A DNA stretch of 64,000 nt, taken from the NCBI GenBank assembly GCA_034440615.1, contig JAOTOM010003155.1, positions 1 to 64,000 on the forward strand. Direction: 5' to 3'. Numbering within the stretch: position 1 is the first letter of the stretch; the number at the start of each line of letters is the position of its first letter. The position numbers and the translations under genes were made by a program. The notes beneath the pieces are model-generated. The model made no database searches, had not been told where the DNA came from, and was given only the letters and a program-made list of their open reading frames with translations. Positions 1 through 64,000 of the stretch are shown piece after piece. Source of the stretch: Ashinkailepas kermadecensis (Eukaryota > Arthropoda > Thecostraca > Neolepadidae).

Positions 1-99
1 GACCCACCGTGGCGCCGCTCTCCCACGTTGTCAATCAGAGCTGCCAGCCGGCCCTGACCGGGATCGACTGGTCTGGCCTGTCCGGTCACCTTATCCCCC

Positions 100-200
100 T
101 CCTCAGCCTCAGCCTCAGCCTCAGCCTCATCCTCAGCCCCATCTTCATCCTCATCCTCATCCTCATCCTCATCCTCATCCTCATCCTCATCAGCCTCAGT
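100..200. repeat. CAGCCT/CATCCT hexamer microsatellite
   Basis: Perfect to near-perfect runs of the hexamers CAGCCT and then CATCCT fill this stretch. The open frames across it are runs of Leu/Ser/Ile and have no coding character. The bases before it (1-99) show no recognisable feature. Confidence 0.9.
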
Positions 201-455
201 CACACAGCCACACCTGCCGCCGGTGACCGGCTGTGGCGCGGACAGCAGTCTAGCCCATCGCCTTCACGCTGAACGTGAAGTCGGAAGCTGTTAGGTAACC
301 GGCTAACCGGCAGCCGTAATGCACGATCTTGATACTCGCACTCATCGTTGCCAATCGCCGCAGTCTCAACGGGAAAAGGTAAATCGAGCACGATTTCGAT
401 CTCGACACAGACTCGTGCAGAGAAAAACGGCGTTGCCATAACGTGCGAGCCTAAA

Positions 456-720
456 GTTTATCGCCGGCCATCCTTCACCCATGTTATCCGGCAAACACCA
501 GTGACTCTGTTTATCGCCGGCCATCCTACACCCATGTTATCCGGCAAACACCAGTGACTCTGTTTATCGCCGGCCATCCTTCACCCATGTTATCCGGCAA
601 ACACCAGTGACTCTGTTTATCGCCGGCCATCCTACACCCATGTTATCCGGCAAACACCAGTGACTCTGTTTATCGCCGGCCATCCTACACCCATGTTATC
701 CGGCAAACACCAGTGACTCT
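456..720. repeat. 53-bp minisatellite, five copies
   Basis: Five nearly identical tandem units begin with GTTTATCGCCGGCCATCCT and end with CACCAGTGACTCT; 265 bp is exactly 5 x 53. Copies differ mainly at one position (TCCTTCACC versus TCCTACACC). A partial related motif (CAGTGAC) continues to about 790. Confidence 0.95.
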
Positions 721-859
721 GCAGTGACAAACTCAAACAACTGCTGGCAGTCACCCATCAGTGACTAACTCAGACAACTGATGGCAGGGGAGCAACACTA
801 CCAGTGACAGTACTCTGGCGCATATCATTTGGGCACAAGGACAAAAAAAACCCATTCGA

Positions 860-1357
860 CTGCACATGAGAACGAGCGCGCGCCACCATCGCCGACGATC
901 CACCGCAAATTGCCGCCGAGGGCCGCGGCCGCCCAGAACGCGGCGTCCAGATGGCCACAGACCGGGCCGGTTTCACCGATTTATCAAAACCGTGTGTGCG
1001 CGCTCCGAACGTTCGAGTTTCGCTGGCGACCGGCGAGGTGGCGTTACGTCAGAGCTCGCGCCGCGTCACGGAGGACGGCGCCGTTTGGCGGTGGGCAGAG
1101 TGCGGAGGACGGACGGACGGCGGGGAGAGAGAGAGAGAGAGAGAGCTCAGAGCACGACCGGTGGAGGTACACATACTGATCTAATCAGCAACTCACAAGG
1201 GTGCGGCCGGTCAAAATCTTCCAGGCGGCTGAGCAGACATATTCTGATTATATCCTGGGAGGAGGCAGAGCGATCGTTCCGCCTGGCTGCTCCCAGCTGC
1301 GCCGTGCCACCCCTCTCTCCCTGGAAGACGGCCGACGTCTGATAGGTCGAGCAGCCG
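860..1357 (+). promoter_or_regulatory. CpG-rich segment with GA tract and a candidate splice donor
   Basis: The stretch is dense in CG dinucleotides, contains a (GA)n tract at about 1125-1145, and ends in CAGCCG followed by GTGAGTAA at 1358, a strong donor. This is the look of a non-coding first exon and promoter on the plus strand. No start codon with a convincing reading frame links to the donor, and no partner exon was found, so the call is weak. From 1365 to 2160 nothing recognisable is seen. Confidence 0.25.
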
Positions 1358-2159
1358 GTGAGTAACACGGCTGTTGTATGGTATGGTATCGCGGCACGCG
1401 GCACGGAGTCTAAGCTCCTCAGTCAAGCAGTCTGCCCAGTCCGAGTAGAAATAATCATATAGCAACAGTCAGGATAGGGTGCTGCTTACACTGAGCCACC
1501 TGTAGATGCCGCTGAAGTCTAGCTGTACAAGATGCCGCAACACTGGTGTCCCTGCCGGCTTCTCATTAGCTAACTCATAGTCAGTTTGTGTGGCACTACC
1601 GCAGTTGCAGTCACTACTGTCGCCCTTCAGTCTCGTCAGAAGAGTGTATGATGTTTATCGGCAGTGCAGGCATAACACCGCCCCAGGTACAACACCAGCC
1701 GCCTCTGGTATAACACCAGCCCCCTCCAGTACACCAACTGCCCATGATACAACAGCCCAAAAATAGCCCAGACCTTCACCGACAATTATTGCTGAAGGGG
1801 GTTCAGAGTCAGGCTGCGACAGGATCTATACAGATATGTCAATGTCGGCATCGGGTCGGTGCAGATCGGAAGTGATAGGAAGAGTCAATGCAGATATGTA
1901 GGATTCAAGTCGTCGAGATAGGTCTGCACACGCCAGGACAGGGTCGCTATATGTTGGTAAGGACTAGCAAAGGGTTGATATTTGTCTGTCTGTACGGGCT
2001 GATGCCGGGTTTGGACTGTCCGTATCTGTGTAGGGACTCGGACAGTACCGGGAAAGGTCAGTAGGGAGTTAGACAGGGACCGAGACAGGGCAGACCGGTC
2101 AGAAGAAGCTGACATGGGCGGACACCGTTTGATAAGAACTCGACCAGGGTGAGAGGAGT

Positions 2160-2430
2160 CCGATAGAGGCTTGAGCAGCGCCATACCCAGGCTTGAGCAG
2201 CGCCATAGCCAGGTTTGAGCAGCGCCATAGCCGGCCGGCCAGGGCTTTGACCCTATTCATCGTGCACCAGACCGGTAACCGCAATCTCTGCATCACCACA
2301 CAGAGCGTCACCATTATTGCCGCTGCATCACCACACGGGGCTTCACCATGATTGCTGCTGCATCACCACACAGAGCTTCACCATGATTGCCGCTGCATCA
2401 CCATACATAGCTTCACCATGATTGCCGCTG
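2160..2430. repeat. 22-bp and 35-bp short tandem repeats
   Basis: Three copies of a 22-bp unit (GCTTGAGCAGCGCCATA) lie at 2160-2230. Four copies of a 35-bp unit (CTGCATCACCACACAGAGC and variants) lie at about 2288-2428, with unit starts at 2288, 2323 and 2358. Confidence 0.85.
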
Positions 2431-2654
2431 ATATGAATGTGTGACAGCGGAGCTTGACACGACCGATCTCCGACCTTGACACGACCGACCTCCGCCAGTC
2501 ACTGCCAGGGTCACTCCGACAGCGAATTAGAATGCTGGCCGGTCGTATAGCAGTGAAATGTCAGCCACCTGACCTACAAAGGCCTGGCTGGACCTGCCAG
2601 ACGCGCTGAGCGGCCGCCGCCGGTCAACCTCCTCACCAATCACAGTCCGCACGG

Positions 2655-2890
2655 GTGCACGTCGGCCACACTGTGGCGATGGCTCTGATGCACGTCGGCC
2701 ACACTGTGGCGATGGCTCTGATGTACGTCGGCCACACTACGGCGATGGCTCTAATGCACGTCGGCCACACTGTGGCGATGGCTCTAATGCACGTCGGCCA
2801 CACTGTGGCGATGGCTCTTATGCACGTCGGCCACACTACGGCGATGGGTCTCATGCACGTCGGTCACACTGTGACGATGGCTCTGATTGA
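2655..2890. repeat. 33-bp minisatellite, seven copies
   Basis: The unit contains GCACGTCGGCCACACTGTGG and repeats every 33 bp. Because 33 is a multiple of three, both strands have open frames with an 11-residue period. Substitutions change residues freely, which argues against coding. Confidence 0.95.
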
Positions 2891-3109
2891 ACGACGTGCA
2901 GGGCTGAAGATGGTTGGTTAGTTAGTGAGCATGTGCCTCCCTCAGCTGCGTCCGAGCTGGTGTCAGGCGCGTCTTCAGGTTCGATAGGAATGGTGCTTGC
3001 CGCATTTCAGGGGTACCGTGCAATGTCAAGTCACACCTCAGAAAAGACTGTTGCTTAGTCACACGCTATGCCAGAGGCGCTGTCTTGACCAAGAGCAGTA
3101 CCAGCAGGG

Positions 3110-3455
3110 GCTCCGACCCTGCAGTACCATGCCAGAGACAGTGTCGGCTGGGGTCCGGCCCTGGAGTACCATGCCAGAGACAGTGTCGGCTGGGGTCCGG
3201 CCCTGGAGTACCATGCCAGAGACAGTGTCGGCTGGGGTCCGGCCCTGGAGTACCATGCCAGAGACAGTGTCGGCTGGGGTCCGTCCCTGGAGTACCATGC
3301 CAGAGACGGTAGTGTCGGCTGGTCCGTCCTGTACCATGCCAGAGACAGTGTCGGCTGGGGTCCGTCCCTGGAGTACCATGCCAGAGACAGTGTCGGCTGG
3401 GGTCCGTCCCTGGAGTACCATGCCAGAGACAGTGTCGGCTGGGGTTCGCAGACAG
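3110..3455. repeat. 42-bp minisatellite, about eight copies
   Basis: The unit contains GAGACAGTGTCGGCTGGGGT and repeats every 42 bp, with one shortened and rearranged copy at about 3305-3345. Frames are open on both strands because the period is a multiple of three. Confidence 0.95.
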
Positions 3456-3552
3456 AACTGCTGTAGAATACGGCCAAGAACGGCTGCCGCTTCTGCACTT
3501 CGCCGTTTGTGTCGAGCATGATGCATCGGTATGTCGTCACGTATCCAGTCTG

Positions 3553-3559
3553 CACACAC

Positions 3560-3631
<72 letters not shown>

Positions 3632-3632
3632 C
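3553..3632. repeat. (CA)n microsatellite
   Basis: About 80 bp of CA dinucleotides, starting with CACATACATACA. It lies in a spacer without a recognised gene; 3640-4800 shows GC-rich unique sequence and nothing I can name, apart from two copies of a ~60-bp unit at 4680-4790 (GTCGTCAAATCCTCTTCC and GCTCGTCAAATTCTCTTCC). Confidence 0.98.
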
Positions 3633-4819
3633 ACCTGAAGTCGAGCGAGCAGCCACGCCTGCCGCATTCATCCGTTAAAAGCCAGGTGCAGAATGTGTGC
3701 ATGTCGCTGAACATCGCGAGCAGCTCGATGTCAGAGATGTTTTTGTTGCTGCGGCGGCAGCGGCACAACAGCCAACATTCATTATCCAACGTAATTGCTC
3801 CACGCCCCCGTCCCGCAACGATCACCTCCGCCACGAAGCGAAGCAGACAATACCCGACCGATGAGTCAAGCCGGCACCAGGTCGTTCGCGGAAAGCAGTA
3901 ACCGCCGGTAATGAGTGGCAGCGTCATCAGCCGAGGTCACCGGGCTGCGAGTGAGCGGTTTCCGCCGTGACCCCGGCCCGAGCGTGACCCCACAGCCGCA
4001 CCCGCCAGCTGACGTCAGCGCTCCCCCCCCGCCGCGACCCCTGCGTGGGCCGTCAACAGCTGAGCTGCCTCTTCGCGGCCGATCAGGAATCGATTAAAAT
4101 TCGGCGCAGCAGAAAGTCTGGGAACCGAGCCGGCGCGCCACCTGGAATGAAATCGCGCGCGCCGCCACTAATGACTATCGAAAGGCGCTGCGCCCCATCT
4201 GGTCGCGGCAAAATACGCAAACAGTTACACTGTTCCCATGCAAATACGTCTAATGACGGGGCCTTTTGCCACTTCGGGGTTGATGCTCCACGAACGCCTT
4301 GTAATCACGTGAGAACGCGTCGCGTTTCTGGTGACGTCACCGGTCCGCTGGCCAGGATGTCCAGTATATCACGAGCTACATCAAGCCGCTCGTGCACACG
4401 AATAGCTGGCTCTCATTATTTTCCACGGTCCGTTGCGCGACAAAATGACGTCCTTGTCGTTCGTATGCGGAGCAGAAAACTGACATATTATCGAGACAGT
4501 GCCGTTGTGACGTCATAGAGGGTGGTTAGAGCCCAAATTGGGGCTTTGGCATTGCCGCGGCTGTGTGCTTGCGCTGGTTTTGACGCGAACAGAACGAAAG
4601 AAAACAGGACGACGTACACCTGTTCGCATGGTTCGGCTGCTGCTTAATCTGTAGGAATAATCGCGTCGGCCGAGACCGAGACCAAGCTAGTCGTCAAATC
4701 CTCTTCCCTCAGAGAGATAGGGTAGGAACCAAGCTGCTCGTCAAATTCTCTTCCATCGGAGAGATACGACAGGAACCCGGACGATTACTGGTAGGCCCTC
4801 AGCCCATCACCAACACATT

Positions 4820-5280
4820 TTCCTCAGACCACCATATATCACCGACACATCTGGTACAGACCACCCCACTTCACCGACACGTCTGCTACAGACCACCCCT
4901 CATCACCGACACATCTACTGCAGACCACCCCACATCACCGACACATCTGCTGCAGACCACCCCACATCACCGACATCTGCTGCAGACCGCCCCACATCAC
5001 AGGCACATCTGCTGCAGAACAACCCACATCACAGACACATCTGCTGCAGAACACCCCACATCACCGACACATCTGCTGCAGAACACCCCACATCACCGAC
5101 ACATCTGCTGTAGACCACCCCACATCACCGACACATCTGCTACATAACACCCCACATCACAGACACATCTGCTGCAGACCACCCCACATCACCGATACAT
5201 CTGCTGCAGACCACCCCACATCACCGACACATCTGCTGCAGAACACCCCACATCACCGACACATCTGCTGCAACACCCCA
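4820..5280. repeat. 32-bp minisatellite, about 14 copies
   Basis: The unit contains CCCCACATCACCGACACATC followed by TGCTGCAGA(A/C)CA and repeats about every 32 bp with small deletions. The first copies (4800-4900) are more diverged, so the array looks more homogenised toward its right side. Confidence 0.95.
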
Positions 5281-5639
5281 CAATAACAAATGTGTGCCAA
5301 GCTACACTCGGTGGAGCTAAGTTGCACAATGGCGACTCGCCCATCACCAGACAGCTGTCCTAATGATACCGCATCTTATCGCAGCCACAGTGACGTAATC
5401 GTGTTTCCATGGCAACTTCAAACAACTAAATGGAAATATGCTGGCTCCGGCCAGCATGAACATGAGGATATGAGTAGCCTCCATTCCCTACTATGTATTT
5501 ATTGAGCCGGTGGCGTTGCTAATGCTGGCAAGTTGTCGGCCGCGCGAAGAAAACAATTGTATTCGGAGCAGTCTGATATATTCTTGTGTGCAGCGAATCG
5601 ACAAGATCGGTGGCGACGGGAACACGACAAGCCTCCCTG

Positions 5640-6180
5640 TAAGCTCCCGTCGGACGCATCGTTTCTCCAACTGGTTTTCGGCGAAAATCCACTCGCGTTT
5701 TACTGCCGCATTCCGCCGCCGCTCATTTGCCTGCATTCCGAGAGGCCGGCACATGCGGTGTCTTGTTGAGCGGGGCCCGAGGTGCTGATGGTATCGGAGA
5801 CGACATGTGCCCTGCTGCGATCCCACCGACCCGGCCGGGTCGACACACCTCCCCGCCACACGGCGCGGCCGTCAGCCCGCTTTACGGCCGCTCGCCAGCG
5901 CTGCCGAGCGGTGCTCCAGAGCTGCGGCAGTCGCGGCGCACCTTCAGCAGCGGTCACACCTGACCGGCGGCATTGGCGGCGCGGCGGTGACACTGGCGGC
6001 GCGGTCGGCGGCATTGTGTGGCGGCGCGGGGCGCCGGGGCCGCTGGACGCGGCGCGGCCGCGCCGCTGCACACCAGCCGGGCTACACAGGCCGCACGTCG
6101 CCCTAACTCACGCTCTACACGCCACCTGGCCATTACGCGAGCCGTGGGGCGGGGCGGCCAATGGCAACAATCGAACCGGC
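5640..6180. promoter_or_regulatory. CpG-island-like segment
   Basis: Roughly 500 bp dense in CG with strings such as GGCGGCGCGGCGGTGAC. It lies in what would be a downstream intron of TfAP-2, between a candidate exon at 6243 and the left edge. No exon could be assigned; the open frames on both strands are GC-rich shadows. It could be an internal promoter. Confidence 0.3.
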
Positions 6181-6242
6181 TCAATCTAATGGTGCGCCAT
6201 CAACCATTCAAGGGCGACGTTAACAAACTGTTTTTAACTCAC

Positions 6243-6320
6243 CTGCACCGCGGCTCCCGCATCAATGGAGATTACCGTGGGCTGCTGGTGGCATTGCACC
6301 ATGCCAGCGTGTAGACCCGG
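6243..6320 (-). CDS. Possible TfAP-2 exon 4 or alternative exon
   Basis: On the minus strand an open stretch ends in GCGGTGCAG followed by a consensus GTGAGT donor (6237-6242), in phase 0 like the other TfAP-2 exons. If the AG at 6321-6322 is the acceptor, the exon is 78 nt and reads PGLHAGMV...AGAAVQ; an AG giving a start at 6284 is also possible, and so is an ATG at 6327-6329 if this is an alternative first exon. The peptide has only a faint resemblance to the AP-2 linker between the activation and DNA-binding regions, and the polypyrimidine tract is poor. Its place downstream of exon 3 on the same strand is the main support. Confidence 0.28.
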
Positions 6321-7004
6321 CTCCGACATGGCCACGTCGTGAAGGTCACCACTGGTCAAGCCCAGTCGCAACCGTGCCACTCCATCGGGCCCAGCTACGG
6401 TGGGGCACGCCACGTCACTGCCATACCGGCCGCAGCTACGGTGGGGCACGTCACGCCATCATCCACCACCGAAAACAACAATTGCAGTCTTCTGGTAAGC
6501 ATTTGATCTCGTCGTCGGCCGGGCACCGCGCTGTGCTTGCTTCGGCCACCACAAGGAGTAGGACGGCGTGCCCAAGTCTTGCCTCGAACTGCGGGAGGCC
6601 TTTGTGGCGGCAATTGATTGGGCTTTCCGCCGGCCCGCTGAGTTTCCGATGTGCATGACCAGTGTTGTTCCTCTGAGACTGTCTTCTGTGCAAATGCAGC
6701 GCAGCGGGGCGCATGACGTGTCGACTTGGCGCCTGAGTCGCCACGTCTCGGCCGCTAAACGGACAATGTGTCGGCAGAGGACGCTGTTGCAGCTATAGTG
6801 CACGCCAACCCGACGTACCGGGGGCCGATCATACCGAGCTGGGCGGCGCCAACAGACAGCCAACATACGGCCAACAAGGCCGTGTCGTTCCACACTACAG
6901 GCGTCATCCATCGTTGAAACTCAGGTGGTCACCGCATCCTCCACTGGCAACGTTTCCAGCATCCAGCATGTGTAAAATTAATAAGTTAGTGCGGGCTACT
7001 GTTG

Positions 7005-7347
<343 letters not shown>

Positions 7348-7349
7348 GG

Positions 7350-8975
7350 TACATCGAAAACGTCGGCTGGCACCGTGGCCATTACGGCGCCGACGTGGCG
7401 AAAGGAGTTCACTATGCTCATTGTGGTGTGCTATCAGCCATGACGCCCGTAATTCAGTACGTTCCCCACACCTATTCCCCATGGCATCCCTCTATCAGCA
7501 TCTCAAGCATCCATAAAACTCCATGAAAACACCTTTGAATTGGCACCTCCATCAGACTGCTGAGACAGATCCATTATGATGCCAATGAATTGGTCCATAT
7601 TTGGCATCTCCGTCACCCCCCCTTCCGATAAATTGCCAGCGCCGTCACTTAAGTTGCGCCTGCACCCTTCTCCCTTTGCTTCGATGCAAGCGGCTGGCAG
7701 TAGTCAGTAGTCGTTGTTGACATTGGGAAGTCAGAATTAGTTGCATCATGAATACTGCGTTCACAATGTAATCATCCTGTCGGCAATTCCATCAGGGAAT
7801 ACGAAATATTGCTCCCTCACCACAATGGTGGTTGTCAAAAGTTGGGTGTTAAATATTCAGAGCAGATCCAAACCTTCTCGCCTCCGCACCGATTGCACAT
7901 GTATTTCCTCATACAACGCAGCGAGAGCTACCAGGAACCTCCTGATAGCCTCAGTTTTGCACAAGTAAACTCGACATTCTCCCCCTCCCCACCGACATGC
8001 ACAATCGTTTTAAAAAAACGTGATATCTATCGGAGGCCGTGTGCTCCACCCACGCAGTCCATCCAGCTAGCTTCTGTTTTTTTGTACTGGACACCACATC
8101 AAGTACACATTTTGGTTGGCTTTGCATCAAATCAGGGGCGGATCAAGAAATTTCCATGGGGAGCACTGGTCTGGAAGGACGTTATTTCTTCGGAGGTGCA
8201 CCATTGCGAAAGTGCCTGTAAGAGGCGCAGTCGGCTGAAAATTCACTTAGAGGGGAGGAAGGGGGATGCACATGCGTCTTCTGGGATGGGCGCCTTTTCC
8301 AGGACGGGGTGAGGACACATGCCTCTGGTGCTTCATGCATCCGCCCCTGCACCAAATCAGGCAGTTTGCTTCTTTCTTTTTTTTGCTTTTGCTGTTTCAG
8401 TTTACTCTTGGTAGTATTGTGCTTTTTTATTAAAGTAAATTATCGTTAAAAACGGTATTTGTTAAAAGTAAGAAATGCTTACATCACTTAACAACGAATT
8501 AGATGTACATCTACATATGAAGAGAATCAAGCGCCTTTGTATTTTATGTTATCTTTGTTTTAATCGCATTCATTTTAAATTATGACATCCAACAAGCTGC
8601 ATTCCAAACGCGTAACCTCCGTTGGTTCTGTGCCTTAAATCTTGGAAGGAAACTGGCGATCTAGGTGGTTTTCTAGTCAGTGTGGTAAATAAGCTGTAGG
8701 AATTCTTTTTTAATTCTTGGATTAATTTTTAGAGGAAAGTAATGAGTCAGGCTGAAAGGGGAAATAATTCTTTAAGTTACGCATATGTTTAGAAAATATT
8801 TCAACTCATTTTCATCGCAAATATATCCGTTAAGCATAACACTGCTTCCAAATATGGGAAAGCAATGTTTACCTTGTCGATCCTTGAACACCGCCCTTGG
8901 CTGCGGGGCCACGGGGCAGCTGGGTTTCGAGGCCGTGCAGCGGCAGTGTCGAGTTGACCTGGACCAGGTCTCCGA
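7350..8975. other. Unique spacer without a recognised feature
   Basis: About 1.6 kb, turning AT-rich after 8350. The longest frames (for example 7809-8312 plus) show no domain, no codon bias and no convincing splice signals. It would belong to intron 3 of TfAP-2 if the downstream exons lie further left. Confidence 0.5.
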
Positions 8976-8980
8976 CTCAC

Positions 8981-9118
8981 CTGTCCATCGTCCATGGTGT
9001 GGATTGGGTTGGGGATGACGATCGCCTCCTGGCCGTCGAGCACGTGCCCGGCGCGCATCAGCACCGTCTCTGGCCGCGTCATGTAGCGCGACGTGTCGTA
9101 CATGTGTACATTGGCCGC
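8981..9118 (-). CDS. TfAP-2: TfAP-2 exon 3 (linker after the activation domain)
   Basis: A 138-nt exon (46 codons, phase 0 at both ends) on the minus strand. The acceptor is CTGTTCCACAG before GCGGCC; the donor is GGACAG followed by GTGAGT (8975-8980). It encodes AANVHMYD..., then RYMTRPETVLMRAGHVLDGQ and ends ...PIHTMDDGQ. This lines up with the vertebrate AP-2 stretch that runs [20 protein letters not shown] and on to MEDVQ: shared positions include Y, RP, VL, H, LD and M-(D/E)-D-x-Q. AP-2 proteins are nuclear sequence-specific activators that bind GC-rich sites as dimers through a C-terminal basic helix-span-helix region, which is not in this window. Exon 2 lies 7 kb upstream in the same phase. 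Its first 75 or so bases and its acceptor are copied several times immediately upstream. Confidence 0.82.
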
Positions 9119-9194
9119 CTGTGGAACAGCCGTACGGTCAGGAGCCATCGTCAGGCGTGAGGCACATGGGGAACATACCACATGGAGAACATAC

Positions 9195-9830
9195 CACATG
9201 GCCGGCGCGCATCAGCACCGTCTCTGGCCGCGTCATGTAGCGCGACGTGTCGTACATGTGTACATTGGCCGCCTGTGGAACAGCCGTACGGTCAGGAGCC
9301 ATCGTCAGGCGTGAGGCACATGGACAACATACCACGTGGCCGGCGCGCATCAGCACCGTCTCTGGCCGCGTCATGTAGCGCGACGTGTCGTACATGTGTA
9401 CATTGGCCGCCTGTGGAACAGCCGTACGGTCAGGAGCCATCGGCAGGCGTGAGGCACATGGACAACATACCACGTGGCCGGCGCGCATCAGCACCGTCTC
9501 TGGCCGCGTCATGTAGCGCGACGTGTCGTACATGTGTACATTGGCCGCCTGAGGAACAGCCGTACGGTCAGGAGCCATCGGCACCGTCTCGGCCGCGTCA
9601 TGTAGCGCGACGTGTCGTACATGTGTACATTGGCCGCCTGAGGAACAGCCGTACGGTCAGGAGCCATCGGCAGGCGTGAGGCACATGGACAACATACCAC
9701 ATGGAGAACATACCACGTGGCCGGCGCGCATCAGCACCGTCTCTGGCCGCGTCATGTAGCGCGACGTGTCGTACATGTGTACATTGGCCGCCTGTGGAAC
9801 AGCCGTACGGTCAGGAGCCATCGTCAGGCG
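9195..9830 (-). repeat. Minisatellite of copied TfAP-2 exon 3 acceptor and 5' half-exon (five extra copies)
   Basis: The acceptor and 5' half of exon 3 recur upstream, with exon-like starts at 9272, 9410, 9548, 9637 and 9791; spacing is 154, 138, 138, 89 and 154 bp from the true start at 9118. Every copy keeps AG before GCGGCC. In four copies (9195-9272, 9333-9410, 9471-9548, 9714-9791) the exon-like part is 78 nt, open in the exon 3 frame, and is followed at CA(C/T)GTG by GTATGT, a plausible donor. The copy starting at 9637 is internally deleted. In the true exon the corresponding place reads CACGTGCTCGAC and continues as coding sequence. Confidence 0.9.
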
Positions 9831-9839
9831 TGAGGCACA

Positions 9840-10600
9840 TGGGGAACACACTGCCTCTGTCTGTCGCAGCAGCAACAGCAGCCGTACAGTCAGGAGCGCA
9901 TCGGCAGGCGTGAGAGGCACATGGAGAACATAGAACATGGCTGGCACCAACAGCAGCGTACAGAATAGAGAACACCCAGGAGCATCAGAGGGGAAAAAAA
10001 AAAAACTGTCTGGCGCAGCAACAACAGCCGTACAGTCCGGTGTCATCAGCAGGCGTGAGGCACATGAAGAACACACCACCCCTGTCTGTCGCAGCAGTAA
10101 CAGCCGTATAGTCCGGTGTCATCAGCAGGCGTGAGGCACATGGAGAACACACTGCCTCTGTCTGTCGCAGCAGCAACAGCAGCCGTACAGTCAGGAGCCA
10201 TCGGCAGGCGTGAGGAACATGGACAACATACCACATGGAGAACATACCACATGGCTGGCGCAACAACAGCAGCCGTACAGTCCGGTGTCATCAGCAGGCG
10301 TGAGACACATGGAGAACACACCATCTCTGTCTGGCGCAGCAACAATAGCCGTACAGTCAGGTGTCATCAGCAGGCGTGGGGGAACATTGAGTACGCACCA
10401 CACACCACCTCTGTCTGTCGCAGCAACATCGGCCGTACAGTCAGATGTCATCAGCAGGCGTGGGGAACATTGAGGACGCACCACACACCACCTCTGTCTG
10501 TCGCAGCAGCAACATCAGCCATACAGTCAGGTGTCATCAGCAGGCGTGGGGAACATTGAGTACACACCACCTCTGTCTGGCACAGCAACAGCAGCCCGCC
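9840..10600. repeat. Degenerate ~60-80-bp tandem repeat related to the intronic part of the exon 3 array
   Basis: Units share CAGCAGGCGTGAGGCACATG, a short CTCTGTCTG(T/G)CGCAGC block and CAGCCGTACAGTC. The first and last blocks also occur between the exon-like cassettes at 9130-9800, so this array is an extension that lost the exon portion. It contains no open frame of interest. From 10600 to 10940 nothing is seen. Confidence 0.85.
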
Positions 10601-10944
10601 GCAGTTCGTCGGTCTGTTGGCGCTAATTGCGTGTGCATTATGCAACACAGTGATCAATGCGGGTGCTGTATGACCGAAGTGGTTGGCGTGTCCCTAAACT
10701 CCAACAATTGTCCATGAAGCAATAATATGGAATATAAAGTCAGGTAGTCCTTTTCCTTCTGAGCTCTGTTCAGTAATGATAAGTACATTTAGCTAGCCAA
10801 AAAAGAACGCATGCTATCGAGCACCAAAAATAGAATCCAACTAAGCATGTGACCGTGATATCTCGCAGACAAACATAGTCAGAGCACTTCCCGACCAATC
10901 GGAACGGGTCGCCGCTCCGCTGCCACTTCGCTATCGCTCGTTTT

Positions 10945-12285
10945 TGGTGATTATGGTGTCGGGCAGCGGCTTAGTGATTATGGTGTTGGGCAGCGGCTTA
11001 GTGATGATGGTGTTGGGCAGCGGCTTGGTGATGATGGTGTCGGGCAGCGGCTTGGTGATGATGGTGTCGGGCAGCGGCTAAGTGATGATTGTGTTGGTCA
11101 GCGGCTTGGTGATCATGGTGATGGGCAGCGGCTTGGTGATGGTGTTGGTCAGCGGCTTGGTGATGATGGTGTTGGTCAGCGGCTTGGTGATGATGGTGTT
11201 GGGCAGCGGCTTGGTGATGATGGTGTTGGGCAGCGGCTTGGTGATGGTGTTGGTCAGCGGCTTGGTGATGATGGTGTTGGGCAGCGGCTTGGTGATGATG
11301 GTGTTGGTCAGCGGCTTGGTGATGATGGTGTTGGTCAGCGGGATCATGGTGTTGGTGGGCGGTGATGATGGTGTTGGTCAGCGGCTTGGTGATGATGGTG
11401 TTGGTGCGGCTTGGTGATGATGGTGTTGGGCGCGCGGTGATTGGTGTCGGGCAGCGACTTGGTGATCATGGTGTTGGGCAGCGGTGGTGATGATGGTGTC
11501 GGGCAGCGGGGTGATTGGTGTGGTGGGTGGATTGGTGTCGGGCAGCGGCTTGGTGATGATGGTGTTGGGCAGCGGCTTGGTGATCATGGTGTTGGGCAGA
11601 GGCTTAGTGATGATGGTGTTGGCCAGCGGCTTGGTGATGATGGTGTTGGTCAGCGGCTTGGTGATCATGGTGTCGGGCAGCGACTTGGTGATCATGGTGT
11701 TGTGCAGCGGCTTGGTGATCATGGTGTTGGGCAGCGGCTTGGTGATCATGGTGTCGGGCAGCGACTTGGTGATCATGGTGTTGTGCAGCGGCTTGGTGAT
11801 CATGGTGTTGGGCAGCGGCTTGGTGATGATGGTGTTGGTCAGCGGCTTGGTGATGATGGTGTTGGTCAGCGGCTTGGTGATCATGGTGTTGGGCAGCGGC
11901 TTGGTGATGATGGTGTCGGGCAGCGGCTTGGTGATCATGGTGTTGGGCAGCGGCTTGGTGATGATGGTGTTGGTCAGCGGCTTGGTGATCATGGTGTTGG
12001 TCAGCGGCTTGGTGATCATGGTGTCGGGCAGCGGCTTGGTGATCATGGTGTTGGGCAGCGGCTTGGTGATCATGGTGTTGGTCAGCGGCTTGGTGATCAT
12101 GGTGTTGGTCAGCGGCTTGGTGATCATGGTGTCGGGCAGCGGCTTGGTGATGATGGTGTTGGGCAGCGGCTTGGTGATGATGGTGTTGGTCAGCGGCTTG
12201 GTGATGATGGTGTTGGTCAGCGGCTTGGTGATCATGGTGTTGGGCAGCGGCTTGGTGATCATGGTGTTGGGCAGCGGCTTGTCGC
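10945..12285. repeat. 27-bp minisatellite, about 48 copies
   Basis: The unit is CAGCGGCTTGGTGAT(G/C)ATGG plus TGT(T/C)GG(G/T). All copies mix a few diallelic positions. Because 27 is a multiple of three, several long frames are open on both strands (for example 11604-12674 minus and 11484-12437 plus). Around 11340-11540 the period is broken by many short deletions. No coding signature is seen. Confidence 0.97.
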
Positions 12286-12502
12286 CGTTGCGTGTTCGGT
12301 GGAATTATGTGCATACCGAACTGAGGTCGCCGGCGAACCGGCCGGCCCGATCGCACAAACAGTCGCATCCGACACTGGCTACAAAACTTGATCAGCCGTG
12401 TCGCAGTGGAGCCGACCAGCATCCTCGAAACTGGTGAGCATGCATCCATATTCAGCACGGCCGTCGGTCGGCAGAGCGTGATTGGGGTCGGGACAACAGG
12501 AC

Positions 12503-12575
12503 CCGGTAACAGCCCGGTAACAGCCCGGTAACAGCCCGGTAACAGCCCGGTAACAGCCCGGTAACAGCCCGGCAA
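12503..12575. repeat. 11-bp repeat CCCGGTAACAG, seven copies
   Basis: Seven tandem copies of CCCGGTAACAG (the last is GGCAACAG). A flanking phrase (GAGCGTGATTGGGGTCGGGA) appears on both sides, at 12475 and 12599, so the block sits inside a larger duplication. Confidence 0.97.
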
Positions 12576-12619
12576 CAGCAGCCACCGTCGGTTAGCCGAG
12601 CGTGATTGGGGTCGGGATA

Positions 12620-13440
12620 ACATGGCTCGGTAACAGAAGCCACCGTGGTCGTTCTTTGTTTCCAGCCGAGCCATTCTGTTTGCAGGCAGGGCCGTCGAGA
12701 CCCATCTCCAGGCTGGTAGGAGTCGTGCACACGCGGAACATCACAGGGTAGCAACACACCCATCCACAAGCGTAGCACATCTACGAACGTCTGATAGTGA
12801 TGTAAAAGTCGGATTATGTTTACAGAGACTGCGCTGGACGCTGACAATGAGAGTACATGAGGTAGACACCGGCACAGTATTCTCTCAACTCTAACAAGTG
12901 GTGAGTTTGCGCTGCGCAAAAGTGCCAGGTTATCTGCTTCCCCACGGTGCAGCTAAAAAGCCGGCTAGTTCGACCCGGCCAGAGCAGCTGTCAACACCAC
13001 CACTCAGACTGACGCCCCACCCACCTTCATCCATTCACCTTTTTTAGCCGGTGACCCAGGAGCGACCCACACACTGATCTCTGACCCGCTGCGGTCAGGT
13101 GTCCGCTTTTTATGCCAATGTTTACATAATGTCTGTTGGCATGACGGTTGATGTTCACGCGCCGCGGAGGCTACCGCTAACGGACGGGATGACTCATTTA
13201 CAAGATGTACACCCAGATAATTCTTAGCTGGATGGGAGTGGAATAAATATGATCGTTGAGTAAAAGTTGACCGCTTTAGTAAGGTTTGAGCACCGGCCTA
13301 TAGCTGATAGGACAGCCAATTCCCTTGATAGTCGGGCAATTGGCATCGAAAAGGAAACAGATGCTAGAATCAGCTACAGCTAGAAGAGGAGGGAAGGAAT
13401 GGGTTCCGGGATCTTCTCTGCTTTTACGCGCTGTCAGCAA
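12620..13440. other. Spacer without a recognised feature
   Basis: Unique sequence of mixed composition; no exon, RNA gene or transposon end is recognisable on either strand. Confidence 0.5.
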
Positions 13441-13446
13441 AAGTTG

Positions 13447-13695
13447 CGATCAACCATACTCGTGACGACACGAGGTGATGATGGATCGACTATACTCGTG
13501 ACGACACGAGATGATGATGGATCGACCATACAGGTGATGACACGAGATGATGATGAATCGACCATACTCGTGACGACACGAGGTGATGATGGATCGACCA
13601 TACTCGTGACGACACGAGGTGATGACGGATCGACCATACTCGTGACGACACGAGGTGATGACGGATCGACCATACTCGTTACGACACGAGGTGAT
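13447..13695. repeat. 36-bp minisatellite, seven copies
   Basis: The unit contains GATCGACCATACTCGTGACG and ACACGAGGTGATGA and repeats every 36 bp. The embedded CTCGTGACGACACGAG is a near-palindrome, so each unit can form a short hairpin. The 12-residue peptide period in both strands is a consequence of the length. Confidence 0.95.
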
Positions 13696-14044
13696 AACGC
13701 ACAAAACTCACGCTGTCACATGTGCTGGACTATAGGTACCCATATCGCGCTCGAGCCGTGCTCCAGACTTCGGGACACATGCTCTATTTCTAGACTTTCC
13801 GCTGAACAAATATCGGATTTAATCGTATGGCATCCATATTCTTTCAAGACGTGACGAGCTTCTGAACTAAGTTAAGCATATGAATTACCCGTGTGCTTAA
13901 CTGTGCCTCTGAGGACGTCACGGGGAATTCCATAAAACTGCCACCCACGCTGTCCCAAATGTATCACATTGTTGCTGGTACGCGTCGTGCCCGTGTGCGG
14001 ACCCTTAGCCTAGTATGGTTTCTGGTTCTGTCGCTCCTGTCTCT

Positions 14045-14208
14045 GGTTGGTTGGTTATTGGTTTTACGACACGTCGACCGTTGAGTCATATAGCGTCGCC
14101 AATCTCTCACGCCGATTGGTCGCGGGCGAAGAGTAGCGACAGGTGAGATTCGAACCCACAATCTTTCGATTGCGAGACGAGCATCTTACCCCTAGACCAC
14201 TCGTCCCC
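14045..14208 (-). mobile_element. tRNA-derived SINE, copy 1
   Basis: On the minus strand the head GGGGACGAGTGGTCTAGGGG carries a tRNA-type box A (TGGTCTAGGGG), and GGTTCGAATCT is box B. The body includes GACCAATCGGCGTGAGAGAT, and the 3' end is CGTAAAACCAATAACCAACC. The sequence TTAGCCTAG occurs just outside the head (14209-14217) and at 14005-14013, about 30 bp beyond the tail, which may be the target duplication if the tail is longer here. The internal promoter boxes would recruit RNA polymerase III; mobility would depend on a partner LINE. Confidence 0.85.
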
Positions 14209-14299
14209 TTAGCCTAGCATGCAGCGAGTGTATGGCTCCAGTAGTCATTCCTGCGTTGCAGAGCTGGCTCCAGTGTCCGCCTAATTAGGTGTCGTTCTC

Positions 14300-15100
14300 C
14301 GGCGTGTCGACTCAAACACGGCCGTCACGACTGGCCAGACCGTTCTGGCGACCCTCTGTCACTTCGTTTGCCAGTCAGATGTTTACAGAGGCGCCGGCCA
14401 CCGGTCTCAATCCAATTGCATGACCGGCTGTGCACACAGGCCCAGTGCGGTGCCGTGCGAAGTCGGTAGGACGGCGAGGCCGGAGAGCTGGCCTGATGTC
14501 CGGCCACTCGGCCACCAGCCCAGTCACGACGGCAAATAGAGGACAGAGCCGGCGCACGGCTCCGCTCACCTCTCCATCGCACCGCCACACAGCCGGGCGC
14601 GCTCAAGTCGGCGCTCACGTTGGCGCTCACACTCACGCCCGCGTCCGTTCAGCAGGTGTGTGTGTGCCGCACCGAGGGCACGCACCCTGCCGGCCGGGCA
14701 CGCACCCTGCCGGCGAGCCGACCGTCGTCGAGTCGAGTCGAGTCGAGTCGAGTCGGCCCCGGGTGCCGCGCTCGTTCCTGGCCGGTTCGACATCGGAATG
14801 CTCACCGGACCATCAGAGCGGTGCATTCTCTTCATCGCGGCGTGGCTGGCAATTTGCCTAATTAGGACGCTGAGCGGCGGGCACGCATGGCCGGCCCACG
14901 TGCGCGGCGGCTCGCTGGTGCCTGGCTCGACGGATGGCGGCGAAGCGAACCGGCACTTGCTGCGCTCCCCGATCATCATACCCGGGAGCCGGTGTGCCCT
15001 GCGCTCCCCGAGCACCATACCCGGGAGCCGGTGTACTCTGCGCTCCCCGAGCAGGATACTCTGTACTCTGGAGCCGGCCCATGACGCGCTTCACGAGCAA
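14300..15100. other. GC-rich spacer with short repeats
   Basis: CG-dense sequence with small arrays: (GAGTC)n at 14727-14755 and a ~38-bp unit at about 14965-15060 (CATACCCGGGAGCCGGTGT). No exon is supported. Confidence 0.5.
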
Positions 15101-15154
15101 ACGGAGTAAGAAGGATGCTCGGGAGCCGGCGCGAGAGTTTGCCGCTTGCCGTAC

Positions 15155-15610
15155 AGGGATGACTGCCGCTTTCAGACTGAGCTGTGTAGGGATGGCTGCC
15201 GCTCTCGGACTGGGCTGTGTAGGGATGGCTGCCGCTCTCGGACTGGGCTGTGTAGGGATGGCTGCCGCTCTCAGACTTGGCTGTGTGGGGATGGCTGCCG
15301 CTCTCAGACTGGGCTGTGTAGAGATGGCTGCCGCTCTCAGACTTGGCTGTGTAGGGATGGCTGCCGCTCTCAGACTGGGCTGCGTAGGGATGGCTGCCGC
15401 TCTCAGACTGGGCTGTGTAGGGATGGCTGCCGCTCTCAGACTTGGCTGCGTAGGGATGGCTGCCGCTCTCGGACTGGGTTGTGTAGGGATGACTGCCGCT
15501 ATCAGACTTGCCGCTTTCAGACTGAGCTATGTAGGGATGACTGCCGCTCTCAGACTGGACTGTGTATGGATGGCTGCCGCTCTCAGGCTGGGCTATGTAG
15601 GGATGGCCCG
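15155..15610. repeat. 33-bp minisatellite, about 14 copies
   Basis: The unit is GGATGGCTGCCGCTCTCAGA followed by CTGGGCTGTGTAG. Being 33 bp it keeps two plus frames open (15146-15730 and 14934-15683) with an 11-residue period. It lies in TfAP-2 intron 2. Confidence 0.95.
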
Positions 15611-15849
15611 TCGCCCTCAGACTGGTCTGTGCAAGTACTCATGGTGTTGTTACTGCCACACAGTCACATCCCACTTGCAGTGAAGCTCTGCCTCGCCCTA
15701 TGGATGCTGGAGGAGAGGACACCGGCCTGAGAGCACGATGGACGTCGCCCTCATTGTGGGCAGCAGGTAATGGGCACGACTGCTGCCACCAGTACACTGG
15801 CAAACATCACCCCGTCTACAGTTCACTGGCGACATCCCAGCACCAGCAG

Positions 15850-16130
15850 TCACTACAGCGACAGGGATCCCCAGTGCGGCACTGCAGCGGTAGGGATCCC
15901 CAGTCTGGCACTGTAGCGGCAGGCATCCCCTAGTTCGACACTACAGCGGCAGGGATACCCAGTGCGGCACTGCAGCGGTAGGGATCCCCAGTCTGGCACT
16001 GTAGCGGCAGCGGCAGGGATACCCCAGTACAACATCACAGCGACGGGGATCCCCAGTACGACACCACAGCGACAGGAATCCCCCAGTACGACGCTACAGG
16101 GACAGGGATCCTGTAGTAGATGCGACACTA
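15850..16130. repeat. Degenerate ~30-37-bp minisatellite abutting TfAP-2 exon 2
   Basis: Units share AGCGGCAGGGATCCCCAGT and GCACTGTAGCGG with length variation. The array ends about 30 bp from the donor of exon 2 and so occupies the start of intron 2. Confidence 0.85.
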
Positions 16131-16165
16131 CAGCGGCATGACTCCGTGGTGGATGCAACACTCAC

Positions 16166-16441
16166 GCTGACTGAGATGGCGTCCGACTCTGCCCGTCTGC
16201 CCAGGGCGGCCGGGTAGCTCTGGTGCTGCAGGCTGTTGCCCAGCTGGTAGGCCACCTCGCTGGGGTTGACGTGGTGCAGCGGAAACTGCTCGTTGGTGGC
16301 CGGGTTGTAGGGCGGTGGGAAGTAGGGCGGCTGGAAGTCGCCCGAGGGCGTGTGGGTCAGCCGGCCAGAGGCGCTGAAGGTCGGCGAACCGCCCAGTGAT
16401 GTGATCGGGCCCATGCCCGACGGGTGGCTGCCCACGCGCTC
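16166..16441 (-). CDS. TfAP-2: TfAP-2 exon 2 (activation domain)
   Basis: A 276-nt exon (92 codons, phase 0 at both ends). The acceptor is CTCTCTGTCGACAG before GAGCGCG; the donor is GTCAGC followed by GTGAGT (16160-16165). Exon residues 35-45 are DFQPPYFPPPY, the hallmark proline- and aromatic-rich activation motif of AP-2 factors, preceded by LTHTPSG as in the vertebrate LSHTPNA context. In vertebrates this segment is the target of WW-domain proteins (WWOX binds PPPY) and KCTD repressors; that partner knowledge is from the family, not from this sequence. After the motif come HVNPSEVAYQLGN and ALGRRAESDAISVS, which I do not match in detail. It joins exon 3 in phase. The acceptor and first ~48 bases are copied twice just upstream. 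Confidence 0.93.
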
Positions 16442-16770
16442 CTGTCGACAGAGAGGCAGAGTTAGGTGAGGTCAGGTCAGATCAGGTCAGGTCGCCAGAT
16501 AGCCAGTGATGTGATCGGGTCCATACCCGACGGGTGGCTGCCCACGCGCTCCTGTCGACAGATAAGCAGAGTTAGGTGATGTCAGGTCAGGTCAGGTTAG
16601 GCAGGATCAGGTCAGGTCAGGTAGTCAGACGGCCAGTGATGTGATCGGGCTCATACCCGACGGGTGGCTGCCCACGCGCTTCTGTCGACGGAGAGGTAGG
16701 GTTAGGTGAGACCAGGTCAGGTCGGATCAGGTCAGATCAGGTCAGATCGTCAGACGACCAGTGCAGCTGA
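16393..16770 (-). repeat. Duplicated TfAP-2 exon 2 acceptor junction (two extra copies) with GGTCA pentamers
   Basis: The 5' end of exon 2 with its acceptor recurs at 16503-16566 and 16633-16695; the common mark CCAGTGATGTGATCGGG starts at 16393, 16503 and 16633 (periods 110 and 130 bp). Both extra copies keep AG at the acceptor and the upstream TGTCGAC. The intronic parts between them are runs of the pentamer GGTCA. The extra copies stop after about 50 exon-like bases and carry no full exon. Confidence 0.9.
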
Positions 16771-16799
16771 GGAGGCATCATGGGCGCGCCGCTGACTGA

Positions 16800-17600
16800 T
16801 TTGACCTGAGAGCACCTACCTAGCACCTGGCACACCTTCGTGGGCTAGCCGGTAAAAAAATGAAGCTTGGAGGGAAAACAATTTCAATCGTCATGTGTGT
16901 CAGTCAATCAGAAACCTCAACTAATGATGCAAACAAAAATATCAGTTACTTGAGTGAGACTGCTAAATGTTTGAGTCACATTTCTGTTTTTTTTATCTGC
17001 AGATCTCCGTGGCTGAAATTACAAATTTCAGGACATGAAACTTGTACGACAAACCACAAGCTATCGCATCTCACGTGACGGCCACCGTCCAACCACCACC
17101 TCTCTGTCGTAATTCCAACACATTCATCTTGATTCTAAATGGGTCTGTGGCCATCTGAGCTCGTCTCCATATACGGCGCTAAGCTTCGCTTTGCGGGATG
17201 ATTCGTGACCGGATTGAACGAATGTTTCTTTTTGCATGGAATCTCAGTAGTACCGATTTCCGCAGAAGAGGGAATACATGACAAACAATCAGATCTGCAT
17301 CAGTAACCACAACACAGCACACCACAGGTGGGCTAATCGGACGCGAAGAAACACCGATGCAGCAGCATAGAGCGGCGCGTGACAACCTCAGCCGGTCTCT
17401 GGTCAGTATTGTGGCAGTGCTCCTGCAACAATGACACGCATACGTGTGAAAGCCATCAAAGAAGCCGATGATTAATTGCTGGAAACCATCGTCCGAAGCC
17501 GAGGTGCAATGGCGCACACGGGCACCACAGTCTATCAGAATGTCAAGTGATCCTTTGTCGTGCTGACAGGCTGCGTTGGCTCATACTTTACCACGCCATA
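16800..17600. other. TfAP-2 intron 1, unique sequence
   Basis: No recognisable exon. The longest minus frame (17179-17517) shows no domain. The segment lies between exon 1 and exon 2 of TfAP-2. Confidence 0.5.
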
Positions 17601-17605
17601 CACCA

Positions 17606-18870
17606 ATGGCCTGCGGGTCAGCACCCACACACCTCTGAGGTGGCCTGCGGGTCAGCACCCACACACCTCTGAGGTGGTCAGCGGGTCAGCACCCACACAC
17701 CTCTGAGGTGGTCAGCGGGTCAGCACCCACACACCTCTGAGGTGGTCAGCGGGTCAGCACCCACACACCTCTGAGGTGGCCTGCGGGTCAGCACCCACAC
17801 ACCTCTGAGGTGGTCAGCGGGTCAGCACCCACACACCTCTGAGGTGGTCAGCGGGTCAGCACCCACACACCTCTGAGGTGGTCAGCGGGTCAGCACCCAC
17901 ACACCTCTGAGGTGGTCAGCGGGTCAGCACCCACACACCTCTGAGGTGGCCTGCGGGTCAGCACCCACACACCTCTGAGGTGGTCAGCGGGTCAGCACCC
18001 ACACACCTCTGAGGTGGTCAGCGGGTCAGCACCCACACACCTCTGAGGTGGCCTGCGGGTCAGCACCCACACACCTCTGAGGTGGTCAGCGGGTCAGCAC
18101 CCACACACCTCTGAGGTGGCCTGCGGGTCAGCACCCACACACCTCTGAGGTGGTCAGCGGGTCAGCACCCACACACCTCTGAGGTGGACTGCGGGTCAGC
18201 ACCCACACACCTCTGAGGTGGTCAGCGGGTCAGCACCCACACACCTCTGAGGTGGTCAGCGGGTCAGCACCCACACACCTCTGAGGTGGTCAGAGGGTCA
18301 GCACCCACACACCTCTGAGGTGGTCAGCGGGTCAGCACCCACACACCTCTGAGGTGGCCTGCGGGTCAGCACCCACACACCTCTGAGGTGGTCAGCGGGT
18401 CAGCACCCACACACCTCTGAGGTGGTCAGCGGGTCAGCACCCACACACCTCTGAGGTGGCCTGCGGGTCAGCACCCACACACCTCTGAGGTGGCCTGCGG
18501 GTCAGCACCCACACACCTCTGAGGTGGTCAGCGGGTCAGCACCCACACACCTCTGAGGTGGTCAGCGGGTCAGCACCCACACACCTCTGAGGTGGTCAGC
18601 GGGTCAGCACCCACACACCTCTGAGGTGGTCAGCGGGTCAGCACCAACACACCTCTGAGGTGGTCAGCGGGTCAGCACCCACACACCTCTGAGGTGGTCA
18701 GCGGGTCAGCACCCACACACCTCTGAGGTGGTCAGCGGGTCAGCACCCACACACCTCTGAGGTGGTCAGCGGGTCAGCACCCACACACCTCTGAGGTGGT
18801 CAGCGGGTCAGCACCCACACACCTCTGAGGTGGTCAGCGGGTCAGCACCCACACACCTCTGCTGACGCAG
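17606..18870. repeat. 34-bp minisatellite, about 37 copies, two interspersed unit types
   Basis: The unit is GGGTCAGCACCCACACACCT then CTGAGGTGG plus either CCTGC or TCAGC. Two unit types (GGCCTGCGGG and GGTCAGCGGG) are interspersed in the first 27 units; the last ten are all of the second type. One unit has GGACTGC and one has TCAGAG. The period is not a multiple of three and no long frame exists. Confidence 0.98.
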
Positions 18871-19264
18871 CTTCTGAGGTAACCATCGGGTCAGCACCCA
18901 CGCACCTCTGCTGACGGAGGGAAAACATGGAAATCTGTCTGCCCCTAATCAGGTGGTACACAGCAGGCACCGTACAGTACTGCCGAAACATGGTGCAGCA
19001 TGTGTGCTTTCAGTTTTGATTCTGTCCTCCGGAAAAGGAAAACGGAAGAGCCAAATGTATGGTTCATGATCTATAGCTAGGATCTACAGCTACAGTCATG
19101 GAACGCCAGCCAGCTGGTCCAGTCTTGGACTCGTGGTGAAATTTGCTTTCGATCGTTGACTCAGTACACCAATACCCAGTACCAATGTCAGTATGTGACA
19201 GTAGTTAGTTATTAGGGTTTTTGGGCGCATCAACTGCATTGGTTATACAGCGCCCAAACGAAAG

Positions 19265-20165
19265 TATGTGACAGTATGTGGCTGTTGTGGCAGCATACGG
19301 CAGGATATCGCAGTATGCGGCAGTATGTGGCAGTATGTAGCGGTGTGTGGCAGCATCTGGCTGTGGTGGCAGTAGGTGCAGTTTATGGCAGTATATGGCA
19401 GTATATGGCTGTGGTGGCAGTATGTGGCGGTATGTGCAGTTTGTGGCAGCATATGGCAGTATATGGCTGTGGTGGCAGTATGTGGTAGTATGTGGCAGTA
19501 TATGGCAGTATGTGGCAGTGTATGGCAGTATATGTCTATGGTGACAGTATGTGGCGGTATGTGCAGTCTGTGGCAGCATATGGCAGTATATGGCTGTGGT
19601 GGCAGTACGTGGCGGTATGTGCAGTTTGTGGCAGCATATGGCAGTATATGGCTGTGGTGGCAGTACGTGGCGGTATGTGCAGTTTGTGGCAGCATATGGC
19701 AGTATATGGCTGTGGTGGCAGTATGTGGCGGTATGTGCAGTTTGTGGCAGCATATGGCAGTATATGGCTGTGGTGGCAGTATGTGGTAGTATGTGGCAGT
19801 ATATGGCAGTATGTGGCAGCATATGGCAGTATATGGCTGTGGTGGCAGTATGTGGCAGTATATGGCAGTATGTGGCAGCATATGGCAGTATATGGCTGTG
19901 GTGGCAGTATGTGGCGGTATGTGCCGTCTGTGGCAGTATATGGCAGTATATGGCTGTGGTGACAGTACGTGGCGGTGTGCGACTGTGGTGGCATATGGCA
20001 GTATATGGGTGTGGTGGCAGTACGTGGCGGTATGTGCAGTTTGTGGCAGCATATGGCAGTATATGGGTGTGGTGGCAGTACGTGGCGGTATGTGCCGTCT
20101 GTGGCAGTATATGGCAGTATATGGCTGTGGTGGCAGTACGTGGCGGTGTGCGACTGTGGTGGCAT
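19265..20165. repeat. Minisatellite of TATGGCAGTA type with 58-bp higher-order period
   Basis: A 9-11-bp base unit (TATGGCAGTA, TGTGGCAGTA) is arranged into a 58-bp superunit marked by GTGCAGTTTGTGGCAGCATA at about 19435, 19561, 19619, 19677 and 19735. Open frames on both strands are repeat by-products. The array ends 27 bp before a DNA transposon. Confidence 0.95.
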
Positions 20166-20192
20166 TTAACAGAGTAGCGAGGTAGCGCCTTA

Positions 20193-21352
20193 AGCCCGCT
20201 TTACACGTTCACCAAAAACGATCGGAACGCGAATGGAGCGTCGGCGGTGGTGGAGCCGGGCGTTCAAAATCCGTCCTCTGATTGCCCGACGCCTGCACGA
20301 CCTGTTTGTCCGAGGAAGGGCAATGAGCGGTGTGAAGCGGTAAATTCGACGGATCTAAAAGACGACGGGAAGACGCTCCGTTCCTGTTTGAAAAGTTGGA
20401 TTCCCGTCGACGTTTCGATCGGACCGTGAGTCGAGTGTGGAGCATAAGTTACCGGTTGCAAGCTAAATGTTGAAGGAAGGTGTTTCTTTCGCTCGCTGGA
20501 GACGGCAAAGTGATTAATCGTCAAAATGAATCAATGGGCTTAAATAATGTAAGCAAGCCTACGTAGGTATGTGGATATTTCGCCAGGTCTTAGCTTGACA
20601 TAGCAGGAAATAAGGGAAATCAACGGACTGAACGGTAGGTACCTAAACCGGTCCCTACCTAAACATATAAGTACCTCGTTGTAGAAGGGCGTAGGCTAGG
20701 GTAGGTTCCTTTTCGACTGCAAAGGCCCATACCAGTCAACATTTCAATGTTGTACTTCTTAGTATTGGTATTATTGGCAAGCATGCATTATATTAGTTCG
20801 CACTGAGCACATGGTTCAGGCTTAAAGCTTCCCCTGCATGATGCCCAAAGTAATGAACATATTTCAGGGAAGTAAACAACGCATAATGCTGCGCCCAATT
20901 TATCAAATATAATTAACCTTAACCAAGCGGTTCCGACTTGAGACATATTGCCTAGAACCTCAGCAAAGGCATGCGGAAACATTAGTACCTTAAATTTGGG
21001 TTCGGAACTTCAGATGCGTGTACTATTGATGATTTACAATGAAAAAAGCTCATGTTCAGTTTCACTCACGCCCATGACACTGAATCACGCCCATCTTCAT
21101 TACCATGGACATACTACAGGCAATAATAATGCATGAGAATACCATTCTGCCACGCTCACATGTGGAGATTTCACACTCCACCCTTCACGATTCACCGAAA
21201 ATAGCGGTTACACCTCAGTTCCGCTTCGTTGCTTCCAGATTTATAGCGATGCTAGTATGTGTTGGCATGCTTTAGCTTTCAGCGGCCCCGCTGCTATGAC
21301 GCTCAGTTTAGGCTCCGATCGCCACCAATGAAGCGTGACTGTGAAGCGGGCT
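20193..21352. mobile_element. Harbinger-like non-autonomous DNA transposon
   Basis: The left end AGCCCGCTTTACACGTTCAC and the inverted right end AGCCCGCTTCACAGTCAC are terminal inverted repeats, and similarity continues inward with CGATCGGA and GAGCGTC at corresponding distances (about 50 bp in all). The element is flanked on both sides by TTA (20190-20192 and 21353-21355), the target-site duplication typical of PIF/Harbinger elements. Length is 1,160 bp. No transposase frame is seen inside: the longest minus frames are under 90 codons with no recognised motif. It sits in TfAP-2 intron 1. The superfamily is inferred from TSD length and TIR style only. Confidence 0.7.
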
Positions 21353-21359
21353 TTAGAGT

Positions 21360-21770
21360 AGTGCAGCGATCGTAGCTCTACGCCAGACACAGGGCATGGA
21401 ACTACTCTGAAGATGTCGCTACTGAGCTGCCGCGGTGTGTTGACAACATGGCCATACAACGTCAGGCACTACATTACTTGCCCCGTTGAACTCTCACGTT
21501 CCGTGAACTGTGTTCGGTCGGGGCTGCGACAAGCCCAGCTTTAAAAAAAAACTCCGATCCGAAAGTCATCAATGCAAATCACCGGCCAAGGTCTATGCAT
21601 GAAACATCTGGCAGGTGAGCGTGTTGCTGACACCTGTCGTACTGCCCGAACCGCTCCGACTTGACCGTGTGTGGGGTGCAGCAGCAGGCCGTGGTGACCA
21701 GACCAGACGGCCGCAGGTCGCTGTTTACAGTGGCGCGTGTCGGGCCCGCCTGGGGCGCGGCCAACCGTCG
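21360..21770. other. Spacer in TfAP-2 intron 1
   Basis: Unique sequence between the DNA transposon and a GC-rich array; nothing recognised. Confidence 0.45.
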
Positions 21771-21774
21771 GCGG

Positions 21775-22420
21775 CCGGCGCAACCTGGCCGGTGGCTGAG
21801 GGTCCGTCCTGCCACAGCCCCAGCTGCCCAGCGCAACCTGGCCGGTGGCTCGAGGGTCCGTCCTGCCACAGCCCCAGCTGCCCAGCGCAACCTGGCCGGT
21901 GGCTCGGGGTCCGTCCGGCCACAGCCCCAGCTGCCCTGCGGGTCCTGGCCGGTGGCTCGGGTCCGTCCGGACACAGCCCCAGCTGCCCTGCGCAACCTGG
22001 CCGGTGGCTGAGGGCCCGTCCAGCTAGGTCCCCAGCTGCTCAGTACAGCTGCGTCAGAGCGATCGTGGACCCGGCACCGGGCACCTCCGATACGGATCAC
22101 TACGACCGCCACGCCGGAGTAAAAATGTGCAAAATGCATGAGCCGGCTGCGTCGGGTGTGTCGGTTCCGGTCGGCCCCGGGCCGGTGCAAGGTCCTGCCT
22201 CGCGCAGCGTCCTAGCACGTCCTCCATGTTCCGGTCGGCCCCGGGCCGGTGCAAGGTCCTGCCTCGCGCAGCGTCCTAGCACGTCCTCCATGTTCCGGTC
22301 GGCCCCGGGCCGGTGCAAGGTCCTGCCTCGCGCAGCGTCCTAGCACGTCCTCCATGTTCCGGTCGGCCCCGGGCCGGTGCAAGGCCCTTCCTCGCGCAGC
22401 GTCCTAGCAACAAGTCCTCC
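21775..22420. repeat. Two GC-rich minisatellites (about 55 bp and 63 bp)
   Basis: At 21775-22030, four to five copies of a unit carry GCAACCTGGCCGGTGGCTC and CACAGCCCCAGCTGCC. At 22165-22420, four copies of a 63-bp unit carry GGCCCCGGGCCGGTGCAAGG and CGCGCAGCGTCCTAGCA. Apparent long frames at 21579-22343 on both strands are products of these arrays. Confidence 0.9.
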
Positions 22421-22659
22421 ATGTGTAGAGACGGCTGCTGCGTTTGGCCCGAACCGAGAGCCACCGACCAGCCGCCGGCCGGCGAAACCGACCAGTGCAG
22501 AGGTCGATCGAAACATCGACCAGCGCGAGACCAGGCGGGAAATGAGCACTGTACGACTCGCAGCTGGGCTGGGTGTGGCAGGAGGCTAAACGCTCCCTGG
22601 CTTTGACGTCGGTCTCTGCAGTCGGGAGGGGGGGGGATATGTATCGGGGGACTGAATCT

Positions 22660-22828
22660 GGGTTGGTTGGTTGGTTATTGATTTTACGACACGTCGACCG
22701 TTGAGTCATATAGCGTCGCCAATCTCTCACGCCGATTGGTCGCGGGCGAAGAGTAGCGACAGGTGAGATTCGAACCCACAATCTTTCGATTGCGAGACGA
22801 GCATCTTACCCCTAGACCACTCGTCCCC
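22660..22828 (-). mobile_element. tRNA-derived SINE, copy 2
   Basis: Same family and orientation as the copy at 14045-14208 (nearly identical over the body), ending in CCAACCAACCAACC on the minus strand. I see no convincing target-site duplication. Outside it, GC-rich unique sequence lies at 22430-22650. Confidence 0.85.
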
Positions 22829-22932
22829 TGCAGGCTATTTGGAGAACACCGAATGGGTGGGCTATTTCTACATTCACTAGTGCATGGAAGACAGTCCATC
22901 AAGGATTCAAAATAACTCTAAGCATATAGATT

Positions 22933-23284
22933 ATGTCACAGAGAAAGAAAATATTGGCGTGCCGTGTTCTTTTCTTGCTTTTCGGTCTATTCTTTCCACG
23001 CAATGTCATTTCGTGCAATGCGAATTGCGGAAGTACTGGTGAATGTAGGGTCTATGCCCCAGCTCCCATATCCCCTGATTGTGGAACCCAGGACCGAACA
23101 TACGACGTGCATGCTTTGAAGAAAACCAGCATTGAGGTAAGCAAGAGAAACAAACTGAGTGATTCGCCAGTAGACAAAACACAAACAGCATGCACCTCAC
23201 ACGTTTTCGACGCGAAGTCTCTGGTAGTCAGACAAGATGGCACCAACGGACACCGCCTCGTATTCAACCTCGCCCTTGATTGTG
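22933..23284 (+). CDS. Candidate first exon of a small secreted cysteine-containing protein
   Basis: An open frame starts at ATG 22933 with a classic signal peptide: MSQRKK, then a hydrophobic core ILACRVLFLLFGLFF, then ISC. The mature part has cysteines in CNANCGSTGEC and at PDC, TAC and LDC. It ends either at a stop at 23290 (119 residues) or at a donor, GATTGTG before GTGAGT (intron from 23285), leaving phase 1. The donor and the cysteine at the border favour a first exon; the downstream exon was not found. No family is recognised. It lies inside TfAP-2 intron 1 on the opposite strand. A chance ORF cannot be excluded. Confidence 0.38.
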
Positions 23285-23544
23285 GTGAGTGACGCTTTCG
23301 TTCACGAACTGAACTGGACACTATCTGCCACACGCGTTTCATCTGAAGGGCCCTGGTGTACTTCTCTGCATAGCGATATGCACTAGTAATGATTCTAGTT
23401 GGTGAATTTTGTGTGGACAGAAAGCTATCTGACTGAACTGTTCTGCCTCTGTCTCTGTCTCTACTGAAATCGGATTGGGCTCCCGATTACGCATTCGAGT
23501 TGGTTGCGTGATCTGCCGACGACATCCGAGAAGGGCGGCAGGAC

Positions 23545-23690
23545 GGCCGGGCGTCAGGGGGTCAGGGCGTCAGGGCGTCAGGGCGTCAGGGCGTCAGGGC
23601 GTCAGGGCGGCAGGGCGGCAGGACGGCAGGGCGTCATAGCGTCAGGGCGTCAGGGCGGCAGGACGGCCGGGTGGCAGGGCGGCAGACACG
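23545..23690. repeat. 8-bp repeat GTCAGGGC
   Basis: Tandem GTCAGGGC with GGCAGGGC and GGCAGGAC variants, about 18 copies. The Gly/Arg/Gln frame across it is a repeat by-product. Confidence 0.93.
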
Positions 23691-24117
23691 CTGCTGCTCA
23701 CGGCCACCATCGGCATTCCAGCTGTGCCGCTATCAACAGATCGGAACCGAATCAATCCGGAATCGTAGCTCGTTAAATAGAAACAGTGCCGGTGGCTCTG
23801 TCGGCCCGCTCCCCGCAGCGCCGGTCGGCGGTCCGCACGCTTGACCCGACTCGGCGCCGGTCGGCAGGGTTCGTACGGTGGACCTGACTCGGCGCCTTTC
23901 ATCAGCAACATCTGGCCACTTGCCGGCCGCGCGCGTCGCCAGCATGTGCCATCGCAGCAAACATACATCACGCTTTCATTATCCGCCGTGCCATGGTCGA
24001 TTATTTAGCACCGGCCGGCGCGGCCCCAACGATCGCAGTCGACACGGCCGTCTCTGAGCTTCGTCGGACCGAGTGGAAGCGTGATCACTCTGCTTCAGTG
24101 ATGTAGGCATGTGAAGT

Positions 24118-24430
24118 GGGCAGACCCGAGGTCGGAGCCCGGGTACCCGGCGACACGCACTCAGACCTGAGGTCGGAGCCCCAACCAGCCGAGGGACACA
24201 CTCAGGCCGGCGGAGCCCGGGTACCCGGCGACACGCACTCAGACCTGAGGTCGGAGCCCCGCGACACACTCCAGCCCGAGGTCGGAGCCCCGCGACACAC
24301 ACTCAGGCCCGAGGTCGGAGCCCGGGTACCCGGCGACACACACTCAGGCCCGAGGTCGGAGCCCGGGTACCCGGCGACACACACTCAGGCCGGAGGTCGG
24401 AGCCCGAGTACCGGCGACACGCACTCAGGC
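24118..24430. repeat. Degenerate ~40-bp minisatellite, about eight copies
   Basis: Units contain GAGGTCGGAGCCCGGGTACC and CGGCGACACACACTCAGGCC, with several truncated units. The KpnI/SmaI-like core CCCGGGTACCCGG is a partial palindrome. Confidence 0.9.
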
Positions 24431-24439
24431 CAGCCACAC

Positions 24440-26030
24440 TCATTCCAGACGCGGCCGATTCAGTGATCGTGATTCATTAGTGTACGTGTGAGGGACGATG
24501 TGAGCGGGCTTCAGTGCTGAATCGGAATTCATGAGAAAGCACATAGGTGTGAATGAGTTCGTTACAGGCCAGTTTTGAGCCACGCCTAGCTGAAAAAAAC
24601 TAAGCAGTGGCAGGGAGAGGAATTTTGTTTTACGAGAAGTCGTGAATGGCCGCAATGCCAAACAGAGCTTTCTATTCGCTTTGATATGTAGGCCTAACTT
24701 CCAAGTCATGGCGCACGGAATGCCAGAGCAGATTTCATTGCAAAACGGGACATCTTCGTCTCGACAAGCTCCAATGATACTGAATATATTCACATCCTCG
24801 AGCGCGCACGAACGATGGAAGAACCTACTGAATCAATTGGAGATAAAGCAGCAGACAACCGGATGCTCGGCACAACACGGATTTAGTAATATCCGACGCA
24901 GTACGCTGCACAAGATGTGTGTCGTTTGAGCACACAGACAAGAAACAAGGCGAGATGATGGTCAGCTTTTCAATGCACAATAATCTAACTGCGATTCTAC
25001 CGAGAATCCTACACGACCAACTGTGTGCATAGCAGACATAGGAATAGCAAACTTTTCATGGAATTCCCCATGCGATGCTACCCGACTCGACCAGGTTATA
25101 TGGATAGGTAGTGTCAGTTCAAACCAAATCCAGAACGGCACATTGATACGACATAGGATCATCGTTCCCTTATATTTATCCCCTCACTTTACAGCTGATG
25201 CGGCAGAAAGCTGGGACTCATTGCTTCTAAACACACTGCGGTCAAACTAATGTTTGCTGAGCCCTTCTGGAGGATTAAATTCCTTTAACTTCTGGTGTTC
25301 ATGAATTCATTCATGTTTTCCACTTTGTAGTTTAGGGGCGCATCGACTGTGTAGGTAATGCAGCTTTTTTCCTCTTGGTCCATAAGAAAGTTCATACCTC
25401 CAGGTACTAAATACAGATCATGCTCGAATAGTGCTACCAATAATGATCTTGTCCTTTCCAAAAAAATATGAAGCTGTAGTGCGATAATGGCTTAAAGGGC
25501 ATATTCATCCAAATGCAGGCGCCAACAACTATCAAGGGACAAGATACGAAGGATACAAGGAATCTCAATATATTTTCACATACTTGAACCAACACAATAT
25601 GTCCTATGCATACTTGTCGTCAAGCTAAATGGTACAGCATGGCCTATAAGTCATCGCATAGTTAATTATATCGTAGGAGAGATTGCAATTTGTAAGAAAC
25701 CAGAATGCAGGAATTCTTGTGCGAAAATTACAAAACTTAACTTTGCAAATATTTGATAGCCTTCGTCATCTGGAGATATAGGTCAGCAATATAGATATCG
25801 TCAGTTACGTTGTAACTGCATATCCAATATAGTACCAACATACAGCGTAGAAATGAACGATTATTTTGGTTGATGGTGAATTGGTGTTTAGGGGCGCGTC
25901 GACTGCCAAGGTCATCTTGTTCCTAGATTATTTTGGATGAAGGAAAAGTCAGGCAATAATTAAGTAGGCAGTTGGCAGTATTTATTTATTTAAGTATTTA
26001 TTCCAAGGGGGTGCGCTCCAGCATTTTAGT
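24440..26030. other. AT-richer spacer in TfAP-2 intron 1
   Basis: A plus frame at 24642-24929 (95 codons) and a minus frame at 24440-24793 overlap; neither shows a domain or splice signals. Two copies of a short dispersed motif (TTTAGGGGCGC then TCGACTG) lie at about 25333 and 25889. Confidence 0.4.
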
Positions 26031-26036
26031 CCGATA

Positions 26037-26397
26037 AAAAAGGGAGACGCTTGAGCCGACCAATCAGCGTTTGACGACCTCCGTCGATCGTGACAATGGT
26101 GACAACAAACAAATTTTGTCTTTAGTGCGGCGAAACCGGTGCCATTCACACAAATATCAATTTTTTCCCCCTGTTAACGGCGACATTGTGATAAAGTAGT
26201 ATTCAAGATCAAGATTAAAGTAGCAAGAATGCCTTTGTAAAAAATTAGCACGAAAAATGGAACAATATATGAATAATAGCTTCCACAAGTTTTGCCCTAC
26301 GGCCTTTACTATTGCCACCATCGGCGGAGGTCGTCAAACGCTGATTGGTCGGCTCAAGATTATATAATAGATGGTCGGCTCAAGCGTCTCCCTTTTT
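26037..26397. mobile_element. Fold-back / MITE-like element with inverted ends
   Basis: The left end AAAAAGGGAGACGCTTGAGC and on through GACGACCT (26037-26080) is repeated inverted at the right end (26328-26397). The right arm has an extra ~27-bp insertion that duplicates GGTCGGCTCAAG. The arms pair over about 44 bp, and the 250-bp AT-rich interior has no frame. No clear target-site duplication was found. It lies in TfAP-2 intron 1. Confidence 0.7.
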
Positions 26398-26399
26398 GG

Positions 26400-27315
26400 A
26401 AAGCGGAGCGTTCTACCTGGTGTTCTATAGCCTTGATTTATTCGCAAGTCAATTACATGGCGCAAAATGTGGAAACACAAAACAGAAGTTGGTGCACGAT
26501 TACGATAGTGCTTAAATTACGAACACCTAAAAGATGAAATAAGCTTCATGCACATTTCACGCGCTGAGGTAGTAAGCTTTCCTTTCGAGGAAGTACCATC
26601 GTATTTAAATGTGAAGTGTGAACTGTCTCTCGAGAAGTGCTTCTTCCCTGCATTATATTGCACTGCATGGAAACATTCCTGTTTCCATGCAAATGGAAAC
26701 AGGAAACAATGCAATTGAAACAACCTGCACTGCATAGTTTCGAAGTCCCATCTGCAAGTGGATTACACGGATGGAGCAATCCATTCTGCAAAGAAAAAGC
26801 ATCGCTTTTCTAGGAAATCTAGTGAATGAGATAATCATAAAAACATACCCTAGCCCAAAAATATTTTGAGGCTAGATAATGTATGCCTTCGAAGTATTGC
26901 GCAAAAGCCCCTCACCTTGGCTCCCAATAAAATACGCATATGCTGCATTGCTACATTCGCAATGCAATTCATAAAAGTACATTAACCAAAATAACCAATC
27001 AGTAAGCAACATTCTCCTCATACAAACAAGCACCACACAGTTGCTCTAGTTGTGATTCTTGGATAGTCACCGAGTGAACAAAGTGTATCATATTTTGAAT
27101 CCTGAGCGCAACGTATTATTGGAAAGGCGGCAAACCGTCGTGCTGGATGATTTTCGTAACACCTTTCGGAAGTGCTGAAGAGTTAGATACAGAACGGCTC
27201 GTGGCAGAAACCCAAGAAACACCGCTCAAAATTGGACAACCAAAAATCAGGGAGCGTGCGTAACCTCCTCAGACACCGTCGCTCACGTGCACACCTGAAC
27301 GCCCGCCGGTCGGGC
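26400..27315. other. Spacer next to TfAP-2 exon 1
   Basis: AT-rich unique sequence. It contains a perfect 13-bp-stem hairpin, TTCCTGTTTCCAT-GCAA-ATGGAAACAGGAA, at 26676-26705. No exon is recognised. Confidence 0.45.
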
Positions 27316-27321
27316 ACTCAC

Positions 27322-27366
27322 CTGAATCGAAGCTGCCGACATTTTAATATCCGCTTCTTCCAGCAT
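27322..27366 (-). CDS. TfAP-2: TfAP-2 exon 1, coding part
   Basis: On the minus strand ATG CTG GAA GAA GCG GAT leads into ...ATTCAG followed by a consensus GTGAGT donor (27316-27321), giving MLEEADIKMSAASIQ in phase 0, which fits exon 2 exactly. The vertebrate AP-2alpha first exon is likewise tiny and begins ML..., with a similar DNIK where this one has ADIK. Three in-frame ATGs exist: 27376-27378 (adding MLLP), 27364-27366 (chosen, best family match) and 27340-27342; a TAG stop lies upstream of all of them. The exon sits at the edge of a CpG island. The exon is short, so identity rests on phase, strand, donor and position. Confidence 0.6.
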
Positions 27367-27419
27367 AGGTAATAGCATCAATGCGGACTGGAGTGTTGTC
27401 TGTCTCTACACGTGAGTAC

Positions 27420-27850
27420 GCCACCACCAAGCACTGATGCGGCAGGTGACTACCGCCAAACCACAGGCGCACACCGGCCGGCCGGGGCGGTGAGCGCGCC
27501 GCCTGCCAACACAACCTGGACGCCGCGCTGTCGTGCCCGCGCGCTGCTGCTGGGCCGACCGTTTTTGCCTGTGTGTCGGAGGCGCCGGGCGCGCACCTGA
27601 GACCCCAGAGCGAGCTCCGCTCGGGCCGGACCAGAGCGGTGGCGGCGGTGGCGGCGGCGGTGGCGGCGGCGGCGGCGGCGGCAGAGCGTCGGCGGACGCT
27701 GGGGTCGTCCCGCACAGAGGAGCCGTCCACTGACTGTGACTGTGACGGTGGCGGCGGCGGCAGCGGCGGCGGCGGCGGCGGCCGGCGCGGCGCCGCCCCT
27801 GGCGATACACTTGCCGGGCGCCGGCGGCCGGTACGCGCCGCCCCCACCTG
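27420..27850 (-). promoter_or_regulatory. CpG island, likely TfAP-2 promoter and 5' UTR
   Basis: About 430 bp of very CG-rich sequence directly upstream of TfAP-2 exon 1, with GGC/GGT trinucleotide runs at 27640-27690 and 27745-27785. The position upstream of a minus-strand developmental regulator is what a CpG-island promoter would have. No TATA box was identified. The long minus frames of poly-proline and poly-alanine come from the trinucleotide runs. Confidence 0.5.
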
Positions 27851-28362
27851 ATCACGGCCGGGTGTCGTGGTAAAAACGGCACCGCCGCCCCAGCCCAGTG
27901 CCGGTCGGGCGTGATGGGCAGTGGGATACACACGCGAAATGAGCCATGCCACGGGCGAAACGGGCTGTGACGCAGCGGGAGGAGGGAAGCAAAGGGAGTA
28001 AAGGAGGCAGGCTTTGAAGCAAGGAACACGGTATGAAACAAGGGAGAAAGGTTGAGAATAAGAGGCGAGGCGCTGTGATACAAGAGAAGGATTACGCCAC
28101 AGCAAGACGGACGCTATGTACATCCAGTGGCTTAGCTATTATTTGTGTCAGATGGGGGGAAAATTGATTTAAATGCGCCAACCTACCCCCATTTTACAAG
28201 TCTCGAAGTCCGGTCAATGCTATTCAGAGTGGCCCATTTGTATTCTTTATCAAAATAGTTAGCGGCCGATTTAAATTTTCCTGTAGAAGGGGCCCAGCCT
28301 ACCATCATCGCTTCAATGTCAACGGAGTTCAATCCCTTAATCCATTTTTAAGGTTGTGTTTC

Positions 28363-28522
28363 GGGGACGAGTGGTCTAGGGGTAAGATGCTCGTCTCACA
28401 ATCGAAAGGTTGTGGGTTCGAGTCTCACCTGTCGCCACTCTTCGCCCGCGACCAATCGGCGTGAGAGATTGGCGACGCTACATGACTCAACGGTCGACGT
28501 GTCGTAAAACCAATAACCAACC
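28363..28522 (+). mobile_element. tRNA-derived SINE, copy 3, with target-site duplication
   Basis: A full copy in plus orientation from GGGGACGAGTGGTCTAGGGG to CCAATAACCAACC. It is bounded by a perfect 13-bp direct repeat AAGGTTGTGTTTC (28350-28362 and 28523-28535), showing insertion by target-primed reverse transcription. Box B is GGTTCGAGTCT in this copy. From 27860 to 28340 and from 28540 to 28990 nothing else is recognised. Confidence 0.92.
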
Positions 28523-28994
28523 AAGGTTGTGTTTCTGGTATTCCTCGACAGGTCAACTGACACTGGTGAAATTATACCCATACAAATCAGTTAAAAATGT
28601 AAAATTGTATTATTTGACATACTTCAGTTCATAATATTATGACGTCACCACGTCTTCGTTCGTGCACGAGTGCACCCCCGCCTTGCGCATTCGGCGCATT
28701 CGCCACACTTCGTGCAATTATGTGGTTTCTGCTAGTCCTGTTACGTTTTGCTAATTCCTGCCACATGTATTGGAGTTCCCTGGGAAAATTCGATGAATTC
28801 AATTCGAGGCTTGTATCTCTGGTACAATATAAATATTATGATATATATTACTTCTTTCCACATTTTCTGGTGGGAAAGAAATCCGGATACACCGCTGAAC
28901 CTTGATGATGCACCTGATCTCATTGTTTGCATATACTCCCGGATTGGCTACCGAACTCGGCGCTGGTTCGGCATTTTTTGTGACCCGTTACGTT

Positions 28995-29905
28995 TCTCTT
29001 CGTCTACTCATGTATTTTAGGGCTCTGGCACGTTTCTGTTACGGCCTCGGTGTGTTTTTGAGACCCCGATGCTTTTTAGGGCTGGGTTGCTTTTTGTGTC
29101 CCCAGGATGTTTTTTTCTTGTAGAGACCGGCACGTTTTTGAAGACCCGACGCCCCTTTTTGGTCTTTTTTAGCATCATGCCCCTTTTTGCTGGCCCCAAT
29201 CTGTTTCTGAAGCCCTACTGGTGTCTTTGTGGCCATAGTGTGCTTTGAGGGTCTCCGGTGTGTTTTTGAGAGCTCCAGTTGTGCTTATTTTGGACCCCAG
29301 CGCATATTTTTAGATTTAGTCGCTTTTCTTAGAGTATATGCTCTTTGGAGAGCCTAGGTGCGCTTTCAGCCTCCCATTGTTCTTTTAAGACCCCGCTCTG
29401 TTAATTTGGGAGCTTGGACACAAATTCTTGAAACCCCAGCGTTATTTTTGGGCGCTCGGGCGCGATTTTTCGGCACCCTGGCGCGATTTTGTCGGGCCAA
29501 GGCGCGTGGTTCCGGGAACCCGACGTGAATTGTCTGGGCTACATGCGTTTTTCTGGATCTCTTCTGAATGTGTCGAGGTCTGGGTCTCCTGGCGTGATTA
29601 TCTAAGCGCCCTGCGCCATATTTGTGTGCCACGCCGCAATCTGTCGAGCACCGTTTCGTTTTGTTCAGAGCCCTACGGGATTTTTGGTGGCCTCTGCGCA
29701 ATTATCGGAGCTCCAGAACGATGCCCCGGGCCGGGGATTTATGTTTCAGAATCCTTGCTTCATTTTTGGGGCCCGGTTCAATTGCTTCGGGTCCCGATGT
29801 GAGCTTCGGGGTCACGCTGTGGCCCCGATTTTGGCCACAGCGAGTTCCTCCGGGGCCTCAGTGCCATTTGTTGCGACCCCGGCGCGATCTTTCGAGACGA
29901 GTGTT
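28995..29905. repeat. Highly diverged tandem repeat of about 20-35 bp
   Basis: Across 900 bp a loose motif recurs: a T-run (CGTTTTTG, GATTTTTGGG), then GACCCC or GGCCCC, then GGCGCG or CAGCGC. Examples are TGTTTTTGAGACCCCGATGC near 29053 and GCGCGATTTTTCGGCACCCT near 29461. Individual units are very different from each other, unlike the homogeneous arrays elsewhere. Confidence 0.65.
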
Positions 29906-29909
29906 CTCT

Positions 29910-31100
29910 ACAGCTTCAGTAGTTATGGTAAGTTGTTCTAACTTATCACCTGCCATAACATTATTTTCAGTATTTTCACATGCACTTCAGATAGCATTAG
30001 TAAAAACTGATGACAATTGCTCCCTTAGAGACTTCACTAAATCACAATCTTAAACCACTATTTCACTACTTATCCCCAATAACCCCATTTCTCAGATTTA
30101 AATTTGTAGAATCTAGAGAACCTCTTAGAATTTCCTGCCGAATAGCTTCGAGCTAAATTAATATAACCTACTATTTACACTTCCTACCTCACAACCCTAA
30201 TTGTACTTCTTCCTATCCCATATACAAATAGGTTCGACTCAGAGTTGATGTCTTTACATTTCTTAAATGTCTGTTTTTACAGCAGCGAAGGTTTTACGTC
30301 CCCGGTCACAAAGAGTGTCTAGCCTTGCTAATTCCGATTTGCCTACTGGGAGCGAACCTATCTCGACCTTGAAACATTTAATCTGTTAACAATTCCCACA
30401 CTTGATATGCATATAAGCCTGACAATAACTCTTCCCACTGAACTACACGAATGAAGATCCGGAACGTATCTAATTTCCTTGAGCAACCGTTGGAATCCGT
30501 GTTGTCCGCGGATCACCACTCTGCACGCGGGGAGTTCCCGCTCCCTGCCGAGGGCCACACGGGGACGCGTCCTGTCGGCGCAGCGGCGAGTCCACGTAAT
30601 GCCGCGGACGGGTCCAGTGCGAGCGAGAACCACCGCACGAGCTTGCGCCGGCCAGCGGTGTCTCCGGCAGGAAGCCAGCGCTCACCGATGATTCAGGTCG
30701 CAGGCGCAGACCCTCAGTGAGTGCCCGGCATGCCGAGGTGATTTCCGTTCCGTGAAGGCCGGCGATCATTGGCGGCTGAACTGAGTCACCCACTCTGACT
30801 TCCCCCTCCCCTGCCGGTAAGTCAAGCCTCACTGCTTCCCTGCCATAACCCCACAGACAGCTGTGAACCTGAGTGGTGACTGGGCTGACTTTGATGCCGA
30901 CTGAACTCCGATACTAAGCATGAGTAAGGTAGTGGCCGAGGCTCACTCGACCATTACCTTTTAATGTCGTCATTACAAGGCCAAATCACTCAATGCTCAC
31001 GGTTCTCTGAACGCAGATGACGTTCTTAATTATTCTTGTTAATCGCACCTTGCATCATTCATTGATACACTTTTCAATCAAATCAGCGTCCCTGAGGTAA
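29910..31100. other. Spacer without a recognised feature
   Basis: AT-rich to 30450, then GC-richer at 30470-30840 with overlapping open frames on both strands (90-120 codons) that show no domain and no clear splice borders. Confidence 0.4.
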
Positions 31101-31109
31101 CAGTTCTTT

Positions 31110-31290
31110 GTCGCTGAGCCCTTCGCTTCCTTTCTCACCGCCACACAACTTCTGCATGTGCCTCTTTGTCGCTGAGCGAACCTATCGCTTCGCTTCTCAC
31201 CGCCACACAATTCCTGCCTGTTCCTGTTTGTCGCTGAGCGAACCCTTTGCTTCGCTTCTCATCGCCCCACAATTTCTGCCTGTGTCTCTT
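31110..31290. repeat. ~63-bp repeat, three copies
   Basis: Units carry TTTGTCGCTGAGCGAACC, CGCTTCTCACCGCC and ACACAATT(C/T)CTGCCTGT. The spacing is about 62 bp. Confidence 0.85.
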
Positions 31291-31796
31291 CGAGCTCTTA
31301 AATATACCGTGATCACGACTTCCCCTGTAGATCATTGCACGCATTTCGCATTCGAGCAGTGTTGCGTCAATTGTGCCAAGTGCGCCATTGTGAAAATTAA
31401 ATTCAAGTAGGATCCACGAAGCGATTAATCAGCCATAAAACAGTATTTCACTGCACTTGCACTTGGACCAACGATATGTGACTCATCGCATACCTCAGCG
31501 GTCCAGCCGTTCCTCAAAGTTCGTGCCGGAGCTTTGTCAGTGTACTTGCCTACTCGTGTGTAAGCGTTACTAGGATAAGTAGTGTAGCCAAGAATTACCA
31601 GGGTTTAATCGCTCCTTCACCAGCCAAATGTGACTTTTTCCGGCTATTAACTTGGATATGGTATGCATGTGTGGATGTGTGCCTCTGAGCTCTCAGTATG
31701 TGATGACATGCCAGCTGCGAATTCACCGGCCGAGATCTTGTGCACGAGGTGTCGTCCATGTTTGTTCAAATATCGGACATTGTACTGACGATCGAC

Positions 31797-32410
31797 AGTT
31801 CATTTGGATCAGATGCATCAATCGGACCCCTGTTAAAGGTTCATTTGGATCAGATGTATCAATCGGACCCCTGTTAAAGGTTCATATGGATCAGATACAT
31901 CAATCGGACCCCTGTTGAAGGTTCATATGGATCAGATGCATCAATCGGACCCCTGTTAAAGGTTCATTTGGATCAGATGTATCAATCGGACCCCTGTTAA
32001 AGGTTCATTTGGATCAGATGCATCAATCGGACCCCTGTTAAAGGTTCATTTGGATCAGATGCATCAATCGGACCCCTGTTAAAGGTTCATTTGGATCAGA
32101 TGTATCAATCGGACCCCTGTTAAAGGTTCATATGGATCAGATGCATCAATCGGACCCCTGTTAAAGGTTCATATGGATCAGATGCATCAATCGGACCCCT
32201 GTTAAAGGTTCATTTGGATCAGATGTATCAATCGGACCCCTGTTAAAGGTTCATATGGATCAGATGCATCAATCGGACCCCTGTTAAAGGTTCATTTGGA
32301 TCAGATGCATCAATCGGACCCCTGTTAAAGGTTCATATGGATCAGATGCATCAATCGGACCCCTGTTAAAGGTTCATTTGGATCAGATGTATCAATCGAG
32401 CCCCTGTTAA
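31797..32410. repeat. 41-bp minisatellite, 15 copies
   Basis: The unit contains GTTCATTTGGATCAGATGCA and TCAATCGGACCCCTGTTAAA. Two diallelic sites (TTTGG/ATGG and TGCA/TGTA/TACA) segregate among otherwise identical units. Confidence 0.97.
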
Positions 32411-32909
32411 AGGCAGCCAGCATGTCACTCCCGGCGACTTCATGAGCCTATGAGGGAGACCGTATGACGCAACGCTGGCATGTGCAACAGTGGGATGCTT
32501 AGTTCTCATTCCAGCTACTATCATCAGTTTAAAGCACCATGGTAATGACCACCATGGCCCACTAGATGACAATGAGTACCAATGACCCACTGGATGGGAA
32601 TGAGTACCAGTGACCCACTGGATAACGATGACCACCAATGGCGCAATGGACGGCAACGAGCATTAATAGCCTACTGGATATTGTTACCCAGGAAGATGGT
32701 AGGTTCTGGATGCAAATAGGATGGCCAAATAATTCTTCATTTTCCTTCATCCTTAATCATCCTAAGGAAATTTAAGCAGTAGATCTAATCAATTGAACTA
32801 GTGGCCAAGTCGAAGATAGGCATACGCTTTAAAAAGTTCCCAATAGATTTGGACATCGGTCTTTTTTCATAATGAACGCATCCTGTCGACATGTATGGCC
32901 ACATGACCG

Positions 32910-33820
32910 ACCTGCGGCGATGGATTGTCCACTGACCGACCTGCGGCGGTGGATTGTCCACTGACTGACCCTGTGGCTGTGGATTGTCCACCGGCCGACT
33001 CCATGGCTGTGGACTGTCCACCGGCCGACCCCGTGGCTGTGGATTGTCCACTGACCGACCTGCGGCGGTGGATTGTCCACGACCTGCGGCGATGGATTGT
33101 CCACTGACTGACCCCGTGGCTGTGGATTGTCCACTGACTGACCCCGTGACTGTGGATTGTCCACTGACTGACCCCGTGGCTGTGGATTGTCCACTGACCG
33201 ACCTGCGGCGGTGGATTGTCCACGACCTGCGGCGGTGGATTGTCCACTGACTGACCCTGTGGCTGTGGATTGTCCACCGGCCGACTCCATGGCTGTGGAC
33301 TGTCCACCGGCCGACCCCGTGGCTGTGGATTGTCCACTGACCGACCTGCGGCGGTGGATTGTCCACGACCTGCGGCGGTGGATTGTCCACTGACTGACCC
33401 CGTGGCTGTGGATTGTCCACTGACTGACCCTGTGGCTGTGGATTGTCCACCGGCCGACTCCATGGCTGTGGACTGTCCACCGGCCGACCCCGTGGCTGTG
33501 GATTGTCCACTGACCGACCTGCGGCGGTGGATTGTCCACGACCTGCGGCGGTGGATTGTCCACAGCCCGCCCCCGTGGCTGTGGATTGTCCACAGACCGC
33601 CCCCGTGGCAGTGGATTGTCCACAGCCCGCCCCCGTGGCTGTGGATTGTCCACAGCCCGCCCCCGTGGCAGTGGATTGTCCACAGCCCGCCCCCGTGGCT
33701 GTGGATTGTCCACAGACCGCCCCCGTGGCAGTGGATTGTCCACAGCCCGCCCCCGTGGCTGTGGATTGTCCACAGCCCGCCCCCGTGGCTGTGGATTGTC
33801 CACAGACCGCCCCAGTAATT
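32910..33820. repeat. Complex minisatellite based on GTGGATTGTCCAC
   Basis: The core GTGG(A/C)TGTGGATTGTCCAC alternates with CTGCGGCGGTGGATTGTCCA. In the left two-thirds, units form blocks of about 170-190 bp; in the right third they are 30 bp with PPV-type alternation (GTGGCT versus GTGGCA). GTGGAT...TCCAC is a small palindrome. The many frames of 240-320 codons on both strands are by-products. Confidence 0.95.
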
Positions 33821-33829
33821 GGATTGTGC

Positions 33830-36800
33830 CATCGTCTAGTGAGCCTTAGGATGATAAAATCCTAGTGATATAGTGATCAGCGAAGTGAGCTTAGGATCAA
33901 CAATTGCGGATTTCAAGGCGCGTTAAGTGTAAATCACAAGCTTCCCAGGGTAGCTGGCTGACTTTATTGTGATGACCTAATGTAACTATGCAGCCGACAA
34001 CGTATGCAAACAATTAAGATGAGCGCTACATAACCCGGAACAGTTGATGTGCCCCCAACGCACAAATAATCAATCAATCAATGAATGTAAACGATTAGGA
34101 GGAAAACCCTGCCAGAAAACAAATAGTCCCAATATACCTTCTGTCCATGATAACCACTGTACGTAGAGGGCATGCATCGTGAAGAAAATACTACATGAGG
34201 TCAGAGTGTTTGGTGGCAAACACTCAACTCGTGGAGACTGGAGTGATAAATCGCTATAATTCCTCCACTTCCGGCGACACCGACATACGCGACATCCCGA
34301 TGTACGTCAGCGACAGGCCCTACTGGGATCGATTAATATCATTAACTGATTATCATTAACGACCCGCTGAAGCTGCTACCACATGATTTGATAAGCCGGG
34401 TTATGACGAGCAAACCGATCATATCTGCGAGGAGGGGCATTGTGTTCAGATAAGGTCGGCCCATGTAATGCACTAAGGCAGTGCATCACCTGAATACAGC
34501 TGGGAAGTATTTTTGTTTGCTATTTTCGTACAAATGATGCTTTCAGCCACTGGAAAATAGCACAGTTGAAAAACTGGACACAATTATGCATTGGTGACTC
34601 GTAATTATAGGGAAAATTGAAGTTCACATTTACATCTAAGGTTCAAAACAGCTCTATCACCGGTCGGCAAAGCAAGCCTCTGGCAGATATTGCCATACGT
34701 CGCGTTTTCGTATAAGCGCAGGGTATGCGGCCTTTTTGGAGTGGAGTCCATTCTACTCTTAATGGAGATTGCTGTGGGAGGGACACTTTTGAGGTACATC
34801 GGGCCATGTTTTGCACAAAAATGCTTCCATTGTGTCGTGAAAATAAGGGAATATGCGGAATTGTTACGTACCCAAATTACCTACCCACTCACTTAGGTAG
34901 GCAAGAGAATTAGCAAATACTAGAACCGAAAGTCAAACTAGGAAGTCTGTTAGTGACAAGTGGGCTCTTACTGTGCTTTGATGTTATGCTTAGTCAGCTC
35001 TTTAAATTCCATGCACTCACCAGTGTTTCCAGGACGGACATATCAGTTCAGCCAACAAAATAAAAAACAGCCTGATTTGGAGCAAACCTGTTCTTCAATC
35101 TCAAAGCATGCGAAACCTAGTAGCATTTTATGAAACAGTATGAAACTCTGAGCTCATGCTTGGGTAGTTAGGCACCGACCAAGCTTTCCAAATCCAAGGA
35201 ATTTGAAAATTTGTGAGAATTAGTTTTTACTTGAGCGTACCAAACGACTAAAAACTAACTTTTCGGATCTGCACAATACATGCAATTTGGTTAAAAATAT
35301 GGAAACCTCTAGGGCACTTTTGGCTTTAAAATGTGTTTTTTTCAGTGTTTTGATGTAATTTGGAAGAATTTTAAATTCATATGTTTGGAAAATGAAAACT
35401 TTCTTGACATAAGCACTTCAAGTTGTCCTTATATCTCAATATGCAGTCATTTCACCACGAGAACGTATTATTGTGCTTAAAGGTGGTAACAAAACAAGTT
35501 TTTGCATACATTTGCCTCCATAAAGCAAACAAATGGGTTAGGTTTGGTGAGGCTAGGTTAGTTTAGGTTTTTTAAGTTGGAAAAGTTTTGTAAAAATTTC
35601 CAAAAAACATACATGCAAATTTTGGAAGTTTTTTTCTTCAAAAGCAGCTGATGTTACGTTAGGTTAGGATGGGCTATGTTTTCCTTTAATTTCTAAAGTT
35701 TTCAGAAAATAAATTGCTTACAATTTTTCTAATTTATTTCATTTTATTTTTTTTTAATCTCCAAAGTGAGATTAGTCTAGGTCAGGTTATGTTACCTTGC
35801 AATTTTATTTAATTTCTTAAGCATTTCTTTTCATGCTATGCTACCTAACTCAAAGCACCCTTTCTGGTGTTATTTTGCTCACAAATTGAAAAGCGAGCAT
35901 TTGCACATGAAATGAGTGGTCCCATCATCTTAGTCACATTCATAAACATTGCATTGGAATGATAAATTCCAAGAATTCATAAAACACCCGGCAGGCACAA
36001 ATTTACCGAGAAGAACATCAAAATCAATCAAATGGCATTTCAAACAACCACAGAAAAAACATCTTTTGTGAAAATGGAGATGTAGGCAGATGCAGATGCA
36101 GATGCAGATGCAGATGTAGGAACTTCAACAAAACATGGAAAATACCGAAAAAGTGTTTTGTGTGTAGCAGCGTATATTGAAGAATAATGTAATATCACAA
36201 TAAAGCATAACCACACCTAGCCTGACCTAACCTAACATAATCTACTGATGTTAGATCGCCTAAACCTACTGATATTAGATCACCTAATTCTATTGATGTT
36301 GGATCACCTAATATCACTAAATCACTGGATGATTATGTATCTTCTGCAGTATTAGTGCTAGGTGACTTGATTTCAAATAAAGAAAATCTTGCTTATGTGT
36401 TATTTCCCAAAGAAATTACACCTAAATAAGTTGCTGTGTAAGCTTCAACAAGTCCAGTCCATGCATCAGCGAAAAAATTTAACCATTTTGCATGGAAAAT
36501 CACAGTTAATGAAAGTTTTAGGTTTTCATCCTTGGTGATGACTTTCATCTTTTCATAAACATATTACAAACACAGATGGTCATTGTTGTGATGAAAATAA
36601 AGTGCATGTTTGCAATGTTTTCATCCTTGTCTTTTGTTTTTCCAGCAGGTATCAATAGTCTCACTCTCAGGTGAATATAAAATAAGCTTTGAGACAAATG
36701 CATATCATCACAAAACCTAAGGGACCTGTAGTGAAGATGTTCCTGGCAGGCTGAAAATTATTGTACAATGAACTAGATGTGTCTATCTTCATGAAGCTAG

Positions 36801-39530
36801 GCATGAAGTTCACAGTGTATCCTCACATTCAGAGGATTATATAGCATGATGAACATAAGTGCAGCAATCTATGAATATGCATGAATCCATGAAATACACA
36901 CTCATACCATGCATCTTTAAAAAAACATGTGAAGCTGTAGCATAACCAGAAATTAGGCCAAGCTGACGCACTTAAGGGCTGAATCATGACATTGGCCAAA
37001 CCCAAGTAATTGTCAGCTAATGCAGGGGGATTTGGAGCAAGCGGGTGGGGGCATCACCAGCCTAGATAGCCTGATATGAACTAAAATTATCCTTTATTCA
37101 TGCTCTTCAGAAAAACAGGGAACATTTTATGTGAAGAAAAAGTATTGTTTTAAACTAGAGCTTGCACCTAAACCATACAAATCAGGTATTTTTCGTCAGC
37201 GATTTATTAAATCTTACACAACCCAAGCTGACTGACAACGGGCTGGCTGGATCCACCCATGAGCTGAACCCTTAACAGCGTTAAATCTCATGACTGAGTA
37301 GTATCTCAGCACTGATTACAGACAAAGAATGCAGGTATACAAATCTACATTAATAAATACAGAAATTCCCAAACCTGGATCCTATTCGGCGACTTACGAG
37401 GGCTCAGCTTTGTTTTTCGAAGTCTTGTGTGCGTCACAATTGTAGGCATGTATTTTGAAGAAAAATAGAATTGATAAAATGTTCCGATATTAATATATGA
37501 TTCTCTTCAGATGTAAACAGAGAAATCAAGTTAGAATTGTTTCTTCATTTATCTTAACCTTACACTAATAAATTTCACAAATACTGCAAATATTAGCAAA
37601 CATTGTTTATCAAGAACATGGGATGAAAAATTTCATACTTAAGCTGGCACATTCCAGGAGGATGAAAAACACATGAAAATACAGGTGAATTTGTGAATGA
37701 ATACTGGCGAACATGATGGATAAATCAAAGATCAAAGCAAGTATTTGAACGTCTCATCATTTTCTACACATTATAAAAGGACAATAACGCTCTGCCGCGC
37801 GCGGTACAAGGAATTATTCATATGTTCATCTGTGGGCTTTTTCGGCCAGTCTGAAGGATGAAAAATCCAGGTAAACGCGGGGCTTGATATACGGAAGTGC
37901 TACGAATAAATCGCACAACAACTGGGATTTTCCAACTCTCCGTTCATTTTAGTGCGTGAAAATTAGCACAAAAACACTTCCGAAGGTCTTCCTTACGCGC
38001 CATATTTTTTACAACGCAAGAGCTGACGTGTGGATGCTTGGAAAGTATGCTGCAAATGGAGACCAGTTCCTTGGTGATATGGCAAGGGAATACTATAACT
38101 GGACAAAAATATAATTATTTCAAGTTCATTTTCTGATTTGAGCACACAAGATACTCGACATGTGCACATTTAAGTGAAAATTATGATGTTTTTCAATCGC
38201 CATTTGTCGATAGCTCACTGGCTTTTTCCTTCGTCACAGGTAACAACCTGAATGCCATAATCTCCCTTGTAGTGGAAATATTTGATCCTAGTTTTTTCAT
38301 GGCATTCTTTATATTGTTCCAAGTCCTTTCCAGTATAATAGCCTCCCAGCCGTGCAGGTTCAATATAAAAAAAATTAATTGCGAAGTGTGCATTGTGTCC
38401 TGTGGCACTATAATTTGTCACGAAAGCGCAAAACATCGCTGCGCTGAATTTTTTTTACATTCCATTGTTTTCATAGCCTTGCATTTGGCATATACGTGCA
38501 TACAGTGCAGCGTAAGTTCTATGTGTACTGCCTTGAGCGTTGTTAACCTTAAACCACCTCATCCTACATTGCACAGATGTGTGGTATAATGTAGATGATG
38601 AATATCTCAATCTAGATTGGTGGTATATTAGTGGCATATCTGCGTGTGCTGTTCGAAGGAAAGCATATGATCGAGGTAGAACGAGTGGATTCTAAGGTTG
38701 TTCTGCTTTGTTGGGAGGGGGCAGATTCAGAGCTGAATGAGGCAGAAATAGATATTGTAGGGGAGAGACAGTATTGGATCTAAGGAGGCCGAATGGGCCG
38801 CCCCCCCATGCCCAAAGGGGAACGCCACCTCATCTGCTAGAATGCTACCCCTCTAGCCTCCTTTCCATCCCCTACTGTTGAAGTGCCATCCATCCGGGAG
38901 GTCGGAGTGCATCCCCCCCTCCCCCCTCTGGTCCCTGCTTCCTAGGAAGGCAAGTTAGTGCCACCCAAGCACATCTTTAGCTTCCACCAGCCCCACAGCT
39001 TAAATTCCTGTATCCGACCCTATTTGAGACTGAATTATGTGATGCTGAATATTCCTACAGGGGAGGAGCCTTAAAGTGTTGCAAGGTGTGGACAGGGCAG
39101 GAATTATGGATCCAGCACCCAATTATATTGGCATGAGGACAAGTTTAAAAGAAACTATGAATTTACAAAAGAAGTAGCTAAAAGAAGTAGCTAAAAGAAG
39201 TAGCTAAAGAAGCATGAAAGATAATGAAACTATGAGCCACATGGGCCAATGGCATAGGAACAGGGCAGTTGCCCCCCCCCATCCAGCTTTGAAGCTGGTG
39301 GGCATTACCTGCCATCTTTTCATGGTCTGAGCACCCAGATCTCTCCCCCCCCAGTAGAAAACATTTCAGTCTCATGGCACATCCTGCCGCCTCACCCCCC
39401 CCCCACATAAAAATGTTCCTTATGGCCCTGACAGGGGCCATCTTGGTTACACTTTGTGGACACTAAGAACTAGTTGTCCACAACATTTGTCGATTAGTTG
39501 TCCATGAAATAAGGAAAGGAAATTCTTTTC
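33830..39530. other. AT-rich, array-poor spacer
   Basis: About 5.7 kb with no gene that I can support. It has GGTTAGG-type phrases at 35540-35830 and 36215-36235, a short (GATGCA)n run at 36085-36117, and a 14-bp triple (AAGAAGTAGCTAAA) at 39173-39208. A minus frame at 38215-38436 (73 codons) is unrecognised. Its base composition contrasts with the GC-rich minisatellite country on either side. Confidence 0.5.
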
Positions 39531-39535
39531 TCCTT

Positions 39536-40625
39536 TTAATACCAGTCTATGCTATTTTTATAGACTGCTATGCATACTGACAATGCCAATTGTGCGTGAT
39601 AGCTGGTTCCAATGTTAACTACCCTGCTGGTAAAGAAAGACTGTCTTGTCTTTATCCTGATATGGTTAACTTTGATTTTGAATTGATGGTCTCTAATAAC
39701 TAATTGTATAATTTGTATTATCCTAGAGATGGATCTGTTGCTGACCATAAATAAATTTAAATACCTTGATGAGACCTTCTCCCCTTATTTTTCTGTATCT
39801 AAGTGTATACACAATCATATCTTTTTTAATCTCGTCTCATATGGTAGGTTGCTCAAATTACTAATCCTCGTTTGCACTCTCTCTAAATATTACCAACTTT
39901 TTCCATAGCTATAGGGGATCAAGCTCGATTATTTAAAATGTGCCCTGAAATTTTGTTATTGCTTCTTTTGTATGTTGTCCATAATTTGTGGACACAATAT
40001 GATGTACACAATTTTGTGTTCACAATAACACCTAAGTCCTTCTGTTGAGTCGCAGCTAGTACTTGGCTACCCATTAAGTATGGATTCCTGATATGCTGTC
40101 TACCTACATGCATTATTCGACACTTATCAAAGCTAAATTTAATTTGGCACTTTTATACCTTTTCAATCCTATTTACGAATATTGTGACCAATAGTGGTTC
40201 CAGTACTGACCATTGTAGTACTTCACTAAGAGCATCTTGTCATGAAATCTTCATACCACCTAGCACCGGGGACGAGTGGTCTAGGGGTAAGATGCTCGTC
40301 TCACAATCGAAAGATTGTGGGTTCGAATCTCACCTGTCGCTACTCTTCGCCCGCGACCAATCGGCGTGAGAGATTGGCGACGCTATATGACTCGACGGTC
40401 GCCGTGTCGTAAAACCAATAACCACAACCACCACCGCCACCTAGCACCACTCTCTACTGTCCATCTGAAAGCCATAGCTCAAACTGATTTTCATATCATC
40501 AGGATTAAATCAATATGATGTCTTATCACACTTGTCTGTAGCAAAATCCAAAAAGTTCAAGATATTTGTCAGCGAGATCAACCTTTTCTAAACACATGCT
40601 GGGTGTCTCGAATCAATATGTTCCC
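39536..40625 (-). mobile_element. Dead non-LTR retrotransposon (reverse transcriptase 3' half)
   Basis: Minus-strand reading, with shifts and stops, follows the order of a LINE reverse transcriptase of the CR1/Jockey type: DTQHVFRKG then LEFLDFATDKCD (40520-40610), QWSVLEPLLVTIFVNRIEKV (about 40160-40230), KFSFDKCRIMHVGRQ and KDLGVIVNTKL (about 40030-40140), SNLSNLPYETRLKK (about 39850), GEGLIKVFKFIYG (about 39755) and RVVNIGTSYH (about 39600). The catalytic YxDD segment is not visible, at least one frameshift occurs after FRKG, and a stop follows RIEKV. It is interrupted by a SINE. Family placement is from remembered motif style, not a search. Confidence 0.75.
40268..40436 (+). mobile_element. 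tRNA-derived SINE, copy 4, inserted into the LINE remnant
   Basis: A full-length plus-orientation copy bounded by a perfect 12-bp target duplication CCACCTAGCACC (40256-40267 and 40437-40448). It splits the minus-strand LINE remnant, so it arrived later than the LINE. The tail is CCAATAACCACAACCACCACC. Confidence 0.93.
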
Positions 40626-41057
40626 TTCCAGAAAACAACAATTATATCCGTAATAATTGGTTTAAGCAGCGTATATCCTAAGGATGTTGGTCCTGCATTT
40701 ACATAACTTCATTCAAAATGGTGTGGTTCCCGCATTGTCCCGACTAGACGCTGCCTCAATCACGCCGTGATCTAGTAGAGATCGCGGCGCCTTGCCCGCG
40801 GTATTAACTGCAAAACAATTGTCTCACCTCTACCACTGACCCAAACTAATCTGTATCCGTTCTTTGACAGTAACGCCGCTGCTGCCTCAATCCTGTGTGC
40901 CGGGATCCTGCTATCCTGGTTTGGTCTGGCCGCATCGTCCGTCCATCACCTACATCAGACCTTCCTGCCATCCTTCTGAGGTTGGTTTTTTTCACCTACA
41001 TCCTGTCCTGTGTTCTTACGTCGTTGACTTGCTGCTTGAATCCGTGGGTATCAGGCA

Positions 41058-41511
41058 TGGTGAAAATTAAATCTGATGAAGCTGTCGTATGCTATATATG
41101 TCTTAGAAATATCAGAAAAAGTAATGCTAAGCGACATGCGCAAAACGTGCACAGGGTGGGGGGAAAAACTTCAGGACTTTAGCAAGGCATGTGAGAGAGA
41201 GACAATGCGACGGAAGAGGCGGGATCGAGATGTCCGTCCAGACCCGATCGGATGTAGCACTGCTGTGGGGACGTCTGGAGACGATGCCACGCCAACTGCA
41301 CCAGCAGCAACCACTGACTGCCTCCCTCGACTCTGACAGTGATGTAGACGATCCCAGCCCAGCTGCTGTCGAGCCGGAAATGAATGACGAGCCCAACAGT
41401 GACCCCATGGACGAGACGAGACCGACAAGGACAGCGGTCATGGACACAGACGATGCGATTATAGCGATTATATTACTCAGACTTGAACGGTTATGGTTGT
41501 TGATGCAATAA
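41058..41511 (+). pseudogene. Zinc-finger-like fragment with acidic tail, frame-disrupted
   Basis: From ATG 41058 the frame reads MVKIKSDEAVVCYICLRNIR and then KSNAKRHAQNVH, which has C-x2-C-x11-H-x4-H spacing like a C2H2 or BED-type finger, and stops at 41182. A second frame (41191-41511) is acidic (SLDSDSDVDDPSPAAVEPEM) and ends in LLMQ just at an AATAAA-containing stretch (AATAAA at about 41508). The two may be one broken gene or a processed or transposon-derived copy. No upstream exon was found. I do not recognise the protein. Confidence 0.35.
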
Positions 41512-41519
41512 AACTCATA

Positions 41520-43480
41520 TTTTATGTTCCGAGTGTGTACTACATCATTGGCGTTGAAAGAACGTGGAACGATGGACAAAGACAAGAGAAGCTGTTGCTT
41601 CAGTTCAACGAATCCAAGTCGCGTTGGTGATGTGCAAAATAATTATCTCCGTGAGATAGTACGATTTTGGTTTCGCTGTTGACTGGTATTCGTAGAAACT
41701 ATCCACATTTCCAGTCACACTCGCGATCATATCTATTCGAAGTTCAGCCATGCACAATTAAAAGTTGTTATTGGCTTGGTTAGTGCTTCCGTTGATGGCG
41801 TCGGTGCTGACTGTTCAGATGCCTCATTTCACTTTTATATTAAATGTTGTTGGTGTGCTGTATTATTTATTTACAAAGCCCAGCTGTTTGATCGAGTTGC
41901 GGCATGGCCTTCACCAGAGATGATGCTCCCTTGAGACCAAATGACTAAGGACATAAACACATCACAAAAAGCAAAACAAAAGCAGTGTCAGTATTAGTAA
42001 CATTGCCGTAGTTACGCTCCAGTTACAGCCGAAAAGCAGACGTAGAAATATGCAGGCAGATGATTCGAAAGTGCTGTCAGACACCGACACTGAACTGGTG
42101 ATACGGTCGTTCTGCGGGCACTGGTTCAGCATTTGGGGACGTGACAGGTCACAGGTATGATGCCAGTTATCTGGATTGCATAGGCCAGCACCGCCACCCA
42201 GGGATGTAGGCTTCGTGATCAGGTCTGCATGATGAGGACTGGTCAGCGAGGCAGTGGCCAAGGTGGATGGTACCTGTAACACAATACCAACCAATCAAAT
42301 ACACCCACATGCAGCTCATAGCATTTGGGTGAGGCCATCATGCACATTGTACATGCAGGTTTAAGTGGCAGGTGCTAGATGTGCGACATTTGTCTTCTCC
42401 AAGGGACGGAACAGTCAATTACTTCGCATTTACCTTTGTACCTTTGCACGCATCACGGTCTGCCATCATACACCTTGAGGAAAACCACAGCCATCAAGCA
42501 CCCGGCATGCACAGCTGAAACAAACACGTCCAAGTATAACATGCAACGTAGGTCTTTGATAGGGCAGTGCACAGGTGTCCTTCCACCATGTGTGGCCAGA
42601 TTAATGTGAAGAAGTACCGAAGAATGGAATTGCCTGTTTCATTTCAAGCACCGCGCTACATTCATGAACTCAATAAAGAAAGGAAGAAGCAAAATGAGAA
42701 GCATGTGAAGGTACTGACCCCAAAAATGTGGTTCAGGAAGAGTGGACGCAACATACAATTTGTCCAAATTTGTATGATTATGTTTGCCACTCTGGCCATG
42801 TGTTTAATTTATTAGTATGATGGCGCAATCTGGGTTTTCATCATGATGCATCTATTCAGCGTTTTTCATCTTTCACTATCTCAGAGTGATTTTGTTTTTC
42901 ATCCGCACAGGTATTGAAAAAGTAATTTTAAGACACTGCCATGCATTCTTGTTTCTGATTTTCTCTCAGGGGCTTCTATATCAATAAAAAAATGTTATTG
43001 TTTGGCAAGAAAAACTGATTGGATTTTCCCTAAATACCACTTTTGGTGCACCATGCTTGTGTAGATTGGACTAAAGTAGTCATGCCTATATTAGGAAAAA
43101 TTGTTGACAGCCCATACAATATATTTTTTTGTGTGTTTGAAGAAGTAGTCATGCAAAGACCCATTTGACGTAAAATACCTTGTTTAATGTTTGCTTCAGT
43201 TTACCAAAGTACATGCACAACTTAGCATGATTATATCAATTGTAGTTTTAAAAAAAATAGTGATCAGAAACTTTTTATCTTAGCTAACATTACTCCTGGC
43301 AACCTGCAAGTCATCACCAGCATGAAGCAGACTCTTATCTGAACACAATTTAATGTAGTTCGTGCTGTCGATGTCAATGCATCAGGTCAGCACACCAAAT
43401 TTCCTGGCGTTCGGCATTGTCTTTTCACCAGTTACGCTCGTCTGCATACAAGTCTTCTTACGAACCTACGGAGGGCACTC
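41520..43480. other. AT-rich spacer left of the large satellite
   Basis: Open frames at 41962-42294 (minus, hydrophobic C-terminus, possible acceptor TTGTGTTACAG just upstream) and at 42379-42815 (plus) have no recognised domain. Nothing else is supported. Confidence 0.4.
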
Positions 43481-43489
43481 AGAAGCCAT

Positions 43490-43550
43490 GGTACCAACTG
43501 GTACCAACTGGTACCAACTGGTACCAGTTGGTACCAACTGGTACCAACTG
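43490..43550. repeat. 10-bp repeat GGTACCAACT with one inverted unit
   Basis: Six units of GGTACCAACT lie at the left border of the 28-bp satellite. One reads GGTACCAGTT, the reverse complement of AACTGGTACC, so the array can fold back on itself. Confidence 0.95.
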
Positions 43551-43583
43551 GCGGCGCCGGGAGCGGCCGAGACACCTGACCTC

Positions 43584-46500
43584 AGCACACCGACCTGGCA
43601 GAACCGACCTCAGCAAACCGACCTGGCAGAACCGACCTGGCAGAACCTGCCTCAGCACACCGACCTGGCAGAACCGACCTCAGCACACCGACCTGGCAGA
43701 ACCGACCTCAGCACACCGACCTGGCAGAACCGACCTGGCAGAACCGACCTGGCAGAACCGACCTCAGCACACCGACCTGGCAGAACCGACCTGGCAGAAC
43801 CGACCTGGCAGAACCGACCTCAGCACACCGACCTGGCAGAACCGACCTCAGCACACCGACCTGGCAGAACCGACCTCAGCACACCGACCTGGCAGAACCG
43901 ACCTCAGCACACCGACCTGGCAGAACCGACCTCAGCACACCGACCTGGCAGAACCGACCTCAGCACACCGACCTGGCAGAACCGACCTCAGCACACCGAC
44001 CTGGCAGAACCGACCTCAGCACACCGACCTGGCAGAACCGACCTGGCAGAACCGACCTGGCAGAACCGACCTCAGCACACCGACCTGGCAGAACCGACCT
44101 GGCAGAACCGACCTGGCAGAACCGACCTCAGCACATCGACCTGGCAGAACCGACCTCAGCACACCGACCTGGCAGAACCGACCTCAGCACACCGACCTGG
44201 CAGAACCGACCTGGCAGAACCGACCCCTGGCAGAACCGACCTCAGCACATCGACCTGGCAGAACCGACCTCAGCACACCGACCTGGCAGAACCGACCTCA
44301 GCACACCGACCTGGCAGAACCGACCTCAGCACACCGACCTGGCAGAACCGACCTGGCAGAACCGACCCCTGGCAGAACCGACCTCAGCACATCGACCTGG
44401 CAGAACCGACCTCAGCACACCGACCTGGCAGAACCGACCTCAGCACACCGACCTGGCAGAACCGACCTCAGCACACCGACCTGGCAGAACCGACCTGGCA
44501 GAACCGACCCCTGGCAGAACCGACCTCAGCACATCGACCTGGCAGAACCGACCTCAGCACACCGACCTGGCAGAACCGACCTCAGCACACCGACCTGGCA
44601 GAACCGACCTGGCAGAACCGACCCCTGGCAGAACCGACCTCAGCACATCGACCTGGCAGAACCGACCTCAGCACACCGACCTGGCAGAACCGACCTCAGC
44701 ACACCGACCTGGCAGAACCGACCTCAGCACACCGACCTGGCAGAACCGACCTGGCAGAACCGACCCCTGGCAGAACCGACCTCAGCACATCGACCTGGCA
44801 GAACCGACCTCAGCACACCGACCTGGCAGAACCGACCTCAGCACACCGACCTGGCAGAACCGACCTCAGCACACCGACCTGGCAGAACCGACCTGGCAGA
44901 ACCGACCCCTGGCAGAACCGACCTCAGCACATCGACCTGGCAGAACCGACCTCAGCACACCGACCTGGCAGAACCGACCTCAGCACACCGACCTGGCAGA
45001 ACCGACCTCAGCACACCGACCTGGCAGAACCGACCTCAGCACACCGACCTGGCAGAACCGACCTCAGCACACCGACCTGGCAGAACCTGCCTCAGCACAT
45101 CGACCTGGCAGAACCGACCTCAGCACACCGAGGCAGAACCGACCTCAGCACACCGACCTGGCAGAACCGACCTCAGCACACCGACCTGGCAGAACCGACC
45201 TCAGCACACCGACCTGCAGCACACCGACCTGGCAGAACCGACCTCAGCACACCGACCTGGCAGAACCGACCTCAGCACACCGACCTGGCAGAACCGACCT
45301 CAGCACACCGACCTGGCAGACCGCCAGCACACCGACCTGGCAAACGCACACCGACCTGGCAGAACCGACCTCAGCACACCGACCTGGCAGAACCCCCACC
45401 GACCTGGCAGAACCGACCTCAGCACACCGACCTGGCAGAACCGACCTCAGCACACCGACCTGGCAGAACCGACCTCAGCACACCGACCTGGCAGAACCGA
45501 CCTCAGCACACCGACCTGGCAGAACCGACCTCAGCACACCGACCTGGCAGAACCGACCTCACGCACACCGACCTGGCAGAACCGACCTCAGCACACCGAC
45601 CTGGCAGAACCGACCTCAGCACACCGACCTGGCAGAACCGACCTCAGCACACCGACCTGGCAGAACCGGCCTCAGCACACCGACCTGGCAGAACCGACCT
45701 CAGCACACCGACCTGGCAGAACCGACCTCAGCACACCGACCTGGCAGAACCGACCTCAGCACACCGACCTGGCAGAACCGACCTCAGCACACCGACCTGG
45801 CAGAACCGAGACCTCCAGCACACCGACCTGGCAGAACCGACCTCAGCACACCGACCTGGCAGAACCGACCTCCAGCACACCGACCTGGCAGAACCGACCT
45901 CAGCACACCGACCTGGCAGAACCGACCTCAGCACACCGACCTGGCAGAACCGACCTCAGCACACCGACCTGGCAGAACCGACCTCAGCACACCGACCTGG
46001 CAGAACCGACCTCAGCACACCGACCTGGCAGAACCGACCTCAGCACACCGACCTGGCAGAACCAACCCTCAGCACACCGACCTGGCAGAACCGACCTCAG
46101 CACACCGACCTGGCAGAACCGGCCTCAGCACACCGACCTGGCAGAACCGACCTCAGCACACCGAACCAGACCTCAGCACACCGACCTGGCAGAACCGACC
46201 TCAGCACACCGACCTGGCAGAACCGACCTCAGCACACCGACCTGGCAGAACCGACCTCAGCACACCGACCTGGCAGAACCGACCTCAGCACACCGACCTG
46301 GCAGAACCGACCTGGCAGAACCGACCTGGCAGAACCGACCTGGCAGAACCGACCTGGCAGAACCGACCTGGCAGAACCGACCTCAGCACACCGACCTGGC
46401 AGAACCGACCTGGCAGAACCGACCTCAGCACACCGACCTGGCAGAACCGACCTGGCAGCACCGACCTGGCAGAACCGACCTCAGCACACCGACCTGGCAG

Positions 46501-49500
46501 AACCGACCTCAGCACACCGACCTGGCAGACCACCGACCTGGCAGAACCGACCAGCACACCGACCTGGCAGAACCGACCTCAGCACACCGACCTGGCAGAA
46601 CCGACCTCAGCACACCGACCTGGCAGAACCGACCTCAGCACACCGACCTGGCAGAACCGACCTCAGCACACCGACCTGGCAGAACCGACCTCAGCACACC
46701 GACCTGGCAGAACCGACCTCAGCACACCGACCCTGGCAGAACCGACCTCAGCACACCGACCTGGCAGAACCGACCTCAGCACACCGACCCTGGCAGAACC
46801 GACCTCAGCACACCGACCTGGCAGAACCGACAGACACGCAGAACCGACCTCAGCACACCGACCTGGCAGAACCGACCTCAGCACACCGACCTGGCAGAAC
46901 CGACCTCAGCACACCGACCTGGCAGAACCGACCTCAGCACACCGACCTGGCAGAACCGACCTCAGCACACCGACCTGGCAGAACCGACCTCAGCACACCG
47001 ACCTGGCAGAACCGACCCGCACACCGACCTGGCAGAACCGACCTCAGCACACCGACCTGGCAGAACCGACCTCAGCACACCGACCTGGCAGAACCGACCT
47101 CAGCACACCGACCTGGCAGAACCGACCTCAGCACACCGACCTGGCAGAACCGACCTCAGCACACCGACCTGGCAGAACCGACCTCAGCACACCGACCTGG
47201 CAGAACCGACCTCAGCACATCGACCTGGCAGAACCGACCTCAGCACACCGACCTGGCAGAACCGACCTCAGCACACCGACCTGGCAGAGAACCGACCTCA
47301 GCACACCGACCTGGCAGAACCGACCTCAGCACACCGACCTGGCAGAACCGACCTCAGCACACCGACCTGGCAGAACCGACCTCAGCACACCGACCTGGCA
47401 GAACCGACCTCAGCACACCGACCTGGCAGAACCGACCTCAGCACACCGACCTGGCAGAACCGACCTCAGCACACCGACCTGGCAGAACCGACCTCAGCAC
47501 ACCGACCTGGCAGAACCGACCTCAGCACACCGACCTGGCAGAACCGACCTCAGCACACCGACCTGGCAGAACCGACCTCAGCACACCGACCTGGCAGAAC
47601 CGACCTCAGCACACCGACCTGGCAGAACCGACCTCAGCACACCGACCTGGCAGAACCGACCTCAGCACACCGACCTGGCAGAACCGACCTCAGCACACCG
47701 ACCTGGCAGAACCGACCTCAGCACACCGACCTGGCAGAACCGACCTCAGCACACCGACCTGCAGAACGCAGAACCGACCTCAGCACACCGACCTGGCAGA
47801 ACCGACCTCAGCACACCGACCTGGCAGAACCGACCTCAGCACACCGACCCTGGCAGAACCGACCTCAGCACATCGACCTGGCAGAACCGACCTCAGCACA
47901 CCGACCTGGCAGAACCGACCTCAGCACACCGACCTGGCAGAACCGACCTCAGCACACCGACCTGGCAGAACCGACCTCAGCACACCGACCCTGGCAGAAC
48001 CGACCTCAGCACACCGACCTGGCAGAACCGACCTCAGCACACCGACCTGGCAGAACCGACCTCAGCACACCGACCTGGCAGAACCGACCTCAGCACACCG
48101 ACCTGGCAGAACCGACCTCAGCACACCGACCTGGCAGAACCGACCTCAGCACACCGACCTGGCAGAACCGACCTCAGCACACCGACCTGGCAGAACCGAC
48201 CTCAGCACACCGACCTGGCAGAACCGACCTCAGCACACCGACCTGGCAGAACCGACCTCAGCACACCGACCTGGCAGAACCGACCTCAGCACACCGACCT
48301 GGCAGAACCGACCTCAGCACACCGACCTGGCAGAACCGACCTCAGCACACCGACCTGGCAGAACCGACCTCAGCACACCGACCTGGCAGAACCAACCTCA
48401 GCACACCGACCTGGCAGAACCGACCTCAGCACACCGACCTGGCAGAACCGACCTAGCACACCGACCTGGCAGAACCGACCTCAGCACACCGACCTGGCAG
48501 AACCGACCTGGCAGAACCGACCTCAGCACACCGACCTGGCAGAACCGACCTCAGCACACCGACCTGGCAGAACCGACCTCAGCACACCGACCTGGCAGAA
48601 CCGACCTCAGCACACCGACCTGGCAGAACCGACCTCAGCACACCGACCTGGCAGAACCGACCTGGCAGAACCGACCTCAGCACACCGACCTGGCAGAACC
48701 GGCCTCAGCACACCGACCTGGCAGAACCGACCTCAGCGAGGCACCGACCTGGCAGAACCGACCTCAGCACACCGACCTGGCAGAACCGACCTCAGCACAC
48801 CGACCTGGCAGAACCGACCTCCAGCACACCGACCTGGCAGAACCGACCTCAGCACACCGACCTGGCAGAACCGACCTCAGCACACCGACCTGGCAGAACC
48901 GACCTCAGCACACCGACCTGGCAGAACCGACCTCAGCACACCGACCTGGCAGAACCGACCTCAGCACACCGACCTGGCAGAACCGACCTCAGCACACCGA
49001 CCTGGCAGAACCGACCTCAGCACACCGACCCCTGGCAGAACCGACCTCAGCACACCGACCTGGCAGAACCGACCTCAGCACACCGACCTGGCAGAACCGA
49101 CCTCAGCACACCGACCTGGCAGAACCGACCTCAGCACACCGACCTGGCAGAACCGACCTCAGCACACCGACCTGGCAGAACCGACCTCAGCACACCGACC
49201 CTGGCAGAACCGACCTCAGCACACCGACCTGGCAGAACCGACCTCAGCACACCGACCTGGCAGAACCGACCTCAGCACACCGACCTGGCAAGAACCGACC
49301 TCAGCACACCGACCTGGCAGAACCGACCTCAGCACACCGACCTGGCAGAACCGACCTCAGCACACCGACCTGGCAGAACCGACCTCAGCACACCGACCTG
49401 GCAGAACCGACCTCAGCACACCGACCTGGCAGAACCGACCTCAGCACACCGACCTGGCAGAACCGACCTGGCAGAGCACACCGACCTGGCAGAACCGACC

Positions 49501-52500
49501 TCAGCACACCGACCTGGCAGAACCGACCTCAGCACACCGACCTGGCAGAACCGACCTCAGCACACCGACCTGGCAGAACCGACCTCAGCACACCGACCTG
49601 GCAGAACCGACCTCAGCACACCGACCTGGCAGAACCGACCTCAGCACACCGACCTGGCAGAACCGACCTCAGCACACCGACCTGGCAGAACCGACCTCAG
49701 CACACCGACCTGGCAGAACCGACCTCAGCACACCGACCTGGCAGAACCGACCTCAGCACACCGACCTGGCAGAACCGACCTCAGCACACCGACCTGGCAG
49801 AACCGACCTCAGCACACCGACCCTGGCAGAACCGACCTCAGCACACCGACCTGGCAGAACCGACCTCAGCACACCGACCTGGCAGAACCGACCTCAGCAC
49901 ACCGACCTGGCAGAACCGACCTCAGCACACCGACCTGGCAGAACCGACCTCAGCACACCGACCTGGCAGAACCGACCTCAGCACACCGACCTGGCAGAAC
50001 CGACCTCAGCACACCGACCTGGCAGAACCGACCTCAGCACACCGACCCTGGCAGAACCGTAGCACACCGACCTGGCAGAACCGACCTCAGCACACCGACC
50101 TGGCAGAACCGACCTCAGCACACCGACCTGGCAGAACCGACCTCAGCACACCGACCTGGCAGAACCGACCTCAGCACACCGACCTGGCAGAACCGACCTC
50201 AGCACACCGACCTGGCAGAACCGACCTCAGCACACCGACCTGGCAGAACCGACCTCAGCACACCGACCCTGGCAGAACCGACCTCAGCACCGACCTGGCA
50301 GAACCGACCTCAGCACACCGACCCTGGCAGAACCGACCTCAGCACACCGACCTGGCAGAACCGACCTCAGCACACCGACCTGGCAGAACCGACCTCAGCA
50401 CACCGACCTGGCAGAACCGACCTGGCAGACACCGACCCTGGCAGAACCGACCTCAGCACATCGACCTGGCAGAACCGACCTCAGCACACCGACCTGGCAG
50501 AACCGACCTCAGCACACCGACCTGGCAGAACCGACCTCAGCACACCGACCTGGCAGAACCGACCTCAGCACACCGACCTGGCAGAACCGACCTCCAGCAC
50601 ACCGACCTGGCAGAACCGACCTCCAGCACACCGACCTGGCAGAACCGACCTGGACCGACCTGGCAGAACCGACCTGCACCGACCTGGCAGAACCGACCTC
50701 AGCACACCGACCTGGCAGAACCGACCTCAGCACACCGACCTGGCAGAACCGACCTGCAGAACCGACCGACCTGGCAGAACCGACCTCAGCACATCGACCT
50801 GGCAGAACCGACCTCAGCACACCGACCTGGCAGAACCGACCTCAGCACACCGACCTGGCAGAACCGACCTCAGCACACCGACCTGGCAGAACCGACCTCA
50901 GCACACCGACCTGGCAGAACCGACCTCAGCACACCGACCTGGCAGAACCGACCTCAGCACACCGACCTGGCAGAACCGACCTCAGCACACCGACCTGGCA
51001 GAACCGACCTCAGCACACCGACCTGGCAGAACCGACCTCAGCACACCGACCTGGCAGAACCGACCTCAGCACACCGACCTGGCAGAACCGACCTCAGCAC
51101 ACCGACCTGGCAGAACCGACCTCAGCACACCGACCTGGCAGAACCGACCTCAGCACACCGACCTGGCAGAACCGACCTCAGCACACCGACCTGGCAGAAC
51201 CGACCTCAGCACACCGACCTGGCAGAACCGACCTCAGCACACCGACCTGGCAGAACCGACCTCAGCACACCGACCTGGCAGAACCGACCTCAGCACACCG
51301 ACCTGGCAGAACCGACCTCAGCACACCGACCTGGCAGAACCGACCTCAGCACACCGACCTGGCAGAACCGACCTCAGCACACCGACCTGGCAGAACCGAC
51401 CTCAGCACACCGACCTGGCAGAACCGACCTCAGCACACCGACCTGGCAGAACCGACCTCAGCACACCGACCTGGCAGAACCGACCTCAGCACACCGACCT
51501 GGCAGAACCGACCTCAGCACACCGACCTGGCAGAACCCCTGCAGCACCGACCTGGCAGAACCGACCTCAGCACACCGACCTGGCAGAACCGACCTCAGCA
51601 CACCGACCTGGCAGAACCGACCTCAGCACACCGACCTGGCAGAACCGACCTCAGCACACCGACCTGGCAGAACCGACCTCAGCACACCGACCTGGCAGAA
51701 CCGACCTCAGCACACCGACCTGGCAGAACCGACCTCAGCACACCGACCTGGCAGAACCGACCTCAGCACACCGACCTGGCAGAACCGACCTCAGCACACC
51801 GACCTGGCAGAACCTGCCTCAGCACACCGACCTGGCAGAACCTGCCTCAGCACACCGACCTGGCAGAACCGACCTCAGCACACCGACCTGGCAGAACCGA
51901 CCTCAGCACACCGACCTGGCAGAACCGACCTCAGCACACCGACCTGGCAGAACCGACCTCAGCACACCGACCTGGCAGAACCGACCTCAGCACACCGACC
52001 TGGCAGAACCGACCTCAGCACACCGACCTGGCAGAACCGACCTCAGCACACCGACCTGGCAGAACCGACCTCAGCACACCGACCTGGCAGAACCGACCTC
52101 AGCACACCGACCTGGCAGAACCGACCTCAGCACACCGACCTGGCAGAACCGACCTCAGCACACCGACCTGGCAGAACCGACCTGGCAGAACCGACCTGGC
52201 AGAACCGACCTCAGCACACCGACCTGGCAGAACCGACCTCAGCACACCGACCTGGCAGAACCGACCTCAGCACACCGACCTGGCAGAACCGACCTCAGCA
52301 CACCGACCTGGCAGAACCGACCTCAGCACACCGACCTGGCAGAACCGACCTCAGCACACCGACCTGGCAGAACCGACCTCAGCACACCGACCTGGCAGAA
52401 CCGACCTCAGCACACCGACCTGGCAGAACCGGCCTCAGCACACCGACCTGGCAGAACCGGCCTCAGCACACCGACCTGGCAGAACCGACCTCAGCACACC

Positions 52501-53118
52501 GACCTGGCAGAACCGACCTCAGCACACCGACCTGGCAGAACCTGCCTCAGCACACCGACCTGGCAGAACCGACCTCAGCACACCGACCTGGCAGAACCGA
52601 CCTCAGCACACCGACCTGGCAGAACCGACCTCAGCACACCGACCTGGCAGACCACCGACCTGGCAGAACCGACCTCAGCACACCGACCTGGCAGAACCGA
52701 CCTCAGCACACCGACCCTGGCAGAACCGACCTCAGCACACCGACCTGGCAGAACCGACCTCAGCACACCGACCTGGCAGAACCTGCCTCAGCACACCGAC
52801 CTGGCAGAACCTGCCTCAGCACACCGACCTGGCAGAACCGACCTCAGCACACCGACCTGGCAGAACCTGCCTCAGCACACCGACCTGGCAAAACCTGCCT
52901 CAGCACACCGACCTGGCAGAACCGACCTCAGCACACCGACCTGGCAGAACCGATTTCAGCACACCGACCTGGCAAAACCGACCTCAGCACACCGACCTGG
53001 CAAAACCGACCTCAGCACACCGACCTGGCAAAACCGATCTCAGCACACCGACCTGGCAAAACCGACCTCAGCACACCGACCTGGCAAAACCGACCTCAGC
53101 ACACCGACCTGGCAAAAC
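43584..53118. repeat. Large 28-bp satellite array, about 340 copies
   Basis: The unit is CCTGGCAGAACCGA followed by CCTCAGCACACCGA; the two 14-bp halves share CCT at the start, ACCGA at the end and a CAG-type middle, so the unit arose from a 14-bp repeat. Isolated extra CCTGGCAGAACCGA halves and single-base indels occur. At 44100-44960 a higher-order period of 142 bp is visible. At the right end units drift (CTGGCAAAACCG). The plus strand has no stop in any of three frames, and 28 is 1 mod 3, so a 3,566-codon frame spans it with a 28-residue period. The minus strand has TGA in each unit. Confidence 0.98.
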
Positions 53119-53455
53119 CGGCGCGACAGCTGACGGCCACACCGGCGGGGGCGGCATGGCGGCAGGGGCCGCGGGGGCGGCATGGGCGGCAGGGGCGGCA
53201 GGGGCCGCGGGGGCGGCAGGGGCGTCGGGGACATCAGGACGGCAGGGGCAGTAGGGCGGCAGGGGCGGCGGGACGGCGGGGGTGCAGTGTCAGGACCGCC
53301 TCCTCTGACGACTGCCGGCGCAGCCTTGAGCATCGCGGTCGACCTCGCGGCGTCACCGGCCAGGCGGCCGACGACCCCCCCCCCACACACACGCACACGG
53401 ACTGCCAATCGGCCAGTGGAGGTACGGCACGCGAAACGTGCTGGGAGTCGCCGAC
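53119..53455. repeat. GC-rich right border: GGGGCGGCA-type repeat
   Basis: Irregular units of GGGGCGGCAGGGGC at 53150-53290, then unique CG-rich sequence with a C-run and an ACAC stretch to 53455. Confidence 0.8.
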
Positions 53456-53461
53456 TGGCCC

Positions 53462-53910
53462 ACACCAACGACACACTGACCCGCGCCAACGTCACCCTGA
53501 CCAGCGCCAACGTCACCCTGACCAGCGCCAACGTCACACTGACCCGCGCCAACGTCACCCTGACCAGCGCCAACGTCACACTGACACGCGCCAACGTCAC
53601 ACTGGTCCGTGCCAACGTCACCCTGACCAGCGCCAACGTCACACTGGTCCGTGCCAAGGTCACCCTGACCCGCGCCAACGTCACACTGGTCCGTGTCAAC
53701 GTCACACTGACCCGCGCCAACGTCACACTGATCCGCGCCAACGTCACCCTGACCCGCGCCAACGTCACCCTGACCAGCGCCAACGTCACACTGACCCGCG
53801 CCAACGTCACACTGACCCGCGCCAACGTCACACTGACCCGCGCCAACATCACACTGACCCGCGCCAACGTCACCCTGACCCGCGCCAACGTCACACTGAC
53901 CCGCGACAAC
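53462..53910. repeat. 21-bp minisatellite, about 21 copies
   Basis: The unit is CGCCAACGTCACACTGACC plus CG (21 bp; CC(A/C)G variants). In one plus frame every unit contributes ANVTLT(R/S), with an Asn-Val-Thr glycosylation sequon in nearly every copy. All plus frames and a minus frame are open, so this may be chance. Confidence 0.95.
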
Positions 53911-54064
53911 AATCGGTCAAACAGAGACTGGCACCGACACAGCAGTTGTCACAGCAGACTGAAAATGTGTGGAGGGCGAAGTGTGCGCATAAAAAGGGAG
54001 CTTCCAGCTGGTGCTCGCAGGCATGCGCCTTCATGGCTTCTTCTCACATGGTGTCATCATAATC

Positions 54065-57040
54065 GATGGTTACAAGTCAGACCATTCATGGTCAATTAGC
54101 GCTAAGCTATTACATACAATCGCCCATATTTCAGCGTCTTCAGCCGACCTAATCTGCTTTGAAATCCAATGACATTCACCATGACCTTAGATTTCTTGTC
54201 AGACAAAAATCATTCCAAAAGCTAATCAGCAACGGTCAAGCGAGAGAACATCGTCACAAAAGTCTGCTTCTGCACACGGGCAAAGTCATTGGGTTGAGCT
54301 GGTCGTTGACTCGAATCCATCTCGTTAGATTTGCATCTGATCGTAGACATGTTGTGCCAGACACTGCTCGGCTTTGTCGCCATGAGCAGCACTATTATTT
54401 ACCTGAGGTATTGCATCCTTGGTGCTTGTGTCAATACAAACTTTCAAACTTTATCGGCATAAGCACCAGGAATACAATATGTGTGAGGGGCGAGTAGATT
54501 TCTTCGGACCATTACTCCCTCTAATGTGCACATGACATAACATTAATCTGGAACACACAGCATATTTTCCCTGAAGATAATACAATCATCATTATTGATG
54601 AATGGTAAACGTCGATACTATCCTCAAACACCCTATTTCAGCACTTTTGGAACTAAGTTCCAAGTGTTGACTTTCGATTATAGTATTCAACAACAAAACA
54701 AATCTCATTTACATCTGCCTTCGCCAGGTTTATACGGCCAACAAGGTGGATAATAAATAGACGCGCGATTCTCTGCATTCTTCATTGACTGCTCTTCCAT
54801 TGACTCCCGCTGGCGGGTTGGAAGAGGGGCTGGACAATTGTTTCCAGAGTTCGTGCCTTAGCCTACGTGCTACACGCTTGTACCTGCACGCTGGATGGAA
54901 ACAGGTGGGCACGAGAGCACATAGGCCCATATGCCACCAGGCGCGGGAGGTCGTGTGTGTGACCACACGTGCGATGGCCAGCAGACGGGCTAGCCAGACC
55001 ACATCGAGCCAGCAGGCCGTGCTATACAGTCGGACCGACCCGTAACTCGCCAGGCCCTTAATGACACGTTAGCGCTAGTGCATACACGGGCCGCGTATCG
55101 GGCCATCTTGGACGTCCTTGCACCGGGTATCAGATTCGCATACCCGGTGTCAGATCTGGCACATCAGGCATGGGACCCGGCACATCAAGAATGAGATCCG
55201 GCACATCAGGTATCAGATCCGGCGTATAATTTATCAGATCCGGCACACGTGGTGAGGAAAGATCCGACCCGGGGAAAGGCGGACAGGGCCGACTGTGGCG
55301 CGGCTACTGCGCCGCTGCCGTCGCTCGACATTTGCGACGCACATGTTCATGCGGATCAGCTGACCGGCGCAGGGCCGGCTGGGGACGACTGCCTGGACGG
55401 ATGTCGCATATGGCGACACGCAGGGACGGCTGGGGACGACCGCCTGGACGGATGTCGCATATGGCGACACGCAGCGGCGCGTCCATGGATACTCCGTTTC
55501 GGGCATATGGGCGCCGCCATCAGTTTGGGATGGGGAATGGATTTCAGGTGGACTTTTGCCCATGCAACACCATGAGCGTAATGTTGGAAGCTTGGCTCCA
55601 AGCTTCAGAAAGCTTGGAGCCATGTCCCCGTCTACCGCCGTCACGACACCCATTTGGAGGCAGCCGATGTCCGACACGCCGTGAGCGCACGTGCTGTACT
55701 CGGAAGCCGGCGGAAAGAGGGCGGGATGGATGGGATGGCTGGGGTAAGGGTGATCACGTGTAGCTTTCGACAGAGCGTACGGAGACCCTTCCACCCCATC
55801 CCCCGTCCTTGTCGCCAGTCAGTCGCGCAAACAGCGGCCAGGCAACTTGTCAAGGTCACGCCGGCGATAACGGCACGCATGACGTTAACCGGGCACCGAC
55901 ATCAGCCAAAACACGGCCTGCGCCGGCTATCCGTCCTCCGAAGCACAGGTCGCCACTGTGCACCACGCAGTAGCCGGGTACGGCAGCAGGGGACATGGCG
56001 ACGGCGGCCGGCCGGGGCCGACGCCTGACTGCGCGCCTGCACATCGCTCGGACGGTCGGGCCTTTTCCGGGTTCATTAGGTGACACATGGGGCACACGTG
56101 GACCCAAGAACCGTTGGGGTGTCCGGTGGCGGACTGAGACCAACTGAACGCCACGAGCCGGACACAGTTAGAGAGCGACACGCGCATCTCGCATCTCCGA
56201 CCTTGCAAGGCACAATAATCAGATAAAAGTCATATTGCATTGGGAGTGGGATATTTGTATATGCGGATAATCACTAATGTTCAGTTTGAATGTCTTTTTC
56301 GGCTATTATACTTCATATGATACTCTTCCAGCCAGAACAGGCATTGGTACTGCCTGCGCCCAGGCACTGCATCAGCACAGTCGCTGGTATACCTCACACC
56401 AGGTACAGAAATTATACGAAAACGTTAATTAACGCTACAAGACTCCATCATGGATACTGCGTAAGCGATGGCAGCGGGTGAGTTGCCAGGCTGGGTGGAA
56501 ATCCGCCTGAGGCAGCGGATAGTGGAGCTTGGGGTTGGAATGATTTAAAAAAGAAACATGCTTCGTAGTATACACACCGAGAAATGCATGTTTATAGACC
56601 CACAAAGGCGTCCAAACGAGTTGACTGCTTTGTGGTTGCCTAGGATACGTTATTGTGCGTTGCTGCAGTCTCGAGAGTGACCACCCTCGTGGCCAGGTGC
56701 CAAGTGGCGACTGCAACTGAGCCCCCGCGGAGAATGCAACGCCGCCGAGTCAATACCATCACAGTCTCGCCACCAACTGGCCGGGATATTAATCACGTCA
56801 ATTAAATTATTATCAATGCTATTCCGGCCTCATAAATTACATCTCGTATAGTGCCGATGGCAGTATCCTCAGTCTCGATCGACCGACATCAAAACACGTC
56901 TTCGATGCCCCATCGAAGTCGAAAGCAGCCTCCTGGACAAAGCTATCAACTAGCGCGACTAATTTTCGCGCCATCATTCGGAATGGGCAGGCGCACCTGT
57001 CACCCAACCGCAGAAACAGGCATCCGCCGGCAGCGACGGC
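54065..57040. other. Spacer with minor repeats
   Basis: Mostly unique. At 55140-55260 a ~22-bp unit around CAGATCCGGCACATCAGG recurs about five times; at 55375-55480 a 51-bp unit (GGATGTCGCATATGGCGACA) is present twice. GC-rich open frames on both strands at 55234-56028 show no domain. No gene is supported. Confidence 0.45.
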
Positions 57041-57136
57041 TCTACCCGTGCAACCATCACGTGGCGGCGTCAGTAGCCACCAGGTGAGGGTGCCGGCGCC
57101 AGCCGCGCGCGTCCGCCAGTCGGTCGGCCGCCTCAC

Positions 57137-57418
57137 CTCCATCGAGTCGTCGTCCAGCTCGTGCTCCTCCTCGACCTCATCGTCCACGTCGATGGGTAGG
57201 TCGTCGGCGTCGACGTCGGCGGCGGCCAGGTGCTCGGCGGTGGTCACCTGCACCTGCGTGACGCGGCCGTCGATTATGGCGTAGGCGAGCTGGTTGTTGT
57301 TGTGGCGCAGCTTGGTGGGCGCCAGCGCCTCGCCGTCGGTGTCATCGCGGCCGAGCTCCAGCCTGCCTCCGAGCGTCACCTCAGAGCTGTCGCTCGCCGC
57401 CGGGCTCGTCTCAGCCAT
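57137..57418 (-). CDS. Acidic first coding exon of an unrecognised protein
   Basis: The minus-strand ATG at 57416-57418 has a good Kozak context (GCCATGG) in a CpG-rich region. The 94 codons read MAETSPAASDSSEVTLGG, then NNNQLAYAIIDGRVTQVQVT, then an acidic run DVDADDLPIDVDDEVEEEHE ending DDDSME. The exon ends at ATGGAG followed by GTGAGG (57131-57136), phase 0. Acidic, low-complexity N-termini with a short hydrophobic strand are common in nuclear factors, but I recognise no family. No downstream exon could be placed in the window. A chance GC-rich ORF would not be expected to have this composition and these borders. Confidence 0.55.
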
Positions 57419-57850
57419 GGCACGCGCGCACCGCTCTCGGCGACGGCGAGTAAACAGGCGACCGCCGGTCGCAGGTGCACAGATTCAAAATGGCGGCGCG
57501 CACGGCGACCGAGGTCGACCTTGAAACGTGCTCGACACGTCACTGGAGGCGCCTCAAGGCCAGCTGGGTCAGGCGACGCGGCGGCTCGTGGTCGAACGCG
57601 GCGATGGTCTGGGACGCGACCTCTTGCCTGCAGGCTCTGTTCACGAATGCGCGCCCGGTCAGCGCCGGGGCCCGGCCGGCACGTCCCCAGCCAGACGCAG
57701 GCACCTGCCGCGCCGGCCGGGCGACCCCCGATGCTGCCCGTTGGCGGAGCGGAAATGTTAGCGAGCCGGACGACGTCTCGCGACACGATGCCGACACCCA
57801 CGTGCAGCGAGACGAGACTCGACGCGCCGACTATGCGTGAGGTGCTGGCG
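57419..57850 (-). promoter_or_regulatory. CpG-rich putative promoter of the acidic-exon gene
   Basis: CG-dense sequence continues upstream (rightward) of the start codon for about 400 bp. No TATA box or named motif is seen. Overlapping open frames in all phases are a result of the composition. From 57850 to 58900 nothing is recognised. Confidence 0.4.
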
Positions 57851-58916
57851 TGTCAGCCAGCGCAACGTGGTTATCGTTTTAAATCAGCTGTTGGCTGGCT
57901 GGGGACGGGCGCGCCAGGGCGGAGAGGCTTCGATGACGGGAGGATTCGGACAGGGTACCAGACAGAATTATATTTAATTGGCCCTTCGCCTGTGGGCTCA
58001 GCTTTCTCCCCCGTTGGGGAACGTCATGTAATGCGTTGAGTCGACGCTCTGTTGACAAGGTCGACCCGGTTATAACACAGCATGTGTTAATGATGGTATC
58101 TAGTTTTTGCTCAGACCCCTGTCGATAGCTGTATCTTCACAATCTGCAGGTAAAGGAATGAAGTCACCTTATCTTAGAATTAACAGTGCTTTTAATTTAG
58201 CGCTCCAGGCGATTCTCGGGGATTTCTCAGTATAGCCGCAGGTCGCGCTCACGCAGCATGGCCGACCATGCAAACAAGCGTGCGTCCGGCCCCACCGTCC
58301 GACCAGGGTGACAATTTCGATCACGATTGGTGCGCCAGCGGAGATCGAAGACCACCAGAGGCGACTGGAGCGCTGCCGGCGCACCGCTGGAGGCGTTCCG
58401 GGACCTTGGCTGGCCGGCGGGCATTGCACAACACGTATCGGCCGCCACTGGCCGCCTGGCCCCTGTGTGGCCGGACGCCTACCTTGAACGCCGTTGGCCG
58501 CCGTGACGGCCGTTCGGTTCACATTTCCAGGGGTGGTGTCGGCGCCCAGGGCGCTACCACCGCAGGACGGGCGGCACGCGGGCAGGCCCCCGGCAGTACA
58601 CGTGCAGACCCCAGGCAGCGCACGGACTGGCAAGCACGCGGTGGGTGGTCTCCTGTGTTTGTTTTTAGGTAATCATTTAGTTCGAATTGTTGTTGGGGTG
58701 GTTCCATGTACTACGTCCTATGCCAAGCAGAGCTGGTTACATGAACTCTGGCCCCACCATCCAATCTGTTAATTCAAGTTTAACGGCTGACATTTTTGTA
58801 CGACCAGCTTAGCGTGTTGTGAACGCACCGACACGGTCACCCCAGTGCCGCTTCCATGACCTTATCGGGCCAGATCCAAACTGGGCAGATAAGGCTGGGG
58901 GCTATGCGAGCACTTG

Positions 58917-59002
58917 AAACGACTCGAACTCCGTCTGGCCAGAACAGGGGAGAACAATGCAGGACGGCGCTTCAACCATCTGAGCTATTAGGGAGACAAA
59001 CA
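58917..59002 (-). mobile_element. tRNA-like head, probably a second SINE family
   Basis: Read on the minus strand, TAGCTCAGATGG (58976-58987) is a tRNA box A and GGAGTTCGAGTC (58921-58932) is a box B; spacing is about 45 bp, slightly long for a tRNA. The arms do not fold into a good cloverleaf, so a functional tRNA is unlikely. A body of unknown extent would continue to about 58800. Confidence 0.45.
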
Positions 59003-59009
59003 GCGTAAA

Positions 59010-59680
59010 TAGTTGAAAACAACGAACCTCATCGGATCCAGATGCTGAGTTGTGTTTGATGAAATAATACCTTAGAAAATGTGTACGTAAATGTGCGTGT
59101 CACATATGCTCACTCATATGTGCATACATGAGTGCATGTGCGTAGGAACTTGGGAACCAGGGGGGACATGGCACCCCTAATATTCTCCGATTTTAAAACA
59201 CGTTCGGGTGGGGGTCAAATTCCCCTCTGAGGCAGTTCAAACCCAGTGGAATAACGGCCGGGCACGACGCCGAGAAATTTCGCCATAGAACGTTTATTCG
59301 CGGATTCTTTGGTGGCATTTTTATCTCAATATCTCTAACGATCACCGAGCTAGGTGAAGTCAAAGTCATGTCAACGTACTGAGAGGTGCAGTCTTTCGAA
59401 GTGCTTCCAACATTCAGGTCCAATTCAGTTATTTACCCGGTAGGGGATCGATGGCCACTATTGCATGCCTTTGACATCTTCATGTCCCGTCACATGCATT
59501 CAAACATGGATTCGACTTTTTCAAGGTCACCGACGTCAGTTGACCTCGAGTGACTTAGAGTGACATTTTCGGGAGTGTTGAGTCATTCCTGGGTATTTGT
59601 TGGCATTTAATTTGAATTCAGCATCCATGTTAAACCCAGAGCACTCAGAATTTTGACATTTGGGGTCATTTGTAGTATGC
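59010..59680. other. Spacer without a recognised feature
   Basis: Unique sequence; the minus frame at 59193-59423 has no recognised domain. Confidence 0.4.
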
Positions 59681-59689
59681 CGTGAATGG

Positions 59690-59915
59690 GGTCATGTTGA
59701 ACTGATCTGACCCATGACAGGGCCATCAAAATGGGGTCATGTTGAACTGATCTGACCCATGACAGGGCCATCAAAATGGGGTCATGTTGAACTGATCTGA
59801 CCCATGACAGGGCCATCAAAATGGGGTCATGTTGAACTGATCTGACCCATGACAGGGCCATCAAAATGGGGTCATGTTGAACTGATCTGACCCATGACAG
59901 GGCCATCAAAATGCA
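59690..59915. repeat. 45-bp minisatellite, five near-identical copies
   Basis: The unit carries TGAACTGATCTGACCCATGA, CAGGGCCATCAAAA and TGGGGTCATGT. Copies are almost perfect, so the array is young or recently homogenised. Confidence 0.97.
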
Positions 59916-60164
59916 TCATGTGGGGTGCCAATTGACTCACAACAAATTGGAAAATATGCGTGAGGAAGGTTTAGTCAGATATAGGGAAGTTACGAGCTCC
60001 TGAAATATATCAGCTCCTGTTCGGCAGTGAGTTGCTTCTGTGAGCGTGCGTGACCCAGTTACTCGTGACCCAGTTACGCGTGACCTAGTTATTCGACTGC
60101 AGGCAACCGTCCACGGTGCAAATAATGTGCCCAATGGTGAGCTTTACTTCCGCAGTATTGCCTG

Positions 60165-61020
60165 CTGGTCAGTTCCATCAGCAGGTGGAACAGGGCGTGT
60201 TAGATAGTTCCCATCAGCAGGTGGAACAGGGCGTGTTGGATAGTTCCCATCAGCAGGTGGAACAGGGCGTGTTGGATAGTTTCCAACAGCAGGTGGAACA
60301 GGGCGTGTGGGATAGTTTCCATCAGCAGGTGGAACAGGGCGTGTTGGATAGTTCCCGTCAGCAGGTGGAACAGGGCGTGTTGGATAGTTCCCATCAGCAG
60401 GTGGAACATGGAGTTTTGGATAGTTCCCGTCAGCAGGTGGAACAGGGCGTGTTGGATAGTTCCCAACAGCAGGTGGAACAGGGCGTGTTGGATAGTTTCC
60501 ATCAGCAGATGGAACAGGGCGTGTTGGATAGTTCCCATCAGCAGGTGGAACAGGGCGTGTTGGATAGTTCCCGTCAGCAGGTGGAACAGGGCGTGTTGGA
60601 TAGTTCCCATCAGCAGATGGAACAGGGCGTGTTGGATAGTTCCCATCAGCAGGTGGAACAGGGCGTGTTGGATAGTTCCCATCAGCAGGTGGAACAGGGC
60701 GTGTTGGATAGTTTCCAACAGCAGGTGGAACAGGGCGTGTGGGATAGTTCCCATCAGCAGGTGGAACAGGGCGTGTTGGATAGTTCCCATCAGCAGGTGG
60801 AACAGGGCGTGTTGGATAGTTCCCATCAGCAGGTGGAACAGGGCGTATTGGATAGTTCATATCAGCAGGTGGAACAGGGCGTGTTAGATAGTTCCCATCA
60901 GCAGGTGGAACAGGGCGTGTTGGATAGTTCCCATCAGCAGGTGGAACAGAGCACGTTGAACAGTTCCCGTCAGCACGTGGAGCGGAGAACGCTGGCTAGT
61001 TCCCAAGAGCACGTGGAATA
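60165..61020. repeat. 36-bp minisatellite, about 23 copies
   Basis: The unit is CATCAGCAGGTGGAACAGGG then CGTGTTGGATAGTTCC. The plus frame 60116-61021 reads HQQVEQGVLDSS in each unit, and two further frames are open. Substitutions are mostly non-synonymous in that frame (H/R/Q, S/F, L/W), which argues against selection on the peptide. The last three units are strongly diverged. Confidence 0.95.
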
Positions 61021-61324
61021 GGGTGCGTTGGATAGTTCCCATCAACACGTAGTGCCTCCGACACAGCGGGTCGAGCTCACCATCTGTACACTGAGCTGGA
61101 ATATACGAAGGGGCCCGGAATTCCCCCCGCCCCTTTGGTTGGAAAAATGGCATATATTCTGTCGTGTTCTGTGCTTCCACTCAATAATGCATCTAAGGTC
61201 ACCGTTACCTCTTCCCTTCTTTCTACAAAATGATCCTAAAATTCCCCTACTCACTTACTCCCGTGTGCGGAGGAGACGAGGTTTTAGGAAGTTCCACCTC
61301 GGCCTCGGGCCAGCTTTGCGCCTA

Positions 61325-61790
61325 CGTGAGGTACAAGTATATATTCTAGAGGAATTGGCGCCCTCATGAAGTCCAAGTATATACTCTGGAGGAATTGGCA
61401 CCCTCAGGAGGTCCAAGTACATACTGTAGAGGAATTCGCGCCTTTAGGAGGTCCAAGTATACACTTTGGAGGAATTGACTCCCTCATGAGATTCGAGTAC
61501 ATAGTCTGGAGAAATTGGCGCCCTCGGGAGGTCTAAGAATACACTCTGGAGGAATTGGCACCCTCTGGAGGTCCAAGTCCATACTCTGGAGGAATTCGCA
61601 CCTTTAGGAGGTCCAAGTATACACTCTGGAGGAATTGACTCCCTCATGAGATCCAAGTACACACTCTGGAGGAATTGGCGCCCTCGGGAGGTCCAGGTAC
61701 ACATTCTGGAGGAATTGGCGCCCTCGGGAGGTTCAAGTACACACTCTGGAAGAGTTGGCGCTGTCATGAGGTTCAAGAACATACTCTCAA
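61325..61790. repeat. 40-bp minisatellite, about 11 copies
   Basis: The unit carries GAGGTCCAAGTATACACTCT and GGAGGAATTGGCGCCCTC with many substitutions. Each unit has a TATA-like core and an AGGTCCAAGT block. Confidence 0.93.
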
Positions 61791-62389
61791 ATTGTTACCA
61801 AACGGTCGTGCCCTCCCAAGGAAAATGATGACCCATGGGCGAGTACAAAATCGGAGAAAAACAATTATCGATCGGCCAATGGCGACGGTTGATGCTGGTG
61901 TGGGACATGTACCACCGTCCTTTTGCCTGGATCGGCCAGTGACCACGGTTGGTGCTGGTGTGGGCCACGCACCATCACCATTCTGCAGAAGTTCAGACTC
62001 AACGGTTGACCCGCACAGACTGACCAGTCAAATGACAGTCTGAGTGCGCTCTTCCAGTACGTGTTCAGAAAGCGACAGCATGGCACCATTAACGCATACT
62101 CACATGCCACAGGGCGAGATTTATAGTAGGATTAAAAATACTGCATCACGTCCAATAGTAGCACTCAGGATACGGTACAGTCAGAGGTATTATTTATCAC
62201 CGCCAGATGTTGAGCAAGACTTACATCGTCACAGCACTGCCAGGTGCGCCGGTAAATTTCGCGTCTTCTTTGGCCAGTTCTCTACCGCCCTTTGATACCA
62301 GGCCACTGCTCGCACACATGTTGCCTGCTGCAAAGGCTACCCCAGCACTTTTGCAGCTGATTCGTCACCATCTGACCTTCATCTGGCCT

Positions 62390-63215
62390 GTCTGACCACT
62401 GTCCGGTTCGCCTGACCACTGTCCGGTCCGTTGACTACTGTCCGGTCCGCCTGACCACTGTCCGGTCCGTCTGACCACTGTCCGGTCCGCCTGACCACTG
62501 TCCGGTCCGTCTGACCACTGTCCGGTCCGCCTGACCACTGTCCGGTCCGTCTGACCACTGTCCGGTCCGTTGACTACTGTCCGGTCCGTCTGACCACTGT
62601 CCGGTCCGCCTGACCACTGTCCGGTCCGTTGATCACTGTCCGGTCCGTCTGACCACTGTCCGGTCCGTTGATCACTGTCCGGTCCATCTGACCACTGTCC
62701 GGTCCGTCTGACCACTGTCCGGTCCGTCTGACCACTGTCCGGTCCGTCTGACCACTGTCCGGTCCGTTGATCACTGTCCGGTCCATCTGACCACTGTCCG
62801 GTCCGTCTGACCACTGTCCGGTCCGTCTGACCACTGTCCGGTCCGTCTGACCACTGTCCGGTCCGTTGACCACTGTCCGGTCCGTTGACCACTGTCCGGT
62901 CCGTCTGACCACTGTCCGGTCCGTCTGACCACTGTCCGGTCCGTCTGACCACTGTCCGGTCCGTCTGACCACTGTCCGGTCCGCCTGACCACTGTCCGGT
63001 CCGTCTGACCACTGTCCGGTCCGTCTGACCACTGTCCGGTCCGTCTGACCACTGTCCGGTCCGTTGACCACTGTCCGGTCCGTCTGACCACTGTCCGGTC
63101 CGTCTGACCACTGTCCGGTCCGTCTGACCACTGTCCGGTCCGTTGATCACTGTCCGGTCCGTTGATCACTGTCCGGTCCGCCTGACCTCTATCCGGTCCG
63201 TTGACCACTGTCCGG
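62390..63215. repeat. 20-bp (and 19-bp) minisatellite, about 42 copies
   Basis: The 20-bp unit is CCGTCTGACCACTGTCCGGT; 19-bp units (CCGTTGACCACTGTCCGGT) are mixed in. The mixture of two lengths makes minus frames such as 62365-63150 run through it. Confidence 0.97.
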
Positions 63216-63385
63216 TCCGTTTCGAGTGTGGTGACCACTCATAGTCATCACACTCTGGCACACCGAATCCCAATGAATTAGGCATCAGTGGAAGGAGAGG
63301 GGAAACAGATACCGTGCGGGACCAAGTCCAAAATCATTGGAGAGACAGTAGAAGGGAAAGAGGAGAGACACGATGTAATACTTAC

Positions 63386-63505
63386 CCCTACGGCGACCCA
63401 AACGTTGAGTCGTTTTTCATAGCAGATTCCGATATTGTCACTAAATAGATAATCTTCCCCCTGATAAAGATGCTTGCTTTCGTCGAACACCACTCGCCGC
63501 GCCAT
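63386..63505 (-). CDS. Candidate 40-codon first exon, unrecognised protein
   Basis: On the minus strand, ATG at 63503-63505 (context GGGACATGG) opens MARRVVFDESKHLYQGEDYL and continues through FSDNIGICYEKRLNVWVAVG to GTAGGG followed by a consensus GTAAGT donor (63380-63385), phase 0. The residue make-up (aromatics, cysteine, alternating charge) is that of a folded domain rather than a chance frame. No family is recognised and the next exon was not found to the left, where minisatellites dominate. Confidence 0.45.
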
Positions 63506-63769
63506 GTCCCGGACATTATTCAGATGATTTTACCGCTACCAACCATCGCCACAAACTAGACATGAATAACCTCAGTCATTGGACTTGACCGGCTGCAGAG
63601 AATCGGCACCTCCGTCCACCTAGCGGCGAGACTGGCAGAAATCCAGCGCCTATCAAACCTTCAGGCAGAGAGGACGAGAGTTCGAACAGATAAAGCTTGC
63701 GACGCTCACTCTCGACCGTCCGCATCATGTTTTGCATTCCTTTACTAGTCCTTCATCACAGTTCGTGGC

Positions 63770-63890
63770 TTATTTCATGTCCCGGAAGAACAGCATTCCC
63801 ACCTCCTCATGTATCAACTGCTCCATCTCCTCTGTCCCGTCTTCCATGCCGACGACGAAGTGAATAAGTTCCCCACCTTCAACCTCACGC
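63770..63890 (-). CDS. Possible terminal exon, unrecognised
   Basis: On the minus strand an acceptor-like GACCTGGTGCAG precedes 121 nt that read REVEGGELIHFVVGMEDGTE, then EMEQLIHEEVGMLFFRDMK and a TAA stop at 63770-63772. The composition is protein-like and different from the GC-rich sequence upstream of the AG. The exon would start in phase 1. It lies upstream of the 63386-63505 start, so it would belong to a different gene or a 3' UTR-adjacent neighbour. Confidence 0.33.
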
Positions 63891-64000
63891 CTGCACCAGG
63901 TCTGTGCCGACACCGTTTGGCAGTCACCGCTGCAGACGCCTCCACGGGCCGTGCCGACAGCGAGTGTCGCGTGTGGGCCACAGCGCCGCGACATTCCTCC

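Follow-up and report, generated by a model that had tools for sequence, protein, structure and literature searches.

What becomes of an exon edge that has been copied, splice site included, several times into the intron in front of it? The question is raised by a barnacle TfAP-2 gene, in which the 5' part of exon 3 and its acceptor recur upstream of the true exon – an arrangement that might supply extra exons, compete with the true splice site or simply leave with the intron. The stretch of DNA analysed here, referred to below as the window, is 64,000 nucleotides long and forms the start of one contig in an assembly of 907.7 Mb. We consider it probable that the array is a minisatellite built on an exon edge, such as is known in lancelets as a 'mirage': a mutational by-product that splicing normally discards along with the intron. 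This reading is preferred because comparable arrays lie at other exon edges, because the copies are near-identical and because their donor is also present in repeat units that hold no exon sequence.

The gene and its repeated exon edge

Barnacle TfAP-2 proteins match the window in three blocks on the minus strand, corresponding to exons 1, 2 and 3:

57128..57412, minus strand: TfAP-2 exon 1, coding part as placed by homology, with approximate edges
16166..16441, minus strand: TfAP-2 exon 2 (activation domain, PPxY region), 80% to the barnacle protein P0028
8981..9118, minus strand: true TfAP-2 exon 3, 138 nt, 89% to P0028

For exon 1, tblastn aligned residues 3–61 of P0028 with 57412–57227 and residues 1–102 with 57128–57418. 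The 3' end of exon 2 reads AGC/GTGAGT (the slash marks the exon–intron border), while true exon 3 has its acceptor at 9118 and the donor CAG/GTGAGT. Over 138 residues, the closest protein is TfAP-2 of Pollicipes pollicipes (91%), followed by that of Amphibalanus (85%). Exon 2 ends in DAISVS and exon 3 opens with AAN; since SVS is directly joined to AAN in the barnacle proteins P0028, P0029 and P0030, the junction between the two exons is in phase 0. Homology thus supports the proposal of an earlier note on this DNA that the duplicated element is the TfAP-2 linker exon 3 together with its acceptor.

Homology search of the window brought up no DNA-binding exons, and tblastn with a human TFAP2A query gave no convincing match to them there. 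One set of these exons lies on contig C3854, which probably carries the remainder of the window's gene, and a second set on contig C3924, whose gene, with its own exons 1–3, is the paralogue referred to below.

On the minus strand, the 5' part of exon 3 recurs five times upstream of the true exon, each time behind an AG acceptor. This is as the earlier note had described, and all the coordinates it gave proved exact to the base when re-read on the sequence:

9714..9791, minus strand: copy A, 78-nt open cassette, donor-like GTATGT at 9713
9579..9637, minus strand: copy B, truncated, one exon base missing, without donor
9471..9548, minus strand: copy C, 78-nt open cassette, donor-like GTATGT at 9470
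9333..9410, minus strand: copy D, 78-nt open cassette, donor-like GTATGT at 9332
9195..9272, minus strand: copy E, 78-nt open cassette, then GTG/GTATGT at 9194

The first exon-like base after the AG is at 9791 (A), 9637 (B), 9548 (C), 9410 (D), 9272 (E) and 9118 (true exon 3), so that the acceptors are spaced, in this order, by 154, 89, 138, 138 and 154 nt. The array adjoins the authentic exon 3 edge, which constitutes its last unit, the final 154-nt spacing running from 9272 to 9118. Unit lengths inside it are thus 89, 138 and 154; its main part was recognised by Tandem Repeats Finder (TRF) at 9179–9583 (score 782, 138-bp unit, 98% matches).

Four of the five copies – A, C, D and E – combine an acceptor, an open in-phase body and a donor, as the earlier note had stated: their 78 nt translate, in phase 0, as AANVHMYDTSRYMTRPETVLMRAGHV and are followed by GTATGT. 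The first 71 exon nucleotides show no difference among these four copies and true exon 3. The last 32 intron nucleotides are common to all copies and the true exon, save one base in B and C, and copy E and true exon 3 share the last 40.

An exon-free minisatellite and other edge arrays

The exon 3 array is the continuation of a further minisatellite, absent from the earlier note, that reaches to about 10600:

9879..10600 (end approximate), minus strand: intron minisatellite, probably the older one, TRF units of 76 and 86 bp

Its units contain GTRTGT and a CTGAC-type element, without any exon piece, and it is taken to be the older array because it is more diverged. Eight exon-free units, lying between about 10600 and copy A, align at 79–96% with the cassette unit's intron half, a ninth alignment being with copy A's own upstream flank; the exon-free minisatellite is the likely source of that half. 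GTG/GTATGT, identical to the cassette donors, occurs within it at 10247 and 10231; a donor-like site and an acceptor-like region therefore occur in the minisatellite apart from exon sequence. The point at which exon and intron halves join falls at CAYGTG, a sequence found both in the exon (GGGCACGTG) and in the intron (CCATGTG). The idea that a mobile element carried the cassettes was rejected, the unit being composed of intron minisatellite and exon.

With the anatomy, the homology and the second, exon-free array established, we infer a course of events that would begin with a minisatellite in intron 2 whose unit resembled the sequence around the exon 3 branch point and acceptor. Unequal exchange at the short shared sequence – GGGCACGTG in the exon, CCATGTG in the intron – may then have joined an intron unit, at its beginning (GTATGT...), to roughly the first 71 nt of exon 3; amplification of this 138-bp fusion, by slippage or unequal crossing-over, would have furnished the intron with five spare acceptors. 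True exon 3 would most likely be defined through its strong donor, CAG/GTGAGT, with the copies departing along with the intron; occasional misuse might add 26 residues to the protein or, where the weaker donor is passed over, bring in a premature stop and decay of the transcript.

Exon 3 of the window's gene does not look like a special case. In a self-comparison of 19 loci, covering the sequence within 1.5 kb of exon matches in both TfAP-2 genes, edge arrays were found at exons 2 and 3 of each gene and a whole-exon tandem pair at exon 4; exons 1, 5, 6, 7 and 8 of each gene showed no array within that distance. The exon 2 array of the window, likewise absent from the earlier note, is as follows:

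16501..16684, minus strand: two upstream copies of the exon 2 acceptor and about the first 49 nt of the exon, acceptors at 16551 and 16681

These copies have TRF units of 110/130 bp and vary at 4 of 49 sites. They possess no in-phase donor scoring above −3.35; out of phase, GTATGG or GTATGA reach 6.24 or 5.82. Exon 3 of the paralogue on C3924 has an acceptor-side array as well (TRF unit 83 bp, 6.7 copies), in which the four copies read besides the true edge all run into stops without an in-phase donor. Exon 2 of the paralogue (C3924 254118–257453) carries instead a donor-side array of 116-bp units, with AGC/GTGAGT exact in four places, the true edge included, and altered in a fifth. Past this donor array lie long C and G runs that resemble poor sequence.

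Such arrays extend to an unrelated gene, that for a TCP-1 chaperonin. Here, one of seven exon matches – a non-random sample, from one gene out of 52 matches, with the upstream flank of locus L066 left out – is bordered on its donor side by an array of units of about 30 bp (locus L069 446–716, on C4378). The array repeats what appear, from the reading frame and the donor-like site, to be the last 10 nt of the exon plus GTRCGT, the exon ending in CATCA/GTACGT; by a strict pattern, it comprises the edge itself and four further copies. The presence of edge arrays at exon 2, at two exons of the paralogue and in TCP-1 suggests that they are tolerated.

The repeat load of the genome also bears on how such arrays arise. 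Tandem repeats with a period of at least 10 make up 37% of the window and 3–45% of 14 fetched pieces. In three TfAP-2 regions, 14–35% of positions lie at least 10 nt inside a TRF array, and in 14 other loci, a non-random set chosen as matches of a dispersed repeat, the figure for tandem repeats is 9.8%. Of the 32 splice boundaries counted in both TfAP-2 genes, 3 fall within a TRF array – a count in which several exon edges are approximate and a short exon near 13.7 kb on C3854 is left out – or 4 of 32 with the window's exon 3, whose boundary was added by reading, since TRF ends that array at 9179. Three or four boundaries in 32, set against 14–35% of positions, do not exceed what random placement would yield and make special targeting of exon edges unnecessary.

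Several further features of these regions deserve mention in their own right. Intron 1 of the window's gene holds a 9-kb array of 28-bp units (43603–52661, about 323 copies), and just downstream of exon 3, at about 8717–8900, lies a dispersed repeat that is 70–81% alike to at least 38 places on other contigs. Tracts of the pentamers CCTGA/TGACC (here the slash separates alternatives) stand right before several acceptors, at 16450–16500 and 16690–16760 in the window and at 1655–1680 in locus L022; they resemble repeated branch-point motifs (CTGAC). Finally, the tandem pair at exon 4, the first DNA-binding exon, is present in both paralogues, its members being 81% alike over 114 and 92 nt:

C3854 19126–19323 and 19532–19699: tandem pair of the first DNA-binding exon, window's gene (probable)
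C3924 233780–233571 and 233370–233215: tandem pair of the first DNA-binding exon, paralogue

P0028 and P0031, which belong to different paralogues, display the two types of this exon, and the pair likely represents old mutually exclusive exons.

Possible consequences for splicing

Could the spare acceptors influence splicing without yielding new exons? According to this alternative, they compete with the acceptor at 9118, and the number of repeats tunes the dose of TfAP-2 through nonsense-mediated decay. The fallback position of the earlier note, that the array offers five potential decoy acceptors, stands as far as sequence goes, given that the last 32 intron nucleotides are near-equal in all copies; moreover, read-through from each of the five extra acceptors towards true exon 3 would meet a stop after 43–137 codons. 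A precedent for an intronic tandem repeat that affects splicing is available in the VNTR of human ABCA7 (PMC5954066). On the other hand, the lancelet arrays have been reported without disturbance of splicing, and the other edge arrays described above suggest tolerance. We regard a regulatory role of this kind as unlikely.

A more far-reaching proposal, made in the earlier note, is that the cassettes form a variable exon array, in which one to four of them are spliced in, each adding 26 residues to the linker, with their number varying among individuals. In principle, frame-preserving inclusion is indeed possible: the added residues would lie in the linker between the activation and DNA-binding domains, and all 16 of the 16 combinations of the four cassettes are open and in phase. 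In the last 32 nt, the four cassette acceptors resemble the true one, and each cassette ends in an in-phase GTATGT. Scored with a crude generic splice matrix, not trained on barnacles, the cassette donors reach 6.84, compared with 12.47 for true exon 3 and 5.68 for true exon 2; because the last of these, a genuine donor, falls below the cassettes, donor weakness alone is no proof that they go unused. By the same matrix, 14 of the 426 GT sites in intron 2 score at least 6.8, six of them inside the exon 3 array and eight elsewhere. Outside the array, an in-phase open stretch of 30–200 nt followed by a donor of at least 6.68 is found at 6 of the 167 YAG sites of intron 2 (17 of 339 AG sites). The coincidence of frame and donor is thus a modest one and has occurred once: as the cassettes are near-identical clones, it counts as one coincidence, not four.

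The invariance of the exon part could hint at constraint. Among copies A, C, D, E and true exon 3, none of 71 exon-derived sites varies; the intron-derived part, aligned for A, D, E and true exon 3, varies at 4 of 60 (Fisher p 0.042). The pattern is, however, also accounted for, and more simply, if the units were amplified recently or converted by the true exon. Purifying selection on the cassettes as a demonstrated fact was therefore rejected; the exon-derived part of the exon 2 array, for its part, varies at 4 of 49 sites.

Several observations speak against use of the copies as exons. GTATGT is present without an exon piece in the older minisatellite, and the in-frame donors, being copies of one unit, trace to a single event; the four copies read in the paralogue lack an in-phase donor. 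The introns that would separate the cassettes measure 60 nt (C–D), 60 nt (D–E) and 76 nt (E to the true exon), with 165 nt between A and C; animal introns are generally longer than 60 nt. Among 89 proteins recovered by protein database searches, the motif RPETVLM is present in seven, and none contains RPETVL twice; a search designed for tandem cassettes led to one known protein with a single block only. None of the 89 is known to be from this species, so their silence is weak evidence, and the 90%-identity clusters used in the protein search could conceal an insertion isoform. Cassettes of this kind were encountered neither in the paralogue (at the genomic level, where the four copies read lack the in-phase donor) nor in relatives (at the level of proteins). 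We therefore hold a variable exon array to be very unlikely, and less probable again its corollary, namely that mRNAs contain zero to four extra 26-residue linker blocks and that minisatellite copy number alters the protein between individuals.

That misassembled reads have raised the exon copy number is hardly credible: the copies are very alike, they come from one haplotype and the exon 2 region of the paralogue includes the poor-looking C/G runs, yet the copies carry fixed variants and differ in length (154, 89 and 138 nt, one being truncated), and different arrays occur at five edges, four in the TfAP-2 genes and one in the chaperonin gene. A second haplotype in the assembly was rejected: among the best 40 of 89 candidates, a search returned the window locus, the paralogue and the dispersed repeat of intron 3.

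A by-product that normally leaves with the intron would still be of some interest. Near-identical acceptors beside a true one amount to a natural test of how the spliceosome chooses its sites, and a published model of how exons and introns are gained takes edge arrays as its starting material (PMC3087553). Should any such array prove to be spliced in, the birth of an exon from a minisatellite would be visible as it happens.

Relation to known systems

Mutually exclusive exons resemble the barnacle array in being tandem exon copies within one gene, and the exon 4 pair looks like a case of this. The exon 3 cassettes, by contrast, are partial, near-identical and uneven in unit, with no sign of a regulated choice. 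The VNTR of human ABCA7 resembles the barnacle array as an intronic tandem repeat; it is not known to be a copied exon edge, and its effect on splicing has been described, whereas that of the barnacle array would be hypothetical. Earthworm metallothionein genes contain duplicated exon copies outside the final transcript, and intronic minisatellites occur in the family (PMC12783039); the exon 4 duplications, however, belong to one clone and are not known to form an exon-edge minisatellite.

Closer parallels come from work on the origin of introns. Intron gain by tandem duplication (PMC4974935; for Drosophila, PMC2891723) is similar in that duplicated splice signals can create new gene structure, whereas the barnacle copies probably remain intronic. 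In human duplicated genes, tandem repeats at exon–intron boundaries have been reported that may form novel introns (PMC2812944). As in the barnacle, the expansion is that of a minisatellite at an exon–intron boundary; transcripts back some of the human changes, whereas the barnacle array is known from DNA alone.

Closest of all are the 'mirages' of lancelets: minisatellite-like tandem duplications of an intron/exon boundary, affecting either boundary and retaining AG or GT signals in many units, which have been reported without disturbance of splicing from Adh3, BflGb6, BflGb9, troponin C and PGBD5 (PMC3087553, PMC3902484). In BflGb6, units of 150–160 bp copy the 3' end of an intron and the 5' part of exon 2, and the two haplotypes described have six and three of them (PMC3087553, PMC3902484). 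Among the titles and opening parts of abstracts searched, none concerned an exon-edge minisatellite in an arthropod. Like the mirages, the barnacle array consists of units that span an exon/intron boundary together with its splice site, with five copies of the AG. It differs in its host and in that an acceptor on one side and an in-phase donor on the other enclose four of its copies; furthermore, length variation between haplotypes is on record in the lancelet, whereas the barnacle array has been seen in genomic sequence of one haplotype. The array thus belongs to a known kind and, as far as the literature was searched, is new to arthropods, extending the lancelet phenomenon to an arthropod with a minisatellite-rich genome.
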